A stretch of DNA of 64,000 nucleotides, taken from positions 1-64,000 of the forward strand of contig WUAI01000002.1 in the NCBI GenBank assembly GCA_009827225.1. Direction: 5' to 3'. Positions 1 through 64,000 of this stretch are shown one piece after another. Made by a program: the position numbers and the translations under genes. A model generated the notes under the pieces. That model worked only from the letters and a program-made list of their open reading frames with translations. It searched no databases and was not told where the DNA came from. This stretch comes from Flavobacteriaceae bacterium (GTDB taxonomy: Bacteria > Bacteroidota > Bacteroidia > Flavobacteriales > Flavobacteriaceae). Numbering within the stretch: position 1 is the first letter of the stretch; every line of letters starts with the position of its first letter.

Positions 1-153
1 ACAAAACACGGTAGTGTTACTTTTTGATTTGCACTGAGGGTTTATTGGGATTCTGCAGATCCTGTCGGGGATTTTGAAGGAAATAAAAAACAAAACACGG
101 TAGTGTTGCTTTTTGATTTGCACCGAGGGTTTATTGGGATTCTGCAAATCCTT
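1..153. repeat. Two direct copies (about 64 bp, period 89 bp) of an intergenic repeat
   Basis: acaaaacacggtagtgtt(a/g)ctttttgatttgcac(t/c)gagggtttattgggattctgca(g/a)atcct at 1-64 and again at 90-153; each carries the perfect inverted repeat AACAC-GGTA-GTGTT. May continue upstream of the window. Confidence 0.85.
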
Positions 154-202
154 TAGAGTTCGAACTCGTTTTCATAACGTGAATTTTTCCATGTAAGTTT
201 GC

Positions 203-685
203 ATGTTTCTAACCAGCTATAGTTTGAAGAAAGACATTTTTTACGTCGTCATACAGTTTGCACTCTTTGCGTTCTATTTTATGGATCCGAAATGGTTGGA
301 TCTCGACATACCATATTGGCTCAGGCTTGTTTTTATGGTGTGCACAGGTATAGGTATTCTGATCATCCTATTGGGTGTGATCAATCTCAATGAGAACCTT
401 ACGCCATTTCCAACGCCCAAACGAAACTCAAATCTTATTTCACATGGAATTTACAAATACGTGAGGCATCCCATCTATTCCGGAATAATTATTTCACTGT
501 TGTCCTATGCAATAGTGTCTCAATCAGGGTTTCGAATTGCGGTCGCTATAGCGTTATTACTGGTTTTCTATTTCAAATCCTCCTATGAGGAAAAGAAGTT
601 GATTGAACGATTTGAGGACTATACCGATTACAAAGATGTTACCGGCCGTTTCATTCCGAAGATGAAAAATAGACACTATAAATAA
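203..685 (+). CDS. Isoprenylcysteine carboxyl methyltransferase (ICMT)/PEMT-like membrane methyltransferase
   Basis: Multi-TM protein with GIYKYVRHPIYSG motif typical of the family. Confidence 0.75.
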   Translation: MFLTSYSLKKDIFYVVIQFALFAFYFMDPKWLDLDIPYWLRLVFMVCTGIGILIILLGVINLNENLTPFPTPKRNSNLISHGIYKYVRHPIYSGIIISLLSYAIVSQSGFRIAVAIALLLVFYFKSSYEEKKLIERFEDYTDYKDVTGRFIPKMKNRHYK

Positions 686-777
686 TTCCATTATAATAAT
701 TAATGGTTTTATAATGTAAGGATTTACCGTAAGTTACTACTTTTACAATCTAATATTAATAGAAGAATATCAAAGCT

Positions 778-1746
778 ATGTCAGATACAATAGAAAGAAT
801 AAAATGTTTGATCATCGGTTCCGGTCCTGCAGGTTATACCGCCGCAATCTACGCCGCGCGAGCCGATCTTAAACCTGTTTTATACACCGGTATGGAACCC
901 GGTGGACAATTAACAACCACTACTGAAGTGGACAATTTCCCGGGTTATCCGGAAGGTGTGGATGGGCCTACGATGATGGTGCAATTGCAACAGCAGGCGG
1001 AACGATTTGGAACGGAAGTTCGCATCGGTATGGTAACGAGCGTTGATTTTAGTGACGAGGTAGGCGGTTTCCACAAAGTAACCGTTGATAATTCCAAAGA
1101 GATCGAAGCAGAAACCGTAATCATCTCCACTGGAGCCACCGCCAAGTATCTGGGGTTGCCAAGTGAGCAACGATTGAGAGGTGGAGGAGTATCGGCCTGT
1201 GCAGTATGTGATGGCTTCTTCTATAAAGGTCAGGATGTGGCCATCGTAGGAGGAGGGGATACCGCTGCGGAAGAAGCTACTTATCTGGCGAATATTTGCG
1301 AAAAGGTGACCATGTTGGTTCGCCGTGATGAAATGCGTGCTTCCAAAGCCATGCAACATAGAGTGACTGCTGCTAAGAATATAGACCTGAGATATAACAC
1401 CGAGGTAGACGAAGTGCTGGGTGATATGGTAGTGGAAGGTCTGCGTATGAAAAACAATGTGACCGGAGAAACCGAAGAAATCCCTATTACCGGGTTGTTT
1501 ATTGCCATCGGGCATACACCAAACACCCAAATATTTAAAGGGCAATTGGATATGGATGACACAGGTTATATTGTCACCGAGGGCAAGAGCACCAAGACGA
1601 ACAAGCCCGGTGTATTTGCAAGTGGTGATGTTCAGGATAAAGAATATCGACAAGCGGTTACCGCTGCAGGAACGGGATGTATGGCGGCTCTGGACGCCGA
1701 GCGTTACCTGGCAGCTGTTGAAAGCAAAGAAGGAGTAGAGGCTTAA
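778..1746 (+). CDS. trxB: Thioredoxin-disulfide reductase
   Basis: GSGPAGYTAAIYAARA FAD motif, CAVCDG redox motif, GGGDTAAEEA NADPH motif. Confidence 0.95.
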   Translation: MSDTIERIKCLIIGSGPAGYTAAIYAARADLKPVLYTGMEPGGQLTTTTEVDNFPGYPEGVDGPTMMVQLQQQAERFGTEVRIGMVTSVDFSDEVGGFHKVTVDNSKEIEAETVIISTGATAKYLGLPSEQRLRGGGVSACAVCDGFFYKGQDVAIVGGGDTAAEEATYLANICEKVTMLVRRDEMRASKAMQHRVTAAKNIDLRYNTEVDEVLGDMVVEGLRMKNNVTGETEEIPITGLFIAIGHTPNTQIFKGQLDMDDTGYIVTEGKSTKTNKPGVFASGDVQDKEYRQAVTAAGTGCMAALDAERYLAAVESKEGVEA

Positions 1747-1770
1747 ATAACCTTCCTTTTGAAATATATA

Positions 1771-1803
1771 AAAATCCGAAACAGCACGTTTCGGATTTTT
1801 TTT
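1771..1803 (+). terminator. Intrinsic terminator of trxB
   Basis: AAAATCCGAAA-cagcacg-TTTCGGATTTT followed by T run. Confidence 0.85.
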
Positions 1804-1954
1804 GTGGTAAGAAATATTAAAAAAAGGCACACGAAAGTGAAGAAATTCATGGCGAAAATGAATATTACCTGATTAAATGACCGGAAATACTTATTTTCGG
1901 TTTTTGTAATTCGAAAGAATGATTATCCTTTAATACCAACCTTAAAATTCTTAA

Positions 1955-3163
1955 ATGTTGAATCAAAAGATTACCCTCCTCAGTTTATTTTTTTTCTGTT
2001 TTATTTCTCTATCAGCACAAATCAATTTCAATTCCGGTTATTTTATTAAGAATGACGGTGAAAAGGTCGATTGCCTGATCAAGAATTACGACTGGTTAAA
2101 CAATCCTATCGAAATTTGGTACAAGTTTTCTGAAATGGGTCCGGAAAAGGCAATCTCTAAAGATGAGATTATCGAATTTGGGATCAACGGAGGCGTGGTG
2201 TTCGAAAAACATCGTGTGCAAATGGATCGTTCGTTACCTTCAATGAACCGACTTTCCGATGAAAGAAATCCTGTTTTCAATGAAGAAGAATTATTGTTGA
2301 AGAAAGTACTGGCGGGTAAAGCGGTTCTTTACAGTTATACCGATCAAAGCCTGAACCGTTTCTTTTATAGTCTGAACGATGGTGAGATTCAACAATTGGT
2401 GTATAAGAAATACAGGATAAGCGGAACCAAAATAGGAGAAAACAATCAGTTTCGGCAACAGTTGCTCAACCTGTTTGACTGTGCAGGTATTTCGAAATCC
2501 CGCTATGAGAAACTCCGGTATACCATCAAGGATATGACCGAGTTGTTTACAGATTATAACAATTGCGATGCTTCGGGTTCAGTGGTTTATTCTGAAGAAA
2601 ATGTAAGCGGTAAAAAAGATCTGTTCAACCTTACCATTAAAGGAGGAATCAGAGCCAATACCATTGAAGCGGTACAAAATAGTATAGGTAGTTCTACTGA
2701 AATCGACTTCGACAACCCGACAAGTTTTCAGCTTGGGCTGGAAGGTGAGTTTATATTTAATTTCAATAAAAATAAATGGAGTGCGGTTGCCGAGGTATAT
2801 TATTATTCTTTCAAAACAAGTGATAACACTTCGATAAATAATGTGATCATCACCGAATATTCTCTTGATTATTCTGCCGTGGAGTTGCTCATTGGGGGAC
2901 GGTATTCTATGTTCACCGGAGATAATTCCCGAGTCTATATCACTGCAAGCTTGGCAACTTCCCTAAGTGGAAATAATGAGCTATTGAGAGCGGGTAATAA
3001 AGTTGATACGGTAGTTAGTCTTGCAAATTTGGGACTTGCCGCAGGATTTAATTATGGTCCCGGATACATTGAAATTAAGTATGGAGCAGAGAAAGTGTTC
3101 TTTGATATTATCGAAAGTCGCTATTCAAGCTTCTCCGTACTGGCAGGATTCTCATTTCTTTAA
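1955..3163 (+). CDS. Predicted secreted/outer-membrane beta-barrel protein, tandem paralog 1
   Basis: Signal peptide, C-terminal beta-rich region ending in F; paralogous to the next ORF. Confidence 0.7.
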   Translation: MLNQKITLLSLFFFCFISLSAQINFNSGYFIKNDGEKVDCLIKNYDWLNNPIEIWYKFSEMGPEKAISKDEIIEFGINGGVVFEKHRVQMDRSLPSMNRLSDERNPVFNEEELLLKKVLAGKAVLYSYTDQSLNRFFYSLNDGEIQQLVYKKYRISGTKIGENNQFRQQLLNLFDCAGISKSRYEKLRYTIKDMTELFTDYNNCDASGSVVYSEENVSGKKDLFNLTIKGGIRANTIEAVQNSIGSSTEIDFDNPTSFQLGLEGEFIFNFNKNKWSAVAEVYYYSFKTSDNTSINNVIITEYSLDYSAVELLIGGRYSMFTGDNSRVYITASLATSLSGNNELLRAGNKVDTVVSLANLGLAAGFNYGPGYIEIKYGAEKVFFDIIESRYSSFSVLAGFSFL

Positions 3164-3241
3164 TCTTAAGAAATCTCTCAGACAGAATCCCATGTAAAAG
3201 AAAATATCTAATCAACTTGAATTACATTAAATAGTCTAATA

Positions 3242-4489
3242 ATGATACCAAGATCTTTATATAAAATATTAATTCATAGTGTACTGTTTTTGTTCTGTTT
3301 ATCGCTAACGGCACAGATTAATTTTAATCAGGGATATTTTATCAATAATGACGGTGAAAAGGTCGATTGCTTAATTAAGAATTATGATTGGTTAAATAAT
3401 CCTATCGAAATTTGGTACAAGTTTTCTGAAATGGGCCCGGAAAAGGCAATCTCTAAAGATGAGATCATCGAGTTCGGGATCAATGGCGGAGTGGTTTTTG
3501 AAAAGCATGTCGTACAAATCGACCGTTCTCTGAATTCAATGAACAGGCTTTCTACGGTTCGTAATCCGGAGTTTGAAACAGAAGAATTACTTCTCAAGAA
3601 AGTCGTTGATGGTAAAGTAGTGTTATATAGTTACACAGATCAAAGTTTGAATCGATTCTTTTATGGAGACGACGAGAGCACTCCTCAGCAGCTGGTTTAT
3701 AAGAAGTACAGAGTGGGAGGAACGAAAATCGGGGAGAACAATCAATTCAAACAACAGCTGCTTAATTTGTTCAACGATTGTGAAGGAGCTCCAAGGTCCC
3801 GGTTTGAAAAGTTGCGATATGAAATCGATCGGTTAACCGAATTATTTATCGTTTATAATAAATGCGACGGATCTGTGGCGATTGTCAATTCCGAAGAAAA
3901 CCTAAGCGGTAAAAAGGATCTATTTAATTTGATCGTAAAGGGTGGTATTCGCAACAGTAACCTGGAGGCCGTTAGAAATTTTATCAATTCAGAGCCTTTG
4001 GTGTTGGATTTTGAAAATCAAACCAGCCTGCAACTAGGTTTGGAAGCAGAGTTTATTTTTAATTTCAACCAGAACAAATGGAGTGCGGTGGCAGAATTAT
4101 ACTATTACAACTACTCAGCTGATGCACCGGTTGTAATCGCCGAGGTGATAAACGGAATTCCTTTTATTACGCGAGACGATTTCTACGAGGTAGAATATTC
4201 AGCTTTGGAGTTTCTACTAGGAGGACGATATTCACTGTTTACAGGTCAAAATTCCAGAGTATATATAACTCCAAGCGTAGCAGTATCATTCCCGATCAAT
4301 AATGAACTTACAGAAAGCGATAGAAAAATAGACGAAGCAGTTACCCTGGCTAATTTTGCAATCGGTGCCGGATTTAATTATGGCCCCGGATACATAGAAA
4401 TTAAGTATGGAGCAGAGAAAGTGTTCTTTGATATTATCGAAAGTCGTTATTCAAGCTTTTCTGTACTGGCAGGGTTCTCTTTCTTATAG
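3242..4489 (+). CDS. Predicted secreted/outer-membrane beta-barrel protein, tandem paralog 2
   Basis: Same domain layout and long identical peptide blocks shared with 1955-3163. Confidence 0.7.
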   Translation: MIPRSLYKILIHSVLFLFCLSLTAQINFNQGYFINNDGEKVDCLIKNYDWLNNPIEIWYKFSEMGPEKAISKDEIIEFGINGGVVFEKHVVQIDRSLNSMNRLSTVRNPEFETEELLLKKVVDGKVVLYSYTDQSLNRFFYGDDESTPQQLVYKKYRVGGTKIGENNQFKQQLLNLFNDCEGAPRSRFEKLRYEIDRLTELFIVYNKCDGSVAIVNSEENLSGKKDLFNLIVKGGIRNSNLEAVRNFINSEPLVLDFENQTSLQLGLEAEFIFNFNQNKWSAVAELYYYNYSADAPVVIAEVINGIPFITRDDFYEVEYSALEFLLGGRYSLFTGQNSRVYITPSVAVSFPINNELTESDRKIDEAVTLANFAIGAGFNYGPGYIEIKYGAEKVFFDIIESRYSSFSVLAGFSFL

Positions 4490-4491
4490 CA

Positions 4492-4998
4492 TTATTTCAT
4501 TTGATGGTCGTAGCTCAGCACACGCTTGATCTTCCATTCACCATCTGCATCCTTTAACCATAGGTGAGTAAATTTTGCAATACTTCCTGGAATTTCAGGT
4601 GCGCCATTGTGGGATTCGAAAAACCGATGCACCCCTTCCTGAATCGCACCATATAGTTTTCCCTGATCGTAAAGAGGATAAACTTTCAAACTTTCCGGGA
4701 GTAGTTCCCGTCGAGACTTAAAATTAGGATTACCGCAGATTCCATTCCTGAAGTTTTCGATGAAAGTTGATTTTCCTTCAGTAATGCCTCCTTTATCGTG
4801 ATAGAATTCAAGATCTTCTGCAAGTAGATCGTCGAGTAATTCCAATTGGCATTTATTGAATGTTTCACCGAAAAGAAGACTGTCCCTCTTTTTCAAAACG
4901 TCATACAATTCTTCCTGTGAGTTTATTTGGGCTGAAATAGTCGTTATGCCACAAACCATTCCGAAGAAAACCAAAGTAATTCCTATTCTCATAATCAT
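4492..4998 (-). CDS. DUF4440/SnoaL-like (NTF2 fold) secreted protein
   Basis: Signal peptide and LLDDLLAEDLEFYHDKGGITEGKSTFIENF pattern. Confidence 0.6.
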   Translation of the reverse strand: MIMRIGITLVFFGMVCGITTISAQINSQEELYDVLKKRDSLLFGETFNKCQLELLDDLLAEDLEFYHDKGGITEGKSTFIENFRNGICGNPNFKSRRELLPESLKVYPLYDQGKLYGAIQEGVHRFFESHNGAPEIPGSIAKFTHLWLKDADGEWKIKRVLSYDHQMK

Positions 4999-5008
4999 AG
5001 TTTAAAAG

Positions 5009-5046
5009 AAACCCCCAAAGTGCTATGGACTTCACTTAGGGGGTTT
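5009..5046 (-). terminator. Probable intrinsic terminator of the 5074-8630 operon
   Basis: Long stem AAACCCCCAAAGTG / CACTTAGGGGGTTT downstream of the minus-strand stop at 5074. Confidence 0.6.
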
Positions 5047-5073
5047 ACTGGGTGGTTAGATCTTTAATATAAT

Positions 5074-5820
5074 TTACATTTTACGTACACTTCCTGAAGC
5101 ACCGTCTTTTACAGATACGGCGGTAGGATCTCCGTAATAGCGAATGTCACCTCCACTGGAAGCACGTCCTTCAATTTCTTCCCGAACGTTCACCACTATA
5201 TCGGCACCGCTTGAGGCATTTGCTTTACACTTCTTAACTTCCAGATCTCGAGCTTTCAGATCGCTACCACTGGAGGCTTCCGCCACCAATCGCTCTGCAC
5301 GTCCCGAAACCTTTAGATCGGCACCACTGCTTACATCGGCATACACTTCCTTGGCGATGATCTCTACTTCGAGATCAGCACCACTACTGCTATCCAAGGA
5401 TAGATTTTCGCTTTTTATTACCGAGTTGCTGATCACGTCCGATCCACTAGATGCTGATACCTTGTTCAATGAAACGTAGGTAACGTGTACTTTTTGAGAC
5501 TTTGACCTGCGAATGCTTTTGTTAGTACCAATTCTCAGCTCACCGTTCGTAATTTCGGTCTCGATCACCTCCATAAGGTTCTCATCCGCTTCCACAACGA
5601 TTTTGTTTTCGTCTCCTTCGGTCAGGAATACGTCCAGTCCTGCACTTCCTTTTACAGCATCGAAGTCACTGGTTACGGGTCGGTCTTCGGTTACGACATT
5701 TCCGTTCCCTGATACTTGTCCTAATTGAATATCGAAGTTACAGGCGGTTAAAGATATACCGATCAATGCCGCTGCTATTAATTTGATTGATTTCATGATT
5801 GTTTTGATTTTAGTTTCCAA
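5074..5820 (-). CDS. Head GIN domain (DUF2807) lipoprotein
   Basis: Lipobox-like LTAC and repetitive SSGSDL/SSGADL beta-solenoid repeats. Confidence 0.85.
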   Translation of the reverse strand: METKIKTIMKSIKLIAAALIGISLTACNFDIQLGQVSGNGNVVTEDRPVTSDFDAVKGSAGLDVFLTEGDENKIVVEADENLMEVIETEITNGELRIGTNKSIRRSKSQKVHVTYVSLNKVSASSGSDVISNSVIKSENLSLDSSSGADLEVEIIAKEVYADVSSGADLKVSGRAERLVAEASSGSDLKARDLEVKKCKANASSGADIVVNVREEIEGRASSGGDIRYYGDPTAVSVKDGASGSVRKM

Positions 5821-7594
5821 TTTTCACGTTGATTGAGTCGGCGGGATCGACAGTTTCTATTTCGATCCCATCCTCATCTATGATTAATTTATCACCGTCG
5901 TCGTCCTGAATTTTCAGTCCTTCGTCGTCTATTTTAATGTATTCACCTGAGTCGTTTTTGATGTATACTCCACCATCGTCATCGGTCCAGTCCTCTTCCC
6001 ATTCTTCGGTGGTTTTTTCCGGACAATCCAGGCAACGTGTACGTCCGTCCTCAATGAGCAGGAATTGCTCTTCGTCGCCATTATCCAGTATGTCCCGATA
6101 ATAAGAGTCATTTCTATGGAATGAATAGGTGTTATCATCAGCATAAAGAATAGTTCCTATCGGCAAGTATATAATGGCCTCCACTTCCTGGTCCCGATAT
6201 TTGTTTTCGAAATCGGTAGTGAGATAGGCGTTCATTCCTAGGCTCGAGGTGGCGCTATCGTATGAATAATCATAATTAATAGCCTGCGCTCTTTCCTTAG
6301 CTGCGAGATAGTCGCTTCCTTCAGCACGCTTTTCGATAACGACGCGTCCAACGGAGTCGTTCGTAGATCTCACGATCAATCGGATATCGGTAGAATAGAT
6401 CAGTTTTTCGTCGTTGTCATCATATTTGATGTCCAGTCTACCTCTGCGTCTTGCATCGTATTCATATTTCTCGTTAGAGATCATTTTCAGATTCAACGTA
6501 TCCCCGCTTTTCACGGGCAAGGTATATTCACTGATATATTCTCCATCGAAAGCTGTTTCAGTGGCTTGTCGGATACCTAGTATTCCCAGTCCGATGATAG
6601 ACCCTAACCAAACCACGAATAGGATGATCTTAGCGGGTGTTCCAATGGATTTCAGGTTATTGATAAGCATCTTCAGCCCCAGGATGAACAGCACAAAGAA
6701 TGGTATTCCTACTGCAAACAAAGTGAGCAGGGATACAAACCATATCGGTGCATTGGTGGTATCCACTAATTGGTACCAGTCCATGAATTCACCGTGACCC
6801 CATATTCCAAAGGTTCCTGCAGTGAACAGACCGATGATGAGTCCTACCAGGGTGGTAAGTGCCACTATGATTAAAATAATTCCAAAGAATTTGACAAATA
6901 TTTTTAAAAGTGTAAGAAGGATACTACCGAGCGTATCGAAAAAACTGGTGGCACCACTTTTTACTTTATTCCCGTATTTGTCGTAGTCTACGTTTTTTAT
7001 CCTATCGGAGACATCTTCATATCCTTCTTTAAACTTTTTTTCAATATTGGAGATATTTATGGGTTCCCCGGTCATCTTCAATTTGTCTGAAGTGGTTACC
7101 GCTGCCGGTACCAGGATCCAGAACAATATGTAGATCACAATGAAGATTCCACTTGAGAACAGGGTGAATAAAATCCAGAACAGGCGCACCCATACGGCAT
7201 CAATACCCAGGTAGTGTCCTAATCCGGATGAAACACCGGCAATAAATTTATTGTCCTCGTCTCTGAAAAGTTGTTTGCTGGAGGATCTTTGTTTTCTTGA
7301 TTTTGGTGGAGCATCCTCAAAGATCTCATCGTCCACCATATAATCTTCGGGCTGACCCATAACTGCGATCACCTCGTCGAGTTCCTTTATTGTCACTACC
7401 TGTGTACTTCTTTCCAGTTTTTCTGAAAATAGTTCAGCGATTCGAGCCTCGATGTCCCGAATAATCTCATCGCTCCCCGTGGGGTCACTCAATGATCTTT
7501 TTATGGCATCCAGATAGCGTTGAAGTTTTCCAAAAGCATCTTCATCGATGTGGAAAAATGTTCCTGCTAAATTAATATTTACTGTCTTGTTCAT
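5810..7594 (-). CDS. PspC domain membrane protein with acidic repetitive C-terminus
   Basis: FRDEDNKFIAGVSSGLGHYLGIDAVWVRLFWILFTLFSSG PspC core plus further TM helices. Confidence 0.85.
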   Translation of the reverse strand: MNKTVNINLAGTFFHIDEDAFGKLQRYLDAIKRSLSDPTGSDEIIRDIEARIAELFSEKLERSTQVVTIKELDEVIAVMGQPEDYMVDDEIFEDAPPKSRKQRSSSKQLFRDEDNKFIAGVSSGLGHYLGIDAVWVRLFWILFTLFSSGIFIVIYILFWILVPAAVTTSDKLKMTGEPINISNIEKKFKEGYEDVSDRIKNVDYDKYGNKVKSGATSFFDTLGSILLTLLKIFVKFFGIILIIVALTTLVGLIIGLFTAGTFGIWGHGEFMDWYQLVDTTNAPIWFVSLLTLFAVGIPFFVLFILGLKMLINNLKSIGTPAKIILFVVWLGSIIGLGILGIRQATETAFDGEYISEYTLPVKSGDTLNLKMISNEKYEYDARRRGRLDIKYDDNDEKLIYSTDIRLIVRSTNDSVGRVVIEKRAEGSDYLAAKERAQAINYDYSYDSATSSLGMNAYLTTDFENKYRDQEVEAIIYLPIGTILYADDNTYSFHRNDSYYRDILDNGDEEQFLLIEDGRTRCLDCPEKTTEEWEEDWTDDDGGVYIKNDSGEYIKIDDEGLKIQDDDGDKLIIDEDGIEIETVDPADSINVKIGN

Positions 7595-7929
7595 TTTGTA
7601 GTTTTTTCGCTGGTTACTCTATTTACAGCCTGTTGCAACGCGCTCCAGGTAGTGTTTAATTCCTTTAAAAATAATTTACCGGTTTCGGTTAATTCATAAT
7701 ACTTTCGCGGTGGGCCACTGGTAGATTCTTCCCAGCGATAATTTAAAAGCCCTGCGTTCTTTAGTCGTGTTAACAGGGGATAAATCGTCCCTTCCACCAC
7801 GAGCATTTTCGCGTCTTTCAGAGTGTCCAGAATATCGCTGGTATAGGCTTCCCCATCTTTCAGGATGGAAAGTATGCAATATTCTAAAACCCCTTTTCGC
7901 ATTTGCGCTTTTGTGTTTTCGATTTTCAT
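7591..7929 (-). CDS. PadR family transcriptional regulator
   Basis: MRKGVLEYCILSILKDGEAYTSDIL...LVVEGTIYPLLTRLKNAGLLNYRWEESTSGPPRKYYELTETG; start chosen at MKIENTK (ATG at 7929) rather than the longer track ORF. Confidence 0.88.
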   Translation of the reverse strand: MKIENTKAQMRKGVLEYCILSILKDGEAYTSDILDTLKDAKMLVVEGTIYPLLTRLKNAGLLNYRWEESTSGPPRKYYELTETGKLFLKELNTTWSALQQAVNRVTSEKTTK

Positions 7930-7936
7930 ATACTTA

Positions 7937-8116
7937 TTAATTTGTTCGAGACAACAATTCGTCTCTCGTGATGATATAATGAGGATTAAGTTGTTGTACG
8001 TCATACCGACATTCGGTACGCTCGATCTTGCTGATCACTCCGATTTCTTCGGAAGGGATCTCGCCGTGTACTACGTTGAGTACAATGGCCAATAATATAC
8101 TAACTAACGTGCTCAT
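7937..8116 (-). CDS. Small 59-aa protein with hydrophobic N-terminus (below the ORF-track cutoff)
   Basis: Read from sequence: MSTLVSILLAIVLNVVHGEIPSEEIGVISKIERTECRYDVQQLNPHYIITRDELLSRTN*; ATG overlaps the 3' end of the DUF4870 gene and the stop is 7 bp upstream of the PadR start. Confidence 0.6.
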   Translation of the reverse strand: MSTLVSILLAIVLNVVHGEIPSEEIGVISKIERTECRYDVQQLNPHYIITRDELLSRTN

Positions 8117-8630
8117 TTTCTGATTGATTTTCTGATGGTTGTACTTCCTGAAGATCTTCCTCAGGGGTTGTTTTAATAAAGGGTATGCATATTGGGTAAT
8201 TATAAAGCTTTCCTTTACTTGCCTGTACAGTTGCGCTGATCACAACGTATAGTTCAAATACAAATAAACCGAATAACAGGACGGCTACGATAAAGAAAAG
8301 GGTCAAATACCCGGATAAGTTTCGTATGTTTTGAATTGAAACTTCGTGAACGTGGTCGTCGATCACTTCTACCAGCGCGACAAAGTCGGAGGCAAAAATC
8401 GCAAAGAAAGGCAGGCAAATCAATCCGATAGCCAACGTATACAATAATATACTCAGCTGAAAGTTTACCGCTTCTTTTCCGTGATGATCGATGAATGGTT
8501 TGTTCTTATTGGTTGTCCATAAAAGTAGTGGAGCGAGCAAATTTCCGAAGGGGAAAATGTACTTGGCAAAGGTGGACAAGTGAATGACCGCTGCTACATT
8601 TTTATGATTTTCAGAAGGATTAGTTTCCAT
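8100..8630 (-). CDS. DUF4870 domain membrane protein
   Basis: HLSTFAKYIFPFGNLLAPLLLWTTNKNKPFIDHHGKEAVNFQLSILLY. Confidence 0.85.
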   Translation of the reverse strand: METNPSENHKNVAAVIHLSTFAKYIFPFGNLLAPLLLWTTNKNKPFIDHHGKEAVNFQLSILLYTLAIGLICLPFFAIFASDFVALVEVIDDHVHEVSIQNIRNLSGYLTLFFIVAVLLFGLFVFELYVVISATVQASKGKLYNYPICIPFIKTTPEEDLQEVQPSENQSENEHVS

Positions 8631-8649
8631 TGTCTAATATTTTCTTATG

Positions 8650-8657
8650 CAAATATA
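8650..8657 (-). promoter_or_regulatory. -7 box (TATATTTG) of the DUF4870-PadR-PspC operon
   Basis: Match to Bacteroidota TAnnTTTG, about 20 bp upstream of the ATG. Confidence 0.4.
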
Positions 8658-8763
8658 TGTCTAAAAGAAGGTATTATGTTACGCATAGTACTAAAAATTA
8701 ACAAATTTTTAACAGATTGTAGTTTCATTATTATTGAATATCTTCGTCCATATTTCGACATGT

Positions 8764-9216
8764 ATGAAGCTCACCCCCAGCAAAATCAACACCTTCCTTT
8801 TTTTTAAGTTACCCTCCGCCTATTTTACAGGAGTTCGGTGTAAGTCTATCTCAGAAGAATCATGTACTACTTCAGTAAAGCATCGATGGATCAATCAGAA
8901 TCCTTTTAAATCGATGTTTTGGGCAGTGCAGGGTATGGCTGCGGAGTTAAGTACGGGTGCATTGGTAATGTCTTATATTCAATCCAGTGGGAAGAATGTT
9001 TCCATGTTGGTTGCAAATAATAAAGCCTCTTTCAGCAAAAAGGCGAAAGGCCGAATTTACTTTGAATGTCATGACGGACTCGCGATCAAAAAAGCCATCG
9101 ATGAAACCTTAGAAACAGGGGAGGGCAGAACCTGTTGGATGCATGCAACGGGTAAGGATAAGGATGGAAATGTTGTTTCTGAATTTGATTTTGAATGGAC
9201 TGTAAAAGCCAGGTAA
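8764..9216 (+). CDS. DUF4442 (hotdog-fold) protein
   Basis: Hotdog-like NPFKSMFWAVQGMAAELSTGALVM; start reassigned to ATG at 8764 (MKLTPSKINTF). Confidence 0.7.
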   Translation: MKLTPSKINTFLFFKLPSAYFTGVRCKSISEESCTTSVKHRWINQNPFKSMFWAVQGMAAELSTGALVMSYIQSSGKNVSMLVANNKASFSKKAKGRIYFECHDGLAIKKAIDETLETGEGRTCWMHATGKDKDGNVVSEFDFEWTVKAR

Positions 9217-9374
9217 TACTACCGTTCATCTGACTTTAACAACTTTTAACGAGAGTTTTGCACTCTTCCATAAAATTTGTTTCGTTTTTTTCGTTATATT
9301 TAAGTCGATAAACCAAAAAACTTCACGCCTATAGAATAGTATTACTTAACCAAACTCTAATTATTCAATAAACT

Positions 9375-9572
9375 ATGGCTAGAGCAATGTTTGATTACAC
9401 CAAAGCGGTACTCAAAAAAGTTAGCTTTGATGTGAATTTGTTCTGTAAGGAGTTGAAAAAAGCGTTGAAACGATTGTTGCCTCATGAAATTGAGGAGTTG
9501 AAGATTTGGATCAATTCGCTCATTTTACAGAATCCCCAGTTAAACCAATGTTTAATTTATCTAAAAGAATAA
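9375..9572 (+). CDS. Small 65-aa hypothetical protein
   Basis: Stand-alone ORF directly followed by an intrinsic terminator. Confidence 0.65.
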   Translation: MARAMFDYTKAVLKKVSFDVNLFCKELKKALKRLLPHEIEELKIWINSLILQNPQLNQCLIYLKE

Positions 9573-9574
9573 AG

Positions 9575-9601
9575 TAAAGCCTCCTACGGGAGGCTTTATT
9601 T
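9575..9601. terminator. Bidirectional intrinsic terminator
   Basis: TAAAGCCTCC-tacg-GGAGGCTTTA between convergent genes. Confidence 0.8.
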
Positions 9602-10531
9602 AGTTAACGGGCTTATTATCTTTACATCCTGAAATTTTATAGCTCCCCGAACCACTCCTGAAATTACTTCGTACAAGGCGTTGATGATCTGCATCTTTAA
9701 TTCGCTCTTGTTGTAAATAAGGCTCACTTCCCGTGCCGGAGACGGCTCCACGAAATACTTCAAATACTTTTTTCCTCCTTCGAGATCCATTGTATGCAAA
9801 TAAGGAAGCAAAGTCATGCCCAGTCCTTCATGAGTTAACTTAATAAGGGTTTCAAAACTTCCACTTTCCAATTGGAAGTGATCGTTGGTCGCCAATTTAG
9901 AAGCCTGGCAAATGTTGACCACCCCATCTCTGAAACAATGACCATCTTCTAACAGAAGTATATCCTCAATGTCCAGATCTTTGGATTCGATTTGCTCTTT
10001 ACCAAACAATCGATGACTTTCAGGGATATATCCCACAAAAGGCTCATAGTACAAGGGTCTTTCTTTAATGGTTTCTATGTGCAGAGGAGTTGCGGCCACT
10101 GCGGCATCCAAATGCCCCTCATTGAGCTTGGTGATAATTTCGTGCGTTGCGATTTCTTCAATTTTCAATTGAACTTTGGGATATCGCACTGTAAATGTTT
10201 TGAGAAACATGGGTAACAGTGTAGGCATGATGGTAGGTATAATACCCAGTCGGAATTCACCACCCACAAATCCCTTCTCCTGGTCCACCACGTCCTGCAT
10301 GCGCTCCGCTTCATTCACAATGTTCTTCGCCTGGTTCACAATTTTCTCGCCCACTCCTGTAAGTTCAATAGGTTTTTTCGATCGATCAAAGATCAAAATG
10401 TCCAGCTCCTCTTCGAGTTTTTGTATTTGCATACTGAGGGTAGGTTGTGTGACGAAAGTCTTTTCAGCGGCTTTGGTGAAATTTTGGTGTTCGGCGACAG
10501 CCAATACATATTTTAATTGAGTAATGGTCAT
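9596..10531 (-). CDS. LysR family regulator, OxyR-like
   Basis: MTITQLKYVLAVAEHQNFTKAAEKTFVTQPTLSMQIQKLEEEL; conserved CFRDGVVNIC region resembling OxyR. Confidence 0.85.
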   Translation of the reverse strand: MTITQLKYVLAVAEHQNFTKAAEKTFVTQPTLSMQIQKLEEELDILIFDRSKKPIELTGVGEKIVNQAKNIVNEAERMQDVVDQEKGFVGGEFRLGIIPTIMPTLLPMFLKTFTVRYPKVQLKIEEIATHEIITKLNEGHLDAAVAATPLHIETIKERPLYYEPFVGYIPESHRLFGKEQIESKDLDIEDILLLEDGHCFRDGVVNICQASKLATNDHFQLESGSFETLIKLTHEGLGMTLLPYLHTMDLEGGKKYLKYFVEPSPAREVSLIYNKSELKMQIINALYEVISGVVRGAIKFQDVKIISPLTK

Positions 10532-10547
10532 ATAAAGGTTGTTTTTA

Positions 10548-10575
10548 CAAAGATAGTGATTTATCAATAAAATCT
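10548..10575 (-). promoter_or_regulatory. Promoter of the LysR/OxyR gene
   Basis: On the minus strand TTG-N22-TATCTTTG, matching Bacteroidota -33/-7 elements; TATCTTTG at 10548-10555. Confidence 0.55.
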
Positions 10576-10629
10576 ATCAAAAAATACAAACCATTAGAAT
10601 GTGTCTATAGCGATAGGCTCATCACAAAA

Positions 10630-10654
10630 AAAGCCGGCAACTTTCGCCGGCTTT
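10630..10654 (-). terminator. Intrinsic terminator of the DUF2141 gene
   Basis: AAAGCCGGC / GCCGGCTTT with T run on the minus strand. Confidence 0.8.
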
Positions 10655-10674
10655 CATTTAGTGGGTTGGAGTTA

Positions 10675-11118
10675 TTACATTCTTATTTCCATAATTAGAG
10701 GCTCGCTCGCAACCTCAAATTTTGCGTCACTCCATTGCGGAGGGCCATAGCTCATTACATTGTTGGAGATACCATACATTTCGATTGGCATTCCGTTGGC
10801 TTCAAAGTCCATATTCTTGTTTCCGTTTTTATCGTGGAACAACGAGATGCCATAAATGCCCGGAGCAACATTTACAAAGGTGCCGGTGGCTTTTCCATCG
10901 ACGATCTCCAGGTCCAGTGCTTGTAGCGGACCTGCCTTCATGAATGTGGCTTCATCATACAATCCCACAATTACGGTTCCACCTTCGCTTGGAACAGGAA
11001 CGGTTACTGTAATGGTTGTTCCTTCTGTAGTTTCTTCGGAAGGGTTAGTGACTTCGGTTTGAGCTTTGGCTAAAAATGATGCGATAGTCAATGTGAGAGT
11101 AAGGATTATGGTTTTCAT
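10675..11118 (-). CDS. DUF2141 domain secreted protein (copy 1)
   Basis: Signal peptide; VIVGLYDEATFM...GIYGISLFHDKNGNKNMDFEANGMPIEMYGISNN. Confidence 0.85.
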   Translation of the reverse strand: MKTIILTLTLTIASFLAKAQTEVTNPSEETTEGTTITVTVPVPSEGGTVIVGLYDEATFMKAGPLQALDLEIVDGKATGTFVNVAPGIYGISLFHDKNGNKNMDFEANGMPIEMYGISNNVMSYGPPQWSDAKFEVASEPLIMEIRM

Positions 11119-11156
11119 GATAATGGTTTTAAAGTGTTCGTTTTTGATTTACACTT

Positions 11157-11227
11157 CAAAAGTGAGAAGAATACCCCATCGGCCAAATAAAGAAATACCG
11201 AACTGTAAAAAGAATGGATTGAATTGT
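11157..11227 (-). promoter_or_regulatory. Predicted LytTR-type direct-repeat operator/promoter (P4)
   Basis: Minus strand: ACAATTCAA-N12-ACAGTTCGG-N33-CACTTTTG; ACAGTTCGG fits the LytTR half-site pattern [TA][AC][CA]GTTN[AG][TG]. Confidence 0.7.
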
Positions 11228-11249
11228 AATTATTTCAGGATACGGGTGC

Positions 11250-12584
11250 TTAAATAAGACCTCTGGCCTTTATTTCCAGGTACTTATTGATAGTGTTAAC
11301 TGTTAGGTTTTCCGGAGCAGTTAGAATAGATTGTATTCCATATTTATGCAGTTCATTCACAATGAGCTTCTTTTCATAAATGAATTTTTCCGCGATGGTT
11401 TTTTCAAAGATCTGTTGGGTATTGTCGGCCTTTTGGTGGGCGAAATCAACGAGTTCTGTATTTTCAAAGAAGACCACAACGAGTAGATGATGTTTGTTAA
11501 TAGCCTGCAGATAGGAAAGTTGTCGGTGCAGCGCATCCATGGTTTCGAAGTTGGTATATAAAAGCAACAAACTTCGCTGTTTTACATTTCGTTTGATATC
11601 TACATATAAGCGTGAGAAATCGCTCTCCGAGAAATCGGTTGTAATATTATAAAGCGTTTCCAGGATCAGGTTCATTTGGGCACTTTTCCTTTGCGCCACC
11701 ACGCGGTCCTCGACTTTTCTGGAGAAGGTGAACATGCCAGCCTTGTCTTGTTTCTTCAAGGCAATATTCGAGATAACCAATGTAGCATTCACCGCGTAAT
11801 CCAGCAAACTCAGGTAATTGAACGGCATTTTCATCACCCGTCCTTTGTCGATTACCGAATACACCGGTTGCGATTTCTCGTCTTGAAATTGGTTAACCAT
11901 CAAATCGTTTTTCTTGGCCGTAGCTTTCCAGTTGATATTTCGAACATCGTCTCCGGCTACATATTCTTTGATCTGTTCAAACTCCATGGTATGACCAATG
12001 CGTCGAATCTTTTTGAGTCCGAAGAATTTCAACCGATTCGAAAAAGCGATAAAGTCATATTTTTTCAGCTGAAGGAATGAAGGATAATTCGGCACCATGG
12101 CCTCTGCTGAAAACTGCTGCCGCCTTGCTACTAAACCTAACAGCGTAGAGACAAAGACGTTCAAATTTCCGAAGTGATATTCACCCCGCTCTGTAGGTCG
12201 AACCTGGTAGGTGAGTTTCACTTCCTGGGATGGATCCAACGATTGATAGATTTCGAAATCTCTACGTTGCCATTGTACGGGAAGTTCGTCGATTACCTTC
12301 AGTCGGGTTTTCAATCGGTATCGGTTACGCAACAAGATCTCGATGTTGTTATAGTCTCCATTCGACAATTTCTCGGGCAATATCCTCTCGGCTTCAATTC
12401 CGGTTTTGTTGCGGTAAAGAAAGAATATATCGATGAGCAAAGAACCTGCGAGAATATAAAACAACAACTTGCTCACACTATAAAGATTGGGAACGAAGAA
12501 AGACACCACGAACACAATCGACAAGCTGAATAGCAGCACAAAGAACCGCTTTGAAAAATATAGGCTACGCAGGAATTTTTTCAT
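11250..12584 (-). CDS. DUF58 domain protein
   Basis: GDDVRNINWKATAKKNDLMVNQFQDEKSQPVYSVIDKGR. Confidence 0.88.
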   Translation of the reverse strand: MKKFLRSLYFSKRFFVLLFSLSIVFVVSFFVPNLYSVSKLLFYILAGSLLIDIFFLYRNKTGIEAERILPEKLSNGDYNNIEILLRNRYRLKTRLKVIDELPVQWQRRDFEIYQSLDPSQEVKLTYQVRPTERGEYHFGNLNVFVSTLLGLVARRQQFSAEAMVPNYPSFLQLKKYDFIAFSNRLKFFGLKKIRRIGHTMEFEQIKEYVAGDDVRNINWKATAKKNDLMVNQFQDEKSQPVYSVIDKGRVMKMPFNYLSLLDYAVNATLVISNIALKKQDKAGMFTFSRKVEDRVVAQRKSAQMNLILETLYNITTDFSESDFSRLYVDIKRNVKQRSLLLLYTNFETMDALHRQLSYLQAINKHHLLVVVFFENTELVDFAHQKADNTQQIFEKTIAEKFIYEKKLIVNELHKYGIQSILTAPENLTVNTINKYLEIKARGLI

Positions 12585-13577
12585 CTATCTGGGCACTTCG
12601 ATGGTTTCGATAATTTGCTGAACCACCTTATCGGTAGTGAGGCCTTCCATCTCGCGCTCCGGAGTAAGAATAATTCGGTGCCTTAGCACTGCTGGTGCTA
12701 CCTTCTTGATATCATCCGGAGTTACAAAGTCTCTTCCTTGCATGGCTGCAAGGGCTTTAGAGGCATTCATGATAGCCAAAGAGGCTCGGGGAGAAGCTCC
12801 CAGGAACAGGTTGGCATTCGCCCGAGTGTTATCAGTGATCGCTGCGATATATTTCAACAGATTGTTCTCCACGATGATCTTCTTGATGATTTTCTGATAT
12901 TCGTCAATCTGAGCGGCCGTCAGGACCGGTTCGACGACATCGAGTGCCATTCTGTTCTCCCTGTGGTGTTCGTTTTCAAGAATTTTTAGCTCCTCATCCA
13001 CGTTGGGATACGGCACGTTGATCTTGAAGAGGAATCGATCCAATTGGGCTTCTGGCAAAGCATATGTTCCTTCCTGCTCCACCGGGTTTTGAGTGGCAAA
13101 AACCAGAAAAGGTAATTCCATATCATATCGTATTCCGTCCATGGTAATTTGACGCTCCTCCATTACCTCGAATAATGCGGCCTGAGTTTTGGCAGGAGCA
13201 CGATTGATCTCATCGATCAAAATGATGTTTGAGAATATAGGCCCTTTCTTGAACTCAAACTCTGTTGTTTTCACATTGAAAACCGAAGTTCCCAGGATAT
13301 CACTAGGCATGAGATCCGGAGTAAACTGAATCCTGCTGAATCCAACGTCCAGGGTCCTGGCGAGTAATTTGGCTGTAATCGTTTTGGCAACCCCGGGAAC
13401 TCCTTCAATAAGTGAATGGCCGTCTGATAATATAGAAACGATGAGCATTTCCAGCATTTCTTCCTGCCCGACAATTACTTTTCCCATTTCGGTTTTTATC
13501 TTTTCGACAGCCTCTTTTAAGTTTTTGAGGTCGATCCTGGAATTAAATTCCAACGGGTTATCTTGAGTTTCTTCCAT
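12585..13577 (-). CDS. MoxR family AAA+ ATPase
   Basis: Walker A GVPGVAKT, IIILIDEINRAPAKTQAALFEVMEE, FATQNPVEQEGTYALPEAQLDRF. Confidence 0.93.
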   Translation of the reverse strand: MEETQDNPLEFNSRIDLKNLKEAVEKIKTEMGKVIVGQEEMLEMLIVSILSDGHSLIEGVPGVAKTITAKLLARTLDVGFSRIQFTPDLMPSDILGTSVFNVKTTEFEFKKGPIFSNIILIDEINRAPAKTQAALFEVMEERQITMDGIRYDMELPFLVFATQNPVEQEGTYALPEAQLDRFLFKINVPYPNVDEELKILENEHHRENRMALDVVEPVLTAAQIDEYQKIIKKIIVENNLLKYIAAITDNTRANANLFLGASPRASLAIMNASKALAAMQGRDFVTPDDIKKVAPAVLRHRIILTPEREMEGLTTDKVVQQIIETIEVPR

Positions 13578-13579
13578 AA

Positions 13580-14770
13580 TTAAAGATTAAAATCCTGTGT
13601 TTTTTTGTTGAGTTCGATGAGATCGGCTTCCACGTGAACCGATTTCCCTTTCAAATGATTGATATATTGAATTAGTTTTTTAGTAGTTTCCAACGGATTC
13701 CCGCTTTTCTGAGATAACTTCTGGACGAAAACATCATCCAGTGTTTGGGTACTCAAATAATATTTGGAACGAATAATTTCCAGAAAATAGGTAATCTTCT
13801 TCGTTATAATATCCGTGTAGTCTTTGTGCTGAAAGTACAGATCGCCGATAGTACGTGTAAATTCTACCGATGAGTTTTCCAGAGGTTTGATCACTTCGAT
13901 GATACGCTGTTCCCTTTTGGCCTTGAAAATCAATAAAATCAACACTCCGATCATCGCAACATAATAGGCCCAGGTTAGTGCGGGTTGAGTGAATACAAAA
14001 CGCATGGGAGAGGTGACCACCTTCCGTCCGGATTTCAAATAGGAATCCCAATAAATATGTTCGGCATCTATAAAAGATAGTACCATTTGCGCATATTCCT
14101 GATTTCCCTTCAGAAGGTAATAATTTGAAAATGCTTCCGGCAAGGCGTGAAAGAAGATTCGACCCTTGCCTTCAGGAACCGAAATAAAATTAAGACTTGA
14201 TTCCGGGCCTTTTTTATCGGAAACTAGATATCCCAGCCCTTTGTGCCGGATCGTATCAATACGATCAAAGGTAGCGCGATAACTGCCCCGGCTGAATACT
14301 CCTTCAGAATTATTCTGAAAAGAATGGCTGAACAACCTGGAACGCAATGTGTCGTTGAGGACGTCATAATCTACATAGGTCCGAATGTTTAATGAGTCGG
14401 AAACCACATAACCAAAATTCCTGGAAGAAATAAATACGGTATTTCCTTCGGAAGCATACTTCCTCAACTCTTCCAGTTGCCGTTGGTCAAAGAATAAATT
14501 ATCATCAATAAACACATAAGCAGAATTCGAAACATAAGTACTATCGAGAAGAAATTCATAGGGATCACGACTCACCCTTTCTACAGCAGTATCTTCAAAT
14601 AAATTCTCCAATTCTTCATAAAGCACAAAACTGCCAAAAGGTATTTTATCGGCCGAGGTATAACTGGGACGCCAGTCTATGGGTCTTGGTCGGAAAACTT
14701 CAGAAAGAATGATCACCAGAATGACGGCGCTCACCAAAATGACAATATTTTTCGACCTTTTATCCAGCAT
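13580..14770 (-). CDS. DUF4350 domain membrane protein
   Basis: PFGSFVLYEELENLF / VFIDDNLFFDQRQLEELRKYASEGNTVFISS; position between MoxR and DUF4129 genes. Confidence 0.75.
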   Translation of the reverse strand: MLDKRSKNIVILVSAVILVIILSEVFRPRPIDWRPSYTSADKIPFGSFVLYEELENLFEDTAVERVSRDPYEFLLDSTYVSNSAYVFIDDNLFFDQRQLEELRKYASEGNTVFISSRNFGYVVSDSLNIRTYVDYDVLNDTLRSRLFSHSFQNNSEGVFSRGSYRATFDRIDTIRHKGLGYLVSDKKGPESSLNFISVPEGKGRIFFHALPEAFSNYYLLKGNQEYAQMVLSFIDAEHIYWDSYLKSGRKVVTSPMRFVFTQPALTWAYYVAMIGVLILLIFKAKREQRIIEVIKPLENSSVEFTRTIGDLYFQHKDYTDIITKKITYFLEIIRSKYYLSTQTLDDVFVQKLSQKSGNPLETTKKLIQYINHLKGKSVHVEADLIELNKKTQDFNL

Positions 14771-15494
14771 TTCTTAAGTTTTGTGTAAAGCGATCAAAAT
14801 TTCCCTGTGCCTGTGCAAATTCCTGTTCTCCAATTTCGAATTCCCCATACCACACAAAATCGTACAGGTAAGACACCCTTTGGAAGTCCCTTTTTAAATT
14901 CAAATCTTCTATTTCTCTTTGATAATCGGCGTTGGTCTTATCGAAATCCCAATGGATGATATTCTTCGCGGAAAGGTCCTTCAATGCCTTTAAGTACATA
15001 AATCGTACTGCCAATCGATAATCTTTTTGCTGTAAAGCATCCTTGATCAATTTATCGAGGTCGATGCTTTTGATATCTTCTACTTTAACATTGAGGGGCG
15101 CCAAATGAGCACTCTTTTTTCTAAAGAAACCCACCGCGTTGTTTCCAACCAATAATTTCACCACCAGGTACAAGGCGAGCCCAATAAGAATAAAATAAAC
15201 AAAGAACTCGATGACACGATAGGTCTCGGGATCGAGTTCAATTCCGAATAATTCTGAAATTTTCTGAAAGAACCATTGTATGGCCCTGGCGATGAAGTTT
15301 TGAGCTTCCCCTTCTATGTTTGCTTCATAATCAAAGTCATCGCCCGTATACTTTTCAGCAAGTGAATCGTTGAATGATCTTTCAGCCACACTGCTGGAAT
15401 CAATGATGATCCGATCTTTTGTTTCCTGTCCCATCATCGGACAAATAATCAGAAATATCAACGCTATGATCCAACTCTTATTCACCGGCACCAA
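14760..15494 (-). CDS. DUF4129 domain protein
   Basis: C-terminal DYRLAVRFMYLKALKDLSAKNIIHWDFDKTNADY and TM helix. Confidence 0.75.
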   Translation of the reverse strand: MVPVNKSWIIALIFLIICPMMGQETKDRIIIDSSSVAERSFNDSLAEKYTGDDFDYEANIEGEAQNFIARAIQWFFQKISELFGIELDPETYRVIEFFVYFILIGLALYLVVKLLVGNNAVGFFRKKSAHLAPLNVKVEDIKSIDLDKLIKDALQQKDYRLAVRFMYLKALKDLSAKNIIHWDFDKTNADYQREIEDLNLKRDFQRVSYLYDFVWYGEFEIGEQEFAQAQGNFDRFTQNLRNAG

Positions 15495-16398
15495 TTTGTT
15501 CTATGCGGCTTCGCGCATTGTGGTTATAAGTTTCCTCGTGAATTGAGAAGTACAGCACTCCGTTACCCAATTGCATCAGCGACTGTAGCAGTGTATATAA
15601 GATCAAAAATATGCATAGTGCCAGGGTCCAGATGATGGTAGCAACGGGTGACTCGGCCAGATCGATTCCATTTTCCATAGAATGAAATGCATATATGCCT
15701 ATGAGTACTCCCGGTACCATTAAGACAACAGCCAGGAGGATGAACAATAAGAGGCTTAATATAAAATTGACCAATACACTTTTCCAAAAGTGTTGTGTGA
15801 CTAATCGCCAGCCTTCTCCTAAAGAATCGGCTACGTCCCTATTTTCATAGAAAATCGGCATGAAGGCTACCCCCATCCAGGAGCTAAATATAAGTCCGAC
15901 CATATAGCGAACCAAAATTCCTACCACCGGCAGGAAGGATACCACTACGCCTATGATAACTACCGGAATATAGAGTAATATCAATAATAAAATGAAAAGA
16001 AGCACGCGCCCCAGGTTGTTATACACCAATTCCCAAACCGCTTTTTTGTCTAAATCGAGTCCGGGTTTCTTCTCGTAATTCACAAGATACGATGCGGCGA
16101 GGCCATGATTAAGTATGCTGGCTACCACAAATAGTCCCAGGAAAGTGAGCGCTCCAAGTCCTAGTAGTAAATCACTGTCATTCGTTGATGTTCCTGTGAT
16201 GGGATTTGCTCGTATACTGCCCACAAAACCAGTCACCATTAAATAGCTCGCCAGCAGAAAACCCAGAATAAAGAGTCCGTTATACCGGATAAATATATTC
16301 AGATAGGGTTTCAAATGTTTCTTGAAGAAATCAAAGTACACCGAAATGATTTCCCCAATATCCCTGCGTTGTTTTAAATCAATGATCGGTGGAGGCAT
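15478..16398 (-). CDS. Multi-TM membrane protein of the SpoIIM/MoxR cluster
   Basis: About six hydrophobic segments, overlaps both neighbours. Confidence 0.7.
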   Translation of the reverse strand: MPPPIIDLKQRRDIGEIISVYFDFFKKHLKPYLNIFIRYNGLFILGFLLASYLMVTGFVGSIRANPITGTSTNDSDLLLGLGALTFLGLFVVASILNHGLAASYLVNYEKKPGLDLDKKAVWELVYNNLGRVLLFILLLILLYIPVVIIGVVVSFLPVVGILVRYMVGLIFSSWMGVAFMPIFYENRDVADSLGEGWRLVTQHFWKSVLVNFILSLLLFILLAVVLMVPGVLIGIYAFHSMENGIDLAESPVATIIWTLALCIFLILYTLLQSLMQLGNGVLYFSIHEETYNHNARSRIEQIGAGE

Positions 16399-17347
16399 AA
16401 GTTTTATTTAAGGCAATTGGATAATAGATATAATAATAAATGATCAAGGCTAAAGAGCTAAAAATGATCAGCATGGACAACCACACCGGCATATTGCTGT
16501 AACGGGTGATAAATCCTTCGATAAACCCGGCAATGATAAAAAACGGAATGGTACTGATCATTATTTTGAGTCCGTCTTTGGCTCCTTTTACGAAAGAAAC
16601 TTTCCTGGAATAGGTTTTGGGAAACAACAGGCTATTGCCCATGACGAACCCCGCACATCCGGCGATTACAATGACGGAAATTTCGATGGTTCCGTGGAGC
16701 CAGACCGATTTAGAAGCTGTAAAAAGCAAATCACGATTATAGAAAAAGGTAAAAAAGGCTCCCAGCATCACACCATTATTGAATAACACCCATGCGGTTC
16801 CCACGGAAATAATCGCTCCAAAGGCATAAGCAATGATCGCTACTCTTATATTATTGATCGTGATCCCAAGGAAGGTCCCGATTTCACTTCCACTTTTATA
16901 GATAGCAGTGGGATCCCCTTCTTCGATATTATTCAAAGTTTCATTGACATATGCATCTCCCAGTATCAGTCTTACAAACGAATCATCGAAATAGGTCGAA
17001 ATAGCACCTATGCAAATTGCCAGGAAGAAGATGAGAAAAGCATAGAACAAGGTACCGTGATATTGTTTAAAGAAAAGAGGAAATTCGTATTTCCAGAAAC
17101 TTACCAACCTGTTTTTACTTTCCTTTCGGTTGATATAAATCTTCTGATGTGCTTGAGATGCAATACCGTTCAGATACAACAGTGTTTTGCTCCCGGGATA
17201 ATAGGTTTGTGCGTAAGCAAGGTCGTTGGTGAGTTGAATATAATAATCGGCGAGATGGTCGGGGCTTATTTTGGAATTTAGTGTGATAGCTTTTTCAAAA
17301 GCTATCCATTTTTCTTTATTTTGCTTCACGAAGGCGGCCTCTCGCAT
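16379..17347 (-). CDS. Stage II sporulation protein M (SpoIIM/DUF95) family membrane protein
   Basis: MREAAFVKQNKEKWIAFE N-terminus, NNIRVAIIAYAFGAI and LHGTIEISVIVIAGCAGFVMG motifs. Confidence 0.85.
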   Translation of the reverse strand: MREAAFVKQNKEKWIAFEKAITLNSKISPDHLADYYIQLTNDLAYAQTYYPGSKTLLYLNGIASQAHQKIYINRKESKNRLVSFWKYEFPLFFKQYHGTLFYAFLIFFLAICIGAISTYFDDSFVRLILGDAYVNETLNNIEEGDPTAIYKSGSEIGTFLGITINNIRVAIIAYAFGAIISVGTAWVLFNNGVMLGAFFTFFYNRDLLFTASKSVWLHGTIEISVIVIAGCAGFVMGNSLLFPKTYSRKVSFVKGAKDGLKIMISTIPFFIIAGFIEGFITRYSNMPVWLSMLIIFSSLALIIYYYIYYPIALNKTYASTDH

Positions 17348-17384
17348 CTAGAAATTTTCAATAAATATAAACACTTGCTTTTAC

Positions 17385-18110
17385 ATGGCAAACTTAGAAA
17401 TCAACACTACGCAGAATGTCAATTTGGACTATCGAATTGTAAGTGTAGGGGAGCGAATTTTGGCCTTTTTTATCGATTTAGGTCTGTTCCTTTTGTATTT
17501 CTATATTCTTGAACTTATTACTTCGGCGCTGGATGCAGCAATTAGTGATAATTGGACGGTGTTCGGGTTACAGCAGTTCCTATTGTTGCCGGTCATGTTT
17601 TATTCCCTGTATATGCATATTCTTTTCAATGGTCGAACTGTGGGAAAAATGATCATGAAAACCCGTGTCGTTAAAGTAGATGGGACTCCGGTTCATTGGT
17701 CGAATTATTTGACGTTGTGGATGATGAGAATTCTTGATATCTGGATGTTCCTTGGTTCAATTGGGTTGCTGACCACTATTTTTTCTGAAAAGCGTCAACG
17801 ATTAGGGGATATGGCGGCCGGTACGGTTGTAATCAGTACCAAGAATAAGGTCAAGATTACCCACACTATATTGGAAGATATTACTGACGATTACGAGCCT
17901 ACCTTTATCAATGTCACCAAATTAACGGACAAGGATGCCCGGCTGATCAAAGAGACGTATCAGATCGCTTTAAGAAGCAATGACTTTAAAACACTCAATA
18001 TGCTGCGGCGGAAGGTGGCTTCTGTACTCGAAGTGGAATCCAGTCTCTATGACAAGCAGTTTATCGATACGGTGCTGAAGGACTATAATTACTTTACCCA
18101 GAGTATGTAA
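17385..18110 (+). CDS. RDD family membrane protein
   Basis: VSVGERILAFFIDLGLFLLYF ... NGRTVGKMIMKTRVVKVDG ... KRQRLGDMAAGTVVI. Confidence 0.88.
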   Translation: MANLEINTTQNVNLDYRIVSVGERILAFFIDLGLFLLYFYILELITSALDAAISDNWTVFGLQQFLLLPVMFYSLYMHILFNGRTVGKMIMKTRVVKVDGTPVHWSNYLTLWMMRILDIWMFLGSIGLLTTIFSEKRQRLGDMAAGTVVISTKNKVKITHTILEDITDDYEPTFINVTKLTDKDARLIKETYQIALRSNDFKTLNMLRRKVASVLEVESSLYDKQFIDTVLKDYNYFTQSM

Positions 18111-18112
18111 TT

Positions 18113-18143
18113 AAAAAAGCAACCCTTTTTAAGAGTTGCTTTT
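18113..18143. terminator. Intrinsic terminator (RDD gene; possibly bidirectional)
   Basis: AAAAGCAAC / GTTGCTTTT stem. Confidence 0.7.
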
Positions 18144-18166
18144 CATTCTTTTTCAATGGCAAGATT

Positions 18167-19660
18167 TTATTCTTTGATGATCGTTTTGGTAACAATTTCA
18201 CCATCTGCGAATTCGATTCTCAGAAAGTAGATACCGGTAGGATATTCGCTTATATTCAATTCCAGTTCCTTTGAAGAATCTTTGTGGAAATGTCCCTGTT
18301 TGTGAAGGTTACCGAATTGGTTAGAAAGGGCCCAATCACTCATTTTATCATCACTGCGGACAACAAATGAACCGCGAGTGGGGTTTGGAGATAATTTGAC
18401 TTCCTTCCATCTATCAATAATTGCTTCTTCGTTAGTTTCAGAGGACTTCAAAGTAGGAGTGCATCCTTCGATATAGGCCCAAAAATCGGATCCTGGCTGG
18501 GCATGAAATCCTGGTTTTAATAACAGCGTAGTTCCTGTATCATATTCCGCAATTCCACCATCAAAAATGATGTTAGACGCATTTAATGTTAACTCTGAAT
18601 CGTCAATATCTACTTCACCATCCAAAACTTCTTCTGTTTTATTCTGGTTTTGAGGACAGACTTGTTGAGTAGTGAATATTAGTGAAGTACCATAATTCCC
18701 AGAGTAAAATCCATTATTACACCTGGCACGAACTCTCCATCGATAAGTAGTCTGTGGGGATAAGTTATTCAGATTATATGTAGTTCCACTAATATTTCCT
18801 GCCACCGTACTAAAAGAACCTGTTGGGAAGTCCTGTAATTGTACCTGATATGCGACCGCAGATGAGACTGGATTCCAATCCAAACGTGCACTGGTATCTG
18901 TAATATTGGTTGTCATTAGTCCGTTTGGAGCGGGTAAACCACAAGCTGCGGGAGTAGTGAAAGGAACATTATTGCTCCACTCACCATATTCTCCATTCGA
19001 ACATCTTGATCTAACCCTCCATTCATAACTAGTAGAAGGCGTAAGACCGCTAATGTTATGACTTGTACTGCTACTACCATTGTTTATGGTAGTCCATGTG
19101 CTCGAATTTGTGGGTTTGTATTGTGAATGATATCCACTAGCTCCTGAAACAGGCGTCCATCCAACCGTTGCGCTATTTGGAGTTATGTTTGAAGTTGTCT
19201 TATTTGAAGGTGCTGATAAAGTACAATCATTGTTACCAGGAACAACAACTATATTATAATTTCCACTATTATACGCCACTCCAAAAGGTAGATATTTAAA
19301 CTGTGCATAAAGAATTCCTCCACTCGCGTTGAACATTCCCGCCTCTAGAGTTATATCAGCACTAGTCAAATGTGTAGTTCCACCTGAGAAAATGGTTTCG
19401 CTTGTCCATTCCAAGGGAGGTGCTCCTTGAAAGATTTCAGTTAAAACTTTTAAAGTTCCACCGCTACCGTTCATCTGCTCGATGAGAATTGCAAATTGTA
19501 TTCTGGATTCCCCACCTTCTTCTATCTCTATGGTTCCACCTAAAGGAATAGGTGTGCCATCAATATACTGCATATTAAATATGGTTACAATTTGTGCAAA
19601 ACCGCTCATTGATACCATAAATAATAGCATAGTAAATGTTATTTTGAGAATTCTAGCCAT
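18167..19660 (-). CDS. Fibronectin type III domain secreted protein with T9SS C-terminal sorting domain
   Basis: Two FN3 repeats (SATVGWTPVSGASGYHSQYKP, SARLDWNPVSSAVAYQVQLQD), LKPGFHAQPGSDFWAYI, and LSPNPTRGSFVV...GIYFLRI tail; start moved to ATG at 19660. Confidence 0.85.
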   Translation of the reverse strand: MARILKITFTMLLFMVSMSGFAQIVTIFNMQYIDGTPIPLGGTIEIEEGGESRIQFAILIEQMNGSGGTLKVLTEIFQGAPPLEWTSETIFSGGTTHLTSADITLEAGMFNASGGILYAQFKYLPFGVAYNSGNYNIVVVPGNNDCTLSAPSNKTTSNITPNSATVGWTPVSGASGYHSQYKPTNSSTWTTINNGSSSTSHNISGLTPSTSYEWRVRSRCSNGEYGEWSNNVPFTTPAACGLPAPNGLMTTNITDTSARLDWNPVSSAVAYQVQLQDFPTGSFSTVAGNISGTTYNLNNLSPQTTYRWRVRARCNNGFYSGNYGTSLIFTTQQVCPQNQNKTEEVLDGEVDIDDSELTLNASNIIFDGGIAEYDTGTTLLLKPGFHAQPGSDFWAYIEGCTPTLKSSETNEEAIIDRWKEVKLSPNPTRGSFVVRSDDKMSDWALSNQFGNLHKQGHFHKDSSKELELNISEYPTGIYFLRIEFADGEIVTKTIIKE

Positions 19661-19661
19661 T

Positions 19662-20621
19662 TTATTGGTTTTTAATAATAGATGATTCAAGTGAATTGAT
19701 TCGTTTCTCTTGTTCTATGGTATAAAGTGTAAGTTCTTCGATTTTCTGAAGTAACAAATTGGTCATATCACCTAATTCCAATCCTTGCTCTTGAATGGTC
19801 TTTGCTGAAGGAATATTTGGTAAATGGTGTTTCGATTTTACGAATTGTTCAACTTCTTTCAGACTTAACATTTCATAATCATCCTTCAACTCAGATTTTC
19901 CGGTAAAGTACTTTTCAAAAACATAGTCCGCAGGTACCGAGAGATCCACTTTTACTTCTTCAGCGTGAATTTTACCTTTTACAGTTAATTTGGAATCCGG
20001 GTTTTGACTTCCAATTCCAACGTCTCCGTCACTATTGATAAACATTCGGACATTTTCATTACCAGTGTATCCATTTCCAATGATGATGTTTCCAGATCCT
20101 TGGTTAGCCAGAACAAAGTCGTTAGAACCTGCGGCAACTCGAATCACGGCATCGCCATCAGTTGCCATTCCAGAATAACACCCGGTGCAACTGGAGATTC
20201 CTACGTCGATCCATCTTCCATTTCCTGTGTTAAATAATTTGATGGCTGGGTTAGTATCCCCACGAACATCTAATGTATTAGACGGAGAGGAAGTTCCAAT
20301 TCCTACCTGTCCGTCAAAAAAGCTCTTTCCATCAACGTGCAATCTCTGAAGTGGAGAAGTCGTCCCTATACCTACTTTAGTGCCACTAAAGGTCATGATA
20401 GTACTGCTACTTGGTTCTGCAAATGAACTTAGATAATCGAAAGATAAGTTTCCGGATGATAGAGAGGTATTCTGATTTACGATTTTATAACCTACACTGG
20501 AAGTGTTGTTCCAGGTAATGGAGTGTCCATCACCCACAGGAGTGAATAGATCCATAAAAGATTGTCCAAATGTAATGGATGAAACTGCAATAAATGCCAT
20601 TGTAAAAAATGTCTTTTTCAT
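19662..20621 (-). CDS. Secreted tail-fibre-like protein
   Basis: Repeated KVGIGTTSPLQRLHVDGK / VGIGTSSPSNTLDVRG and C-terminal chaperone-like LPNIPSAKTIQEQGLELGDMTNLLLQKIEELTLY. Confidence 0.75.
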   Translation of the reverse strand: MKKTFFTMAFIAVSSITFGQSFMDLFTPVGDGHSITWNNTSSVGYKIVNQNTSLSSGNLSFDYLSSFAEPSSSTIMTFSGTKVGIGTTSPLQRLHVDGKSFFDGQVGIGTSSPSNTLDVRGDTNPAIKLFNTGNGRWIDVGISSCTGCYSGMATDGDAVIRVAAGSNDFVLANQGSGNIIIGNGYTGNENVRMFINSDGDVGIGSQNPDSKLTVKGKIHAEEVKVDLSVPADYVFEKYFTGKSELKDDYEMLSLKEVEQFVKSKHHLPNIPSAKTIQEQGLELGDMTNLLLQKIEELTLYTIEQEKRINSLESSIIKNQ

Positions 20622-20654
20622 AATAAATGTTTTAAAGAATTAATACTTAATGTT

Positions 20655-20669
20655 GATAGACTGTCTATC
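20655..20669. promoter_or_regulatory. Perfect 15-bp palindrome GATAGAC-T-GTCTATC
   Basis: 34 bp upstream of the 20621 start codon. Confidence 0.4.
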
Positions 20670-20785
20670 GTTTATTCGGTTATTTCCTTAAAGATTGTAA
20701 TGAAAAAGAGTCCTTACAATAGTCACTTCAAAAGCGTCTATGTTTATTTCATTTTCGGTAAACTATTTTGGAATTCTGAAAATGG

Positions 20786-21511
20786 CTACTCAATTACCTC
20801 TGCGGTGATATAAACATTTTGAAGGGGCCAGTCACCGGAATCGGCTTCGAGATTGGCAATTTTTTCCACGATATCCATCCCTTGCGTTACCCTTCCGAAG
20901 ATCGTGTAATTTCCATTGAGATGCCCTGTGGAACTTTTAGGCCCAAGAAAGATGAAGAACTCGAATGGAGCCGTTCGCTTGTCCGGGTTCTCCCGGTATT
21001 CCTTGGCACCGGAAACAGTTCCATACTTATGGATACGGCCATTTTCCAATTCAGCCGGGAGGAGATATTTCTTCCCAATTTTATTGCGCTTCCGGGGGGT
21101 ATTCACGTTGTCACTGTTTCCACCCTGAATAATAAAATTTGGCACAACCCGATGGAAGAAGTTTCCATCGAAATACTTTTGCTTGACCAGGTAGATGAAA
21201 TTGGCCCGATGCAAAGGGGTGTCCTTATATAATTCAATATAAATATCGCCATGCTGAGTGGACACCAAGACCTTGGTTTCAGGATTGTCCTCTCCATATT
21301 CCGTTAGAAACTCCACCACATTTTCATTAGTAATTAAAGGGTAAGAGGGGGTAGTCACCGTATCCTTGGCCACTTCCTGAGTTTTCGTATCAACCGTATC
21401 TTTTACAGATTCTTTCGAGTCACTATTTGTTTCAACGGCTGCCTTTTTTTTATCTTCACAGCTCCCAAGTGTTATAACGACACAGCAAAAAAGAACAAAC
21501 CTGAATTTCAT
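20786..21511 (-). CDS. Cyclophilin-type peptidyl-prolyl cis-trans isomerase, lipoprotein
   Basis: MKFRFVLFCCVVITLGSC lipobox; GDIYIELYKDTPLHRANFIYLVKQKYFDGNFFHRVVPNFIIQGG; start moved to ATG at 21511. Confidence 0.88.
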   Translation of the reverse strand: MKFRFVLFCCVVITLGSCEDKKKAAVETNSDSKESVKDTVDTKTQEVAKDTVTTPSYPLITNENVVEFLTEYGEDNPETKVLVSTQHGDIYIELYKDTPLHRANFIYLVKQKYFDGNFFHRVVPNFIIQGGNSDNVNTPRKRNKIGKKYLLPAELENGRIHKYGTVSGAKEYRENPDKRTAPFEFFIFLGPKSSTGHLNGNYTIFGRVTQGMDIVEKIANLEADSGDWPLQNVYITAEVIE

Positions 21512-21513
21512 AA

Positions 21514-22152
21514 ATGCAATTTTCAACGTTTTCTGAACAGATTGTAAAAATAAAGAATTTGGAACTTCCCGGAGAAGCCTTTCACTTGAAAATGGCCCCC
21601 ATTCAGAGAATACTGGAATTGAAAATGAAGGCAAGGGAAATGGAGTCCGCAAAAAAAGCAGCAGTACTTTGCTTGTTTTATCCGAAAGGCGATTCCACAC
21701 ATTTCGTGCTTATTCTCAGAAAAACCTATAAAGGAGTACATTCGGCGCAAATTGGATTCCCAGGAGGGAAGTATGAGAATAATGACAGTTCGTTGGAAGA
21801 AACTGCGCTAAGGGAAACCGAGGAGGAAGTAGGAGTGGATCAAAACAATGTGGAAGTGCTCAAGGAACTCACCGAAATTTACATCCCCCCAAGTAATTTT
21901 TTTGTACAGCCTTACCTTGGGATCGTCCATACCACACCCGAATTTATTCCACAGGAAGACGAGGTGGAAGCAATACTCGAAGTGCCACTTGCGGAATTTC
22001 TGGATCCAAAGAATCTCGTAACACAAACATTGTCTACCAGTTACGCCAAAGAAATAAGTGTGCCTGCTTTTGAATTGCAGGGACATGTGGTTTGGGGAGC
22101 TACCGCCATGATGTTAAATGAAGTGCGCGAACTCGTCACCGAAATCGTGTAA
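21514..22152 (+). CDS. NUDIX hydrolase (CoA pyrophosphatase-like)
   Basis: HSAQIGFPGGKYENNDSSLEETALRETEEEVGV. Confidence 0.88.
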   Translation: MQFSTFSEQIVKIKNLELPGEAFHLKMAPIQRILELKMKAREMESAKKAAVLCLFYPKGDSTHFVLILRKTYKGVHSAQIGFPGGKYENNDSSLEETALRETEEEVGVDQNNVEVLKELTEIYIPPSNFFVQPYLGIVHTTPEFIPQEDEVEAILEVPLAEFLDPKNLVTQTLSTSYAKEISVPAFELQGHVVWGATAMMLNEVRELVTEIV

Positions 22153-22235
22153 CAGCCTATTTTATTATCTTTGTCAGCCGGTTTTGTAATCTGTATTGGG
22201 AGGCAGACGACCAAGATCTAGTACAAATATTTAAT

Positions 22236-23039
22236 ATGGGGCTTTTCAAAAAAAATCCTTTTGGTCATATCTTATTTCTGAAGCGTTGGTTGATCCGTGT
22301 TTTGGGAGCTCTTACGCATCGGCGATTCAAAGGATTTAATCAGCTCCAGATCGAAGGCAGTGAGATCATCAAAACATTGCCCGAGAACAATGTGCTTTTT
22401 GTCTCCAATCATCAAACATATTTTGCCGACGTAGTGGCCATGTTCCATGTTTTTAATGCCAGTCTGAGCGGAAGAGTGGACAGCATAAAAAATATTGGTT
22501 ATCTCTGGAAACCAAAGTTGAATATCTACTTCGTGGCTGCCAAAGAGACCATGCAGTCGGGATTATTGCCTAAGATTCTGGCCTATGCAGGTTCGGTGAG
22601 TATTGAAAGGACCTGGCGTTCGGAAGGAAAGGATGTAAATCGACAAGTGAAGATGAGTGACGTGAGCAATATTTCAACGGCGCTTAAGGACGGATGGGTG
22701 ATCACATTTCCGCAGGGAACTACCAAACCCTGGAAACCGATTCGGCGCGGAACGGCTCATATCATAAAAACAAATAAACCTCTTGTAGTCCCAATTGTAA
22801 TTGATGGTTTCAGAAGATCATTTGATAGAAAAGGACTTCGAATCAAAAAGCGGGGTATCTTACAATCCATGGAAATCAAAAAGCCTCTTGAGATCGATTA
22901 TGAAAATGATACGATCGAACAGATTGTAGAAAAGCTCGAGTTTGCCATCGAGCAACATCCGTCTTTCCTTAAAGTGATTCCGCAGGAAGAATTGTTGAAA
23001 GAGGAGGAATTGAACAAGACGCGGAACTGGCGTTACTAA
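22236..23039 (+). CDS. Lysophospholipid acyltransferase (PlsC-like)
   Basis: VSNHQTYFADV (variant NHxxxxD) and FPQGTTKPWKPIRRGTAHI. Confidence 0.8.
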   Translation: MGLFKKNPFGHILFLKRWLIRVLGALTHRRFKGFNQLQIEGSEIIKTLPENNVLFVSNHQTYFADVVAMFHVFNASLSGRVDSIKNIGYLWKPKLNIYFVAAKETMQSGLLPKILAYAGSVSIERTWRSEGKDVNRQVKMSDVSNISTALKDGWVITFPQGTTKPWKPIRRGTAHIIKTNKPLVVPIVIDGFRRSFDRKGLRIKKRGILQSMEIKKPLEIDYENDTIEQIVEKLEFAIEQHPSFLKVIPQEELLKEEELNKTRNWRY

Positions 23040-23041
23040 TC

Positions 23042-23686
23042 TTACAGTTCAATCTGCTTTAGTTCACGATAATTTCTTTTAAGTCGTCTCAGCAATAAAC
23101 CATAAATAAGCCAGTAGAATAGGATTAAAAAGCCTATGAGAATAATTCCCGCAACAAACTGCAGCAGGAAAAAAGACGTGGTAAAAGTCTCTGGCGGAAT
23201 GGCTCCATAGATATCATCATTCTGGAGAATATCGTAAAGTTTCTCTTTATTGAAGTAGTAGTATAGATTGATACCAGCCATTAACAGAATGGCCATTCCA
23301 ATGTTATAATAAACAAAATAGTGGACAGTTTTTCGGGCATTGAGTATGTTACCCATAAGACGTTTCACAGATTGGGTGACCTTAATTTTTCTGTAATTAC
23401 GCCAGAAAAGATAGATGAAGGCTATAACCACCGCATAATTGAAAATATTTATGATCAGGAATATCGTTTCCAGTCCCATTTCGTTGTTGAATTGTTTGCT
23501 GGATTCCGGTATAAAAAATGCGAGAATCGTCCAAAAGGCTAATTCACAAACACTAATAATCACAATCCATTTCAATATGGAGGATGATTTTTTGAGTAGC
23601 ATCGGGTAAATATCCGCCGATGTGTACTTCGGAAACTCCTGTTCCCGTTCTTGCCACTCTTTCTTTAAAACGTCTAAATGATCCAT
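23042..23686 (-). CDS. Hypothetical membrane protein, overlaps functionally with adjacent sigma factor gene
   Basis: Four TM helices; starts 4 bp after the sigma factor stop. Confidence 0.65.
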   Translation of the reverse strand: MDHLDVLKKEWQEREQEFPKYTSADIYPMLLKKSSSILKWIVIISVCELAFWTILAFFIPESSKQFNNEMGLETIFLIINIFNYAVVIAFIYLFWRNYRKIKVTQSVKRLMGNILNARKTVHYFVYYNIGMAILLMAGINLYYYFNKEKLYDILQNDDIYGAIPPETFTTSFFLLQFVAGIILIGFLILFYWLIYGLLLRRLKRNYRELKQIEL

Positions 23687-23690
23687 AAGT

Positions 23691-24272
23691 CTATGGGTTA
23701 AGAATGGTTCTTAACTTTTCTTTTATTCTGTTCATTTTTACTCTGGCATTCACTTCTGTGATACCTAAGGTTTCTGAGATTTCCCTGTAATTTTTGTTTT
23801 CTAAATACAGGAAAACCAATGCTTTGTCAATATCGTTCAACTTCTTAACTGCGCTGTACATCAGTTTTAGTTGTTCTTCAATAGTATCGTCATATTCCTC
23901 AGAACTAATCTTAAAGCTGATCCCTTCATAATCTTGTGTTTGTAGGCTACGCTTACTTTTTCTGTAAAGCGTAATCGCCGTATTTAACGCCACCCGGTAC
24001 ATCCAGGTACTGAATTTCGAGTCACCCCGAAACTTAGGATAAGCCCGCCACAACTGGATGGTTATTTCCTGAAACAAGTCATTGTGCGCGTCACTATTAT
24101 TGGTGTACAGCCTGCAAATCTTATGCACAATGTTTTGGTTTTGCTCCAGTTGGCGCACAAAACTATGTTCTAGTTCTTTGGTCAATGTTTTTTCGTTAGC
24201 TATTGCATTAGTGTTCAACGGAAAGGTAATGTTACAAAATTCACAAAAATTGAGAAAAATATACCCTTTCAA
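23691..24272 (-). CDS. RNA polymerase sigma-70 (ECF) factor
   Basis: DLFQEITIQLWRAYPKFRGDSKFSTWMYRVALNTAI and region 4 LGITEVNARVKMNRIKEKL; start codon uncertain. Confidence 0.85.
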   Translation of the reverse strand: MKGYIFLNFCEFCNITFPLNTNAIANEKTLTKELEHSFVRQLEQNQNIVHKICRLYTNNSDAHNDLFQEITIQLWRAYPKFRGDSKFSTWMYRVALNTAITLYRKSKRSLQTQDYEGISFKISSEEYDDTIEEQLKLMYSAVKKLNDIDKALVFLYLENKNYREISETLGITEVNARVKMNRIKEKLRTILNP

Positions 24273-24309
24273 ATCTACATTTGGTACCTTTGTAATAGAT
24301 ACATTCTCT

Positions 24310-25587
24310 ATGAATATACCTGACCTAAAACTACCAAGAATCGTTGTAATTGGTGGGGGTTTCGCCGGAATTTCCTTTATTAAAAAACTTCAAAAGGAAC
24401 CGGTTCAAATCGTTCTTTTCGACCGGCATAATTATCATACTTTTCAACCCTTGCTCTACCAGGTTTCGACAGCAGGCCTTGAACCAGACTCCATTGCTTA
24501 TCCTCTGCGTAAGATATTCAGAAAGAATAAGAATTTTCATTTTAAACTGGCAAAGGTCAACAGGGTAGATGCTGAAGATAAAATAATCCGTACAGATATA
24601 GGTTCATTATCATACGATTACCTGATCATCGCTACAGGTACCCGGACTAATTACTTCGGAAACAAGAGCATCGAAGCGAATAGCATGCCGATGAAAACCA
24701 TTTCACAGGCCTTGGATATTCGAAGTTTGATGTTACAGAATATCGAAGCAGCAGACCGCACCGAAGACCCCGAGAAGCGGCGGGCTTGTTTGAACTTCGT
24801 CATTGCCGGAGCAGGCCCCACTGGGGTCGAACTCGCCGGAGCACTGGCCGAGTTTAGAAAAGGAATCCTGATGCGTGATTACCCAAATCTGGTAGAGAAT
24901 GAAATGAAGGTTCATCTGGTGGAAGGAGGCTCCAGAGTGTTGTCTCCTATGAGTGAAACGGCATCTCGTAATGCACAAAAATCATTACAAAAACTGGGAG
25001 TGGAAGTTCATCTGAATACCCTGGTGACTAATTATGATGGCTACACGGTAGAAACCCGTGATGGAAAGAAATTTAAAACCATGACCTTTATTTGGGCAGC
25101 AGGTGTAACAGGAGCCCCTGTTCAGGGCTTGAAAGCGGAAGAGGTTCTGGTAGCGGGAAACCGTTTTAAGGTGGACAGATTCAATAAAATTGAAGGCTTC
25201 GACCATATCTATGCTCTGGGCGATGTAGCTTATATGGAAACACCTGTCTACCCGAAAGGGCATCCCCAGGTTGCGCAGCCTGCCATTCAGCAGGGAAGGA
25301 ATTTAGGCGAAAACTTCAAGCGAATGTTTCGAAATAAACCGCTGAAAGAATTCAAGTATTACGATAAAGGAACCATGGCCACAATTGGTCGAAATAAAGC
25401 AGTGGTGGATGTAAAGAAACTTAGCTTTGGCGGCGCCATCGCCTGGTTCATGTGGATGTTCGTGCATCTATGGTACCTGGTTGGGTTCCGCAACCGCGTC
25501 ATTACATTTTTTAACTGGACCTATAATTACATCAACTACGACAGGGCGGCTCGATTGATCATAAGACCCTTCAGGCGATCTAGTTGA
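24310..25587 (+). CDS. NADH:quinone oxidoreductase type II (NDH-2-like)
   Basis: RIVVIGGGFAGISFIKKL, NYHTFQPLLYQVSTAGLEPDSIAYPLR, AGAGPTGVELAGALAE; start moved to ATG at 24310. Confidence 0.88.
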   Translation: MNIPDLKLPRIVVIGGGFAGISFIKKLQKEPVQIVLFDRHNYHTFQPLLYQVSTAGLEPDSIAYPLRKIFRKNKNFHFKLAKVNRVDAEDKIIRTDIGSLSYDYLIIATGTRTNYFGNKSIEANSMPMKTISQALDIRSLMLQNIEAADRTEDPEKRRACLNFVIAGAGPTGVELAGALAEFRKGILMRDYPNLVENEMKVHLVEGGSRVLSPMSETASRNAQKSLQKLGVEVHLNTLVTNYDGYTVETRDGKKFKTMTFIWAAGVTGAPVQGLKAEEVLVAGNRFKVDRFNKIEGFDHIYALGDVAYMETPVYPKGHPQVAQPAIQQGRNLGENFKRMFRNKPLKEFKYYDKGTMATIGRNKAVVDVKKLSFGGAIAWFMWMFVHLWYLVGFRNRVITFFNWTYNYINYDRAARLIIRPFRRSS

Positions 25588-25924
25588 TCTCAACTCGAAT
25601 GGGGCCTCCATTGGATACCCATCCGCCACCGATTTCATCGATGTTTACGTCAAGTTCGTCACTGGTATCAATGCTTTTCACATTTACTTTAACCTCATCA
25701 TAAGTGTCCACGCTCTTCAGATTCACATTGAGCTCGTCGTACGTATTTATATCAACAATGCGTACATCTATGGTTTCCGGAGGAGCGCCTAAGTCTACTT
25801 TATCTGCCGGCTCGGCCTCAGAGGCGTAAGCTACCGGAATGATATCCAAATCTTTTACGACATTAAATGTGAGACATACTGCGATGACCGTAAGAACGGC
25901 TTTTGTGTATAAATCAGTTTTCAT
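25580..25924 (-). CDS. Small exported/anchored protein with internal YDE/VN repeats
   Basis: N-terminal hydrophobic segment followed by three short related repeats (TYDELNVNLKSV / TYDEVKVNVKSI / TSDELDVNIDEI). Confidence 0.6.
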   Translation of the reverse strand: MKTDLYTKAVLTVIAVCLTFNVVKDLDIIPVAYASEAEPADKVDLGAPPETIDVRIVDINTYDELNVNLKSVDTYDEVKVNVKSIDTSDELDVNIDEIGGGWVSNGGPIRVEIN

Positions 25925-25972
25925 CTTGCTGAAATTTTATAGTGTTAGTATTGTGTTCTGAACATTCAGATA

Positions 25973-27100
25973 TCAATTTTCATACCTAAAAGTAACCAGT
26001 TCGAGTTCCTCTGCTTTTCCTTTGAGAATTTGCGAACCCAGCGGATGCTGATGTAGTCCGTTGGGAAGCTCCCCTAAAATATTGCCAAATGCCACAGAAG
26101 CAAGTATGTCCACTCCTAAGTCATTACATTTGGCCTGGATGCGTGAAGTGGTATTTAAGACATCACCCGAAAAAGCAATTTCCCGCTTTACCTGGCCCAA
26201 TTCACCAACCATAACCTGCCCGTAATGCAAACCTACCTTGAATTCCGGAATCTCACCATATTTCTCCAGGTATAGTTCCTTTTTCCCTTGAATGAGCGAT
26301 CTCATTTCGAAGAAACATAACAACGCTCGATTATTCTTTAGCCCTTTGTTCATTTTCCAGGAAACTACGATTTCGTCCCCAACGTACTGATAAATCTCGC
26401 CTCTGGATTGTACAATAGCCGGAGTAATGTCTTTAAAGAAGTCTTTTAAAAAGTTGAAATACTTTTGTTCCCCTAAAATTTCAGCAATACCCGTCGCATT
26501 CTTAATATCAGCAAACATAAAAATTCGTTCTTCCCGCTTTGGGTGAAAGTACTTTCCGCGCAGGTAGTCGGGAAACACACCCGGGCCGTATTTATCATTG
26601 ATCATTAGAACCACGAGAGTGGCTAAAACGATGAATAACCAGATCACAAAATTCTTGAGGAAGATCCATGAACCAAAAATAAATCCGGCTTCTTCAATAA
26701 CTTCCTGATGCCACATAGGAAGCTCAAAATTCTCGCTGGCAAGGTATGCAGCACCTAAAAAGCTTATCGCAATCGCAGTAATGGTATAGATAACGATGAT
26801 AAGCAGGAGGGCCTTCCAAAAGGCATGCCGGCGTAACCAATACTCCATCAAATTCACCGTAATCAGGCCTCCTATCAATCCGGCGGAAACACCGACCACT
26901 AAATTGGCCCCAAATGCTGAAATAAAGTCAAAATCGCTGCTTAATGCCTGGTTACTTGATAAAGTGATGAGCTCATAGAAGAAAAGAGCATTGGAGATGA
27001 GCACCCAGGCGATCATGATCCAAATTGCCCGGCGGACGTAAAACCAGAGCCTTCTGTTTTGTATCAGGCCCAAAGAATCAGCAATTTTTGTATTTGTCAT
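25973..27100 (-). CDS. Membrane class III adenylate/guanylate cyclase domain protein
   Basis: RIFMFADIKNATGIAEILG...YQYVGDEIVVSW...HYGQVMVGELGQVKREIAFSGDVLNTTSRIQ. Confidence 0.85.
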   Translation of the reverse strand: MTNTKIADSLGLIQNRRLWFYVRRAIWIMIAWVLISNALFFYELITLSSNQALSSDFDFISAFGANLVVGVSAGLIGGLITVNLMEYWLRRHAFWKALLLIIVIYTITAIAISFLGAAYLASENFELPMWHQEVIEEAGFIFGSWIFLKNFVIWLFIVLATLVVLMINDKYGPGVFPDYLRGKYFHPKREERIFMFADIKNATGIAEILGEQKYFNFLKDFFKDITPAIVQSRGEIYQYVGDEIVVSWKMNKGLKNNRALLCFFEMRSLIQGKKELYLEKYGEIPEFKVGLHYGQVMVGELGQVKREIAFSGDVLNTTSRIQAKCNDLGVDILASVAFGNILGELPNGLHQHPLGSQILKGKAEELELVTFRYEN

Positions 27101-27674
27101 GCAAGCCTTGACCCGCCTTTACCATTGGAATGATCTTTTCCAAACGGCTTATTTTAGTGGCGTCTCGTTTGGCTTCTGAAATATAATCGGCATATTCCCT
27201 TTGTTTGCCCGGAGTTAATGCATCAAATGCCGTTTTGAATTCAGATTCTTTTTTAAATGCCTCGGCAAGCATAGGTGATATAGAAACCCCTTTTTTCCTT
27301 TCAGGCTTCACTTCTTTACCCGCGATGCAATTTTCAATAGATTCCTGGATGTAATTCTGAACCAGGGTCTTATCTATTTCATCCCCCGCTTCAAATTTCC
27401 ATTGCCGCAGTGCTTTGGTTTTACCTTCTTGAGCATTATGCAATTTATTTGCGGCATCCTTCAGAAAAACTCCCTGGTGAAACCAGAGGGCATAATGATT
27501 CTTAAAGGCCGCCATACCGGCTACAAGTTTTCCATTCAGGGTGTAGGTTGGGGATCCCCATTTCACCTCTTCCTTCAATTCGGTATTCTGAAAAACTTCA
27601 CGTAATTGTTTCAATTGATCGGTCCATTTTTCATGTTTGTCTATATAGGCATTTACTTTCTCTGTGTCGGTCAT
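27078..27674 (-). CDS. DUF1801/YdeI family protein
   Basis: KEEVKWGSPTYTLNGKLVAGMAAFKNHYALWFHQG and C-terminal AFDALTPGKQREYADYISEAK. Confidence 0.8.
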   Translation of the reverse strand: MTDTEKVNAYIDKHEKWTDQLKQLREVFQNTELKEEVKWGSPTYTLNGKLVAGMAAFKNHYALWFHQGVFLKDAANKLHNAQEGKTKALRQWKFEAGDEIDKTLVQNYIQESIENCIAGKEVKPERKKGVSISPMLAEAFKKESEFKTAFDALTPGKQREYADYISEAKRDATKISRLEKIIPMVKAGQGLHDKYKNC

Positions 27675-27738
27675 GGCGGTTCAGTTTTATGCTGGAAGAT
27701 ACATAATTTTTAGTTCGGATATTTATGCAATTTCAAGC

Positions 27739-27770
27739 AAAAAAAAGGTCCGCCGGAATACGACGGACCT
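27739..27770 (-). terminator. Intrinsic terminator of the DUF1028 gene
   Basis: AGGTCCG / CGGACCT stem with minus-strand T run. Confidence 0.8.
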
Positions 27771-27789
27771 ACAATTTCATGTTCTTTGA

Positions 27790-28797
27790 TTATTTCTTTA
27801 CAAACTTTAAGGTGGTGCTTCCCTGTGTAGTGTTCACTTTCAGAAAATATATTCCACTTTGCATGGCTGAAATATCAAGGTTTTGAGAATTTCTCCCCAA
27901 ATTTCCTGACAATTCTTGCATCATGGTTTTACCTGAAATATCTACAATGCTTAATGCCTTTAGTTCTATGGAGGCATCCAGATCCAGCTGAATTTGATCG
28001 CTCGCCGGATTAGGGTATAAAGACATGAGGGATTTTAATTTGATGTCCTCCGTTGCCAGGAAATCGTCGTACAATTGCTGGAGCAAATCGATGGGTTCGA
28101 TACCCGAGGCCTGTTCTCCCACATTCAAACGCAAATAAGGGCTTCCGGGCGCATCTGTAGCCTTATACACTTGAATATATGCTGTCGTTGAGGAGGTGCC
28201 TGCCGCTAGACAACGTTCATCTGCTCCGGCGAAATTGGCTCCCTGCATGGCAGCCATAAGTTTGTCGGCCAGGGTTCCTGATGTATTATTGAAATTATCT
28301 TCCATATTATCGATCACACTTACGTCCAACAAAATATTCCCCTGGATACTGTAAGTGGCACCTTGCCGATCTTCTTTGTAGTCATCCGCCATGCTCCCAG
28401 TCCAGCCTGCTGTTCTTGGATCTACAAATTCATCCAGATCTACGATGCCATACTGCCGGTATTCCGGATCAAAACCCTGAGCAGAACAAGCATCGTTCAA
28501 CAACAGCCAGTCAATTATTTCGGATGGGCTGGAACCCAATTCCATTTGTTCGATAGCATTTTGCAAGTTGGTGTTAGGGATACAAACCCAGGCCTGGGAA
28601 TTCACACCACCGCGTGCAGGAATGATATCGTTAATGATATCTATGATCCCCTGGTTACCGATACCAGTAACACATGAGGCTCCCGCAGAACCGATATCAC
28701 CAGTTACGGGATCGACCGCGATAATCGAAAAAGTGTCCTGAGCAGACAACTGAAATGTGCCCAGTAAGGCAAGAAAAAGAATGTAAAAGTTTTTCAT
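27790..28797 (-). CDS. DUF1028 domain secreted protein with T9SS sorting domain
   Basis: DTFSIIAVDPVTGDIGSAGASCV... plus LYPNPASDQIQL...GIYFLKVNT; start moved to ATG at 28797. Confidence 0.85.
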   Translation of the reverse strand: MKNFYILFLALLGTFQLSAQDTFSIIAVDPVTGDIGSAGASCVTGIGNQGIIDIINDIIPARGGVNSQAWVCIPNTNLQNAIEQMELGSSPSEIIDWLLLNDACSAQGFDPEYRQYGIVDLDEFVDPRTAGWTGSMADDYKEDRQGATYSIQGNILLDVSVIDNMEDNFNNTSGTLADKLMAAMQGANFAGADERCLAAGTSSTTAYIQVYKATDAPGSPYLRLNVGEQASGIEPIDLLQQLYDDFLATEDIKLKSLMSLYPNPASDQIQLDLDASIELKALSIVDISGKTMMQELSGNLGRNSQNLDISAMQSGIYFLKVNTTQGSTTLKFVKK

Positions 28798-28845
28798 AGT
28801 TTGAGTTTTTCCGAAGATACGAATTTTTAAAAAGGATACTTTTGT

Positions 28846-28916
28846 ACGATTCGGAAGCCAATTATTACAATTCGGAATAATTTCTTCTGATATGTTACGG
28901 TTCCTTTTGATTTTTG
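28846..28916 (+). promoter_or_regulatory. Predicted LytTR-type direct-repeat operator/promoter (P1)
   Basis: ACGATTCGG-N12-ACAATTCGG-N33-GATTTTTG upstream of the TonB receptor ATG (28943). Confidence 0.7.
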
Positions 28917-28942
28917 ACTCATCAAATAAAATCAATCAGAAA

Positions 28943-31120
28943 ATGAAAGTATCCAGAAAACAACTAACCTTAATAATCATCACTACTTTATTGGCTGTAA
29001 TACTGCCATATTCGTTGCTTGCGCAGACAACGGTATCCGGCGTGGTTACTCAAAAGAATGGAACTCCGATATTGGGAGCTAATGTTTATCTGGATGGCAC
29101 CTACGACGGGGCCTCTACCGACGAGAACGGACAGTTTAATTTCACGACAGAAGAGACCGGTGTGCAAACGCTGGTGGTCTCCTTCGTTTCTTTCGAACCC
29201 TTTTATATGGCGGCAGACGTTAGCCAAATGGAAAACGTTGCTGTCATTCTGAAAGAAGACGTGAACTCTTTGGATACCGTGGTGATCTCTGCCGGGACAT
29301 TTGAAGCAGGGGACAACAGTAAAGTTTCCGTATTAAAACCACTGGATGTTGTGACGACTGCCAGTGCACTGGGAGATTTTGTGGGAGCACTGCAAACCTT
29401 ACCCGGGACCACCACAGTGGCAGAGGACGGACGACTCTTCGTACGTGGGGGAGATGCGGGCGAAACGCAGATTTTTATTGACGGGATACGAGTTTTTACG
29501 CCATACACTCCCACCACCAACAACATTCCAACTCGTGGAAGATACAGTCCGTTTCTTTTTGACGGGATCACCTTTTCCACTGGGGGTTACTCTGCGGAAT
29601 TCGGCCAGGCGTTGTCATCAGTACTATTATTGAACACCATTGATGAACCTGATCAGGACAAAACCGACATAGGAATTATGAGCGTGGGCGCCACCTTAGG
29701 GAATACTCAAAAATGGGAGAAGAGTTCTGTTAGTTTTAATGGTGCTTATATCAACCTGGCACCTTATATCGCTGCAATTCCGGACAGGAATGACTGGGAA
29801 AAACCCTTCGAAGCTTTTGCCGGCGAGAGTGTTTTCCGAAGAAAATTTGAAAAAGGTATATTCAAATTCTATGCGGCTTTCGACGCAACGAACTTTGAAC
29901 TCACCCAGGAGGATATTAATCTTGAGGATGGACTTCGATTCAAATTGAACAATAAGAATCTATATACCAATGCAAGCTATAGTGGCGATTTAGGAGAGAG
30001 CTGGAAGGTCCTCGCCGGGGGTAGTTTTACCCATGCAAATAATGACCTTGGTATTATGGACAGTGAGATTAACGATACTGAAAATTCTGCTCACTTCAAG
30101 CTGAAATTCAGAAAACGTTTCAGCAACCGTTTTAAATTAAACTTTGGTGCAGAGCAATTTCTGACCGACTTCACCGAAGATTTTCAAAATCCATTTGTGG
30201 AAGCGGGTTATGGTTTCAATAATGGAATATCTGCTGCCTTTGCCGAAGCCGACCTTATCTTCTCCCGAAAGTTTGCCATGAAATTAGGGGTGCGAGGAGA
30301 ATACAGTGACCTGTTTGGGCAATTCACAGTTTCACCAAGAGCCTCGGTGGCTTATAAAACCGGAAAATCGAGTCAGTTATCGGTTGCCTATGGTGATTTC
30401 TATCAGCAACCGTTAAATGAGATCTTGAAATTTGAGCAAGACCTGGAAGCTCAGATGACTCGCCATTATATTCTCAACTACCAGTATTCGGCCAACAACC
30501 GGATTTTCCGCGCCGAATTTTACCGAAAAGAGTATGATCAGCTCGTCACTTTTGACACCGAATTTGCCGGATTCGAGAGCAATTATGCCAACAACGGTGA
30601 TGGTTACGCCCAGGGGGTGGATATCTTCTGGAGGGACAATAATTCGATTAAGAGTGTCGATTATTGGGTGAGCTATTCCTACCTGGATTCAGAAAGAAAA
30701 TATAGAAATTTCCCGATTGAAGCGACGCCATCTTTTGCGAACTCCCACAACTTATCGGTAGTGGGGAAGTATTTCGTGAGCGACTGGAAGAGTCAGTTTG
30801 GGATCAGCTATCAATACGGGAGCGGACGTACCTATACCGATCCCAATGAGCCCGGGTTTCTTCAGAAGCAAACCAGGGATTTTAACAGTATCAGCTTTAA
30901 CTGGGCATACCTGATCTCTCAACAGAAAATCCTTTATTTCTCGGTGAACAATTTGTTGGGCTTCAAAAATATCAACGGATATCAATATGCGGATACTCCA
31001 AATGTGAACGGGATCTTTGACCGTAGAGCACTTAGACCGGCGGCCGATCAATTCTTCTTCGTAGGATTCTTCTGGACCATTAGCGAGGATGGTACCGATA
31101 ATCAGCTGGATAATCTTTAA
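28943..31120 (+). CDS. TonB-dependent receptor with N-terminal carboxypeptidase-regulatory-like domain
   Basis: TTVSGVVTQKNGTPILGANVYLDGTYDGASTDENGQF; plug region GDAGETQIFIDGIRV; C-terminal beta-barrel. Start moved to ATG at 28943. Confidence 0.85.
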   Translation: MKVSRKQLTLIIITTLLAVILPYSLLAQTTVSGVVTQKNGTPILGANVYLDGTYDGASTDENGQFNFTTEETGVQTLVVSFVSFEPFYMAADVSQMENVAVILKEDVNSLDTVVISAGTFEAGDNSKVSVLKPLDVVTTASALGDFVGALQTLPGTTTVAEDGRLFVRGGDAGETQIFIDGIRVFTPYTPTTNNIPTRGRYSPFLFDGITFSTGGYSAEFGQALSSVLLLNTIDEPDQDKTDIGIMSVGATLGNTQKWEKSSVSFNGAYINLAPYIAAIPDRNDWEKPFEAFAGESVFRRKFEKGIFKFYAAFDATNFELTQEDINLEDGLRFKLNNKNLYTNASYSGDLGESWKVLAGGSFTHANNDLGIMDSEINDTENSAHFKLKFRKRFSNRFKLNFGAEQFLTDFTEDFQNPFVEAGYGFNNGISAAFAEADLIFSRKFAMKLGVRGEYSDLFGQFTVSPRASVAYKTGKSSQLSVAYGDFYQQPLNEILKFEQDLEAQMTRHYILNYQYSANNRIFRAEFYRKEYDQLVTFDTEFAGFESNYANNGDGYAQGVDIFWRDNNSIKSVDYWVSYSYLDSERKYRNFPIEATPSFANSHNLSVVGKYFVSDWKSQFGISYQYGSGRTYTDPNEPGFLQKQTRDFNSISFNWAYLISQQKILYFSVNNLLGFKNINGYQYADTPNVNGIFDRRALRPAADQFFFVGFFWTISEDGTDNQLDNL

Positions 31121-31170
31121 TCAAATCAGACCTCTGGATGCCCTTTGTATGAAGGCTTTGAATCAACTCA

Positions 31171-31241
31171 ACAACTCATCCTGCATTTTCAACAATTCGG
31201 TAAGATTCTTTATAACAAATACCTAGGACTTGCGACTTTTG
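31171..31241 (+). promoter_or_regulatory. Predicted LytTR-type direct-repeat operator/promoter (P2)
   Basis: ACAACTCAT-N12-ACAATTCGG-N33-GACTTTTG upstream of DUF2141 ATG (31266). Confidence 0.7.
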
Positions 31242-31265
31242 AAGTGTAGATTAAAACTAATAGTT

Positions 31266-31679
31266 ATGCAAACTGTACTCACTTATTTAATGTTTCTTAT
31301 TGCCGGCTTAGGAATGCAGGCACAGAATACGATTGAAGTTACCTTAACCGATTTCAAAAGCAATGACGGATCGGTAAGAGTTGGCTTGTACGATACTAAA
31401 GGCGACTTTTTGGACAAGGAATACAAGACGTTAAAGTCTAAGATTTCGAACAAGGAAGCCGTTGTGACCTTTACGGATGTCCCGGACGGGACTTATGCGA
31501 TCTCCTGTTATCACGATGAGGATAATAATGGGGAATTAAATATGATCATGGGATTGTTCCCTTCGGAAAGTTATGGTTGTTCTAATGGAGCCAGGGGCTT
31601 TTTCGGTCCGCCAAGATGGGAAGATGCCAAGTTCGAAATCGCCGAAGGAGAGACACGTAAATTCGATATTCGATTGTAA
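31266..31679 (+). CDS. DUF2141 domain secreted protein (copy 2)
   Basis: VRVGLYDTKGDFLDKEYKT...GTYAISCYHDEDNNGELN...FFGPPRWEDAKFEI. Confidence 0.85.
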   Translation: MQTVLTYLMFLIAGLGMQAQNTIEVTLTDFKSNDGSVRVGLYDTKGDFLDKEYKTLKSKISNKEAVVTFTDVPDGTYAISCYHDEDNNGELNMIMGLFPSESYGCSNGARGFFGPPRWEDAKFEIAEGETRKFDIRL

Positions 31680-31689
31680 AATTCGCATC

Positions 31690-31806
31690 ATGTTAGGAAT
31701 CATATTAAAACTTTTAGGCAGAGATAAATCAATAAGGATAATGACTTTGATTAGCGTATCATTGCTTATCTTGGGAATTGGATGGGATGTCCTTCTGTCG
31801 CACTAA
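31690..31806 (+). CDS. Small 38-aa predicted membrane protein
   Basis: MLGIILKLLGRDKSIRIMTLISVSLLILGIGWDVLLSH, 10 bp after the DUF2141 stop. Confidence 0.4.
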   Translation: MLGIILKLLGRDKSIRIMTLISVSLLILGIGWDVLLSH

Positions 31807-31832
31807 ATTATCGCATTACAAATTTTTACAAC

Positions 31833-32498
31833 ATGGTATTAAGAATCTTGTTTACGTTCACAGTTTTAGTCTTTTTTGCTTGTAAAGACGGAAATTCAGA
31901 AAAAACAACTGAAGAGTCGAAACCAGAAATCGCCTCTATTAAAACAGATCGTTTTACAGTGCCCAAAGGCAATATGGATAGCATACAGCTTTCCAGTTAT
32001 AAAGTTGAGAATTATAAGAACGAGCAAGTAGATAATTCTATCTACTATGCGGCAGATGGAGGAATTCAGATGAAATTTACCAATGACTATGAGAATGGAC
32101 AAAAGACCCGGGTAAACTGGATCAACGCTTCCGATACTTTAGTTATGTATGTCACTTTTACTTATGGTGAAGACGGTCGCCTGATGCGAACGGAAAATTA
32201 TCGCCCGGACGGGACTTACAAAAATGGATTTGAACATCAATGGAACGAAGATGGAACTGAAGAGGCCAAAGGCCCGATTATCGATACCCTCGACTTCAAA
32301 CCGAACGCCATTTATTATTATAATGAAAAAAACGACCAGATCCGTTTGGTTGAGTACGATGAGAACGATAGCTTAATCTATAATGGATATTGGAAGTACC
32401 TCGACTATGATGACAATGGGAATTGGTTAGAGCGAACAGTTACGAGAGATGACACACTTAGAAGAATAGAAAAAAGAACAATCACATATAATCAATAA
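31833..32498 (+). CDS. Lipoprotein with MORN/YD-like repeats
   Basis: MVLRILFTFTVLVFFAC lipobox; LMRTENYRPDGTYKNGFEHQWNEDGTEE. Confidence 0.65.
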   Translation: MVLRILFTFTVLVFFACKDGNSEKTTEESKPEIASIKTDRFTVPKGNMDSIQLSSYKVENYKNEQVDNSIYYAADGGIQMKFTNDYENGQKTRVNWINASDTLVMYVTFTYGEDGRLMRTENYRPDGTYKNGFEHQWNEDGTEEAKGPIIDTLDFKPNAIYYYNEKNDQIRLVEYDENDSLIYNGYWKYLDYDDNGNWLERTVTRDDTLRRIEKRTITYNQ

Positions 32499-32502
32499 AA
32501 AA

Positions 32503-33135
32503 ATGAAACAGTTAATTATTATCGCATTAGTAGTATGTTCCTTTTCCGCTTCGGCACAAACGAAGTACGAAAAAGGTATGACCAAAGCTTTTGATCTTTG
32601 GAAGTCAGAAAAACAATGGGAAGCGGCCAATTTGTTCGAAAGAATCGCCCAGGCCGAACCCGATGAGTGGTTGCCCCCATTTTATGTGGCACAGATCAAC
32701 ATCCTATATAGTTTTAACGAGAAGGATGAGGAAAAGATCACCGCCCAATTGAAGAAGGCCCAGGACTTCTTGAACGATGCGAAAGCGATCTCCAAGGAAA
32801 ATGCCGAAATTTTGGTAGCTCAGGCGCAGTTGTATACTGCCTGGGTGGTGTTTGACGGAGCAAAATACGGGATGAATTATTCTCCGAAAATTGCCCAGAC
32901 TTACCAGGAGGCATATAATATTGAACCGGAAAACCCACGTGTGGCTTTTGGTAAAGTAGAGTGGGACCTTGGGACGGCAAGATGGTTTGGACAAGATACC
33001 AGTAAGTTCTGCGAGGATCTCGCAGCAGCTGTTGCCTTATTCGAAACTTACGAACCCAAGGGTCAGTTTTACCCGCAAGGTGGAGGGGATTATGCCAAGC
33101 AGTCGTTGGAACAAAATTGTGCTGAGAAAGAATAA
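32503..33135 (+). CDS. Secreted TPR-like protein
   Basis: Signal peptide; helical repeats AFDLWKSEKQWEAANLFERIAQAEP. Confidence 0.65.
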   Translation: MKQLIIIALVVCSFSASAQTKYEKGMTKAFDLWKSEKQWEAANLFERIAQAEPDEWLPPFYVAQINILYSFNEKDEEKITAQLKKAQDFLNDAKAISKENAEILVAQAQLYTAWVVFDGAKYGMNYSPKIAQTYQEAYNIEPENPRVAFGKVEWDLGTARWFGQDTSKFCEDLAAAVALFETYEPKGQFYPQGGGDYAKQSLEQNCAEKE

Positions 33136-33138
33136 ATC

Positions 33139-34473
33139 ATGAAGTTTATAAAAGAATTAGGCAAAGCCTTCGTAGTTGGTATATTGATCTTCGCCGTCAT
33201 AGGTGTGATTCAATATGTCACAGGTAATTTTTACCAAAGCGGAAAGGACATTATGATCGCACTGGTGTACAATCAGTTGTACGCTGTGGTGTTATACATG
33301 GTGAATGCCTATTTCTTTTTCTTTTTACTGAAACGTTACAAGGGTAAAATATATCAGTTCAAGCCGCTGGTGATCGCATTGCTGGGTGCTACCAATTTGA
33401 CCCTGGTGTCGATATTTTTCATCAACCTTTTAATTGAAACCGGATTTCAGGATCGATCCATTTCCGAATATATCGGTTCGATATCAACGGAAGACTATTA
33501 TCTAAGTACGTTGATTGCGCTGGTGGTGACGGCCATATTTTATGGAGTGCACTATTATCGGGGCAAACAAGAGCGAAGAGTAAAGGAGCAAAAGATCATT
33601 GCCAAGACGGCTTCGGCGCAGTTCGATGCATTGAAAAATCAGTTGGATCCTCATTTCCTTTTCAACAGTCTGAATGTACTCACCAGCCTGATCGAGGAAA
33701 ACCCTGCGGCTGCAACTAAGTTCACAACTTCCTTGTCCAAGGTATATCGATATGTTCTGGAACAGAAGAACAAAGAACTGGTCACCATTGAAGAAGAACT
33801 GAAGTTTGCCGAACTGTATATGTCTCTGATAAAAATGAGATTTGAGGACAGTATCGTATTCAGCATTCCGGATCGGATCAGGAACCCGGAAGCGAAAGTG
33901 GTTCCGTTGTCTCTGCAATTATTATTAGAGAATGCCGTGAAACACAATCAGGTGACGCCCAACAGGAAGTTGCACATAAGCATTTCCGAAGAAAATGGAA
34001 ACCTGGTAGTGCGAAATAATGTCCAACCAAAAAAAGTGGTGAAAGAGAGCAGTGGTGTAGGACTGCAGAATATCCGTCAGCGATATTTCCTGCTTACCAA
34101 TCGCCCTGTTGAGATCAAAGAACAGAATAATGAATTCAGTGTGGCAATTCCGTTGCTCACTCAAAAAAATGTTACAACCGTTATGACAACACAAGAAAAT
34201 TATATATCAGCAAAGAAATACGACCGTGCTAAAAAGTATGTACAGGAGCTTAAAGGATTTTACATCCATTTCTCTATCTATTTAATCATGGTGCCAGTAT
34301 TTATCTATTTGAACTACATAAGCACCAGTTTTCCATGGGCATTTTTCCCGATCATAGGTTGGGGAGCCGGCGTATCCGGGCATGCGATGGAGGTGTTTAA
34401 TTACAACCCATTTCTTGGAAAGAACTGGGAGGAGAGAAAAATACGCGAACTCATGGACAAAGACGATCTGTAA
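33139..34473 (+). CDS. LytS-family sensor histidine kinase with C-terminal 2TM domain
   Basis: FDALKNQLDPHFLFNSLNVLTSLI (His_kinase), LLLENAVKHN, SSGVGLQNIRQRY, then KKYDRAKKYVQELKGFYIHFSIYLI...KNWEERKIRELMDKDD. Confidence 0.88.
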   Translation: MKFIKELGKAFVVGILIFAVIGVIQYVTGNFYQSGKDIMIALVYNQLYAVVLYMVNAYFFFFLLKRYKGKIYQFKPLVIALLGATNLTLVSIFFINLLIETGFQDRSISEYIGSISTEDYYLSTLIALVVTAIFYGVHYYRGKQERRVKEQKIIAKTASAQFDALKNQLDPHFLFNSLNVLTSLIEENPAAATKFTTSLSKVYRYVLEQKNKELVTIEEELKFAELYMSLIKMRFEDSIVFSIPDRIRNPEAKVVPLSLQLLLENAVKHNQVTPNRKLHISISEENGNLVVRNNVQPKKVVKESSGVGLQNIRQRYFLLTNRPVEIKEQNNEFSVAIPLLTQKNVTTVMTTQENYISAKKYDRAKKYVQELKGFYIHFSIYLIMVPVFIYLNYISTSFPWAFFPIIGWGAGVSGHAMEVFNYNPFLGKNWEERKIRELMDKDDL

Positions 34474-34474
34474 G

Positions 34475-34545
34475 ACAATTGGGGAATTAATTTCAACAAT
34501 TGGGACCCTTTGTTTTTCTTCGGAAATGAGCGTTAGATATCTTTG
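34475..34545 (+). promoter_or_regulatory. Predicted LytTR-type direct-repeat operator/promoter (P3)
   Basis: ACAATTGGG-N12-ACAATTGGG-N33-TATCTTTG directly after the kinase stop and 19 bp before the 2TM gene ATG (34565). Confidence 0.75.
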
Positions 34546-34564
34546 AAGTATTAAAATTTAAATC

Positions 34565-34903
34565 ATGGAATTCGATAAGGATAAAAAATATTTAGGTTAC
34601 GACAATAACAGGGAAAACAAGTACCTGAGAGCCAAGGAACGTGTAGCTGAGATTAGAAAGTTCTATACCAGCCTTATGTTCTATGTGATCTTTATTTCCT
34701 TTTTGGCAGCATTGAATTACTATACCAACGAATGGAGATATATGTGGTTCCTTTGGGCTGCATTTGGATGGGGTATCGGATTGGTATTCCAGGCGGCCAA
34801 AGCCTTTAAATGGGCTCCTTTTATGAATAAGGACTGGGAAGAAAGAAAGATCAAAGAGTTTATGGACGAAGAAGAAAATGGCTCAACGGGCCGTTGGAAT
34901 TAA
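34565..34903 (+). CDS. 2TM domain protein
   Basis: KYLRAKERVAEIRKFYTSLMFYVIFISFL...KDWEERKIKEFMDEEE. Confidence 0.85.
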   Translation: MEFDKDKKYLGYDNNRENKYLRAKERVAEIRKFYTSLMFYVIFISFLAALNYYTNEWRYMWFLWAAFGWGIGLVFQAAKAFKWAPFMNKDWEERKIKEFMDEEENGSTGRWN

Positions 34904-34913
34904 TACGAACGTT

Positions 34914-35249
34914 ATGGATGCTAATTACGAAAAATTTGAAAGAGCTAAAAAAAGAGTGAAGTCCATTCGAGGATTTTACGGACATCTTATATTCTTCTTC
35001 ATTTTTATGGTCCTTTTGTATGTGGTACGGTTTGCCATCTTACCGCGAACCGATCTGATGCTCGAGGATGAAGGCTTCATTAACTGGCTTGATTGGAATA
35101 CGTATTTGCTTCCCATTTTATGGGGAATAGCGATCGTGATTCATGGAATTTCTGTGTATCGCTTTAAGTTTATGAAGCGATGGGAAGAGAAAAAGATCAA
35201 CGAGTTTTTGGAAAGAGAAGAACAAGAATCTAAACAAAACTGGCAATAA
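34914..35249 (+). CDS. 2TM domain protein
   Basis: YEKFERAKKRVKSIRGFYGHLIFFFIFMVLL...KRWEEKKINEFLEREE; start moved to ATG at 34914. Confidence 0.85.
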   Translation: MDANYEKFERAKKRVKSIRGFYGHLIFFFIFMVLLYVVRFAILPRTDLMLEDEGFINWLDWNTYLLPILWGIAIVIHGISVYRFKFMKRWEEKKINEFLEREEQESKQNWQ

Positions 35250-35261
35250 ATAGTAGGAATT

Positions 35262-35591
35262 ATGAAAGACTCAGGAGAAAATAAATACGATAGAGCAAAG
35301 AAGAAAGTAGATGAAATAAAAGGGTTTTATTCTCACCTCTTGGTATATTTAATAGTTAATATCGCTTTGATCCTTGTTCAATTGGGGATCTTTAACGGCT
35401 TTTCGAATATCAGTTATCCGGGTTGGGCATTATTCAGCACGCCTTTCTTCTGGGGTATAGGTCTTATGTTTCATGGTCTTTATGTATTTCAGCATAAGTT
35501 CACCTTCTTTAAGAACTGGGAAGAACGCAAGATTAAAGAGTATATGGAGAAGGATGAAGAGGAATACAAGAATACCACCAAGTGGAATTAA
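35262..35591 (+). CDS. 2TM domain protein
   Basis: NKYDRAKKKVDEIKGFYSHLLVYLIVNIALI...KNWEERKIKEYMEKDE. Confidence 0.85.
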   Translation: MKDSGENKYDRAKKKVDEIKGFYSHLLVYLIVNIALILVQLGIFNGFSNISYPGWALFSTPFFWGIGLMFHGLYVFQHKFTFFKNWEERKIKEYMEKDEEEYKNTTKWN

Positions 35592-35617
35592 CCTACTGAT
35601 TTATTGAACCAATCAAT

Positions 35618-36373
35618 ATGAATGTAATTATTATAGAAGATGAAAAACCTTCGGCACGGCGCCTTCAGCGTATGCTGGAAAGAGTGAATGTGCAAGTGGA
35701 CCAGATGCTCCACAGCGTGGAGGAATCAGTAGAATGGTTTGCCAACAATGATCACCCCGATCTAATCTTTTTGGATATTCAGTTAAGCGATGGGCTGTCG
35801 TTTGAAATATTTGATGAGGTAGAGGTGAACAGTGCGATCATTTTTACCACAGCATTCGACGAATATGCGCTGCAGGCCTTTAAGCTGAATAGTATCGACT
35901 ATTTATTAAAACCTATCGATGAGGAAGAATTGGAAAAGGCGGTTCAAAAATTCAATGAGCGCGCACCCCAGGCTCAGAATGTCCAGCTCAATTTTGACGA
36001 TATTAAAAAACTACTTACCAATCCGGTGGAACGTGAATACAAGAAGCGGTTTACTACGAGAATTGGTCAACATATCAAGATGATTCCTGTGGATGAGATC
36101 GAGTGTTTCTTTTCTGAAAACAAGGGTACTTATGCGCATACTCGTGATGGCAGGAACTATCTTCTGGATCCTACCCTGGAACAGCTAGAGGGCGAAATCT
36201 CTCCGGAAACTTTCTTTAGGATCAACCGGAAGTTCTACGTAAATATTAATGCGATCAAAGACATTATAAGTTATACCAACAGTCGCTTACAGCTCAAACT
36301 GTACAGCTACAACGAACAAGAGGTCATCGTGGCTCGCGAACGGGTCAAGGATTTCAAATTGTGGTTGGAATAG
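35618..36373 (+). CDS. LytTR family response regulator
   Basis: Receiver domain DLIFLDIQLSDGLSFEIF...AFDEYALQAFKLNSIDYLLKPI; LytTR domain C-terminal (YKKRFTTRIGQHIKMIPVDEIECFFSENKGTYAHTRDGRNYLLD). Confidence 0.9.
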   Translation: MNVIIIEDEKPSARRLQRMLERVNVQVDQMLHSVEESVEWFANNDHPDLIFLDIQLSDGLSFEIFDEVEVNSAIIFTTAFDEYALQAFKLNSIDYLLKPIDEEELEKAVQKFNERAPQAQNVQLNFDDIKKLLTNPVEREYKKRFTTRIGQHIKMIPVDEIECFFSENKGTYAHTRDGRNYLLDPTLEQLEGEISPETFFRINRKFYVNINAIKDIISYTNSRLQLKLYSYNEQEVIVARERVKDFKLWLE

Positions 36374-36378
36374 ATCGG

Positions 36379-37578
36379 CTACTTTTTTTCTTCAATTCGG
36401 TTGTCATGGAAGGCCGAGGGTAATAATTTCGGGATCAATTTGACAAATAATGGAAGTAAGATCGCGCCACCGGGTAACATAAAGATGGTGAGCGAGGGGA
36501 TGGTTTTAAAAATATCCAATAACTGATCTTTTACTTTGGTCTTCTCTTCCGAAGTGAGTTCCCGAATGGTCGACTGACTCAATAACAACAACAGTTCTCC
36601 ACTTTCGTTCAGTTCTTTAAGCAGTCTTTTCTGGTTTCTTAATATCAGCAAGCGAACGGTATTACTCGACTGTTTGTAAAAATGTCGGACCGGGTGCGTA
36701 TACTCGAATAGCTTTATTTTGGTAGCATTCTCTGCGGAAAACTGCTGAAGAGTTAATATGCAATCTTCCAAATAAGAAGGAGTGAATCCAAGTTCACTTG
36801 CGAGTGTCTGAAGGAATTGCAACTCGCTCTCATCCAATTCACGATCGTCCCAAACCGCGAGGCAACAAATGTCTAGCACATATTGCCTTTCAAGCACAGA
36901 CATTTCCGAAGTAAACAGCGCGGAGATCTGGCTGGTAGGCTCTGCATTGGTCATGAACTCCGAAGAAGAGGACACCATTTCAATAACCAGATGATCATAT
37001 TTGTTTTTAACCTGTTTGGATTTCAGTGCCAGTACGCTGCATTCGATAAGGACATGTTCCAAAGACTCCAGATAATCTTTGAGAGAACCGGGTTCTTTCA
37101 AATATTGCTGAAAGGCCAATACATCTACATAAAGCAAGGCATAGGTGAGGAGGGAAGCGGTGTCCTTTTTTAATAAGGTGTTCGCTTCTTGCAACCTTGC
37201 CGACAGTATTGCTTCCAGGTTATCGCTGGGGGATTTTGTAAAACGTAATTTCTGAAAGAAACTCCTTTTTCCTCGCTCTATGGACTTATAAAAAGTAATA
37301 AGCGTATCCAGGAATGCTTCGTGTGTGGCATCCTTGTATTTCAATTGATAGGCATACAAGAAGGCGTGAAACAAATTGATTTTAGTGAGTTCTTCTTTAG
37401 TTAGGTTAAGCTGACTAACCGGCTTCTCTAACATGGTGGTCACCGAAACTCCATAAATGAATCCGGTTTTTTTTAGATTGGTGTAAAATACTTCATGATC
37501 GGCGGAGTTTTGTATAAGATGCTCAGGATCAAAGCCATTTAAAAATTTAGGAATCCAGCCGTTCGAAGAAGGGTTCAT
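36379..37578 (-). CDS. LETM1-related biofilm-associated protein (TerB-like region)
   Basis: C-terminal LFKTIPSLTIFMLPGGAILLPLFVKLIPKLLPSAF LETM1-like motif; EMSVLERQYVLDICCLAVWDDRELDESELQFLQTLASELGF TerB-like. Confidence 0.75.
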   Translation of the reverse strand: MNPSSNGWIPKFLNGFDPEHLIQNSADHEVFYTNLKKTGFIYGVSVTTMLEKPVSQLNLTKEELTKINLFHAFLYAYQLKYKDATHEAFLDTLITFYKSIERGKRSFFQKLRFTKSPSDNLEAILSARLQEANTLLKKDTASLLTYALLYVDVLAFQQYLKEPGSLKDYLESLEHVLIECSVLALKSKQVKNKYDHLVIEMVSSSSEFMTNAEPTSQISALFTSEMSVLERQYVLDICCLAVWDDRELDESELQFLQTLASELGFTPSYLEDCILTLQQFSAENATKIKLFEYTHPVRHFYKQSSNTVRLLILRNQKRLLKELNESGELLLLLSQSTIRELTSEEKTKVKDQLLDIFKTIPSLTIFMLPGGAILLPLFVKLIPKLLPSAFHDNRIEEKK

Positions 37579-37703
37579 TACTTAAATTTGTAGGGTTGAA
37601 TTAATTAAATTTGTATTAACAAAATTTTAACATTCATACAAAAACCATAAACGTACATTCGACGTAAATAGAGGAAAGTAAATTTAACCATTATAACATT
37701 CTA

Positions 37704-38423
37704 ATGATGAAAAAAACAAAATTATTTGCTGTGATAGGTGGCCTTGGGATTGCGGTCCTGTCGGTATTCCTCCTGGCAGCAGACCATATCGATGCGCCCG
37801 CTGTGGCTGGGACTACTGTCGATATTGCCGATCTTTACGCTTTTGAGGGAGACAATCCCAACAACACCGTATTGGTCGCCACACTTCAGGGACCACTCCA
37901 ACCCGGTAACGTCACTGAAAATGCCACATTCGATGAAGATGTATTGATCGAATTCAATATTGACAACAATGGTGACTTTGTGGAAGACCTGGTGATTCAG
38001 GCCATACGTCGCGATAGTATCATGTATTTTTTCGGTCCGTCGGCAGTGGATGCTGCGGATTCGGGTTTAGCTAGTGATATTTATGTGGATGATATGGTTG
38101 GACAGGTTGAAATTTCCTCTACCACAGAAACCATTACCGCAACGAACAATGGTATGACCTTCTTTGCAGGGCCACGACGCGATGCTTTCTATTTCGATTT
38201 TAACCGCTTTAATGAGATTGTTTCAGGTGCTGCCGCTCCGGAAGGTTTCTTTCCACCTGCGGATGCTTCCGACTTCTTCGAAAGTCTGAATGTTCTGGCG
38301 ATAGTCGTGGAAGTGCCCAATAGCATGTTGGGAGATGCACCACCACACGTAGGAGGAGCAGTCGGGATTAACGGACTTCCCAATGCATATAATGTTTGGG
38401 TTTCAGCAAAAAGAAAACAATAA
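37704..38423 (+). CDS. DUF4331 family protein, N-terminal-half type
   Basis: ADHIDAPAVAGTTVDIADLYAFEGDNPNNTVLVATLQGP...FNIDNNGDFVEDLVIQ. Confidence 0.8.
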   Translation: MMKKTKLFAVIGGLGIAVLSVFLLAADHIDAPAVAGTTVDIADLYAFEGDNPNNTVLVATLQGPLQPGNVTENATFDEDVLIEFNIDNNGDFVEDLVIQAIRRDSIMYFFGPSAVDAADSGLASDIYVDDMVGQVEISSTTETITATNNGMTFFAGPRRDAFYFDFNRFNEIVSGAAAPEGFFPPADASDFFESLNVLAIVVEVPNSMLGDAPPHVGGAVGINGLPNAYNVWVSAKRKQ

Positions 38424-38437
38424 TAAAGAAGAGAACA

Positions 38438-39127
38438 ATGAAAATATATAGAATCAAATTTATAGTGTTAGCCATTTGTACTTCTTTATTGTTTGTACAA
38501 TGTGCCGACGATGATGACAACGGAAATGTCATAGAACAAGCGAACTGTGAGGATGGGATAATGAATGGTGATGAAGAAGGTGTAGACTGCGGAGGTAGTT
38601 GTGAACCATGTATAGGCAGTCTTGATTTTAGTGGAACTTTCAGCCAGGTGGATATCATGGGCCGTCCCGGGGTGAATACTGTATTCAGCGGGAGTGATAA
38701 TGTGAAGAACGATTTCAATAATAGCATAGTAAGTGACCGTGCATCGTTTCAACCTACTTTCGAGGCGACTTTAGAAGCCTATCATGATGTGTATGGAGAT
38801 GCACTTGGTGTTACCCTGGATTATGAGACTAATATTCTGGGATTGGATGCACCTACCTTCACTACTGTGTTGGCACAATTCGATGCACTACAGGTAGCAC
38901 CTGATGCAACGACCACTTACTTCGATGGGGTCAATGCTCTAACAGGAAGAACTCTTGGAGACGATGTGATCGATATTTCGCTTACGCTAATGTTTGGTGG
39001 CACCACCGGAACCCGTTTTGACGGAAATAACGATACTCCACAACTAACTAGTGATGGAGTAGGGCCTGGAGATCGGGATTTTACACTTCCCTTCCCTTAT
39101 ATGGAATCTCCTGTGGAACCAGAATAG
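38438..39127 (+). CDS. Lipoprotein resembling the C-terminal half of DUF4331 proteins
   Basis: Lipobox (LLFVQC), EDGIMNGDEEGVDCGGSCEPC, MGRPGVNTVF...LTGRTLGDDVIDISLTLMFGG...DGVGPGDRDFTLPFPYMESP. Confidence 0.65.
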   Translation: MKIYRIKFIVLAICTSLLFVQCADDDDNGNVIEQANCEDGIMNGDEEGVDCGGSCEPCIGSLDFSGTFSQVDIMGRPGVNTVFSGSDNVKNDFNNSIVSDRASFQPTFEATLEAYHDVYGDALGVTLDYETNILGLDAPTFTTVLAQFDALQVAPDATTTYFDGVNALTGRTLGDDVIDISLTLMFGGTTGTRFDGNNDTPQLTSDGVGPGDRDFTLPFPYMESPVEPE

Positions 39128-39145
39128 ATGAAAAAGAAATTTGGG

Positions 39146-39176
39146 AAAGAGCAACTTGGTTTGCTCTTTTCTTTTT
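39146..39176 (+). terminator. Intrinsic terminator after the DUF4331-like pair
   Basis: AAAGAGCAA-cttggt-TTGCTCTTT and T-rich tail. Confidence 0.75.
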
Positions 39177-39194
39177 AACAACATACTGTATTTG

Positions 39195-40478
39195 ATGAAA
39201 AACTTAGTATGGGTCATAGCGGCCGTTCTTTTAGTGGCCTGTAAAGAAGACCCAAAAAATATCGCCATCCTGAATGTGGAAGACTACGATTCTTTCCTGG
39301 ATACTTCCGAAAGGGGCACGTTCAACGAAGCCACAACTACTGTGGATTTCTGGTCAAAACGATTGCGGCCCGATACAACCGGAGTAGGAGACCTGGCACC
39401 ACTAGCTGGAGGTTACGAACAATTGTTCCAGCAAACCGGCAAGGGAGAATATCTTGTTATGGCGGAAGAGCTCTATCGCAAAGGTTGGGAAATCTCGGCC
39501 AACAATAAAGACGGATTTGCCCGACACCTGGCGCACAATTATGTGAGTCAGCATCGCTTTTCTGAAGCTTATGAATTACTGAACGAGACTTTAAATACTC
39601 CTTCCAATAAACATCAGACCAAGTTGATGCTGTTTGATGTTGCCATGGAAGTAGGCGAGTATAATAAGGCTTATGAGTACTTGAACGAAGTAACTGATAT
39701 GAGCGACTACAATTACCTTATTCGATTGTCCAAATGGAGTGATTACAAGGGCAATCTGGACGACGCCATACGGTTTATGGAGAAGGCCAGGGAGATTGCG
39801 GATTCCAGGGATAGCAAACCGTTGAAGATTTGGACCTATAGTAATCTTGGAGATTATTACGGGCATGCCGGTATGATCAGTAAGTCGTATGAAATGTATT
39901 TACAAACACTGAAACTGCAGCCGGATAACGCCTACGTCAAAAAAGGATTGGCATGGATTGCCTATGCTGCAGATGATAACACAGAAGAAGCTCATAGAAT
40001 TTTGGATTCGGTGATGGTATATCATTCGATTCCGGATTATCATTTGCTGAAATCGGAGATATATGAGTACGAGGGATTTTTAGCCAAGGCTGAAATGGAA
40101 CAAAAAAGGTTTGTGGAGGCCATAGAGGCCGGAAATTACGGAACCATGTATAATGCTTATCTCATAGAATACTACTCGGAAAGCAATCCTTCAAAAGCTG
40201 TGCAACTTGCCAAGGAGGAGCTTACAAATCGCAAAACACCGGAAGCTTATCATTTATTGGCGCTCTCGGAACTAAAATCCAATAATCCTACTTTGGCACT
40301 GCAGATCATAGAAGATTATGTAAAAGGCAAAACTTTTGAACCAATGGCGTTGTATCACAGTGCTCTTGTGTATAAAGCAAATCAGAAGTATGATGAGGTG
40401 GAATCGATCAAAAAAGAACTCATGGAAGCTTCCTTCGAATTGGGTCCGCTTTTGATGCGAGAAATAAATGAACTGTAA
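39195..40478 (+). CDS. TPR lipoprotein
   Basis: MKNLVWVIAAVLLVAC lipobox; multiple TPR-like helices (SKSYEMYLQTLKLQPDNAYVKKGLAWIAYAA); start moved to ATG at 39195. Confidence 0.75.
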   Translation: MKNLVWVIAAVLLVACKEDPKNIAILNVEDYDSFLDTSERGTFNEATTTVDFWSKRLRPDTTGVGDLAPLAGGYEQLFQQTGKGEYLVMAEELYRKGWEISANNKDGFARHLAHNYVSQHRFSEAYELLNETLNTPSNKHQTKLMLFDVAMEVGEYNKAYEYLNEVTDMSDYNYLIRLSKWSDYKGNLDDAIRFMEKAREIADSRDSKPLKIWTYSNLGDYYGHAGMISKSYEMYLQTLKLQPDNAYVKKGLAWIAYAADDNTEEAHRILDSVMVYHSIPDYHLLKSEIYEYEGFLAKAEMEQKRFVEAIEAGNYGTMYNAYLIEYYSESNPSKAVQLAKEELTNRKTPEAYHLLALSELKSNNPTLALQIIEDYVKGKTFEPMALYHSALVYKANQKYDEVESIKKELMEASFELGPLLMREINEL

Positions 40479-40489
40479 AGTTTCTATTG

Positions 40490-40519
40490 AAAACCTTCTT
40501 AATCCAGGAAGGTTTTTTT
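40490..40519. terminator. Intrinsic terminator between convergent genes
   Basis: AAAACCTTC / GAAGGTTTT plus T run. Confidence 0.8.
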
Positions 40520-41309
40520 ATGGAGTAATGGTTCCGAGGGTATATAATTGTTCCAGGGTAGGTGCCTCGCTACCTCCTGCAGGTTCCAGGGTGATTCCAA
40601 AGGCTTCCTGTCCGGGTATAATTTCTATCTTGAAAAGCTTGTATTCATTATCATCATAAGAATCCAGGACACCAATGCTAGTGGGCGTTAACGGATTCAT
40701 AGTTAAGGACCATACCTGATAAACTTTACCTTCTGGTGGTTCAGGGAGACCATTTACATCTACATAAGCCACGGTTTCTTCTTCACTGAAATAAACGGTA
40801 GCCAGCGCATCAGGTGCTACAGCCTCGTTTCCTGGTAGCACGACCGGTGTGAAGTCGTCAGATAAAATAACCTCCAGGTATTCCGAATTTTCTGCCAATT
40901 TGGTTTCTGTGTTCTCCAGTTTCTCCTTTAGAACTACATTGTTGGTATTTGTAACCCGAATTCGGTCTTTGAGATCATTATTCTGTTTGATCATCCAAAA
41001 GATTCCCGCGAAGCACAATATTGCAGCCGCCCAACCTGTTATGGCATTCCAGTTTCTGCGTTTAGGTTTGTGATCCAGGGTTCGAACGCCCGACGTCTGA
41101 GCGGTTATTTCCCGCCATACAGAGTCTGAAACAGGAGCCGAAGCAGATTCAGAAAGTTGCATAAGAGCACTTTCGATCTTTTCAACTTCTTCTTTGATCG
41201 CGGGATATTCCTGAATGGCTGTTTCCACTTTCAGCCTATCTTCTTCTGAAAGTGAACCGGTAACATAAAGTTCCAGCAGTCCGGATGCTATGATATCTTG
41301 TTCATTCAT
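40518..41309 (-). CDS. Anti-sigma factor (RskA-type)
   Basis: Single TM, ASGLLELYVTGSLSEEDRLKVE N-terminal, LPEPPEGKVYQVWSLT...LEPAGGSEAPT. Confidence 0.85.
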   Translation of the reverse strand: MNEQDIIASGLLELYVTGSLSEEDRLKVETAIQEYPAIKEEVEKIESALMQLSESASAPVSDSVWREITAQTSGVRTLDHKPKRRNWNAITGWAAAILCFAGIFWMIKQNNDLKDRIRVTNTNNVVLKEKLENTETKLAENSEYLEVILSDDFTPVVLPGNEAVAPDALATVYFSEEETVAYVDVNGLPEPPEGKVYQVWSLTMNPLTPTSIGVLDSYDDNEYKLFKIEIIPGQEAFGITLEPAGGSEAPTLEQLYTLGTITP

Positions 41310-41312
41310 CGT

Positions 41313-41849
41313 TTACCTGTTCAACACCATTTTGCGTAATTCATTAATACAATTCCTGGCCCTTGTTTTAACGGTTCCCAGCGGACTATCCAGCTCTTCG
41401 GCTGTTTCGGCCTGGGTATATCCTTTAAAATACAGCAGGTCTATTAGCTGGATACATACGGGCTTTAAAGCGTCGATGTACTTTTTAAGTCCTATGGCGT
41501 CCAGTTTTCCGGTTTCGTTACTTCGGGCTTCCAATATATGTACGAAATTATCGGCCGCTAAGTTTTTTCCGGCATTCTTATATGCTTTGGAGCGTGTTTT
41601 ATCGATAGCTGCATTCCGTGCAATATTGAGCATCCAGGTATAAAACCTGCCTTTTTGCACTGAATACATGTGTGAGTTGTTCCAGATCTTAACAAATACA
41701 TCCTGCAATACTTCTTCAGCTATGGTTTCATCACGAACGAGAGTAGCAATAACGCCTAACAAAGCTTTCGAATACATGGTATATAAGGTTTCGAAAGCCT
41801 GCTCATTGCCTTGCTGCATCTTAATAATAAGATCGTCCGGTTGTTTCAT
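41313..41849 (-). CDS. ECF RNA polymerase sigma factor
   Basis: EEVLQDVFVKIWNNSHMYSVQKGRFYTWMLNIARNAAIDKTRS; region 4 KGYTQAETAEELDSPLGTVKTRARNCINELR. Confidence 0.9.
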   Translation of the reverse strand: MKQPDDLIIKMQQGNEQAFETLYTMYSKALLGVIATLVRDETIAEEVLQDVFVKIWNNSHMYSVQKGRFYTWMLNIARNAAIDKTRSKAYKNAGKNLAADNFVHILEARSNETGKLDAIGLKKYIDALKPVCIQLIDLLYFKGYTQAETAEELDSPLGTVKTRARNCINELRKMVLNR

Positions 41850-42023
41850 TCAGGAGACTGGCGTAAAATCTGATCACTAATTTAGATAAAACCTCTGAAT
41901 TAAAGAATGCATTTGAAATTTCAGTACTAAAAACATGAATTTTAACGATTTTTCGATAAACGGCATTGAATCCCCTATAGAGGGTATCAATATGTTAATA
42001 CCCGGTGCGATTCTCTAAATAAT

Positions 42024-42054
42024 TTGTTAAAAGCCTTCATATTTAATAGATTTG
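42024..42054 (+). promoter_or_regulatory. Promoter of the M36 metalloprotease gene
   Basis: TTG-N20-TAGATTTG. Confidence 0.55.
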
Positions 42055-42101
42055 CTGGAATCAATTTCCCCTATAACCGAAATTAATCTAAACTGAAACT
42101 T

Positions 42102-45100
42102 ATGAAAAGAGCCACATTGTTGATGTTTTGTGCAGTTTTTACCTGCTGTTTATTTGAAGGTAATTCGCAGAACATTCAGCAAACTATTGACCAGCAGTTG
42201 AATCAGTTGCTGGAAAACAACGAACTTTCCGCTCAGGATGTCAATTGGGCGATCACCGACCAACATGTTAGTAGAACGAGTCATGTAAACCATGTTTACT
42301 TTCGTCAATTGCTAAATGGTATTCAAGTGTATGGATCAGAGTCCAGCGTTCACATTTTACCCAATGGAACCTTACTTAAATCCAATAACAACTTTGTGAA
42401 GGATGCAATGGGCAGAACAGCTGCGTCCAGCCCGTCGATTACAGCTATACAGGCTGTGCAAATGGCAGCGAATCATTTCAATTATAATATTTCAGAAGAC
42501 ATTACTGTGATTAACAGTAGGAATAACGCCCAGGATCTAATATTGTCCCGAGGTGGTATTTCCTTAAGTGATATACCCGCGAAACTGGTGTATCAGGAAA
42601 CGGCCGATGGACAAGTTGCATTGGCTTGGGATGTTTCCATAGAAGCTGTTTCACAGGAAGAATGGTGGAGCGTACGAGTGGATGCAATCTCGGGTGCTAT
42701 TTTGAACCAGGTTAGCTGGAAGTCGGAATGCAACTTTGAGCACGACCACAGCGAACATGAGACATTGGATTTCCACAAAAACCTATATGACATTCCTAAC
42801 TATGATGCTTTAGTGGATGCTGCCAAGGAGTATGCTTGCAATCTGGAGGCGGAAAATTTCAGTGCTAATACCTATGAAGTATTCCCAATGCCAGTGGAAA
42901 GTCCTTACTATACGGCTCCACAGGGTACCAGAACCGTAGTAACCAATCCCGCGAATGCTATTGCTTCGCCTTTTGGTTGGCATGATACCGACGGTGTTGT
43001 AGGTGCAGAATCGACGCTTACCACGGGTAATAACGCCGATGCTTATGATGATGGAGACAATCCGGGTTACAGGGCCGATGGAGGCGCTACCCTGGACTTT
43101 GTTGGCTTTCCGTTTAGTATGACATATTCAGCAGGTACGCCTTATGAAGATGCAGCTATTACCAACTTATTCTACTGGACAAACATCATTCATGACGTTT
43201 TATACTTGTACGGATTCGATGAATCTGCAGGAAACTTCCAGGATAACAACTATGGCAATGGTGGAATAGGTAATGACTGGGTACGTTCTGAAGCTCAGGA
43301 CGGATCAGGAACCTGTAATGCCAATTTCTTTACACCACCTGATGGTAGCTTACCGAGAATGCAGATGTATACTTGTGGCGATAAAGATGGAGATTTTGAT
43401 AACCTCGTAATAATCCACGAGTATGCTCATGGAATTTCGAATCGTTTAACCGGTGGACCTGGTGCGGCTGGATGTTTGGGTAACTCTGAGCAAATGGGAG
43501 AAGGATGGAGTGACTGGTATGGAGTTATCATGACCATGGAACCCGGAGATTTAGGTACCGATTCAAGAGGGGTTGGAACATACCTGTTCAATCAGGGAGC
43601 CGGAGGTGCAGGTATCCGACCATTTCCATATAGTACCGACTTTGGGGTGAACCCTCAAACTTATGATGATATTAAAACAGCGTCTGTACCACATGGAGTA
43701 GGATCTGTATGGTGTACAATGCTTTGGGAAGTTACCTGGGAACTTATCGATAGCTACGGTTGGGATCCGGATATCTATAATTTTACTGGTGATGTGAACC
43801 TGGATGCTGGAAATGTACAGGCTTTTGCCCTGGTTACTGAAGCGATGAAACTTCAAACTTGTAGCCCAGGATTCGTAGATGGCCGAGATGCTATCTTCGC
43901 TGCAGACCTGGCCTTATATGGTGGAGCGAACGAATGTTCCCTTTGGGATGCCTTTGCGAGAAGAGGTCTTGGAGTTAGTGCTGATCAGGGATCATCTGGT
44001 TCCAGATCTGATGGAACGGAAGCTTTCGACACTCCTTCAGGATCGGCAGCTTTTACCGCTCCAGATGATGTATGTGCCAATACAGCTATCATTACCGGTT
44101 TAGGTGGAGGAACTCCACTAGGAGGTGTTTATAGCGGTCCTGGTGTAGTGGATGATGGAAATGGTTCCACTTATTCTTTCGACCCTGTAGTGGCAGGTGT
44201 AGGTATTCATACTATTACTTATGACGTTCCGGCAGGACCTTGTTCTATAGCGTCATCAGCTTCAGATGATATAGAAGTACTTTCTATTCCTGCGGCACCG
44301 CCAACAACTGGTGTATCCGACTTCTGTTTAGGAGATCCCGTAACGGTTTCAGCAACACCTAATGATCCGTTGAATACCATTGGATGGTATGATGCGCCTA
44401 CAGGAGGAACTTTCTTGTTCCAGGGAACTGATTATACATTTACACCTACAGGAAGTACTAGTGTTTGGGCTCAGGAACAACCTCCCGGACCACTTTCACA
44501 GCTTAAAATTTCGGAGATCACTCTGCAAACTCCGGATCGTCTGGAAATCCAAAATGTTGGATTGGCAGAGGATTATACCGGATATGCCGTTGCAGTAAGT
44601 GAGACTCCTTATTCTAATATCAATACGATTAACCCGGATGTTCAAATATTAGGTGCTATGGGTGCAGATTCAGCGATTTACTGGGATGACCAGAGTGGTT
44701 CCGCCCAATATTGGGGAAGTAATATCTTCTGGAATGATAATAGTTCCGGTTGGATCATTATTATTGACGATGTAGGAAATGTGGTGGATTCAGTATTCTG
44801 GAACTTTAGTGCTGGAGATATTGCAGGATTGAACGTAACTATCAATGGATTCAATATTACAGCTGCCGATTTGGATTGGACTGGTATAGGTGCTTCCTTC
44901 ACCCAAGGATGTACCAATTCATATCGTAGAGATGATGATACCGATGACGCTTCAAACTGGGCCGATGTTTGTTCGGCTTCTGATTTCGGTGTGGCTAACG
45001 CTGATATTAACTTAGGATTTAGTGGTTGTTTAGGTGACAGGGGAGAAGCAGTGGTAACTGTAGATGCCGAAGCACCTGTGATTACTTGTCCTGCTGATGT

Positions 45101-45818
45101 AACTGTTTCTGCCGACGCTGGTTCCTGTGAGGCTACAGGTGTGGCTTTAGGGGCAGCTACTGCCACAGATAACTGTACCGGTGAGACATTATCTAACGAC
45201 GCACCAGCTGCATTCCCGTTAGGTGATACCACAGTGACCTGGACCGCAACAGATGCGGCCGGAAACACAGCAACCTGTACCCAGGTGGTTACTGTTACAG
45301 ATGACGAAGATCCAACAGTGACTTGTCCGGCAGACGAGACCGTGACTGTTAACTCGGGAGAGTTGTATACCCTGCCCGATTATTCTGGATCGGCGACAGC
45401 TGCAGATAACTGTACAGCATCTCCTGCACTTTCGCAGGATCCTGCTGCCGGAACCGATGTAGGTGCCGGGACCACGGTGATTACTATTACGGCGACTGAT
45501 GACGCGGGTAATTCTACAACTTGTACTTTTGAAGTAACTGTAGACGAGATTCTTTCTATAGCCGATTCGGCATTTAGCAGTCAATTAGTACTTTATCCGA
45601 ATCCAACAACTGGAGTACTTACATTGCTAAATAATAGTAATGAGGTTCTTACCCAGTTGACCATCACCGACGTGAATGGAAGAACTATACAGACTATTAA
45701 TCTGCAAGAATCAGAAATACAAACCAGTTTCAATATTGATAATTTAGCTACCGGTATGTATTTCGTTAGAATAGACTCAGAAACAGCAAGTGCTGTGAAG
45801 CAAATTGTGAAACGATAA
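42102..45818 (+). CDS. Secreted M36 (fungalysin-type) metallopeptidase with HYR domains and T9SS sorting tail
   Basis: HEYAHGISNRLTGG zinc motif with GEGWSDWYG; HYR repeats VITCPADVTVSADAG / TVTCPADETVTVNSG; LYPNPTTGVLTL...GMYFVRI. Confidence 0.92.
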   Translation: MKRATLLMFCAVFTCCLFEGNSQNIQQTIDQQLNQLLENNELSAQDVNWAITDQHVSRTSHVNHVYFRQLLNGIQVYGSESSVHILPNGTLLKSNNNFVKDAMGRTAASSPSITAIQAVQMAANHFNYNISEDITVINSRNNAQDLILSRGGISLSDIPAKLVYQETADGQVALAWDVSIEAVSQEEWWSVRVDAISGAILNQVSWKSECNFEHDHSEHETLDFHKNLYDIPNYDALVDAAKEYACNLEAENFSANTYEVFPMPVESPYYTAPQGTRTVVTNPANAIASPFGWHDTDGVVGAESTLTTGNNADAYDDGDNPGYRADGGATLDFVGFPFSMTYSAGTPYEDAAITNLFYWTNIIHDVLYLYGFDESAGNFQDNNYGNGGIGNDWVRSEAQDGSGTCNANFFTPPDGSLPRMQMYTCGDKDGDFDNLVIIHEYAHGISNRLTGGPGAAGCLGNSEQMGEGWSDWYGVIMTMEPGDLGTDSRGVGTYLFNQGAGGAGIRPFPYSTDFGVNPQTYDDIKTASVPHGVGSVWCTMLWEVTWELIDSYGWDPDIYNFTGDVNLDAGNVQAFALVTEAMKLQTCSPGFVDGRDAIFAADLALYGGANECSLWDAFARRGLGVSADQGSSGSRSDGTEAFDTPSGSAAFTAPDDVCANTAIITGLGGGTPLGGVYSGPGVVDDGNGSTYSFDPVVAGVGIHTITYDVPAGPCSIASSASDDIEVLSIPAAPPTTGVSDFCLGDPVTVSATPNDPLNTIGWYDAPTGGTFLFQGTDYTFTPTGSTSVWAQEQPPGPLSQLKISEITLQTPDRLEIQNVGLAEDYTGYAVAVSETPYSNINTINPDVQILGAMGADSAIYWDDQSGSAQYWGSNIFWNDNSSGWIIIIDDVGNVVDSVFWNFSAGDIAGLNVTINGFNITAADLDWTGIGASFTQGCTNSYRRDDDTDDASNWADVCSASDFGVANADINLGFSGCLGDRGEAVVTVDAEAPVITCPADVTVSADAGSCEATGVALGAATATDNCTGETLSNDAPAAFPLGDTTVTWTATDAAGNTATCTQVVTVTDDEDPTVTCPADETVTVNSGELYTLPDYSGSATAADNCTASPALSQDPAAGTDVGAGTTVITITATDDAGNSTTCTFEVTVDEILSIADSAFSSQLVLYPNPTTGVLTLLNNSNEVLTQLTITDVNGRTIQTINLQESEIQTSFNIDNLATGMYFVRIDSETASAVKQIVKR

Positions 45819-45838
45819 TTATTTCATAATAGAAAATG

Positions 45839-45867
45839 GAAAAGCCCTGTGTTTGCAGGGCTTTTTT
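45839..45867 (+). terminator. Intrinsic terminator of the M36 gene
   Basis: AAAGCCCTG / CAGGGCTTT plus T run. Confidence 0.85.
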
Positions 45868-45990
45868 GTTTTTGTTGAAGTTTGGCAAGCTTTTTGTTTT
45901 GTTTAAAGAAAGTAATCAAGTACCTGTAGATGAAACATAAAGTAAACACTTGAGTGTCCCTAAAAAGAAACATTTACATACAAATACTTA

Positions 45991-46022
45991 AAACCTTCCC
46001 GAGCCCCGGGAAGGTTTTTTTT
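45991..46022 (+). terminator. Second plus-strand-oriented intrinsic terminator without an upstream ORF
   Basis: AAACCTTCCC-gagcccc-GGGAAGGTTT followed by TTTTT. Confidence 0.75.
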
Positions 46023-46047
46023 AAGGTATTTCTTCAGTGTTTTTATG

Positions 46048-46536
46048 CTATCTGCGGTCTTTAACCAACTCCCGTTGGTCTGTGATCCCCATTTTTATAT
46101 TTTCCGCAATAATCAGTGCTTTATCAATTTTGGTTTGAGAGTTCTTGAACCGAGATACGTAATAAATAAGAGATCGTTTTTTTCCATCCGTGAGTCGTCG
46201 AAAACCTTCCATAGCTTCCGGATCACTTTCGAAAACGGCGGAAAATTCTTCCGGGATTTCCACCCCAAATTCTGTGGTGTTTTCCAGCAACTGCAATAGA
46301 AAGAAATCGGATCGATCTACGCCCAGTTCTTTTTGATAGCGCCTTCCGAAGCTTACCCTGTACTGCCCTTGAACATGATGTAACTTACCATGAAATCTGA
46401 TATTGTTTGAGTCGAAAAAAGCTCGAATTTCCACTCGGTCATGTCCCGCTTTTACAAAAGGTTCGGCAATTTCCGCCGGTACGATTAGACCATGGGTTCC
46501 TACAATACTTACCTCAAATTTTTTCGAAGTAAGCAT
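46048..46536 (-). CDS. DUF1905/YdeI (OmpD-associated) family protein
   Basis: FHGKLHHVQGQYRVSFGRRYQKELGV and AVFESDPEAMEGFRRLTDGKKRSLIYYVSRFKNSQTK. Confidence 0.75.
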   Translation of the reverse strand: MLTSKKFEVSIVGTHGLIVPAEIAEPFVKAGHDRVEIRAFFDSNNIRFHGKLHHVQGQYRVSFGRRYQKELGVDRSDFFLLQLLENTTEFGVEIPEEFSAVFESDPEAMEGFRRLTDGKKRSLIYYVSRFKNSQTKIDKALIIAENIKMGITDQRELVKDRR

Positions 46537-46539
46537 GTA

Positions 46540-47751
46540 TTAAATCAGTTTAGTGATCACTTGAGTTTCGCTATGCAAGGTTCTGTGTACGGGACACTTA
46601 TCTGCGATTTCCAGTATTCTGGCAATTTGTTTTTCGTCCAGGTTCCCTTCCAGCTTGATCTCCCTATCGAAAGTATCAATCTTAGCGCTGTCCAACTCAC
46701 AATTTTCGCAATCAACGGCATGTTGTTTAGAATAGCTGGTATGTACCTCGATGTTTTCCAGATCCCATCCCTTTCGTCGAACATACATTTGAACGGTCAT
46801 TGCGGTGCATGCGGAAAGACCTGCCGATACATACTCGTAAGGATTGGGGCCATAATCGTTGCCTCCAACGGATTCGGGCTCATCGGCTACCATATAGTGA
46901 TTCCCCACTTTCATTTGAGTGGTGTAGCCCTTCGTGCCCGATAGGCTGGCCACCACATTATGTCGGGTCTGAATTCGTGAATCTTTTGGTATTTCCACAT
47001 ATCTCGATGCCCAGCCCGCAATCACATTACCCACATACAGGGAATCTTCTTTTCTCGAAAGAAGGTGATCTGCACCATCCAAGGATACAAAGCTTTTAGG
47101 ATGGTGAGCCGCTACATAAATTTGTTCAGCATTGCTAATTTCAACCGTAAGATCTTGTGGAGAGTGCATTACCAGTAATGCTCTGCGGAGGTTCTTCGCC
47201 ACTTCAGGCAGGGAATGGGATTGCAAGTCGTCCAGAAACTGTTTTTTGATCCTGAAGTCCCTTCCGCTCAAATTCACAGTCGCCACCCCACTATTTTCTA
47301 TTTCGTCTATATTGTCTTGTAAAAGGTGTTGTACATGTTTCGGGTTACTGGGAGCTCCAACCGTGACCACCGCTCTCACCGACTCGAGTTCCGCCGCCGC
47401 GAAAATAACCGCTGCCCCACCTAAAGAATGCCCTACCATGAGGGTTGGAGCTGCATGGTTTTCCTCAAGGTAATTCGCTGCTGCTACAAGATCCTCCACA
47501 TTTCCGCTGAAATTCGTATCCGCAAAATCTCCTTCACTTTCCCCTAAACCGGTAAAGTCGAACCTTAATACTCCGAAACCAGAAGCCGTGAGACTCCGAC
47601 TGATGTTCCGTACTGCAGATAAATTCTTTGTGCAAGTGAAACAGTGGGCGAAAATCACATAGTTGTGCGGATGTTGATCCGCAGGTAATTCCAGGCGTCC
47701 GGACAATACCAGTCCTTCTTTATTCTTGAATTGTATCTTTTGAAGATTCAT
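46540..47751 (-). CDS. Fusion protein: alpha/beta hydrolase plus OsmC family domain
   Basis: MVGHSLGGAAV nucleophile elbow; C-terminal OsmC GPNPYEYVSAGLSACTAMTVQMYVRRKGW and CPVHRTLHSETQV. Confidence 0.9.
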   Translation of the reverse strand: MNLQKIQFKNKEGLVLSGRLELPADQHPHNYVIFAHCFTCTKNLSAVRNISRSLTASGFGVLRFDFTGLGESEGDFADTNFSGNVEDLVAAANYLEENHAAPTLMVGHSLGGAAVIFAAAELESVRAVVTVGAPSNPKHVQHLLQDNIDEIENSGVATVNLSGRDFRIKKQFLDDLQSHSLPEVAKNLRRALLVMHSPQDLTVEISNAEQIYVAAHHPKSFVSLDGADHLLSRKEDSLYVGNVIAGWASRYVEIPKDSRIQTRHNVVASLSGTKGYTTQMKVGNHYMVADEPESVGGNDYGPNPYEYVSAGLSACTAMTVQMYVRRKGWDLENIEVHTSYSKQHAVDCENCELDSAKIDTFDREIKLEGNLDEKQIARILEIADKCPVHRTLHSETQVITKLI

Positions 47752-47752
47752 A

Positions 47753-48439
47753 TTAAGTATCTTTTGTTTTTTTACGTAAGTCGGTATTTATGTTCAAAAA
47801 TAACTGAAGCCTGTCATATTTCGTACTGGAGAAATGAACTTTCAAATATCCCAGTCGTACGTTGAAATTATTTGTAAACCTATAACCAAAGCCTACGAAT
47901 ATCCTGTTTTGATCGAAAGTGGGCTGCTGAAAGTTTATAAATACTTCGTCAAATACCTGTGCGAACAACGGGCCAGAAATTTTTCGGGTCACCAAAATGC
48001 GATAGCGAATCCGATGCCTGGTTTCCGTGACACCATCGTCTGTGAAGAAACGTTGTTCAAGACGATATCGGTGATTCAGGTTAAAACTCCCGATTTTTCC
48101 ATTCGTGACCAGCTGTTCATAGATCCTGTTTTCGGTCAAGTAGAATTCATTAGGTAATTCCCTAAAGCTTGGGTCTGTATAAAAATAAGCATATCCCGCC
48201 TGGACCGATGTGTTTTCATTGATGTTGTAATTCAGCCCGAGAAATCCCCAGAACTGATTAAAATTCTGAAAAAACTGATAATCGTTTACCTGCAATTCAA
48301 GAAAAATACTGTACTTCTCAGCTATTCGATGATTGCCAAAATAGGTGGTCCAGGATCCGAAGCGGTCTTCTCCGGTTTCCTGCGCCCTCGATGATTCGCT
48401 CAATAAAAAGGAAAGGAGGACAATTAAAAAAAGTCTCAT
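47753..48439 (-). CDS. DUF2490 domain outer-membrane protein
   Basis: GSWTTYFGNHRIAEKYSIFLELQVNDYQF...NHRYRLEQRF. Confidence 0.8.
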   Translation of the reverse strand: MRLFLIVLLSFLLSESSRAQETGEDRFGSWTTYFGNHRIAEKYSIFLELQVNDYQFFQNFNQFWGFLGLNYNINENTSVQAGYAYFYTDPSFRELPNEFYLTENRIYEQLVTNGKIGSFNLNHRYRLEQRFFTDDGVTETRHRIRYRILVTRKISGPLFAQVFDEVFINFQQPTFDQNRIFVGFGYRFTNNFNVRLGYLKVHFSSTKYDRLQLFLNINTDLRKKTKDT

Positions 48440-48553
48440 GTAACGAGTTGGATTTTGATTGGTATAGTTTAGCGGCGAGAATGCTAAATAAGCTATAAGT
48501 TAGCAGAAAACCGCAAACACATCAAATAAAATCTTTAATTATTCTTTCAGCGA

Positions 48554-49255
48554 TCAGTTCGCTGAGGAATCTTCGGCTTTTTTTCTAAGATCTGTGTTCC
48601 ACCAAATTCCTATTTGGAATCGATCGAAGTTCTTACCCGTAAAGTGATTTTTTAAATATCCTACCTGGGTGCTTACGTTTTTGGTAAACTTATATCCAAC
48701 AGCACCATACAAACGATTCTGGCCGAATATAGGTTCCTGCAAGTTGATAAATACCTCTTCGTATGCCGTGAGAAACCAATTGTTATCGATGGGATAAGTA
48801 ATTCTCAGGAAATAGCGTCCGCGGTGTTCAGTAGATGAACCGGTTACAGGATTTTCTAAAAACCTTTGCTCTAATCGATACCGATGACTGAACTGAAATT
48901 TTCCAATCTTATTCTTCAATATAAACTGTTGAAAGATCCGGTTCTCAGTGCTGTTTTCTTCTCCATCCGGTTCAGGGAAGGTGGGATCGGTTTCAATATA
49001 TCCGTATCCGATAGTGGCGATTGCATTGTCCGTAAAATGATAATTGAGCCCGGTCCTCAATAATAACTGATTGAAATTCGAGGCGAATTCATAGGAACGG
49101 TGTTGTATTTCAGTATGAATGCTGAGTTCATCAGTAATCCTGTTGGTTCCAAAATACATGGCCCAAAAACCCAGTTCATCTTCACCAGTATCCTGTGCAC
49201 TGGTGCAAATGGTTAAAAATAAAACAGTAAGTGTTAGATAGTTTCGAAATTTCAT
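48554..49255 (-). CDS. DUF2490 domain outer-membrane protein (paralog)
   Basis: Same motifs as 47753-48439; start moved to ATG at 49255. Confidence 0.8.
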   Translation of the reverse strand: MKFRNYLTLTVLFLTICTSAQDTGEDELGFWAMYFGTNRITDELSIHTEIQHRSYEFASNFNQLLLRTGLNYHFTDNAIATIGYGYIETDPTFPEPDGEENSTENRIFQQFILKNKIGKFQFSHRYRLEQRFLENPVTGSSTEHRGRYFLRITYPIDNNWFLTAYEEVFINLQEPIFGQNRLYGAVGYKFTKNVSTQVGYLKNHFTGKNFDRFQIGIWWNTDLRKKAEDSSAN

Positions 49256-49265
49256 GCAATTGGCT

Positions 49266-52200
49266 TTAATCGATAGTAAATACTTCGGTCTCTTTAAAAG
49301 GTGAAAGGTCCTCTTTTTCAATGATGGCACGGTATTCTGCCCAATCCTTATTGAAGAAGGCGTTGGTGCTTTGCAGCGCCTCATTTAATTCATCTTTGGC
49401 CTGCTTCATCAATCTTTTCTCTGTGGAAGTCATACCGTTAGGTCTGCTACCACTATACCATCTCGCACTGCCCAGTCTGGTATTCACCGTAGGATCCGGA
49501 TTTCTTGTGATCCCCTGACGCTTGTCTTCTTTGCCCAAATATAGAGCTATTATCGAATCAATCTTCTTGACCACCGTTCCGGTCGATTTAATCTGTTCCT
49601 TGTACTTCTTGGAATCGAGTTTTTTCATCTTTTTCTTGAAACCCTGGGCCATTTCTTTGCTCTCCACCAATTGTTTTACCGCATCGGCCGCAAGTTGTGT
49701 CATCTGCTCCAATTCCTTGGAGGCCGCATAACTTTCATCGATCGATTTGGCTGAAATGTTCAACCTCGGATCGCTCTCTACTTTGATAGTAGCCTCCGAT
49801 TTGTTTTCTAAATGAATAATTTCCGCACGATAAGTTCCTGGCTTCACAGAGGTTCCCCCCGGTTCGTTTTTTCGTTCTCGAATCGTCCTCGAGGGCCGGT
49901 CTACCCCTGCTTCATTCATAAACCATCGCCATTTATAGATACCCGTACTATCGGGAATTTTTCTTTTCAAGGTTCGGATCAATCGTTCTCCATCATAAAT
50001 TTTCAGGTAAAGGGAGTCTTTATGAGGTTTGTTTTTATCCATTTCTGAAATATCAGATTCCTCACTTTCGTCTTTATCTTCAGAGTCCATATCCTCTTCT
50101 GTCTCTTCCTCATCGCCATCATTCATGAAATAATAACTAAACTGAGCTCCATAAGGCCGATTTTCTCCATTGTATAACGCATCACCACCAAATCGACTCC
50201 CACTGGGCTGCTGATAAGATGCCTGGTAGGCAACAGGCGGATCGAACAGCTTTAACGGGGATTGAAGTACTCCGTTACTTTTGGCAATTTCTCGTAAAGG
50301 CCGAATATCATCCAAAACCCAAGCGGCGCGACCAAAGGTTCCGATAACCAAGTCATGTTCACGTGGTTGAATTACCAAATCCTTCACTGAAGTTGTCGGG
50401 AATCCATGGGTCCATTTCTGCCAATTGTTCCCGGCATCCACCGAAACGTATAATCCATCATCGGTTCCAAGGAATAATAGATTTCTTTCGATGGGATCTT
50501 CAACGATGCTCAAAGTATAGCTTAACACATCATTTTCATCCACAATTCGTTGCCAGGTTTTTCCGTAGTCTCGGGTTCGGAAGGCATATGGTGTATAATT
50601 GAATCTACGGTAGTCATTGGCGACGAGCAAGGCTTCTCCTTTTGCTTTGTTGGAGGCCTTGATCTGAACGATCCAGCTCCCTGCCGGTAATCCCTTGATA
50701 TTTTGCGTGACTTCGGTCCAACTGGCTCCACCATTCTGAGTGTAATGAACCCGACCATCATCGGTTCCCACCCAAAGCATGTTTTGTTCCAATACGGAAG
50801 GTTCAATGACCAGAATGGTTGTATGATTTTCCGCTCCGGTGGCGTCCATAGTAAGTCCGCCACTCTCACTTTGTTTTTGTTTTTCCGGATCGTTGGTTGT
50901 GAGGTCATCCGAGATTATGCTCCATGTGAGTCCTTTATCGGTGCTTTTGTGTACGAACTGACTTCCGAAGTAAATAGTATTGTTGTCGAACGGATCGATA
51001 TTTATTGCGCTGTTCCAATTAAATCGAAGCAACATGTCCGGATCAGGATGCGTGGGTCGCACAGTATAATTATTCCCGGTCTTCCAGTCGTATCGGCTCA
51101 CATATCCCTGCTGGCTCATGCTCCAACCGTAACGGCTATCATCCGGATCGGGTACAACGTCGAATCCATCTCCAAAACTGATTTCCTGCCAGTAACTGTT
51201 CCGAATTCCTTGAGATTTCCAAACATAGGCTGGACCGCGCCAGCTTCCATTGTCTTGCATTCCACCGTAAACGTTATAGGGAAATTCATTATCCACACTG
51301 ATGTGATAAAACTGTGCTACCGGGAGATTCCCGATAAAGCGCCAGGTTTTACCTCCGTCTTTGGTAATGTTCATACCTCCGTCGTTTCCATCGATCATAA
51401 AGTTGCCGTTTTCAGGATGAATCCACCAGGCATGATGATCGGGATGTACCCCATTACTCACTCCATAGGCAGGCATGAGTTGCTCAAAGTTCTTTCCGCC
51501 ATCCTGGGAAACATTCACATAAGTAAAGACCGAGAATACCCTGTTTTCGTTTTGTGGGTCTACATATATTTCAGAATAGTAAAAAGGACGATTTCCAATG
51601 TCGGTTTTATCATTGACTTTTTTCCAATTGAATCCGCCGTCTTCAGACTTGTAAAGCGCATTCTTTTTCGCCTCAACTATGGCATAGACAATATTTGGCT
51701 TGTTGCGGGCAATCGCAATACCCATACGTCCAAGATCGCCTTTGGGAAGACCATCGGCGTCGGTTCTTTCCTCCCATGTATTTCCGCCGTCATAAGTAAT
51801 GTAAAGTCCACTGCCTTCACCACCCGAGTTAAAGAACCATGGATCGCGTTTGTGTTCCCACATGGCTACCATAAGTTTGTTGGGATTGGAAGGATCCATG
51901 ACCATATCGGCAACTCCTGTTTTATTGTTGACAAACAGTATCTTGCTCCAGGTTTTACCACCGTCGGTAGTTTTAAATACTCCTCGCTCGGGATGCTCAC
52001 CCCATGGAGATCCAATAGCCCCTACATAAACGACATCCGGGTTATCAGGGTGTATGATAATTCGATGAATGTGTCGGGTCTTTTCGAGTCCCATCGACTG
52101 CCAGTTCTTTCCTCCATCCAAAGATCGATATACCCCAAATCCACCATTCAGGCTGTTTCTGGGATTACCTTCACCGGTACCCACCCATAGTACAGATGGA

Positions 52201-52487
52201 TTGCTTTGCTGAATCGCTACGGCACCGATGGATGCCGTGGGTTGATCATCGAAAATGGGATACCATTTAATCCCTCCGCTGGTAGATTTCCACAATCCGC
52301 CAGAAGCCGTCCCCACATACATAATGTCGGGGTTGTTCAGCACCACATCAATGGAAGTAACGCGACCGGACATTCCGCCAGGCCCGATGTTCCGGGGTTT
52401 CATGTCTTTCATTATGTCCATTGATAATTTTTGGGAAAATAGGAGAGCAGGGATGCAAAAGAGCACCGCGAATAACAATTTTTTCAT
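49266..52487 (-). CDS. Sortilin/VPS10-like BNR-repeat glycosyl hydrolase-type protein
   Basis: Many Asp-box repeats (STDKGLTWS, SLDGGKNWQ, TTDGGKTWS) and signal peptide. Confidence 0.85.
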   Translation of the reverse strand: MKKLLFAVLFCIPALLFSQKLSMDIMKDMKPRNIGPGGMSGRVTSIDVVLNNPDIMYVGTASGGLWKSTSGGIKWYPIFDDQPTASIGAVAIQQSNPSVLWVGTGEGNPRNSLNGGFGVYRSLDGGKNWQSMGLEKTRHIHRIIIHPDNPDVVYVGAIGSPWGEHPERGVFKTTDGGKTWSKILFVNNKTGVADMVMDPSNPNKLMVAMWEHKRDPWFFNSGGEGSGLYITYDGGNTWEERTDADGLPKGDLGRMGIAIARNKPNIVYAIVEAKKNALYKSEDGGFNWKKVNDKTDIGNRPFYYSEIYVDPQNENRVFSVFTYVNVSQDGGKNFEQLMPAYGVSNGVHPDHHAWWIHPENGNFMIDGNDGGMNITKDGGKTWRFIGNLPVAQFYHISVDNEFPYNVYGGMQDNGSWRGPAYVWKSQGIRNSYWQEISFGDGFDVVPDPDDSRYGWSMSQQGYVSRYDWKTGNNYTVRPTHPDPDMLLRFNWNSAINIDPFDNNTIYFGSQFVHKSTDKGLTWSIISDDLTTNDPEKQKQSESGGLTMDATGAENHTTILVIEPSVLEQNMLWVGTDDGRVHYTQNGGASWTEVTQNIKGLPAGSWIVQIKASNKAKGEALLVANDYRRFNYTPYAFRTRDYGKTWQRIVDENDVLSYTLSIVEDPIERNLLFLGTDDGLYVSVDAGNNWQKWTHGFPTTSVKDLVIQPREHDLVIGTFGRAAWVLDDIRPLREIAKSNGVLQSPLKLFDPPVAYQASYQQPSGSRFGGDALYNGENRPYGAQFSYYFMNDGDEEETEEDMDSEDKDESEESDISEMDKNKPHKDSLYLKIYDGERLIRTLKRKIPDSTGIYKWRWFMNEAGVDRPSRTIRERKNEPGGTSVKPGTYRAEIIHLENKSEATIKVESDPRLNISAKSIDESYAASKELEQMTQLAADAVKQLVESKEMAQGFKKKMKKLDSKKYKEQIKSTGTVVKKIDSIIALYLGKEDKRQGITRNPDPTVNTRLGSARWYSGSRPNGMTSTEKRLMKQAKDELNEALQSTNAFFNKDWAEYRAIIEKEDLSPFKETEVFTID

Positions 52488-52603
52488 TGGAATTTTGATT
52501 GTAACTTAGTTTTGATTTTAAAGGTAATAAAATACAATGGCACCTTTCTTAAAAGGCTGTTAATACGGGTAGTTTATCATCCATATTGATTTATATTTAA
52601 ACG

Positions 52604-53743
52604 ATGAAAAAGAATAACAAACCTACTGGTTTTGTGTTCACTAAACACAATCCAAAGGAACAAACCCCTTTCGAAAGATTATTCGAAATTTTTCAGGAAT
52701 TGATCACTCACACCTCTGGTGATTTTGACGAAGCCATCGATTGGCTGCGTCAGTTGGATGAAGAATACAAATTAACCACAGAGGATTATACCATCGATGA
52801 TTTTATTGAAGAATTAAAGCAGAAGGGATACATCCGTGAAGAAATTGTACCGGATGGTGAGGGTAGTGGAGACGGTAAAGGGAAATCGACTATTACTGAA
52901 AAACTGGAACGGTCTCTTCGCAAAAGGGCTCTGGACCAGATCTTTGGAAAGTTAAAGAGAAGCAACACCGGAAATCATAAAACAAAATATACAGGGCGCG
53001 GTGATGAGCAGTCGGGTGAGTATCGCAACTACCAATTTGGTGATGCCCTGGAGCGCATTTCCATGACCGAAAGCTTAAAAAATGCCCAGATCAACCATGG
53101 AATTTCTGACCTGCATTTAACTGAGAACGATCTGGTGGTAGAGGAAACCATGTTCAAAGCTCAAATGAGCACGGTCCTGATGATCGATATAAGCCACAGT
53201 ATGATCCTTTATGGTGAAGATCGAATCACGCCTGCCAAGAAGGTAGCAATGGCGCTTTCAGAATTAATCACTACCCGTTATCCTAAAGATACCCTCGATA
53301 TACTTGTTTTTGGGAATGATGCCTGGCCGATAAAGATCAAGGATTTACCTTACCTGAATGTAGGGCCGTATCATACGAATACAGTGGCCGGCTTGCAATT
53401 GGCGATGGATATGCTGCGCAGAAAGCGTAACACTAATAAGCAGATCTTTATGATCACCGACGGGAAGCCCAGTTGTATGCAACTGCCCGATGGGCGCTAC
53501 TATAAGAACAGTGCAGGCCTGGATCCACATATCGTTAGTAAATGTTATACGATGGCCCGACAAGCCAGAAAATTACATATTCCTATTACCACTTTTATGA
53601 TTGCGCAGGATCCTTATCTCATGCAATTCGTGGATAATTTTACTGAAGCTAATCAAGGGAAGGCGTTTTATACCGGATTAAAAGGATTGGGTGAAATGAT
53701 CTTCACCGATTATGAAAATAACAGAAAAAAGAAATTGAGATAA
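52604..53743 (+). CDS. VWA domain protein (ChlD-like)
   Basis: MIDISHSMILYGEDRITPAKKVAMAL MIDAS motif. Confidence 0.85.
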   Translation: MKKNNKPTGFVFTKHNPKEQTPFERLFEIFQELITHTSGDFDEAIDWLRQLDEEYKLTTEDYTIDDFIEELKQKGYIREEIVPDGEGSGDGKGKSTITEKLERSLRKRALDQIFGKLKRSNTGNHKTKYTGRGDEQSGEYRNYQFGDALERISMTESLKNAQINHGISDLHLTENDLVVEETMFKAQMSTVLMIDISHSMILYGEDRITPAKKVAMALSELITTRYPKDTLDILVFGNDAWPIKIKDLPYLNVGPYHTNTVAGLQLAMDMLRRKRNTNKQIFMITDGKPSCMQLPDGRYYKNSAGLDPHIVSKCYTMARQARKLHIPITTFMIAQDPYLMQFVDNFTEANQGKAFYTGLKGLGEMIFTDYENNRKKKLR

Positions 53744-53744
53744 T

Positions 53745-55208
53745 ATGAAAATTGACAATATCCGAACTTTTGGAGCATTGAAGGAAGCTGGTTATGAACA
53801 AAAAACGGTGAAGGAAGAGCTCCGCCGTAACCTGCTTCAAAAGCTAATGAAGAAAGAAACCACCTTTGAAGGAATTCATGGGTATGAGTATACCGTAATT
53901 CCGGAACTGGAGAGGGCCATACTTTCTAAACATAATATAAATCTACTGGGATTGAGAGGACAGGCTAAAACCCGTCTCGCCCGGCAGATGGTTTCCCTTT
54001 TGGACGAATATATCCCTGTAGTTGAAGGAAGTGAGATCAACGACGATCCTTTTCAACCCATATCACGTTATGCCAGGGAATTACTAAGAGAGAAAGGAGA
54101 CGACACCCCGATTTCCTGGTTGCACCGGGAGGATCGTTTTGCCGAAAAGTTGGCTACACCCGATGTGACCGTGGCCGATTTGATAGGAGATGTAGACCCC
54201 ATTAAAGCAGCCAATTTGAAGCTTACCTATGCTGATGACCGGGTGATCCATTTCGGAATGATACCTCGGGCCAATCGTTGCATTTTTGTGATCAATGAAT
54301 TACCCGACCTTCAAGCCAGGATCCAGGTGGCCTTGTTTAATATATTGCAGGAAGGAGATGTTCAGATCCGAGGATTCAAACTGAGATTGCCATTAGATAT
54401 ACAGTTTGTATTTACCGCGAACCCGGAAGATTATACCAACCGAGGTAGCATAGTAACTCCATTGAAGGATCGTATCGGTTCACAGATTCTAACCCACTAT
54501 CCGGAGAGTCTGGAGATCGCTCGAACTATTACTGAACAAGAAACCGAAGCTGCTATTCTTGACAAGCAACATATTTATGTTCCGGAACTGGCAAAAGATA
54601 TTCTGGAGCAGATTAGTTTCGAAGCAAGGGAGAGTGAATTCATAGATGCTAAAAGCGGGGTAAGTGCCCGATTGAGTATCACGGCTTTTGAGAACTTACT
54701 AAGCACAGCAGAGCGCAGATCACTTCAGAACGGTGAAGAAAAGACCACAGTGCGCCTGGGGGACTTTGTGGGAATTATACCTGCCATCACCGGTAAAGTA
54801 GAATTGGTGTATGAAGGGGAACAGGAAGGTGCTTCACAGGTGGCTCAGCAGCTCATAGCAGATGCCGTTAAAACCGAGTTTGAGAACTACTTCCCAAAAA
54901 TTGAAAAGTTACAAAAGGAAAGTGATGTAGATCCATACGACGAATTGGTGTCATGGTTCTTTGAGCAACGAGGGTTCGAACTTGTGGATAGCCTTACAGA
55001 CCAGGAATATCAAGAGAAACTGGACACCATTGCACCGTTAAATGAGCTCATCCATAAACATGTACCCGATGTGGCCGAAACAGACCGATATTTTTTTAAA
55101 GAATTTGTGCTTTGGGCCCTGGCAGAATACAAAAAGCTGAGCAAGTACAGTCTGAGTGACGGACTGAGTTTTAAGGATGTCTACGGTGGCTACATTAGCG
55201 GACTTTAA
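53745..55208 (+). CDS. AAA+ ATPase, ChlI/MoxR-like
   Basis: LLGLRGQAKTRLARQM Walker A-like, CIFVINELPDLQARIQVALFNILQEGDVQIRGFKLRLPLDIQFVFTANPEDYTNRGSIVTPLKDRIGSQ. Confidence 0.85.
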   Translation: MKIDNIRTFGALKEAGYEQKTVKEELRRNLLQKLMKKETTFEGIHGYEYTVIPELERAILSKHNINLLGLRGQAKTRLARQMVSLLDEYIPVVEGSEINDDPFQPISRYARELLREKGDDTPISWLHREDRFAEKLATPDVTVADLIGDVDPIKAANLKLTYADDRVIHFGMIPRANRCIFVINELPDLQARIQVALFNILQEGDVQIRGFKLRLPLDIQFVFTANPEDYTNRGSIVTPLKDRIGSQILTHYPESLEIARTITEQETEAAILDKQHIYVPELAKDILEQISFEARESEFIDAKSGVSARLSITAFENLLSTAERRSLQNGEEKTTVRLGDFVGIIPAITGKVELVYEGEQEGASQVAQQLIADAVKTEFENYFPKIEKLQKESDVDPYDELVSWFFEQRGFELVDSLTDQEYQEKLDTIAPLNELIHKHVPDVAETDRYFFKEFVLWALAEYKKLSKYSLSDGLSFKDVYGGYISGL

Positions 55209-55291
55209 GATTGGTCAACTAGAAATATATGGTGGTTTAAATACTTGAATTTTTGTAACTTACCTAGGTAAGGAACTAAAAATCACGTGTT

Positions 55292-55834
55292 TTGAAAAGA
55301 TCAACCAAATATTTTGCACCCTTTTTTCTAGTATTATTTACAATCATTATCGCTACTGCCTGCGGCGGAAGGACTTCATCGTCTTCATCTTCGGGAAGTT
55401 CGGATCTTGCGGATAATGGCGAAGTGAAATTTACACTGGATGGAGCACAATGGGTCAGTGGCCCTCCGGGTCATCCTGAAATGAAATTTGAGGAAGAAGC
55501 CATTACCGATGGTAAGACAATGGTTCGCATTGAAGGTTTTGCTGCCGATGGATCACATATTGCATTAACGGTATTTGATACGTCGGGGGTAGATGTAGGA
55601 ACATATCCAATTACCGGGCAAGGTATGTCTGGCTTTTATAAAAAGGACTTTCTCGAGGGTGATGGCTATGTGACCAATGGCATGGATGATAACCCGGGAT
55701 CGATCACCATCACTAAACTTACTGATAACGAAGTGGAAGGAACCTTTCAATTCGCTATCCGAAGTGCCGGAGATGCTGAAAAGATCAGTCAGATAACCAA
55801 CGGTAGTTTCAATCTGAGCTTCACCAAGATCTAA
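55292..55834 (+). CDS. Hypothetical lipoprotein (TTG start)
   Basis: Lipobox-like IIATACGG; start codon is TTG. Confidence 0.6.
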   Translation: MKRSTKYFAPFFLVLFTIIIATACGGRTSSSSSSGSSDLADNGEVKFTLDGAQWVSGPPGHPEMKFEEEAITDGKTMVRIEGFAADGSHIALTVFDTSGVDVGTYPITGQGMSGFYKKDFLEGDGYVTNGMDDNPGSITITKLTDNEVEGTFQFAIRSAGDAEKISQITNGSFNLSFTKI

Positions 55835-55870
55835 AGAAAGGATATTATTGTAGTGCGGACCTGAAAATAT

Positions 55871-56446
55871 CTATTTGGGTTCAAATACATACCAGGTAGT
55901 ACCTGTGGAAGGGTTGAAGCTAACCTTGGCCACACCCAATTCAGAATATACCAGATACTTTCCTTTTATTTTCAAGCTTTCACCATGGAGGGAAGCACTG
56001 GCTTTTCCATCGATATAGTTGAAAATGACCCCATTGCTAAAGGTGAGGGTTAGGTTTTTCATTCCGTCCAGAATCTTAGAATTACTCACTTCCTTTTTGG
56101 CTTCCACTCCATAGGAATGGTACTTCTTTTTCTTTGGCTGAGTAGGGAAGAAGTCCTTGGTTTTGGCCAGCTCTATTTTTCCTTCGGAAAGTTCATATAC
56201 ATCAGCGTCGTTTTTATAATTGGGTCGCACTGTGAGCGTTATCGCCTGGTTAACTTGAAATTCCCCCGAATAATTTGTTTCGTTAAACAGTAAATTACCT
56301 TCAGCATCGCGAACTTCAAATTTAGTCCCGGGTGGGTACATTATCTGATCGTGCTGCTCGTCTGTTTTATAGATTTTTAAATAGGTTTCCTGTGCACTTA
56401 ACGACGTGCACCATAACGCTGCAAATAATAGTACTAGTGCTTTCAT
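55871..56446 (-). CDS. Hypothetical secreted protein
   Basis: Signal peptide LFAALWCTSLSAQ. Confidence 0.6.
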   Translation of the reverse strand: MKALVLLFAALWCTSLSAQETYLKIYKTDEQHDQIMYPPGTKFEVRDAEGNLLFNETNYSGEFQVNQAITLTVRPNYKNDADVYELSEGKIELAKTKDFFPTQPKKKKYHSYGVEAKKEVSNSKILDGMKNLTLTFSNGVIFNYIDGKASASLHGESLKIKGKYLVYSELGVAKVSFNPSTGTTWYVFEPK

Positions 56447-56464
56447 AATCTTGAAGGTATTAAA

Positions 56465-58873
56465 TTAATTATCAATTCTGTTTTGTTCTTCTTCAATTCC
56501 AGTCGATCTTTTGCGGGCCTTCTTAATTTCACTTCTTCCGAAGTTGTAATTCAAACTAAACCGCACCTGCCTGCTGTCGCTTCCACCATTTCCGGTAATA
56601 AACAGATCTCCAAACTGCGTTTCTCCTCTCCACGGAATGGTATATAATATGTCACTAAATGCAACCCTGGCGGTCATTCGTTCATTAAGGAATTTCTTCT
56701 GAAAGGCCACATCCAACGACCCCAAACTTTTGGTTTGATAAGTTCCTCCCCAGATAGAAGGAGAACTGAACCATCCGGAAACTTCCATTTTCAGATCGGC
56801 AGGAAGCTGAAAGGTGTTCTGACCATAAAAACTGAGCGTATTCTGATCTACCGAAATGAAATCTTCACTGGTGGCTTCAAATTCACTTCTGAAGGCATTC
56901 AGACTTACATAAATACTCCACCAGTTGTTGATTTTACCCGGGTAGGAAACACCGAGATTATATACTTTCTGATTGGCCACATTCCTGGTAATAATGAAGT
57001 TTTGGTTTTCTCCCACAGCCTCGGTTACCTGGGCAAAATAGTCGGAAATATAACTATAGGATACTGAAGTAGTTAACCTGTAATTATAAGTATGCGCAAG
57101 CCGAATGTTATTGGTATACTGTGGTTGCAGGAATGGATTCCCTTGCCGGAAGGACAATTCATCAATCTTATATTGGAAAGGGTTCAATGATTGATAGGAA
57201 GGTCGCTGTATACGACGACTATAGGTAAGCGCCAGACTGTTTTTTCGATTCAGAGTATATGTGATACCACCACTGGGGAAGAAGTTTGTATAATCTCTTT
57301 TCACCAATTCGTTATCGTTTTCCTGGGTACTGCTAAGATCGCCTTCGGAAAGGGTTTGCTCCACGCGAAGCCCAAACTGGATATTGATGCTATTCCATTT
57401 TCGGTTGAAGTTGAAATAGGCGGCATTGATCTGCTCCGTATAGTTGAAGGTATTACTCTGATCTGTATTAAAAATATCCTGACCATCGATTACATCGAAA
57501 AAATCAAAAACGTTCTGAGTGCTCACATAGGAGATCCTCCCTCCAAGACCTAGTTTACCTTTCAGAAAGTTTTGCTCGTAGTCTGCCTGCCCAGCCAAAA
57601 TGTCTATTTCAATCGGGGTGATGAATCGAGCCACAGAACTTCGCAGTGTATCGCTCTCCTGGCTATTTACATAAATATTGGGTTGAAAATTTACTCGATC
57701 ACTGCTATAACGTCCGTAATCGAGATCCATATTGAGTTCGTGTCCCAGGGTGTCTGAAAATTTGTAGTTGAAATTACTGTTGAAATTGGAAGATACATTG
57801 TCGCTTTCGCTTCTTGCCAATAAGATCTCTTCCGGTTGTGCATCCCCAAATGGGATGATTGGAGTACGACTGGAACTGCTGCCAATCGAGTTGTTGAAAT
57901 TGGCCGTTACTATAATTCCGAAAGTGTTTTTTGAATTGGCGTAATAGTCAACTCCGGTTTTGATATTGTGATTATTCTGGTCGAATTTTGAGGTGGTTCG
58001 AGCGTCAAAACGAGTACCGTTCTGGGTTCGATCGAGGTTGATAAATCCGTAACTATCTCCAAAACGATTGCTATACGTTCCATAGATGTTGATCTTTTTT
58101 CCGCGATTGTTCAAACTCAGTGAACTATTCACCCTTGGAAACCTTCCCTGAATAAATCCAGCTGTTACGCTACCATTGGTCCCCAAGCTCTTATTGCGTT
58201 TTAGTTTAATATTGATGATCCCCGCGTTACCTGCAGCTTCGTACTTGGAAGAAGGTTGCGTGATGATTTCTATGGAGTCTATGTCGGTGGATTGGAGCGT
58301 CTCCAGGTAATTGATAAGATCTTGTCCGCGCAGTATAGAAGGGCGTCCGTCAATATATATTTGAACTCCTGTTTTCCCTTCGACAATAATGCTGTTGTTG
58401 TTATCAATGATAACACCGGGTGCTTTCCGAAGTAATTCAAATCCGTTGTTTCCCGTTGCATTGATGGTTTTGTCTACGTTGAATACCGTTTTATCCGCAA
58501 GAACTTCAACAATAGGCTTCTCGGCCACGATGTTTACTTCTTCCAGAGCTTCACGGGCGGCTTTCAGCGTAATAGCTCCTAATTGGATATCCCGATTTAG
58601 CACATCTACCTCGGTCCGGGAATCTTCGAAACCTACACTACTTAGTTGTAAGATATAACTACCTGTCGCTATTTCACGAAATACCAAGCGTCCGTTAGCA
58701 TCGCTGATCTTGGCTTTTACCAGACTCGTATCAGAAGATTTCAAAAGCAAGGTTGTAACGAATGCCAGCGGATTGCCGGATTCATCTTTGAGTTCTCCCT
58801 CTATCGAAAACGACTGTGAAAGGATTACCGATGATGTGCATATTAATAAGAAAGACAGGAGTAATGTTTTCAT
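56465..58873 (-). CDS. Outer-membrane beta-barrel family protein (TonB receptor-like)
   Basis: CarboxypepD_reg-like N-terminus, plug GVQIYIDGRPSILRGQDLINYLETLQSTDIDSIEIITQPSSKYEAAGNAGIINIKLKRNK. Confidence 0.88.
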   Translation of the reverse strand: MKTLLLSFLLICTSSVILSQSFSIEGELKDESGNPLAFVTTLLLKSSDTSLVKAKISDANGRLVFREIATGSYILQLSSVGFEDSRTEVDVLNRDIQLGAITLKAAREALEEVNIVAEKPIVEVLADKTVFNVDKTINATGNNGFELLRKAPGVIIDNNNSIIVEGKTGVQIYIDGRPSILRGQDLINYLETLQSTDIDSIEIITQPSSKYEAAGNAGIINIKLKRNKSLGTNGSVTAGFIQGRFPRVNSSLSLNNRGKKINIYGTYSNRFGDSYGFINLDRTQNGTRFDARTTSKFDQNNHNIKTGVDYYANSKNTFGIIVTANFNNSIGSSSSRTPIIPFGDAQPEEILLARSESDNVSSNFNSNFNYKFSDTLGHELNMDLDYGRYSSDRVNFQPNIYVNSQESDTLRSSVARFITPIEIDILAGQADYEQNFLKGKLGLGGRISYVSTQNVFDFFDVIDGQDIFNTDQSNTFNYTEQINAAYFNFNRKWNSINIQFGLRVEQTLSEGDLSSTQENDNELVKRDYTNFFPSGGITYTLNRKNSLALTYSRRIQRPSYQSLNPFQYKIDELSFRQGNPFLQPQYTNNIRLAHTYNYRLTTSVSYSYISDYFAQVTEAVGENQNFIITRNVANQKVYNLGVSYPGKINNWWSIYVSLNAFRSEFEATSEDFISVDQNTLSFYGQNTFQLPADLKMEVSGWFSSPSIWGGTYQTKSLGSLDVAFQKKFLNERMTARVAFSDILYTIPWRGETQFGDLFITGNGGSDSRQVRFSLNYNFGRSEIKKARKRSTGIEEEQNRIDN

Positions 58874-58931
58874 ATCGTTTTAATTTGAATCAAAGATGGG
58901 ATCATTATGTGAACCAATCCACTTACTTCTG

Positions 58932-58993
58932 TTGAGTGGTCCTATAACCCGATGAATGTCCCGGTCGGTTCAGCGGTCTATAGGACCATTCGT
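58932..58993. promoter_or_regulatory. Mirrored operator region between divergent promoters
   Basis: Inverted repeat TGGTCCTATA (58937-58946)/TATAGGACCA (58979-58988). Each strand reads TATAGGACCA(C/T)TC with the 9-mer ACCA(C/T)TC.. exactly 33 bp upstream of a -7-like box: CATCTTTG (58891-58898, minus), TAGTTTTG (59027-59034, plus). Confidence 0.6.
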
Positions 58994-59047
58994 CCAATAA
59001 ATATTTTTTTTGAACCTAATGGAATGTAGTTTTGAAAAAAACAAAAC

Positions 59048-60694
59048 ATGGTACTCTTACGATACTTTCCTTTTCTAATACTATCCTTCATTGCGACTCA
59101 CACATGGTCACAAAGGGTGGATGTCTCTGAATTGTCCAGCCTTTTAGAATTCAACACAGACTCCTTGTCGCCGGGAGTTGCTTTAGGAATTGTGAAAGAT
59201 GGCGAAATTTTCTATGAGGTATACAAGGGCCTTTCCAACCTGGAACATCGGGTACCTGTTAATGTCGATACACGGTTCAATATCGCTTCCAATGCCAAAC
59301 AATTTACAGCAATGTGTATCATGAAACTTGTATCGGAAGGCAAAGTTTCCCTAAATGAAGACGTGAGAAAGTACATTTCCGGTATTTATCCTAAGGTGGA
59401 AGAAGAGATTCCAATTGCAACGCTCATAAACCATTCCAGTGGAATAAGGGATTATAGTGACCTAATGGGCTTTGAGGGAGACCCTTGGTGGAAGCGATTA
59501 GGTGCCGATAATGACGATGTTATTGAACTATTGAAAAACCAAGAGGAACTTAACTTCTCACCCGGTAGTGATTATGGCTATAGCAATAGTAATTTTACGT
59601 TACTAGCCAAGATAGTTGAAGAAATCACTGGTAAAAAATTCCATCTTTACGCGGAAGAATTCTTTGTTGAACTCGGGATGAATCAAACCATATTTTCGTC
59701 GAATTATATGAAGGTAATACCCAACAAAGCTTTGCCCTATTCAGACTGGGGAGACGGAGTATGGAAACAATATCCCATGTTGGTAAATGTTAACGGAGAC
59801 GGCTTTTTGTATACAACCTTGAGGGACCAATTGCATTGGGAATCTATTCTTCAGAATAATGAGTCGAAAACCTTTACATCCGATGAATTACAACAATCTC
59901 AGCGACCTGTGAATACTGAAATTAAGACATATGGCTTTGGCGTTGAATTCGCTAAATATAAAGGGAAAGAAGTTATTTATCATGCCGGTAGTACAGGATC
60001 TTATGGTGCATATTTTCTGAGATTTCCTTCGGAAAAGCTCAGTATTGTGGCCATGAGCAATAACGGTCAAGTCTGGACCGAAGGATTGGTGAAAGCTGCG
60101 GCTGATTCGTTATTAGATCTGAAAGAAATCGAGACAGAAGTCCCGCAACCAATAGAAGCAACAAGTGGGATAGATGAACTCACCGGGCTCTATCTTCTCG
60201 ATGGTGAAACCTATATTGAAATAGTTGCCGAGGGTACAACTCTTTTCCGGAAAATTTACGGTCGTGATCCCGTAGAACTGCTTCCTTTAGGAGGTAATTT
60301 GTATGAATACAAGACAAATTCGGATTTGAAATTGCATTTCATTGTAAATGAATCGGGTAGTTACGACTTCAAATTGTATTATACCGGTTACGCCGATAGG
60401 CTGGGAACCAGGCTGAACGGAGAAGAGTACGTGGAGAACGATCAAAAACTTGTTCCAGGCATCTATATTAATAATGAAACCAATGCAAGTTTTGACCTTG
60501 CCTTTGAAGGGAATCAAAAATTCAAAGTCACGTTTGACGGCAGAACCAGCGATGCTCTGTCTTTGCATAATGACCTTATTATTTCAAATCGTTTTGTACT
60601 GAAATTGGTACGTGATGATCAACAGGAAATAGAACATATCCTACTTGATTATGCCAGACTAAAAAATGTTCGTTTCGTAAAGCAAGACAAATAG
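59048..60694 (+). CDS. Beta-lactamase family serine hydrolase
   Basis: FNIASNAKQFTAMCIMKLVSEGKVSL (SxxK-like), PGSDYGYSNSNFTLLAKIVEEITG (YxN), HAGSTGSYGAYF. Confidence 0.85.
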   Translation: MVLLRYFPFLILSFIATHTWSQRVDVSELSSLLEFNTDSLSPGVALGIVKDGEIFYEVYKGLSNLEHRVPVNVDTRFNIASNAKQFTAMCIMKLVSEGKVSLNEDVRKYISGIYPKVEEEIPIATLINHSSGIRDYSDLMGFEGDPWWKRLGADNDDVIELLKNQEELNFSPGSDYGYSNSNFTLLAKIVEEITGKKFHLYAEEFFVELGMNQTIFSSNYMKVIPNKALPYSDWGDGVWKQYPMLVNVNGDGFLYTTLRDQLHWESILQNNESKTFTSDELQQSQRPVNTEIKTYGFGVEFAKYKGKEVIYHAGSTGSYGAYFLRFPSEKLSIVAMSNNGQVWTEGLVKAAADSLLDLKEIETEVPQPIEATSGIDELTGLYLLDGETYIEIVAEGTTLFRKIYGRDPVELLPLGGNLYEYKTNSDLKLHFIVNESGSYDFKLYYTGYADRLGTRLNGEEYVENDQKLVPGIYINNETNASFDLAFEGNQKFKVTFDGRTSDALSLHNDLIISNRFVLKLVRDDQQEIEHILLDYARLKNVRFVKQDK

Positions 60695-60706
60695 TTTGCT
60701 AAATTT

Positions 60707-61783
60707 ATGGCTGTCATGACGGAATTATTAAATCGGCGAATTTTGGGAGTAAGGATCAAAGAGATATTGATCACTTTCCTAATTTATATGCTCTTTGCTT
60801 TCTCTTACCATCTCACTCTATGGGTTAATAGAATGGGCTACAACGACCCGGATGATTCCTTGTTCAACGCCAAACAATTTTTTACCAGGGGAGGGATGCA
60901 GTATTTCATTTTCTTCCTGTTGACCATTCCCACATGGTTGTTAATTTTTAAACTTTTACGAAAGTGGAAATTGGGTTATCGTTTAATGATACACCTTGTA
61001 ACACTGCCCGTTTTTGTATTTCTGGCTCAGAAAGCCTATTATTTTTATTCCGAGCAATTCGGATTCTGGCATCTGCAGGGGAGTGGTCAGGTATGGGATA
61101 TTTATATACCGGCCCTGTTTTACATTCTACAGTTCGGAATTTTTCACGCTTACGAATACTTTGTGGACAACCAGAGGAAACTCAAATTGGAAGGAGAATT
61201 ACGCACAGCTGCCCTAAAAAGTGAACTTTCGGCCATTAAAGCACAACTCAATCCGCATTTTCTGTACAACGTTTTCAATACCATCAACGCTTCGGTACCT
61301 TCTGAAAATGAAAAGACGCGACATTTGATTGCGGAACTTTCAGATTTATTCCGTTATCAGCTTCAAGCCTCTAAGGAAGACCTGGTAACCTTAAAGGAAG
61401 AATTGGATTTTATTCGGAAATATCTGGACCTGGAAAAAGAACGATACGGAGAACGCCTCGAAATTCACATTAATGTGGATCCGGATTTATATTCGGAAAA
61501 GATTCCTCCTATGATTCTGCAACCATTGGTTGAGAATTCTGTGAAGCACGGACTTTCTTCACTTGTTGATGGTGGTTCGATCAGTATTACCATTTTTAAG
61601 GAAGGCGATTCTCTAAAGTTTGAAATCGCAGATACCGGTGTTGGAGTCAAAGACAAGAAAAAATTGTTCGAAAATGGTGTGGGCCTTACCAATACTCGCA
61701 TCAGGCTTCAAAAAATGTATCAGTCGAAAATGGAGATTTTGGATAATGAACCGCGTGGTTTAAAAATTAAATTCAGCATTTGA
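60707..61783 (+). CDS. LytS-family sensor histidine kinase
   Basis: KAQLNPHFLYNVFNTINASV; MILQPLVENSVKHGL; GVGLTNTRIRLQKMY. Confidence 0.9.
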   Translation: MAVMTELLNRRILGVRIKEILITFLIYMLFAFSYHLTLWVNRMGYNDPDDSLFNAKQFFTRGGMQYFIFFLLTIPTWLLIFKLLRKWKLGYRLMIHLVTLPVFVFLAQKAYYFYSEQFGFWHLQGSGQVWDIYIPALFYILQFGIFHAYEYFVDNQRKLKLEGELRTAALKSELSAIKAQLNPHFLYNVFNTINASVPSENEKTRHLIAELSDLFRYQLQASKEDLVTLKEELDFIRKYLDLEKERYGERLEIHINVDPDLYSEKIPPMILQPLVENSVKHGLSSLVDGGSISITIFKEGDSLKFEIADTGVGVKDKKKLFENGVGLTNTRIRLQKMYQSKMEILDNEPRGLKIKFSI

Positions 61784-62511
61784 TGCAAAAAGTAATAATT
61801 GTAGATGACGAGGCCGCGGGTCGTAAATTGATCAAGGAATATCTTGAAGATTTTCAGGAACTGGTCATTATTGCCGAGGCAAACAATGGGGTAGATGCTG
61901 TGAAGGTGATCAATAAGTTCAAGCCGGACCTGGTTTTTATGGATATACAGATGCCAGGACTTACGGGATTTGAAGTTTTGAACCACCTCGAGATGATTCC
62001 TCAAATCATTTTTTCGACTGCTTACGATAAATATGCTTTGCGAGCTTTTGATGTTCATGCGATCGATTATTTACTGAAGCCATATACCAAAGAGAGATTT
62101 CAGAAGGCCATCGATAAACTAGACTTTTCAAAGAACCAGGAAGGGATTGCACCTCTGGCAGTAGATGTGGTTATGAACAGTTCCACCTACCCCGAAAGAA
62201 TACTGGTGGAGTATCAGAAAAAATTCATTACCATTTCAACCAAAGAGATCATTTGGATCGAAGCATATGGGGACTATTCCAAATTGCATACTGCCAGGGA
62301 AAAGTATGTCAGTAATTTTGGAATTTCTCAATTGGAGGACAAGTTGGATCCAAAGAGTTTCCTGAGAGTGCATCGATCGTCTATGATCAATATCAACGAA
62401 ATCAAACAAGTCGACAAATACTCTAAATCCTTTGATATGTCTATGAGTAACGGGGACGTTGTGAGAGTGAGTCGAGGTTATATGGACGCCGTCAAGAAGC
62501 TAATCTTTTAG
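61780..62511 (+). CDS. LytTR family response regulator
   Basis: DLVFMDIQMPGLTGFEVL...AFDVHAIDYLLKPY; LytTR domain; 4-bp overlap with kinase. Confidence 0.92.
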   Translation: MMQKVIIVDDEAAGRKLIKEYLEDFQELVIIAEANNGVDAVKVINKFKPDLVFMDIQMPGLTGFEVLNHLEMIPQIIFSTAYDKYALRAFDVHAIDYLLKPYTKERFQKAIDKLDFSKNQEGIAPLAVDVVMNSSTYPERILVEYQKKFITISTKEIIWIEAYGDYSKLHTAREKYVSNFGISQLEDKLDPKSFLRVHRSSMININEIKQVDKYSKSFDMSMSNGDVVRVSRGYMDAVKKLIF

Positions 62512-63275
62512 AGAAAGGCGGTATCAATTCCTTTGATCAGCAATACAATACCACTGATCACCATTATTGTAATAAGCCACCTGCGGAAAGCGAGTTTACT
62601 CATTCTGAAAAGTAACCACTTACCGATTAAGTTTCCTACAATGGCACCCAGACCTAAAGCCAGGCCCAGAATCCAAAGTTTGCCATCTAGGAGTCCGAAG
62701 TATACATAACCACTTACTTGTGCCAGTCCCAGGAAGAAAGACTGTGCGGCTTTAGTACCTACGAGGTACTCCTTGTCGATGCCCGCATTTAGCAAAAATG
62801 GATTCAGGATAGGACCCATACCGCCGGTAAAAGTTCCAACTATGGAAACAAATAATCCCAATGGGATAAAATACCATAGCTCCACACGGAAGGAGCGGTC
62901 CTTTTTTCCAAAGCCGTATTGAAATATGGTACTGATCAGAAAGAGTCCTACGAATATTTGAATCCAATATATTTTTACTTCGGAAAAGAGCCAGGCGGCC
63001 AATAATGCACCAAACATGGCCGGCGGGACAAAATACCAGAATACCTTCCAGTTGATATATTTCCAGAAGATCAGAATACGCGTGGGCCGGCTTATAAAAG
63101 CTCCGAGATTAATGACGGGTGCTGTTTGCGAAGTTCCAATCAGAAAGTTCAAAATAGGAATTTGCATCATCGCTCCGCCGCCCCCACTAATGGTGGAAAG
63201 CGTAAAGGTGGCCGAACCCAATAAGAATAAGGCGAGGAACAACCACACTGATATTTCAGAAAAGAGCTCAGGCAT
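62508..63275 (-). CDS. TauE/SafE (TSUP) family sulfite exporter-like permease
   Basis: TISGGGGAMMQIPILNFLIGTSQTAPVINLGAF; FTGGMGPILNPFLLNAGIDKEYLVGTKA; start moved to ATG at 63275. Confidence 0.88.
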   Translation of the reverse strand: MPELFSEISVWLFLALFLLGSATFTLSTISGGGGAMMQIPILNFLIGTSQTAPVINLGAFISRPTRILIFWKYINWKVFWYFVPPAMFGALLAAWLFSEVKIYWIQIFVGLFLISTIFQYGFGKKDRSFRVELWYFIPLGLFVSIVGTFTGGMGPILNPFLLNAGIDKEYLVGTKAAQSFFLGLAQVSGYVYFGLLDGKLWILGLALGLGAIVGNLIGKWLLFRMSKLAFRRWLITIMVISGIVLLIKGIDTAFL

Positions 63276-63280
63276 AAAAA

Positions 63281-63301
63281 AATCCGCCACGAGGGCGGAT
63301 T
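63281..63301 (-). terminator. Intrinsic terminator of the LysM gene
   Basis: AATCCGCC-acgag-GGCGGATT with minus-strand T run. Confidence 0.8.
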
Positions 63302-63321
63302 AAAAATACGATTAATTCGAT

Positions 63322-63699
63322 TTATAGGTTCGGAATCACCAATTCCTGACCGGGATGAATCATATCCGGATTGTTCAAGATATTTCTGTTGGCTTCAAAA
63401 ATAGCATTGTACTTCATAGCATTTCCGTAGTAGTGCTTGGCAATCTTGCTCAATGATTCTCCACTTTCCACTGTGTGACGGGCGTAAACTGAATCGTCTG
63501 CTACTTTAATGTCCGCCATGATGTCAGAAGGATTTTCTCCTCCCACTCTTTTTATTTCGTCCCACAACAAGTTTTTCTCATAGGGAGTGGCAGCCGTACC
63601 CCAAACTTGTAATTGTCCGTTTTCTTCTTTTACGTCACCATCCTGAATGTTCAACTTTTCTCCCAATTCGAGGACGCTTTGATATTTTGCTCTAACCAT
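63322..63699 (-). CDS. LysM domain protein
   Basis: YARHTVESGESLSKIAKHYYGNAMKYNAIFEANRNILNNPDMIHPGQELVIP. Confidence 0.9.
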   Translation of the reverse strand: MVRAKYQSVLELGEKLNIQDGDVKEENGQLQVWGTAATPYEKNLLWDEIKRVGGENPSDIMADIKVADDSVYARHTVESGESLSKIAKHYYGNAMKYNAIFEANRNILNNPDMIHPGQELVIPNL

Positions 63700-63856
63700 T
63701 TGTTATATTTTTTAATTAGTAGTGTTAAAGTTACAAATTTAAGGCCAATAGGGCGGTCTGGAGATTTAAATTATGGTTAACGAAATTGGTTTTCGTTGAA
63801 CCGTATTCATTTTTGGACAAAGAGAATACTCAAGGGAATTTTTTCTTCGGAAATGA

Positions 63857-64000
63857 TTACAAATTAGGCAGATAGGCTTCAGCCTCTTCCTCTGTGAATT
63901 TCGATCTGAAGCTAAAAGCATAAGGCGACTCACCATGCTCCTGCAGGTATTCTAACCTTTCTTTTCCTTCTTGCAGAGTGGGTATATGCCCTTCAGCAAT
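63857..64000 (-). CDS. Partial CDS, probable DUF3291 domain protein (runs off the window)
   Basis: C-terminus read from sequence: IAEGHIPTLQEGKERLEYLQEHGESPYAFSFRSKFTEEEAEAYLPNL*. Confidence 0.65.
   Translation of the reverse strand: MAEGHIPTLQEGKERLEYLQEHGESPYAFSFRSKFTEEEAEAYLPNL

Follow-up and report, generated by a model that had tools for sequence, protein, structure and literature searches.

Gene organization of the locus

The window, i.e., the whole stretch of 64,000 nucleotides of a Flavobacteriaceae genome that was analysed, holds a row of forward-strand genes that runs from a TonB-dependent receptor to a LytTR response regulator, together with a distant DUF2141 gene on the reverse strand. 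Four sites, numbered P1 to P4, precede these genes, which are as follows:

28943..31120, +, TonB-dependent receptor of 725 aa with a CarboxypepD_reg-like domain and a plug (Pfam), following P1
31266..31679, +, secreted DUF2141 protein with which the P2 operon begins (Pfam)
31833..32498, +, putative lipoprotein (open reading frame list)
32503..33135, +, secreted TPR-like protein, so labelled in an earlier note on this DNA; conserved in the locus
33139..34473, +, LytS-type histidine kinase with a C-terminal 2TM domain (Pfam His_kinase PF06580 and 2TM), conserved beside LytTR
34565..34903, +, 2TM-domain protein a (Pfam)
34914..35249, +, 2TM-domain protein b (Pfam)
35262..35591, +, 2TM-domain protein c (Pfam)
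35618..36373, +, LytTR response regulator with receiver and LytTR DNA-binding domains (Pfam PF00072 and PF04397, above cut-off), the proposed binder of P1 to P4
10675..11118, -, the other secreted DUF2141 protein, encoded downstream of P4 at a distance of about 24 kb from the regulator (Pfam)

The regulator thus combines a receiver with a LytTR domain, its residue D53 is invariant across the alignment of its orthologues, and the LytS-type kinase to which it is linked is also its neighbour in the relatives. The description of this kinase in the earlier note had overlooked the C-terminal 2TM domain, which is found by Pfam and is like that of the three neighbouring proteins. A Pfam search of the lipoprotein and the TPR-like protein matched no family, and PDB and NCBIfam searches indicated no substrate for the TonB receptor.

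Other features were observed around these genes. A DUF1028 protein carrying a sorting tail for type IX secretion (27790-28734, reverse strand) is divergent from P1, an open frame of 38 codons with a hydrophobic stretch was seen by eye between the DUF2141 and lipoprotein genes (31690-31806, forward strand), and a protein that partly matches the LETM1 ribosome-binding domain (36382-37578, reverse strand) is encoded in a position that is often downstream of LytTR in the relatives.

Four sites with a common architecture

The earlier note had claimed that four promoters of 71 bp share one architecture, in which two 9-bp half-sites are followed by a -7-like box, and a direct reading bore this out to the base in letters, coordinates and the 9-12-9-33-8 spacing. 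The sites, all within 23.4 kb, were read directly as follows, with the mismatches of the repeats counted against the search pattern given below:

28846..28875, +, P1 direct repeat ACGATTCGG-N12-ACAATTCGG, one mismatch
28909..28916, +, P1 -7-like box GATTTTTG, 33 bp past the repeat, the distance at which the relatives' spacing peaks
31171..31200, +, P2 direct repeat ACAACTCAT-N12-ACAATTCGG, one mismatch
31234..31241, +, P2 -7-like box GACTTTTG
34475..34504, +, P3 direct repeat ACAATTGGG-N12-ACAATTGGG, no mismatch
34538..34545, +, P3 -7 box TATCTTTG
11198..11227, -, P4 direct repeat ACAATTCAA-N12-ACAGTTCGG, one mismatch
11157..11164, -, P4 -7-like box CACTTTTG

The window thus has pairs of direct repeats of about 9 bp, spaced as in LytTR two-component systems (12-13 bp apart) and lying upstream of a promoter. 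The pattern ACARTTSRK-N12-ACARTTSRG-N33-NANNTTTR (71 bp) was searched across the whole 3.25-Mb genome with up to three mismatches, which returned four matches with zero or one mismatch, these being P1 to P4, none with two and three with three, and the reversed control pattern had no match in the same genome under the same threshold. By a simple estimate from base composition, 0.003 matches per genome would be expected by chance at zero or one mismatch, and 1.05 at three. When the -7 box was dropped and the repeats alone were searched genome-wide, P1 to P4 still ranked at the top, with 11 further matches that have two mismatches each. Given that P1 to P4 are the sole matches with zero or one mismatch and that the reversed control is empty, the motif is not equally common elsewhere in the genome; the earlier note had named such commonness as a ground for abandoning the idea.

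It might still be argued that the repeats arose by coincidence or belong to an unrelated conserved element, considering that the window has just four copies and that three of these show a one-base difference in their half-site letters. However, the low chance estimate at this level of match, the control patterns that were also nearly empty across the search of the family genomes and the sharp conservation of the spacing in 80 relatives, which is described below, leave this reading with a negligible probability, and in practice it is already refuted.

Conservation among the Flavobacteriaceae

Orthologues of the regulator, with 57-90% identity, are present in 46 of the 60 other genomes of the family that were searched (47 of 61 when the source genome is included), and the gene order of TonB receptor, DUF2141, TPR-like protein, kinase, 2TM genes and LytTR is widely kept among the relatives. 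A profile was built on 64 sites from 40 loci of the family genomes, all of which have their -7 box at a distance of precisely 33 bp. It opens with ACARTTCA(T/G) and continues, after 12 bp that are A-rich in the centre, with ACARTTSRG; a T-rich element lies 9 bp further on, and NANNTTTR closes the profile.

Similar results were obtained from a second set of 80 named relatives, some of which are of the same species as members of the first set. Here, 126 repeat pairs with a gap of 12 were found on the gene strand, and the -7 box lies at exactly 33 bp in 122 of them, while each of the other combinations of gap and distance held at most two pairs and the opposite strand gave one. All 123 sites in the loci of these relatives precede genes of the cluster, 29 of them being followed by an orthologue of the TonB receptor, and of the 70 loci with enough upstream sequence, 63 have a site on the strand of the regulator gene and within the 4.5 kb that precede it.

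The mean pairwise identity between the sites of different genomes is 83% in the half-sites and -7 box and 73% in the T-rich element, with lower values for the spacers (47% for N12, 35% for N33), and the distance between the first and the last of these values indicates that the motif was held while its surroundings diverged. The T-rich element, which lies 9 bp after the second half-site, has at least three T in its four positions in 107 of the 123 sites of the relatives, and its position is where a -33 element would lie. The downstream box is usually (G/C)AnnTTTG and not TAnnTTTG, with a T in first place in just 11 of the 123 sites of the relatives and, in the window, at P3 only.

The regulator that probably binds the sites

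The source genome encodes 12 LytTR proteins, so the identity of the binder is what we infer from linkage and co-occurrence. At least one site was found in all 47 family genomes that have an orthologue of the 35618-36373 regulator, vs. four of the 14 in which none was detected (Fisher p ~1e-8, although the genomes share ancestry, so that both the counts and the test overstate their independence). The four orthologue-less genomes with matches to the pattern are two incomplete assemblies of the same genus, one genome that is 88% complete and G014, which is 99% complete. Seven genomes without the orthologue that encode one to five other LytTR proteins have no site. The site therefore goes with this particular orthologue and not with the presence of LytTR proteins as such, and the paired repeat is very probably the binding site of the 35618-36373 regulator. 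The proposal that this protein controls its own operon, the kinase operon, the TonB receptor and two DUF2141 genes is likewise supported by the comparative evidence.

The sites could also be LytTR operators at which another LytTR protein binds, either alone or along with the 35618-36373 regulator. An example is the sister regulator encoded at G000:C28:32970-33719, which is 43% identical to the 35618-36373 regulator, has retained FRINR and RER in its DNA-binding domain, and belongs to a group whose operons carry, in six genomes, paired repeats that are related to those of the sites, of the ACAATTCAA type and spaced by N11 or N12. Yet most of the sister repeats have a final A in place of RG, and their gap is 11 in four of seven cases. 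A sister-like regulator occurs in G015 and G030, in which neither the orthologue nor the site was found, and the sites are concentrated around the genes of the orthologue itself. Together, these points make a different binder unlikely. The 35618-36373 protein is thus retained as the probable binder, although cross-talk or overlap between the two regulators is possible. The merging of the sister operons into the regulon was considered and rejected, given that their gap and their distance to the -7 box vary. Their ACAATTCAA-type repeats, with a gap of 11 or 12, were observed in L219 (3303-3331), L220, L221, L223, L226, L228 and L236, and a separate operator type is possible there.

Sites away from the regulator and a possible link to the envelope

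In the relatives, 40 sites outside the cluster were read, 39 of which have a readable gene, and these genes include 15 that encode DUF2141, eight the same TonB receptor, nine DUF2807, three a beta-lactamase-fold protein, two a weakly DUF4440-like protein, and two singletons. The orthologues of the DUF2141 and TonB genes keep the site when they are unlinked from the regulator, so that the conservation upstream of orthologues which had been set as a check is found even where these have moved away. The second DUF2141 gene, downstream of P4, has orthologues with the site in seven genomes of the same genus, and in one relative the TPR-like protein is fused to DUF2141. The regulon first outlined was incomplete in that DUF2807 and beta-lactamase-fold genes join it in relatives.

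The site-bearing DUF2807 gene follows a PadR-PspC pair in all five relatives in which the upstream region was read, with the site located between pspC and DUF2807. PspC, HAAS-PadR and DUF2807 (Toastrack) are partners in envelope-stress systems (PMC11237479), and this partnership suggests that the LytTR regulon may have an envelope-related role, with a hint of envelope stress. The likeness to the HAAS-PadR and PspC Toastrack systems lies in the presence of the LytTR site inside such a locus in the relatives, whereas the LytTR regulon is otherwise separate from them and the corresponding locus of the source genome has no site. It would be a tentative step, and a somewhat doubtful one, to speak of an envelope-stress response throughout the Flavobacteriaceae. 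In such a response, the 2TM membrane proteins would form part of the sensor, and the LytTR regulator would drive the TonB receptor, DUF2141 and, in several genomes, the DUF2807 gene of the PadR-PspC locus.

In the source window, genes for PadR, a HAAS/PspC/Toast-rack protein and DUF2807 lie in a row at 5074-8004 on the reverse strand and form a PSP-like envelope locus. No site was found at this locus, and a scan of the DUF2807 genes of the source genome for a weak site gave none with fewer than six mismatches.

Proposed mechanism and direction of control

It is highly probable that P1 to P4 are the operators of one autoregulated two-component system, made up of the LytS-type kinase and the LytTR regulator, which would activate a small envelope regulon. 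The membrane kinase (33139-34473) would phosphorylate the response regulator (35618-36373). A pair of regulator molecules would then occupy the two 9-bp repeats in head-to-tail orientation, with 21 bp, or two helical turns, from the start of one repeat to the start of the next. Located just upstream of a weak -33/-7 promoter, the bound pair would recruit RNA polymerase and increase transcription from P3 (regulator and 2TM genes), P2 (kinase operon, including its DUF2141 gene), P1 (TonB receptor) and P4 (second DUF2141 gene). The existence of the sites is shown by the data above, as are their constant geometry, their conservation, the set of genes they precede and their co-occurrence with the regulator. 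The identity of the binder, its phosphorylation, activation over repression and the role in the envelope are the parts of this scheme that we infer.

The flavobacterial -7 box is located at -12 to -5 (PMC9723704), and on this basis the repeats of P1 to P4 would span about -75 to -46. The regulator could in principle repress these promoters, given that sequence alone cannot tell the direction of control, but the -33/-7 region is left free by the repeats, which are placed entirely on its upstream side at a constant distance, as is the case in activation by ComE and HdrR. In addition, hardly any site has a -7 box that conforms to TAnnTTTG, and the scarcity of the first T is what would be expected of promoters that need an activator. 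Repression is therefore regarded as very improbable, and activation is the direction adopted here.

Relation to known LytTR systems

The class of the regulator, LytTR two-component, is known, and the P1-P4 system is, judging from its domains and repeats, a further member. In streptococci, the ComE box is aCAnTTcaG-12-aCAgTTgaG and in most cases stands 31-32 bp ahead of the -10 site (PMC6001120). The 64-site profile agrees with this published consensus and its gap. Both systems have a LytTR response regulator and two 9-bp direct repeats with nearly the same letters and a 12-bp gap, whereas the present one occurs in another phylum, with a LytS-type kinase that bears a 2TM domain, a Bacteroidota -7 box and an envelope gene set.

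In S. mutans, autoactivation is driven by LytTR repeats that precede the -35 element by 8-11 bp (8 bp for HdrR), and the LRS, i.e., a LytTR regulator with a membrane inhibitor, is described as distinct from two-component systems (PMC6193735). The LRS HdrRM and BrsRM resemble the present system in their mostly 12-bp gap, the position close upstream of the -35 element and the autoregulatory operon with membrane proteins. On the other hand, the receiver domain and linked histidine kinase of the present regulator set it apart, and an identity with the LRS was rejected.

A PDB sequence search with the profile of the LytTR DNA-binding domain returned a single weak relative, so a fold search was used, in which full-length ComE was the best match of the regulator model and the LytTR domain of AgrA was also matched; the model is of moderate quality (mean pLDDT 73.7, pTM 0.49), and the fold matches are to be trusted at the level of domains only. 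AgrA of Staphylococcus aureus is thus alike in the fold of its LytTR domain (3bs1, 4g4k) and differs in gene set and phylum.

In the literature searched, no description of the present gene set and binding site was found, and DUF2141 is seldom mentioned there. If the proposed scheme is true, it would provide an operator sequence and a small, testable set of targets for a two-component system that 47 of the 61 genomes examined in this family possess, and would tie DUF2141, the TonB receptor and the 2TM proteins to one signal. It would also mean that nearly the same LytTR operator and spacing are used in flavobacteria and streptococci despite their different promoter boxes.

Finally, a LytTR/kinase pair was mutated in co-evolved lines of Flavobacterium johnsoniae (PMC10197871). 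The window itself contains a second pair of LytS-type kinase and LytTR regulator, at 60707-62511 on the forward strand.
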